In this document: positions 1-8,341 of the stretch, one piece after another
Numbering within the stretch: position 1 is the first letter of the stretch
Layout of the letters: each line of letters opens with the position of its first letter
Assembly (NCBI GenBank): GCA_001799195.1
Contig: MGSU01000193.1
Coordinates: 1 to 8,341, forward strand
From: Deltaproteobacteria bacterium RIFOXYA12_FULL_61_11
GTDB taxonomy: Bacteria; Bdellovibrionota_F; JAHFAK01; YA12-FULL-61-11
DNA length: 8,341 bases
Direction: 5' to 3'
Made by a program: the position numbers and the translations under genes
Notes under the pieces: model-generated
What the model was told of the DNA's origin: nothing
What the model saw: the letters and a program-made list of their open reading frames with translations, nothing else
Databases searched by the model: none

Positions 1-2
1 AG

Positions 3-470
3 ATATATGCACTAGGTCTAGGTGTCCCGGTTGATGAAGTACAAGCACTTATATGGTTTCGTCGTGCTCAATGTACTTGTAATGACCAAGGAAGAGACGA
101 ATACGATATTGCTTTTGAATATATGGGCGGATTTGTGATAAAAAAAGATAGTACCCAAGCAGTAAAATGGCTAATGCACGCGGCACAAGCAGGCAATACC
201 AATGCACAAAAACTGCTCGCTGATGAAAAACAACTAAATTCAAAAGGGTTGATTGTTGATCCAATAATATCTAAATACTGGGTAAAATTTCTAAACAACG
301 AACATCAAGATATTCCTATGGCATGGTCACTAAGTCCTGATTGCCTAGATGACTGCGTACGCGATCGAATTAATAATGGCACTCGATGTAACTATAATAT
401 ATTATTATCCGATTGCCATGATTGGGCAAATGCAAACCTTCAATATTGTATAAACAAATGCAAAAAGTAA
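3..470 (+). CDS. Sel1-like repeat protein with cysteine-rich C-terminus (5' end outside the window)
   Basis: The frame is open from the left edge, so the start lies upstream and only the last 155 residues are visible. Two Sel1-type (TPR-like) helical repeats can be read. The first has the pattern YALGLGVPVDEVQALIWFRRA. The second, spaced as expected, has YMGG, DSTQAVKWLMHAAQAG and NTNAQKLL. After the repeats comes a tail of about 45 residues with six cysteines spaced C-x3-C-x10-C-x8-C-x10-C-x3-C. The first repeat ends with two more cysteines (CTC). That many ordered cysteines suggests disulfides, and hence a periplasmic or secreted protein; this is inferred, as the N-terminus is not visible. 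Sel1 proteins usually act as protein-interaction scaffolds in signalling, envelope or host-interaction roles. The stop overlaps the start of the next gene by 13 bases. Base composition is AT-rich, unlike the genes to the right. The family call is fairly sure; the specific role is unknown. Confidence 0.75.
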   Translation: MYALGLGVPVDEVQALIWFRRAQCTCNDQGRDEYDIAFEYMGGFVIKKDSTQAVKWLMHAAQAGNTNAQKLLADEKQLNSKGLIVDPIISKYWVKFLNNEHQDIPMAWSLSPDCLDDCVRDRINNGTRCNYNILLSDCHDWANANLQYCINKCKK

Positions 471-889
471 TTATTATTGTGAGATATATCTCATTTCTAG
501 CTCTATTCCTTTCATGTGTTCTTATTATTGTTATCAAAATGTACGATTCCGGTGTTATCTCTATTGTTGGCGACATGCGCATTGGTGTATATATTTATTT
601 GATTATTTTACTGTTTCCTTCCAGCCTTGTAGGTTTTGTTTTATTTCGGACAATTGAAAATATTTATTATTCGGATATTAATGGAGAATTAATTGGAAAT
701 AATCCACCATTTGACATGCATGACCTATGTGTTATTTCAATAATCATTCCTGGTTTATTACAATGGCTGGTTATTCTTTTTCTTTCAGATAGATATTTCA
801 ATATTAAAGGTCAATTAATGGAAAAAATAATAAAACATGTTTCTCGGCTGAAATGGAAACGCAACATACACAGGAAAAAATCAGCATGA
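458..889 (+). CDS. Small membrane protein with three predicted transmembrane helices, function unknown
   Basis: I do not recognise the family. From the ATG at 458 the product is 143 residues with hydrophobic segments at about 4-28, 42-64 and 90-110. A loop between segments two and three contains NGELIGNNPPFD. The C-terminus is basic (KWKRNIHRKK), which suggests by the positive-inside rule that it is cytoplasmic. The frame also has an ATG at 422, which would add twelve residues (MGKCKPSILYKQ) and lengthen the overlap with the Sel1 gene. I prefer 458 because it leads straight into the first hydrophobic segment and gives the shorter 13-base overlap. Neither start has a clear Shine-Dalgarno sequence, so translation may be coupled to the Sel1 gene. 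AT-rich third positions match the gene upstream. The last codon overlaps the next ORF in an ATGA junction. Confidence 0.6.
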   Translation: MQKVIIIVRYISFLALFLSCVLIIVIKMYDSGVISIVGDMRIGVYIYLIILLFPSSLVGFVLFRTIENIYYSDINGELIGNNPPFDMHDLCVISIIIPGLLQWLVILFLSDRYFNIKGQLMEKIIKHVSRLKWKRNIHRKKSA

Positions 890-1113
890 AAGTAAATCCC
901 TACTATTGTTTCACTCTGGCCGATGTGAACAGAAGTTACTTGCCGGATGCTCATTATTGGATTTTTCTCAATCCCAACACCGCGCAAGGCGCGGACTTCT
1001 TGAAGATTGCGCTGCCTCCTACGCGCCGCTTTGACCCAAGACTGAATGCTTTCCGGGGCTCACCTCTTGCGCTTGATCTGCGACCGAGGTACATCGAGCA
1101 GGTGAACCCTTGA
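886..1113 (+). CDS. Short ORF spanning the composition break; probably a gene start fused to foreign sequence
   Basis: The ATG at 886-888 overlaps the stop of the membrane-protein gene (ATGA) and is preceded by AGGA at 872-875, ten bases away, so the start looks genuine. It encodes 75 residues beginning MKVNPYYCFTLADV. The first 28 or so residues lie in moderately AT-rich DNA. From about position 971 the DNA becomes GC-rich (30 G or C in 971-1020) and the remaining 47 or so residues are encoded in a composition like that of the right-hand cluster. The stop TGA (1111-1113) overlaps the cysC ribosome binding site. The simplest reading is that the N-terminus belongs to the left operon and was joined by chance in frame to unrelated sequence. 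The second half contains DPRLNAFRG, which faintly resembles the beginning of NlpC/P60-associated SH3 domains; I give this little weight. A genuine small gene is possible. Confidence 0.35.
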   Translation: MKVNPYYCFTLADVNRSYLPDAHYWIFLNPNTAQGADFLKIALPPTRRFDPRLNAFRGSPLALDLRPRYIEQVNP

Positions 1114-1118
1114 GGAGG
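1112..1118 (+). promoter_or_regulatory. Ribosome binding site of cysC
   Basis: GAGGAGG lies nine bases before the ATG at 1128, a near-ideal Shine-Dalgarno sequence. It decides the start: an in-frame TTG at 1110 sits on top of this site and so is unlikely to be used. Confidence 0.8.
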
Positions 1119-1127
1119 AACCCACTC

Positions 1128-1784
1128 ATGACCCCCAAGAGTGATCGAACCGACCTCGCGACCCGAGCGTTGAGCGAACCAGGAGCCAACCCGGCCTCGG
1201 CCCATCTCACCCGTCAGCCGGGCCAGGTCTCGAGGCAGGAGCGCGAGCGAGCCCTCGGGCAACCCGGTTTGACCGTCTGGTTCACCGGTCTCTCGGCCTC
1301 GGGCAAGTCGACCCTTGCCTCTGCTCTGGAACGGACCCTCGTCAATCGAGGCCGAGCGGTCTATTATCTCGATGGCGACAATGTCCGGTTGGGCTTGAAC
1401 CGCGATCTCGGCTTCAGCCATGAAGCCCGCAGCGAGAACATCCGGCGTATTGCCGAAGTCTCGAGGCTGTTCAACGATGCCGGGTTGATCGTGCTGGCCG
1501 CCTTCATCTCGCCCTACCGCGCCGACCGCGATCGGGCCAGAGAGATCGTCGGTCCTGCTTCATTCCTGGAGGTCTATCTCAGCGCCCCCCTCGCGGTGTG
1601 CGAAGCTCGGGATCCCAAAGGTTTGTATCGTCGGGCACGGCGGGGGGAAATTCCCGAGTTCACGGGCATTTCCGCGCCGTACGAAGCTCCCCTGGCGCCG
1701 GAGTTGATCCTCCCGGCCGAGATGTCCGTCGTGCAGGCGGTCGAGGCCTTGTTGGCGCTGCTGCTCAGTCGCGGCGTGAGTTGA
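1128..1784 (+). CDS. cysC: Adenylylsulfate kinase (APS kinase)
   Basis: This cytoplasmic enzyme phosphorylates adenosine 5'-phosphosulfate with ATP to make PAPS, the sulfate donor for sulfotransferases and for assimilatory reduction. The product is 218 residues, close to the usual size for single-domain CysC (about 200), with a charged N-terminal extension of about 45. Visible motifs are the P-loop GLSASGKST (54-62), DGDNVR (82-87), the helix HEARSENIRRIAEVSRLF (98-115), FISPYRADR (126-134), DPKGLYRRAR (162-171) and FTGISAPYEAP (178-188). All key positions look intact. There is no fused CysN or sulfurylase domain. No promoter is recognisable upstream, where the sequence soon runs into the composition break. 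The 3' end overlaps the convergent methyltransferase gene by 20 bases. Next to glycan genes, a role in polysaccharide sulfation is a reasonable inference, but neither cysD/cysN nor a sulfotransferase is in view. Confidence 0.95.
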   Translation: MTPKSDRTDLATRALSEPGANPASAHLTRQPGQVSRQERERALGQPGLTVWFTGLSASGKSTLASALERTLVNRGRAVYYLDGDNVRLGLNRDLGFSHEARSENIRRIAEVSRLFNDAGLIVLAAFISPYRADRDRAREIVGPASFLEVYLSAPLAVCEARDPKGLYRRARRGEIPEFTGISAPYEAPLAPELILPAEMSVVQAVEALLALLLSRGVS

Positions 1785-2427
1785 ACTGCGGAAATCCTCC
1801 CGAGGCGGTAGTTCCGGTCCCGATAAAGACCAGCCGGCGTTCGTTGGCGAATGGGCCGAGGGTATACCAAGGGAGATCCTGCCCAGCGAGCAGGGCTGCC
1901 GGTCGGTGGTGGTAGGGATAGCCCGGGGCCTCGACCACGTCGAGACACAGCAGGCCATGGGGGGCGAGGTGTTGGTCACAGATCCGACGGACGAGAGCTT
2001 CGGCTTCGGCGGGGGGCAGGTCGTGTAGCCAGTTCAAGGCCAGGACCAGGTCGAAGCGGCCAGGGGGGAGGTCGACGTCGAGGTTGCGGGTGTGGAAAGA
2101 AAGGTCGCCGGTTCCGGCATGATCGCCCCAAATACCCAAGAGAGAAGCCGCGGCGATGACCCGGGGATCCGGATCCCAGCCCAGCCGTTCTGTGAAGGGC
2201 AACCGGCGCAACAGATCGCCGAGACCGCAACCCAGGTCTAGGACTCGACCGCGCCGAGGTTCCGGGAGGGCTCTGGCGAGTTCGACCACGGCAGCGGCAT
2301 AATCCTTGGCCTCATAGGGGATACAGTGCCAAGCGTCGAAACCGTAGCGCAGGCGCAAGAGGCACCGCGCTCCTCGGGAGAGGCGCCGACGAAAGGCCCT
2401 CCGTACCTGCAGACGCTCATCGGGCAT
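1765..2427 (-). CDS. Class I SAM-dependent methyltransferase
   Basis: This is a Rossmann-fold methyltransferase of 220 residues. Motif I is VLDLGCGLG (62-70), the acidic residue of motif II is in GWDPD (83-87), and motif IV is FDLVLALNWLHDL (125-137). The stretch LAPHGLLCLDVVEAPG follows as the usual strand 5 and loop. The N-terminus is rich in arginine (RRAFRRRLSRGARCLLRLR), perhaps binding an acidic or membrane-linked substrate; this is inferred. I chose the ATG at 2427. It follows a weak purine run (GGGGA) and overlaps the deacetylase gene by 11 bases. The TTG at 2472 would extend the overlap to 56 bases. It is the last gene of the minus-strand cluster and meets cysC tail to tail, with 20 bases of shared coding sequence and no room for a terminator between them. 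The acceptor is probably a sugar or a glycolipid intermediate, judging only by neighbours. Confidence 0.85.
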   Translation of the reverse strand: MPDERLQVRRAFRRRLSRGARCLLRLRYGFDAWHCIPYEAKDYAAAVVELARALPEPRRGRVLDLGCGLGDLLRRLPFTERLGWDPDPRVIAAASLLGIWGDHAGTGDLSFHTRNLDVDLPPGRFDLVLALNWLHDLPPAEAEALVRRICDQHLAPHGLLCLDVVEAPGYPYHHRPAALLAGQDLPWYTLGPFANERRLVFIGTGTTASGGFPQFNSRRD

Positions 2428-3178
2428 GCTTTCCCCGTTCTCTCGCGCGACGAGCCAAGATGAGGGCTCCAAGAGCGTAATCCAATGGACCCCGCGACGA
2501 TGGGAGCGCCCCGGTCAAGAGCTCGTCGAGGCTGCCGAGCACTGCTGCGGAGTGCTCGTGGAGGAAGCTGTCCAAGGCCTCGAGGTCGCGTGGTCCAAGG
2601 TTGTCGGGATGCAGGCAGATCGTCCAGAAGCCCCAGGTCCTGGGGGTGGGAGTCCAGGTTTGTTGGGGTAACCACCGGAAACCGCAGCGGGAGAAGGGCC
2701 GCAGGGCAAGGCCATCGCTAATGCACCGTATCGGGGTGACCTGACGCAGCGCCGCAAGGGTGACGTGGTCCAGGCTGTGCCAGGGGGCAACGAACAGTCG
2801 CGGTTCCAGACCCTCGGTCCGGAACACGGTCAGGCCGGCGGCGAGCTTGCTGCGTTGCAGCCCGAGTGGTAGTCCGGCGAACTCCGAGGCTCGGTTGAAG
2901 GGCACCAGCCCTGCTTCCCGGGTGAGCTTGAGATGGTGGTGGCCGTGCAGCGCGAGCTCCCAACCCCGGTCGCGCCAGGTTCGCACCCTCGCCCAGAAAT
3001 CAGGGTCGGCCGGCGCTCGGCACAGCGTGGGATCGCGGTTGTCGGGAATGACGGCCACCAGGGGGCTGACCCCGTGCCGGTCGAGCAGGGCTTCGATCCG
3101 GGTCCAGGCGTTCAGGTCCATGGTCGGACAGGCGTCGTCGAGGCGGAGGAGGTAGCGTACCTGTTGGGGATGGTTCAT
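2417..3178 (-). CDS. Polysaccharide deacetylase-like protein (DUF2334 type)
   Basis: The 253-residue product has the layout of DUF2334 proteins, relatives of the NodB carbohydrate esterase fold. It begins almost at once with YLLRLDDACPTMD, giving the paired aspartates D14-D15. VAVIPDNRD (41-49) and the metal-binding pattern HGHHH (H78-x3-H82) follow. SEFAGLPL (98-105) and APWHSLD (131-137) complete the recognisable set. Such enzymes are thought to hydrolyse N- or O-acetyl groups from sugars using a divalent metal; the activity of DUF2334 members is mostly inferred from the fold. There is no signal peptide, so it would act in the cytoplasm, perhaps on a lipid-linked intermediate. The ATG at 3178 fits the domain start, but the bases before it are C-rich with no Shine-Dalgarno. 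A 43-base gap separates it from the Trp-rich gene upstream, with which it probably shares a transcript. Confidence 0.85.
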   Translation of the reverse strand: MNHPQQVRYLLRLDDACPTMDLNAWTRIEALLDRHGVSPLVAVIPDNRDPTLCRAPADPDFWARVRTWRDRGWELALHGHHHLKLTREAGLVPFNRASEFAGLPLGLQRSKLAAGLTVFRTEGLEPRLFVAPWHSLDHVTLAALRQVTPIRCISDGLALRPFSRCGFRWLPQQTWTPTPRTWGFWTICLHPDNLGPRDLEALDSFLHEHSAAVLGSLDELLTGALPSSRGPLDYALGALILARRARERGKHAR

Positions 3179-3221
3179 CGTGCGGGGGTTGGCTCGTGGG
3201 GGGGTTGGAGGAGCGGCGGGC

Positions 3222-3488
3222 TCAGTTCCTGGCCCAGACTTCCTTGGTCCAGGTCGTCGAGGTCTGGGCGACCCAGGGGTTCTTGCGGACCGTGTTCCAC
3301 ACGAAGTCCTCGAGCTGCTCGGGAGTCTCGGCCTTCACTTCGAAGCACATGTCCCAGTCGCCCATGGTGGTCCAGGCTCTCTTGACCGGTTTCCATTCCT
3401 TGACCCAGTCCCAGTTCTTCCAGTGGCCATTGGTGGTGTGGTTGTACTGGTCGTTCCATTTGACCCACAGGTGTGCGTTCCAACCCAT
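3222..3488 (-). CDS. Tryptophan-rich small protein resembling a stand-alone Lrp/AsnC ligand-binding (RAM) domain
   Basis: The product is only 88 residues. The second half reads like the ligand-binding half of Lrp/AsnC regulators: a strand ending TTMGDWDMCFEVKA (40-53), a helix TPEQLEDFVWNTVRKNP (55-71), then VAQTSTTWTKEVWA (73-86), matching the familiar pattern G-D-[YW]-D, E-A-x-x-P/L-x-x-L, P-x-V-x-x-T-x-T. The first strand would be NAHLWVKWN (4-12). There is no DNA-binding helix-turn-helix, so it is not an ordinary regulator. Thirteen residues are tryptophan (3, 8, 11, 23, 26, 28, 32, 39, 45, 64, 72, 80, 85), nearly 15%, which is extreme. Known stand-alone RAM proteins form dimers or higher rings and bind small molecules; a sugar, aromatic or redox partner here would be a guess. 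The start at 3488 is set by AAGGAGG five bases upstream. It lies between glycan genes but has an apparent promoter of its own. Confidence 0.7.
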   Translation of the reverse strand: MGWNAHLWVKWNDQYNHTTNGHWKNWDWVKEWKPVKRAWTTMGDWDMCFEVKAETPEQLEDFVWNTVRKNPWVAQTSTTWTKEVWARN

Positions 3489-3493
3489 GCGAT

Positions 3494-3500
3494 CCTCCTT
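3494..3500 (-). promoter_or_regulatory. Ribosome binding site of the Trp-rich RAM-like gene
   Basis: On the minus strand AAGGAGG stands five bases before the ATG at 3488. It is the strongest Shine-Dalgarno of the minus-strand genes here and picks 3488 over the ATG at 3503, which would overlap this site. Confidence 0.75.
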
Positions 3501-3542
3501 CATGGTTCGCGCTTCGGCCGTCTCGTGAGCGGCCTTGGTACA

Positions 3543-3571
3543 GTGATAGCGCGACCGCGGTTCTTGTGCAA
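3543..3571 (-). promoter_or_regulatory. Weak sigma70-like promoter candidate for the Trp-rich gene
   Basis: Reading the minus strand, TTGCAC (3571-3566) is followed after exactly 17 bases by TATCAC (3548-3543). The -10 box matches the consensus at four of six positions and the -35 at three of six, so the match is modest. The placement is sensible: just beyond the terminator-like hairpin and about 55 bases before the start codon at 3488. Chance occurrence cannot be excluded. Confidence 0.3.
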
Positions 3572-3573
3572 GC

Positions 3574-3598
3574 GACAAAGAAAGGGAGGCGGCTCCCC
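3574..3598 (-). terminator. Candidate intrinsic terminator after the GT4 gene
   Basis: On the minus strand GGGAG (3597-3593), loop CCGC, then CTCCC (3588-3584) form a five-pair stem, extended by one G-U pair, directly followed by the T-rich tail TTTCTTTGTC (3583-3574). It lies about 40 bases past the stop of the GT4 glycosyltransferase. The stem is short and the tail interrupted, so termination may be partial. Confidence 0.4.
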
Positions 3599-3610
3599 GA
3601 AGTGGGGGAG
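3593..3610 (-). other. Alternative hairpin competing with the terminator stem
   Basis: CTCCCC (3610-3605 on the minus strand) can pair with GGGGAG (3598-3593) around a six-base loop. The GGGGAG arm is the same segment that forms the first arm of the terminator stem, so only one of the two hairpins can form at a time. This is the geometry of an attenuator, though it could be chance in GC-rich DNA. Confidence 0.3.
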
Positions 3611-3638
3611 AGTGAGTTTGTCTATGGGTTTGAGCTGG

Positions 3639-4796
3639 TCACCGGTATAGGAGCGAGGCATAGAGGGCTTCGTAGGCGGCGAGTATGACGGCCGGTGCAT
3701 GGCGTTGTTCGGCCACGGACCGACCGGCTTGGCCCAGGCGCTTGGCCAGCTCGGGTTTGGTGAGCAGGTGATCGATCGCCGCGGCCAGTTTGCGAGGATG
3801 CTCGGGGGGAACCAACAGACCGGCCTGGCCGTGAGCGAGCAGCTCGGGCACCCCGCCCACGGAGGTGGCCACCACAGGTATTGCCCGGGCCATGGCCTCG
3901 AGCAGGGCATTGGGGGAGCCCTCGGCAGAGGAGGCCAAGACGACGATCGCGCTGGCGGCGAGGAGTTCGAAGGGGTTGTCGAGGCCGCCGGTCAAGAATA
4001 CTTTGTCCTGTAACCCGTTGCGTTCGAGGTCTTCCCGGAGCGAGGCGGCGTAGGCCTCGTCGGAGGGAGTGAGCGGTGCTCCTGCCAGGACGAGGAGCGC
4101 GTCGTCGGTTCGGACCAGCTTCATTGCCTTGAGAAGGTCGTGCTGCCGCTTCACGGGCCGGAGGTTTGCCAGGCAGGTCACTATGTTGCCTCCTCGCGGG
4201 AGACCGAGGCGGCTGCGCAGGTTCGCCGGAGCCTCGGGCAGGGGCATCGCGGGGAGGTCGACGGCATTGGGGATTACGGATATTCGGGAGGGAGCGAGAC
4301 CCTCGGCCGCGAGCGCGTGGTCACGCACCGCCGCGCAGTTGGCCACGAAATGGGCGGTGTGACGGTTGCGCCAGCGTTCGAAGATCGTGAGCGGGCGTTG
4401 GAGACGGTCATGTTGGAGGTTGCGCCGCTCGGCGAGGAAGGGGAGTTTCCCGACGAGGCGGGAAGCCAGGCCGTCGAGCACCTGGGTGCCGGTCAGCCGG
4501 GACGGGGCGTTGTGCAGGAAGGAGTGTACCAGGGAGATGTCTTCGCGTTCGAGGAGAAGCAGCAGTTTCAGCAGATCGAAGGGCCGAGCAGGCCGGAGTT
4601 GCAGGCGATCGACCGCGATACCCGCGGCCTCGAGGGCTGATCTGTGAGGGCCGTCCTCACCGACATTGACCACGTGAACCTTAAACCGTCGGCGGTCCAG
4701 GCCGAGCGCCAGGGTGCAGAGGTGTTTCTCGGTCCCTCCGAGGGCGAGGCCGGGAGCCAAGAAGAGGAGGTTGTGGGTGGGGAGTGCTGCAACCAT
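3639..4796 (-). CDS. GT4-family glycosyltransferase
   Basis: This is a retaining glycosyltransferase with two Rossmann domains (GT-B fold), 385 residues, normal for GT4. The N-terminal domain starts HNLLFLAPGLALGGTEKHL (8-26), with the glycine-rich acceptor loop typical of the family. The linker region carries ISVIPNAVD (172-180). The donor domain has CLANLRPVKRQHDLL (208-222) with the phosphate-binding Arg/Lys pair, and the EX7E signature E292-GSPNALL-E300, followed by PVVATSVGGVPELL and GQAGLLVP. It transfers a sugar from a nucleotide donor to a growing lipid-linked glycan at the cytoplasmic face of the membrane; the sugar cannot be told. I chose the ATG at 4796, one base after the stop of the methyltransferase gene (TGACATG). 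The frame stays open upstream to 4991, but that extension overlaps the neighbour and is not domain-like. Confidence 0.92.
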   Translation of the reverse strand: MVAALPTHNLLFLAPGLALGGTEKHLCTLALGLDRRRFKVHVVNVGEDGPHRSALEAAGIAVDRLQLRPARPFDLLKLLLLLEREDISLVHSFLHNAPSRLTGTQVLDGLASRLVGKLPFLAERRNLQHDRLQRPLTIFERWRNRHTAHFVANCAAVRDHALAAEGLAPSRISVIPNAVDLPAMPLPEAPANLRSRLGLPRGGNIVTCLANLRPVKRQHDLLKAMKLVRTDDALLVLAGAPLTPSDEAYAASLREDLERNGLQDKVFLTGGLDNPFELLAASAIVVLASSAEGSPNALLEAMARAIPVVATSVGGVPELLAHGQAGLLVPPEHPRKLAAAIDHLLTKPELAKRLGQAGRSVAEQRHAPAVILAAYEALYASLLYR

Positions 4797-4797
4797 G

Positions 4798-5595
4798 TCA
4801 ACGGATCCTGGTGCATCGGAAGTAGCGGGTATAGGTGGTCGTAGCCTGGACTTCGAAGCTGAGTTCGGGGTGTCGTGCTTGATAACGTTCGAAACTTGCT
4901 GGAATTTCATCGACATGGCAACCCCAGTCGTCAAAGGCCAGGTAGGCTGTCGGAGCAAGGGTAGCACGATCGAGTAGGTCCAGGGCTGCATCGCAGGAAC
5001 TGCCCAGGTCGCAATCGAGGTGCGCCAGGACGATGTTCGAGGTCAAGGCCGTGAGTTGGGCTCTGACCTCGGGAGCCTCGAAGAGACCTTCGATGAGATG
5101 CAGGTTGACTGCCGAGAGGTCCCGAAGATGGTGGTAACGGAGGAGATTGGCGCACACGGTCGAGACGCTGCTGTCCGAGAATTGGCCTTGGTGCCAGACC
5201 GTAGAACTGGTCGGCAGGCCTTTGAAACTGTCCACCCCGATGAGGCGGCGCGAGCCGAGACCGACCGAGGTCCGGAACAGGTGCAGCCATGCAAGGCTGA
5301 AGCCCTGGTAGGTGCCGAACTCGACGAAATCTCCGGGCAATCGGTGCTTGGCGATGTCCTCGAAGATCGAACGGAGATGGAGCAACCTGCCAAACTGGTG
5401 CTCGGCCTCTTGCAGTCGGAGTCTCGTGGCGAGGCGGTGTCCCGAGGAGGTGAGCATCCACGGACGAATGGTCCACCAGCAGAGGGGGGCGGCGAACAAC
5501 CAACGGTCGAGACGGTGCCGGCGATGGTCCACTGCCTTGGAAAGCCGTTGCACGATCCGTCCCCCGACCGGGGGTGTTGGGGTCGCTTCTGTCAC
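4798..5595 (-). CDS. TylF/macrocin-type O-methyltransferase
   Basis: The 265-residue product has the TylF family signatures: GDFVEFGTYQG (88-98) as the SAM-binding loop, IGVDSFKGLP (119-128), the acidic segment HLDCDLGSS (192-200) and FDDWGC (221-226). In TylF and its relatives the acidic residues of the later motifs coordinate a magnesium ion beside the sugar hydroxyl that is methylated. A cytoplasmic enzyme that O-methylates a glycan or its nucleotide-sugar precursor is therefore likely. The start is a GTG at 5595 whose last bases overlap the flippase stop (GTGA). A GAGGGGGG run ends four bases before it. A TTG at 5664 in the same frame would overlap the flippase gene by 73 bases and is less likely. 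The first 60 residues are basic with a hydrophobic patch (RWLFAAPLCWWTIRPWML), perhaps for membrane attachment. Confidence 0.88.
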   Translation of the reverse strand: MTEATPTPPVGGRIVQRLSKAVDHRRHRLDRWLFAAPLCWWTIRPWMLTSSGHRLATRLRLQEAEHQFGRLLHLRSIFEDIAKHRLPGDFVEFGTYQGFSLAWLHLFRTSVGLGSRRLIGVDSFKGLPTSSTVWHQGQFSDSSVSTVCANLLRYHHLRDLSAVNLHLIEGLFEAPEVRAQLTALTSNIVLAHLDCDLGSSCDAALDLLDRATLAPTAYLAFDDWGCHVDEIPASFERYQARHPELSFEVQATTTYTRYFRCTRIR

Positions 5596-7202
5596 GGTGC
5601 CCCCCTCGGCAAGGTTGGGGGTGCGTCCGAGCCGCCTTGACGACCCGGGTATTTTCGCTTCCAAAAGCGGTCAAGGCTTTGTGCGAACAGTGTGCATTCG
5701 GGAAGCCGGAGCCAGCGGCAGACCCCGCAGTACAACCCCGCAAAGAGCATGAAGGTGAGGGCCACGAGCGCGAGGAGAACCAGGGTGGGCTGGACCTGGG
5801 GGCGAGGGAGAACGTCGTCGAGCAGCAGGCGGGCTAAGCCGACCAGCGGAAAGGCCAAGGAGCCGAAGAGGAGCAAACGCGAACCAAGATGCCGGTAGGG
5901 CAGTGGAGCGTGCCGGAGGTGGAGAATGCAACCCAGGAGTACTACCGAATAGCTTGTGAGGAGCGTCTGGGCCAGGGCCACTCCCTCGAAACCGAGGGTG
6001 GCTTCCAACCACAGGTTGAGACCGATGGCGACCCCGAGGGCGGGCAGGCAGGTATACAGGCCAATGATCGAATCCCCGAGGGCGTAGTAGACCCGGGTGG
6101 TGAAATAGTGGGCCGAGGTGGCGATCAGACCGAGACTGAGCCAGCGCAGCGCCAGGTAGCTCTGCTCGACGCTGTGCTGATCGAAGGCGCCGCGGCGGAA
6201 GAGCAAGGCCAGGACGAGGTCGCCGAAGAAGAACAAGTAGGCAGAGAGAGGCACGACGAAGAACCAGGTCAGACTCACGGCTTCAACGCAGCGGTCCACC
6301 GCGGCCTTTTTGCCGTGTTTGGCCGCGAGCGCGGAGAAGTCGGTCAGCATGACCTTGGCGACTCCCCCGTGGAGCGGACCCGAAACCCATTGCACCACGC
6401 GTTCGGCCCAACCCACGAAGGCTAGGCCGCCGTGAGTCCGACCGGTGAGCAGGAAACGGGCCAGGAGCTCGGTTGCGCTGTCAACGAGTTGGGTCACGTA
6501 GAACGGCCACAAGAGGTGCCAGAAGGCCGCGAACTGGGAGCGGGGCAGGGTCAGGTACCAACGGGCGACGAGCACGCCCCGACGGATCAGCATGCCCGCG
6601 ACGAGGACCCACAACACCCCCTGGGCCACGTCGTTGGCCAGGACCAGGGCGAGGATGCCGTGATCGGAGAACGCCAGGAGCAGGGCGATGAGGATGAGAG
6701 AGCGCAACACGTTCTCGAGGAGGGCCGGTACGGTGAAGACGGCGAAGGCTTGCAAGAGGCTGACCTGTACCGAGTGGAAGGAGAAGAAGAGGTAATAGGG
6801 CAGCAACAGGGGCAGGAGGTCCGTGGCAAGGGCAGCGGTCGGCCCGTCGAAGCGGGTCAGCCGTTCCACGGCGAAGGGGGCCAGGAAGTAGAGCAACCCG
6901 GCAGAGCCCAGGGCAAGGAGGGTCGACCAGAAGGTGATGAACCCCACGAAACGCGGAACCGCGCTGGGTTCCGAGGTGTCGAGACCCACCAGTACCGGTA
7001 CCGCGGCCAGACCCCAGTTGCCGAGTACGTAACCGTGCAGCTGGGCCAAGAGCACCATGGCCCAGAAGAAGGCCTCGAGCTGGGCTCCGGTGCCGAAGCG
7101 GTAGGCTACCAGCACGGATACGGCCAGGTTGAGCGGTTTGCCCAGGAGATAGGAGAAGGTGGTGGTGAGAGTCGAGCGGCGGACGCTCTCGGTCCGGATC
7201 AT
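5592..7202 (-). CDS. MurJ/MviN-like polysaccharide or lipid-linked sugar flippase
   Basis: The 536-residue product is hydrophobic throughout, with roughly thirteen or fourteen likely transmembrane segments, matching the MOP-superfamily exporters. It fits MurJ/MviN better than Wzx. The segment LFRRGAFDQHSVEQSYLALR, followed by WLSLGLIATSAHYFTTRVYYALGDS, mirrors the MurJ stretch with RGAF, A-L-R and the R-x-F/Y-Y-A-L-x-D pattern. TTTFSYLLGKPLNLAVSVLVAYRFG near residues 13-37 matches the first helix. Its role would be to flip an undecaprenyl-linked glycan from the cytoplasmic to the periplasmic face. The neighbours suggest a surface polysaccharide rather than peptidoglycan lipid II; this is inference. 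The ATG at 7202 overlaps the stop of the glycosyltransferase gene (ATGA), with no Shine-Dalgarno, so translation is probably coupled. The frame is open further upstream to 7385, but that part is arginine-rich and an artefact of the overlap. Confidence 0.88.
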   Translation of the reverse strand: MIRTESVRRSTLTTTFSYLLGKPLNLAVSVLVAYRFGTGAQLEAFFWAMVLLAQLHGYVLGNWGLAAVPVLVGLDTSEPSAVPRFVGFITFWSTLLALGSAGLLYFLAPFAVERLTRFDGPTAALATDLLPLLLPYYLFFSFHSVQVSLLQAFAVFTVPALLENVLRSLILIALLLAFSDHGILALVLANDVAQGVLWVLVAGMLIRRGVLVARWYLTLPRSQFAAFWHLLWPFYVTQLVDSATELLARFLLTGRTHGGLAFVGWAERVVQWVSGPLHGGVAKVMLTDFSALAAKHGKKAAVDRCVEAVSLTWFFVVPLSAYLFFFGDLVLALLFRRGAFDQHSVEQSYLALRWLSLGLIATSAHYFTTRVYYALGDSIIGLYTCLPALGVAIGLNLWLEATLGFEGVALAQTLLTSYSVVLLGCILHLRHAPLPYRHLGSRLLLFGSLAFPLVGLARLLLDDVLPRPQVQPTLVLLALVALTFMLFAGLYCGVCRWLRLPECTLFAQSLDRFWKRKYPGRQGGSDAPPTLPRGAP

Positions 7203-8341
7203 CGAACAGGGTCGGCCAGGAAGGAGGAACGGACTCTCGGAGGACCGGCTGCCCTCGCTCGAACTAGTCCTTCGAGGTCTTCGAGCAGGAGGGCTAGGGT
7301 ACGTCTCCCGTCGAGTCGTTCGCTCACGAAGGCCCGACCTGCCGCGGCGACCCGTTCGGTGACCTCCGGATGCTCGCGGTGCCAAGCGATGACTTCGAGC
7401 AGGTGGTCGAGGCTGCCGTCATGCCCGAGATAGTGCTTCCCCGGCTGGAGCCCGAGGTCGGCGTACATCGGTCCGGGTACGCCGAGGTAGGCGCAACCGC
7501 AGGCCATCCCTTCGACAAAGCCGATGCCGGGCAAGTGGTTGAGCTCTTCGGGAGCGAGGAACATCTGGTACTGGTTGTAGCGTTCGACCAGGTCGAAGGA
7601 GAAGTAGCCCTTCTGTTTGGCGCCGAAGAGATTGTGCAAGAGCTTGAGCCTGCGGCGGAGATAGGGTTCCTTGCGGTCGATTTCCTGGTACCGGACCTCC
7701 TGGTTGTAGAAGCTGATCGAGGAGTCGATCAACCCGCGCAGCTTGTCCCGGTCCTCATAGATAGCCTTGCGCAGAGGGTGGAAGGTGCGTTGCCCGAAGT
7801 AGTCGATGAAGGGATGGTTGCGCTCGGTATCGGCGAGCAGTTCGTAGGTGCCGGTGGCCAGACAACAGGCCTTCCTCTCGGCGAAGGGTCTCTTGGCCTG
7901 GAAGCGCTGTTGGGGGATGAACGGCAGGAGGTACACGGACCCTTGGTACCAGGGGAAATGGTGGCGGAAGTAGGCCCCTCGGGACAGGTCGGCCTCGGCG
8001 GTGAAGAGCAGCGAGGCCGCCGCGGGTTCGGCATTGCGGGAGATCGCGGGAGTGCCGAGCATGTAATGGGTCAGGTGGACCAGCTTCAGGGCACTGCTGG
8101 CGAGCAGTGTGCGAAACGAACTCGGCCCGTTCTCGTCGAGGGTGCTACGAGAGAAGAGAAAGAGCACGTCCGTGGGCGCGAGCTGCTCGGGGCGATGGAG
8201 GAGGTCGAAGCTGCGAGGGTCGAGGTGGTTGAGGCGGCACCAAGCCAGGAATTCGCAGAGAGACACGGTTCGGCGAACGGTCTTGCTGCGCTGGAGCTGC
8301 TCGGGGAAGCTGTGCTGCTCGAGATCCAGATAGACCACGAT
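7199..8341 (-). CDS. Glycosyltransferase (group 1-like C-terminus), 5' end outside the window
   Basis: The frame is open to the right edge, giving 380 visible residues. The first visible residues (IVYLDLEQHSFPEQL) look like a typical first strand, so only a few residues may be missing. The C-terminal part carries GIGFVEGMACGCAYLGVPGP, the donor-site loop of GT-B enzymes (one conserved glutamate, then A-C-G-C/T). It is followed by GKHYLGHDGSLDHLLEVIAWHREHPE and V-A-A-A-G-R-A-F-V, the usual tail in which sugar-transferase group 1 and CgeB-like proteins end. The middle is less conserved, with many aromatic and charged residues (about 190-260). No full EX7E motif is seen, so I cannot place it in a GT family. 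It is the most upstream visible gene of the minus-strand unit and overlaps the flippase in an ATGA junction. The GT-B call is good; the sugar and linkage are unknown. Confidence 0.78.
   Translation of the reverse strand: MVVYLDLEQHSFPEQLQRSKTVRRTVSLCEFLAWCRLNHLDPRSFDLLHRPEQLAPTDVLFLFSRSTLDENGPSSFRTLLASSALKLVHLTHYMLGTPAISRNAEPAAASLLFTAEADLSRGAYFRHHFPWYQGSVYLLPFIPQQRFQAKRPFAERKACCLATGTYELLADTERNHPFIDYFGQRTFHPLRKAIYEDRDKLRGLIDSSISFYNQEVRYQEIDRKEPYLRRRLKLLHNLFGAKQKGYFSFDLVERYNQYQMFLAPEELNHLPGIGFVEGMACGCAYLGVPGPMYADLGLQPGKHYLGHDGSLDHLLEVIAWHREHPEVTERVAAAGRAFVSERLDGRRTLALLLEDLEGLVRARAAGPPRVRSSFLADPVR

Follow-up and report, generated by a model that had tools for sequence, protein, structure and literature searches.

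The ligands of RAM proteins, amino acids or metabolites such as 2-oxoglutarate, sit between dimers, and the proteins change their oligomer state; that of FFRP-DM1 from Pyrococcus horikoshii shifts with Ile or Met, and the stand-alone members have no settled role (PMC2995911). FFRP-DM1 (2e1a/2z4p) is the best profile and structure match of the protein described here and, like it, is RAM over its whole length with no helix-turn-helix (HTH). The two are only ~20% identical in the structural alignment, however, and DM1 has K, E, M or Y at the sites that are tryptophan (Trp) in our family. STS042 of Sulfolobus tokodaii (2zbc), another stand-alone RAM protein and the best single-sequence match, agrees in length and fold, but it is 26–27% identical in the structural alignment and lacks the Trp set. 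The bacterial stand-alone RAM protein TTHA0845 of Thermus thermophilus (2djw) is similar in structure (VIA Z 10.7); its identity is 18%, and the sequence searches did not bring it up as a close relative. Lrp/AsnC regulators (E. coli Lrp 2gqq, AsnC 2cg4, NMB0573 2p5v) share the topology through their C-terminal RAM domain, together with its G-x-[YFW]-D and T-x-T/S motifs, whereas the HTH is absent from the Trp-rich family, whose members carry 11–16 Trp (median 13) against 0–1 in 26 ordinary RAM domains. AhbA/B and NirDL are also built on the Lrp/AsnC architecture, and their initial annotation was as regulators (PMC4145669); they re-use a RAM-type dimer for a non-regulatory task. Unlike them, the Trp-rich proteins have neither the HXYXR motif (PMC4145669) nor an HTH remnant, and each is a single-copy protein rather than one of a pair.

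The window analyzed here is a stretch of 8,341 nucleotides from Deltaproteobacteria bacterium RIFOXYA12_FULL_61_11 (contig MGSU01000193.1). The gene of interest and the features around it, all on the minus strand, are as follows.

2417..3178, minus strand: downstream neighbor, DUF2334 / polysaccharide-deacetylase-like, 43 bp gap, not recurring at other loci
3222..3488, minus strand: coding sequence of the Trp-rich stand-alone RAM protein, 88 aa (translation, PF01037, family conservation)
3494..3498, minus strand: ribosome-binding site GGAGG, 5 bases before the ATG (sequence)
3512..3538, minus strand: CCAAG-N16-CCGAAG, 7/11 against the attack-phase FliA consensus, at the usual place and spacing of the family; not significant alone (shuffle p 0.29)
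3583..3598, minus strand: weak terminator-like hairpin with a T-rich tail, between the glycosyltransferase gene and the RAM gene (two such hairpins in the region, against 1.9 expected by chance)
3639..4991, minus strand: upstream neighbor, GT4-type glycosyltransferase, 150 bp gap, not recurring at other loci

The open reading frame is coding and not an antisense artefact, since relatives occur in about 77 genomes and dN/dS between near relatives is 0.005–0.05. Its translation bears out the composition given in the initial annotation, 13 Trp in 88 residues (positions 3, 8, 11, 23, 26, 28, 32, 39, 45, 64, 72, 80 and 85); at least 13 Trp would be drawn with a binomial probability of ~1e-10 at a Trp frequency of 1.3% and of 2e-6 at 3%. 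The Lrp/AsnC ligand-binding domain PF01037 matches residues 28–79 at 31.2 bits, above the cut-off of 25, and no HTH family was found at useful scores in Pfam or NCBIfam, as that annotation had claimed. NCBIfam gave the protein no name, and Rfam gave no match in the window.

Structure prediction agreed with this assignment. The AF2 model of the window protein (pLDDT 88.6, pTM 0.76) places strands at residues 3–11, 35–40, 47–53 and 73–82 and helices at 27–31 and 56–67, and the model of a 16-Trp member of a second subfamily (pLDDT 85.0, pTM 0.69) has the same order of strands and helices and the same structure matches. The best Foldseek matches were stand-alone RAM or Lrp proteins, including DM1 2e1a (E 1e-5, TMt 0.85) and STS042 2zbc; VIA-align gave Z 10.5–11.6 against the best RAM proteins, and the PDB profile matches were 2e1a (2e-7), 2cvi and 2zbc. 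According to the model, the protein is one complete beta-alpha-beta-beta-alpha-beta RAM domain with no DNA-binding part, filling all 88 aa and falling within the size range of stand-alone RAM proteins (the RAM domain alone, ~75–98 aa). We regard its fold and family membership as virtually certain. The initial annotation had proposed a stand-alone RAM protein with the RAM pattern in its second half: the identity held in AF2, Foldseek and VIA-align alike, and the location did not, as the whole protein adopts the RAM fold. The NikR metal-binding domain, which resembles the model in fold only (Z 8–9), was set aside, the family having no invariant His/Cys nickel ligands.

A single-sequence whole-genome search of 386 genomes across the domain recovered one clear orthologue, with 49% identity and most Trp positions kept (locus L003, on contig C1 of the single-contig genome G268); beyond this genome and the window, the set held only ordinary RAM proteins. 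Starting from this orthologue, a search of its phylum, identified as Bdellovibrionota through shared contigs, found the gene in 70 of 368 genomes, and the fuller 52-row profile found it in 69/368, always in a single copy and at E 1e-12 or better. The gene was also present in a second large phylum (7 of 232 genomes), which we take as Chlamydiota, a label that is our own assignment (a Rhabdochlamydia MAG falls within it), and in one of the two genomes of the window's own phylum, the other being without it. The named records from a 19-row alignment search of genome contigs were nearly all Bacteriovoracaceae, Halobacteriovoraceae, Bdellovibrionales or Oligoflexia. The second subfamily (WQAWVHVKWKPGTP...WSTTG-x-WDCSIWLDV) occupies other families of Bdellovibrionota and the seven presumed Chlamydiota genomes (loci L159 and L161–L166). 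Members are ~80–98 aa long across the family, and PF01037 matched 19/19 and 32/32 of those scanned.

Single-sequence scans of genome contigs and viral contigs with the window protein gave no match, nor did a two-row alignment scan of viral contigs. A tblastn search of plasmids and phages returned no family member, only an ordinary Shinella Lrp; PHROGs gave no match for the family, and viral structures yielded weak or generic matches only. Weak genome matches at L004–L007 and at L087, L089 and L090 were excluded as ordinary RAM domains or unrelated stretches. Two records carry doubtful names: L086, labelled Verrucomicrobia, seems misnamed, and L072, from a MAG titled Streptomyces griseus, is a Bdellovibrionota-type copy; G544 of the Bdellovibrionota set has the same protein on a contig of the same number and at almost the same place, so that the title is probably wrong. 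In the literature library searched, no paper linked Trp richness to the AsnC ligand-binding domain or described such a family in Bdellovibrio. The Trp-rich proteins form a discrete family in at least three phyla, unnamed in the libraries searched, in keeping with the earlier remark that no named family has this composition. The distribution in Bdellovibrionota is patchy, so this is not a core predation gene; many MAGs of the phylum may be non-predators.

The Trp positions are conserved among the homologues, as the initial annotation had suggested checking. Invariant over both subfamilies are W11, W26, W45, W72, G43, D46, E60 and T76, and W3, W80 and W85 are nearly so (in three members, W3 is present once an in-frame upstream ATG is taken as the start). 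Compared with ordinary RAM domains, Trp replaces charged residues at several sites (K28, E37, K50, and E or G at 72) and stands at 26, 32, 39, 45 and 80 where these have aliphatic or aromatic residues. The strand pair 37–50 illustrates the exchange: it is E37-K50 in 19/26 ordinary RAM domains, W37-W50 in 36 of 49 subfamily-1 members, G37-W50 in 14 of 17 members of subfamily 2, where a Trp has also shifted to position 6, and R37-E50, still charged, in the window protein. The RAM motifs are kept, the G-x-[YFW]-D hairpin as an invariant G43/W45/D46 and the strand-4 T-x-[TS] with T76 invariant and T or S at 78. T76 and T78 correspond to T132 and T134 of ST1022 (end-anchored numbering), mutants of which are PDB entries. 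The only polar residues invariant over both subfamilies are D46, E60 and T76, with K10 nearly so; the family column table holds no invariant His, Cys, Tyr or Arg. Codon comparison shows a family under strong purifying selection (dN/dS 0.005–0.051 in twelve near pairs with unsaturated dS). In a small gene tree, with few forks resolved, the window protein stands by itself on a long branch, and the tree does not place the origin of this copy.

Placed on the model, W11 lies at the end of strand 1, W26 at the start of helix 1, W45 in the hairpin between strands 2 and 3, and W72 at the start of strand 4. Reading from strand order in the standard ferredoxin-like topology, we infer that these four invariant Trp lie at one pole of the fold, beside the G-x-W-D turn.

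The published consensus for attack-phase promoters in Bdellovibrio bacteriovorus is TTAAG-N16-CCGATA and is ascribed to FliA (PMC3627812), a sigma factor that appears essential in this species and drives attack-phase genes (PMC5430801). In an unbiased test of 5-mers upstream of the family genes, with 383 intergenic upstream regions from these loci as controls, CCGAT ranked first (19/63 vs 14/383, p 1e-9), mostly 31–45 bases before the ATG. Aligning the regions on CGAT revealed a T 21 positions earlier in 23 of 31 and, after it, A-rich positions; this box had not been used for choosing the sequences. A TTAAG-N16-CCGATA-like motif lies ~31–60 bases before the ATG at L003, L042–L071 and other subfamily-1 genes, with a perfect 11/11 match at L070. 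When the FliA consensus was scored at every spacing from 10 to 22, Bdellovibrionota subfamily 1 peaked at N16 (23/48 vs 38/332 controls, p 1.7e-8), with 15 second; among non-redundant members the count at N16 was 18/33 (p 3e-8), the upstream sequences of related genomes being not fully independent. A sigma-28 score with loose spacing was weak against mononucleotide shuffles; the tests described above, against real intergenic controls, were clear. About half of the subfamily-1 genes fall short of the promoter score, and no significant signal was found in subfamily 2 (15 genes), the chlamydial copies or the window. Because the motif is confined in this way, we consider attack-phase expression quite probable for Bdellovibrionota subfamily 1 alone, judging by its promoters.

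We propose that the Trp-rich stand-alone RAM family is a cytoplasmic, oligomeric ligand-binding module with an aromatic pole, made in the attack phase in predators, and give this reading as a whole a probability of about 0.5. Its core, a ligand-binding oligomer with altered surfaces, is suggested by the retained G-x-W-D and T-x-T/S motifs and the Trp-rich pole; by analogy with known RAM proteins, the balance tips slightly in its favor. The protein would form dimers and then rings of dimers, like the known stand-alone members, and would bind a small molecule between dimers, the likely ligand being an amino acid or some other small metabolite of partly aromatic or hydrophobic character. The four invariant Trp could provide an aromatic pocket or interface at one end of the fold. 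In Bdellovibrionota, FliA (sigma-28) would most likely drive transcription of subfamily 1 during the free-swimming attack phase, and the protein might serve there as a sensor or buffer of nutrient state (feast/famine), acting through protein contacts and not through DNA. The same protein mechanism could operate in the window's genome, the FliA promoter step being proposed for Bdellovibrionota subfamily 1. In a more far-reaching version, which we consider decidedly unlikely, the attack-phase protein would be a feast/famine sensor, FliA-controlled and Trp-caged, for prey-derived amino acids or aromatic metabolites and would time the switch from attack to growth through protein contacts, with the chlamydia relatives and the window's lineage using the same module in lifestyle switches of their own.

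Several other accounts have to be weighed against this proposal. The Trp residues could be structural glue only, packing in the dimer barrel and at ring contacts of a very stable small homo-oligomer for scaffolding or capping, with no specific ligand. The replacement of several charged positions by Trp, the exchange of E37-K50 for W37-W50 and the subfamily-2 Trp at position 6 would fit, as if total aromatic packing outweighed exact place. Pure packing would not, however, need the ligand motif G43/D46/T76/T78, of which G43, D46 and T76 are kept without exception, and the window copy retains a charged pair at 37–50; we therefore judge this account unlikely, though it deserves some weight. The precedent of AhbA/B and NirDL, and the appearance of 4czd, 4czc and coproheme decarboxylases further down the structure rankings, would allow an enzymatic or cofactor-binding function in a protein of the dimeric alpha-beta barrel type (like the sirohaem decarboxylase AhbA/B), whose active site would be a cavity lined by Trp where subunits meet. 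The scarcity of invariant polar residues, none of them His, Cys, Tyr or Arg, and the absence of HXYXR make such a role very improbable. We are equally skeptical of a hetero-oligomer partner of full-length Lrp/AsnC regulators that modulates their DNA binding: DM1 and FL11 of Pyrococcus offer an in vitro precedent (PMC2995911) and many carriers also encode one Lrp-type protein, but five carriers (G409, G578, G581, G647 and G748; 94–99% complete) have no other PF01037 protein at E 1e-5, the Trp-rich protein is the sole PF01037 match in the window's genome (87% complete), and its residues are far from those of Lrp (Trp for K/E). The carriers without Lrp argue against a general role of this kind.

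The initial annotation had also suggested a possible tie between the protein and its neighbors, as a sugar- or aromatic-sensing or scaffolding subunit for adjacent glycan enzymes, while allowing that it might be unrelated to them. Around the window copy lie glycosyltransferases, the DUF2334 deacetylase-like protein only 43 bp away, methyltransferases and a MurJ-like flippase, which is what such a role would lead one to expect. Across 58 loci, however, no neighbor recurs beyond close relatives, and none of the window's neighbors is found at the 57 other loci; family genes and their neighbors share a strand as often as they oppose each other, and the polysaccharide cluster accompanies the window copy only. 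Given these observations and the weak terminator-like hairpin upstream, the polysaccharide context is most likely incidental, and we give a glycan-related role little credence. We have still less confidence in the Trp codons as a gauge of Trp supply, at which translation would stall or fail when Trp is low. This idea is invited by the 11–16 Trp codons in fewer than 100 and by the lifestyle of the lineages, which obtain amino acids from their prey or host (an amino-acid auxotrophy has been described for Halobacteriovorax, PMC12724312), but the Trp lie at fixed structural positions, the rest of the fold is conserved, and no constant gene follows downstream.

Within one set of lineages, a fold known for amino-acid sensing has thus given up residues at charged, hairpin and core sites and gained up to 16 Trp in fewer than 100 aa; such a Trp load is costly to synthesize, and the family is under strong selection. 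The attack-phase promoter motif offers a testable starting point for asking how Bdellovibrio-like predators sense their nutrient state, and the case illustrates that a small open reading frame which annotation would call 'hypothetical' can belong to a coherent family spread over three or more phyla.

Two minor observations concern the surroundings of the family genes. In several Bacteriovoracaceae (L044, L045, L047, L049, L051, L057, L060 and L088), genes resembling those of an RND-type transporter, an outer-membrane protein and a lipoprotein-sorting-like protein lie nearby as a set on the opposite strand, probably as plain synteny. In the window itself, bases 900–8341 fit the host genome (GC 0.64, tetranucleotide r 0.90), whereas bases 1–880 have a GC of 33.5% (0.335) and a tetranucleotide r of 0.30 against it. 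This segment holds two open reading frames, one weakly DUF6201-like, and matched nothing in E. coli genomes or plasmids; it resembles either an insertion or an assembly chimera, with no bearing on the RAM finding.
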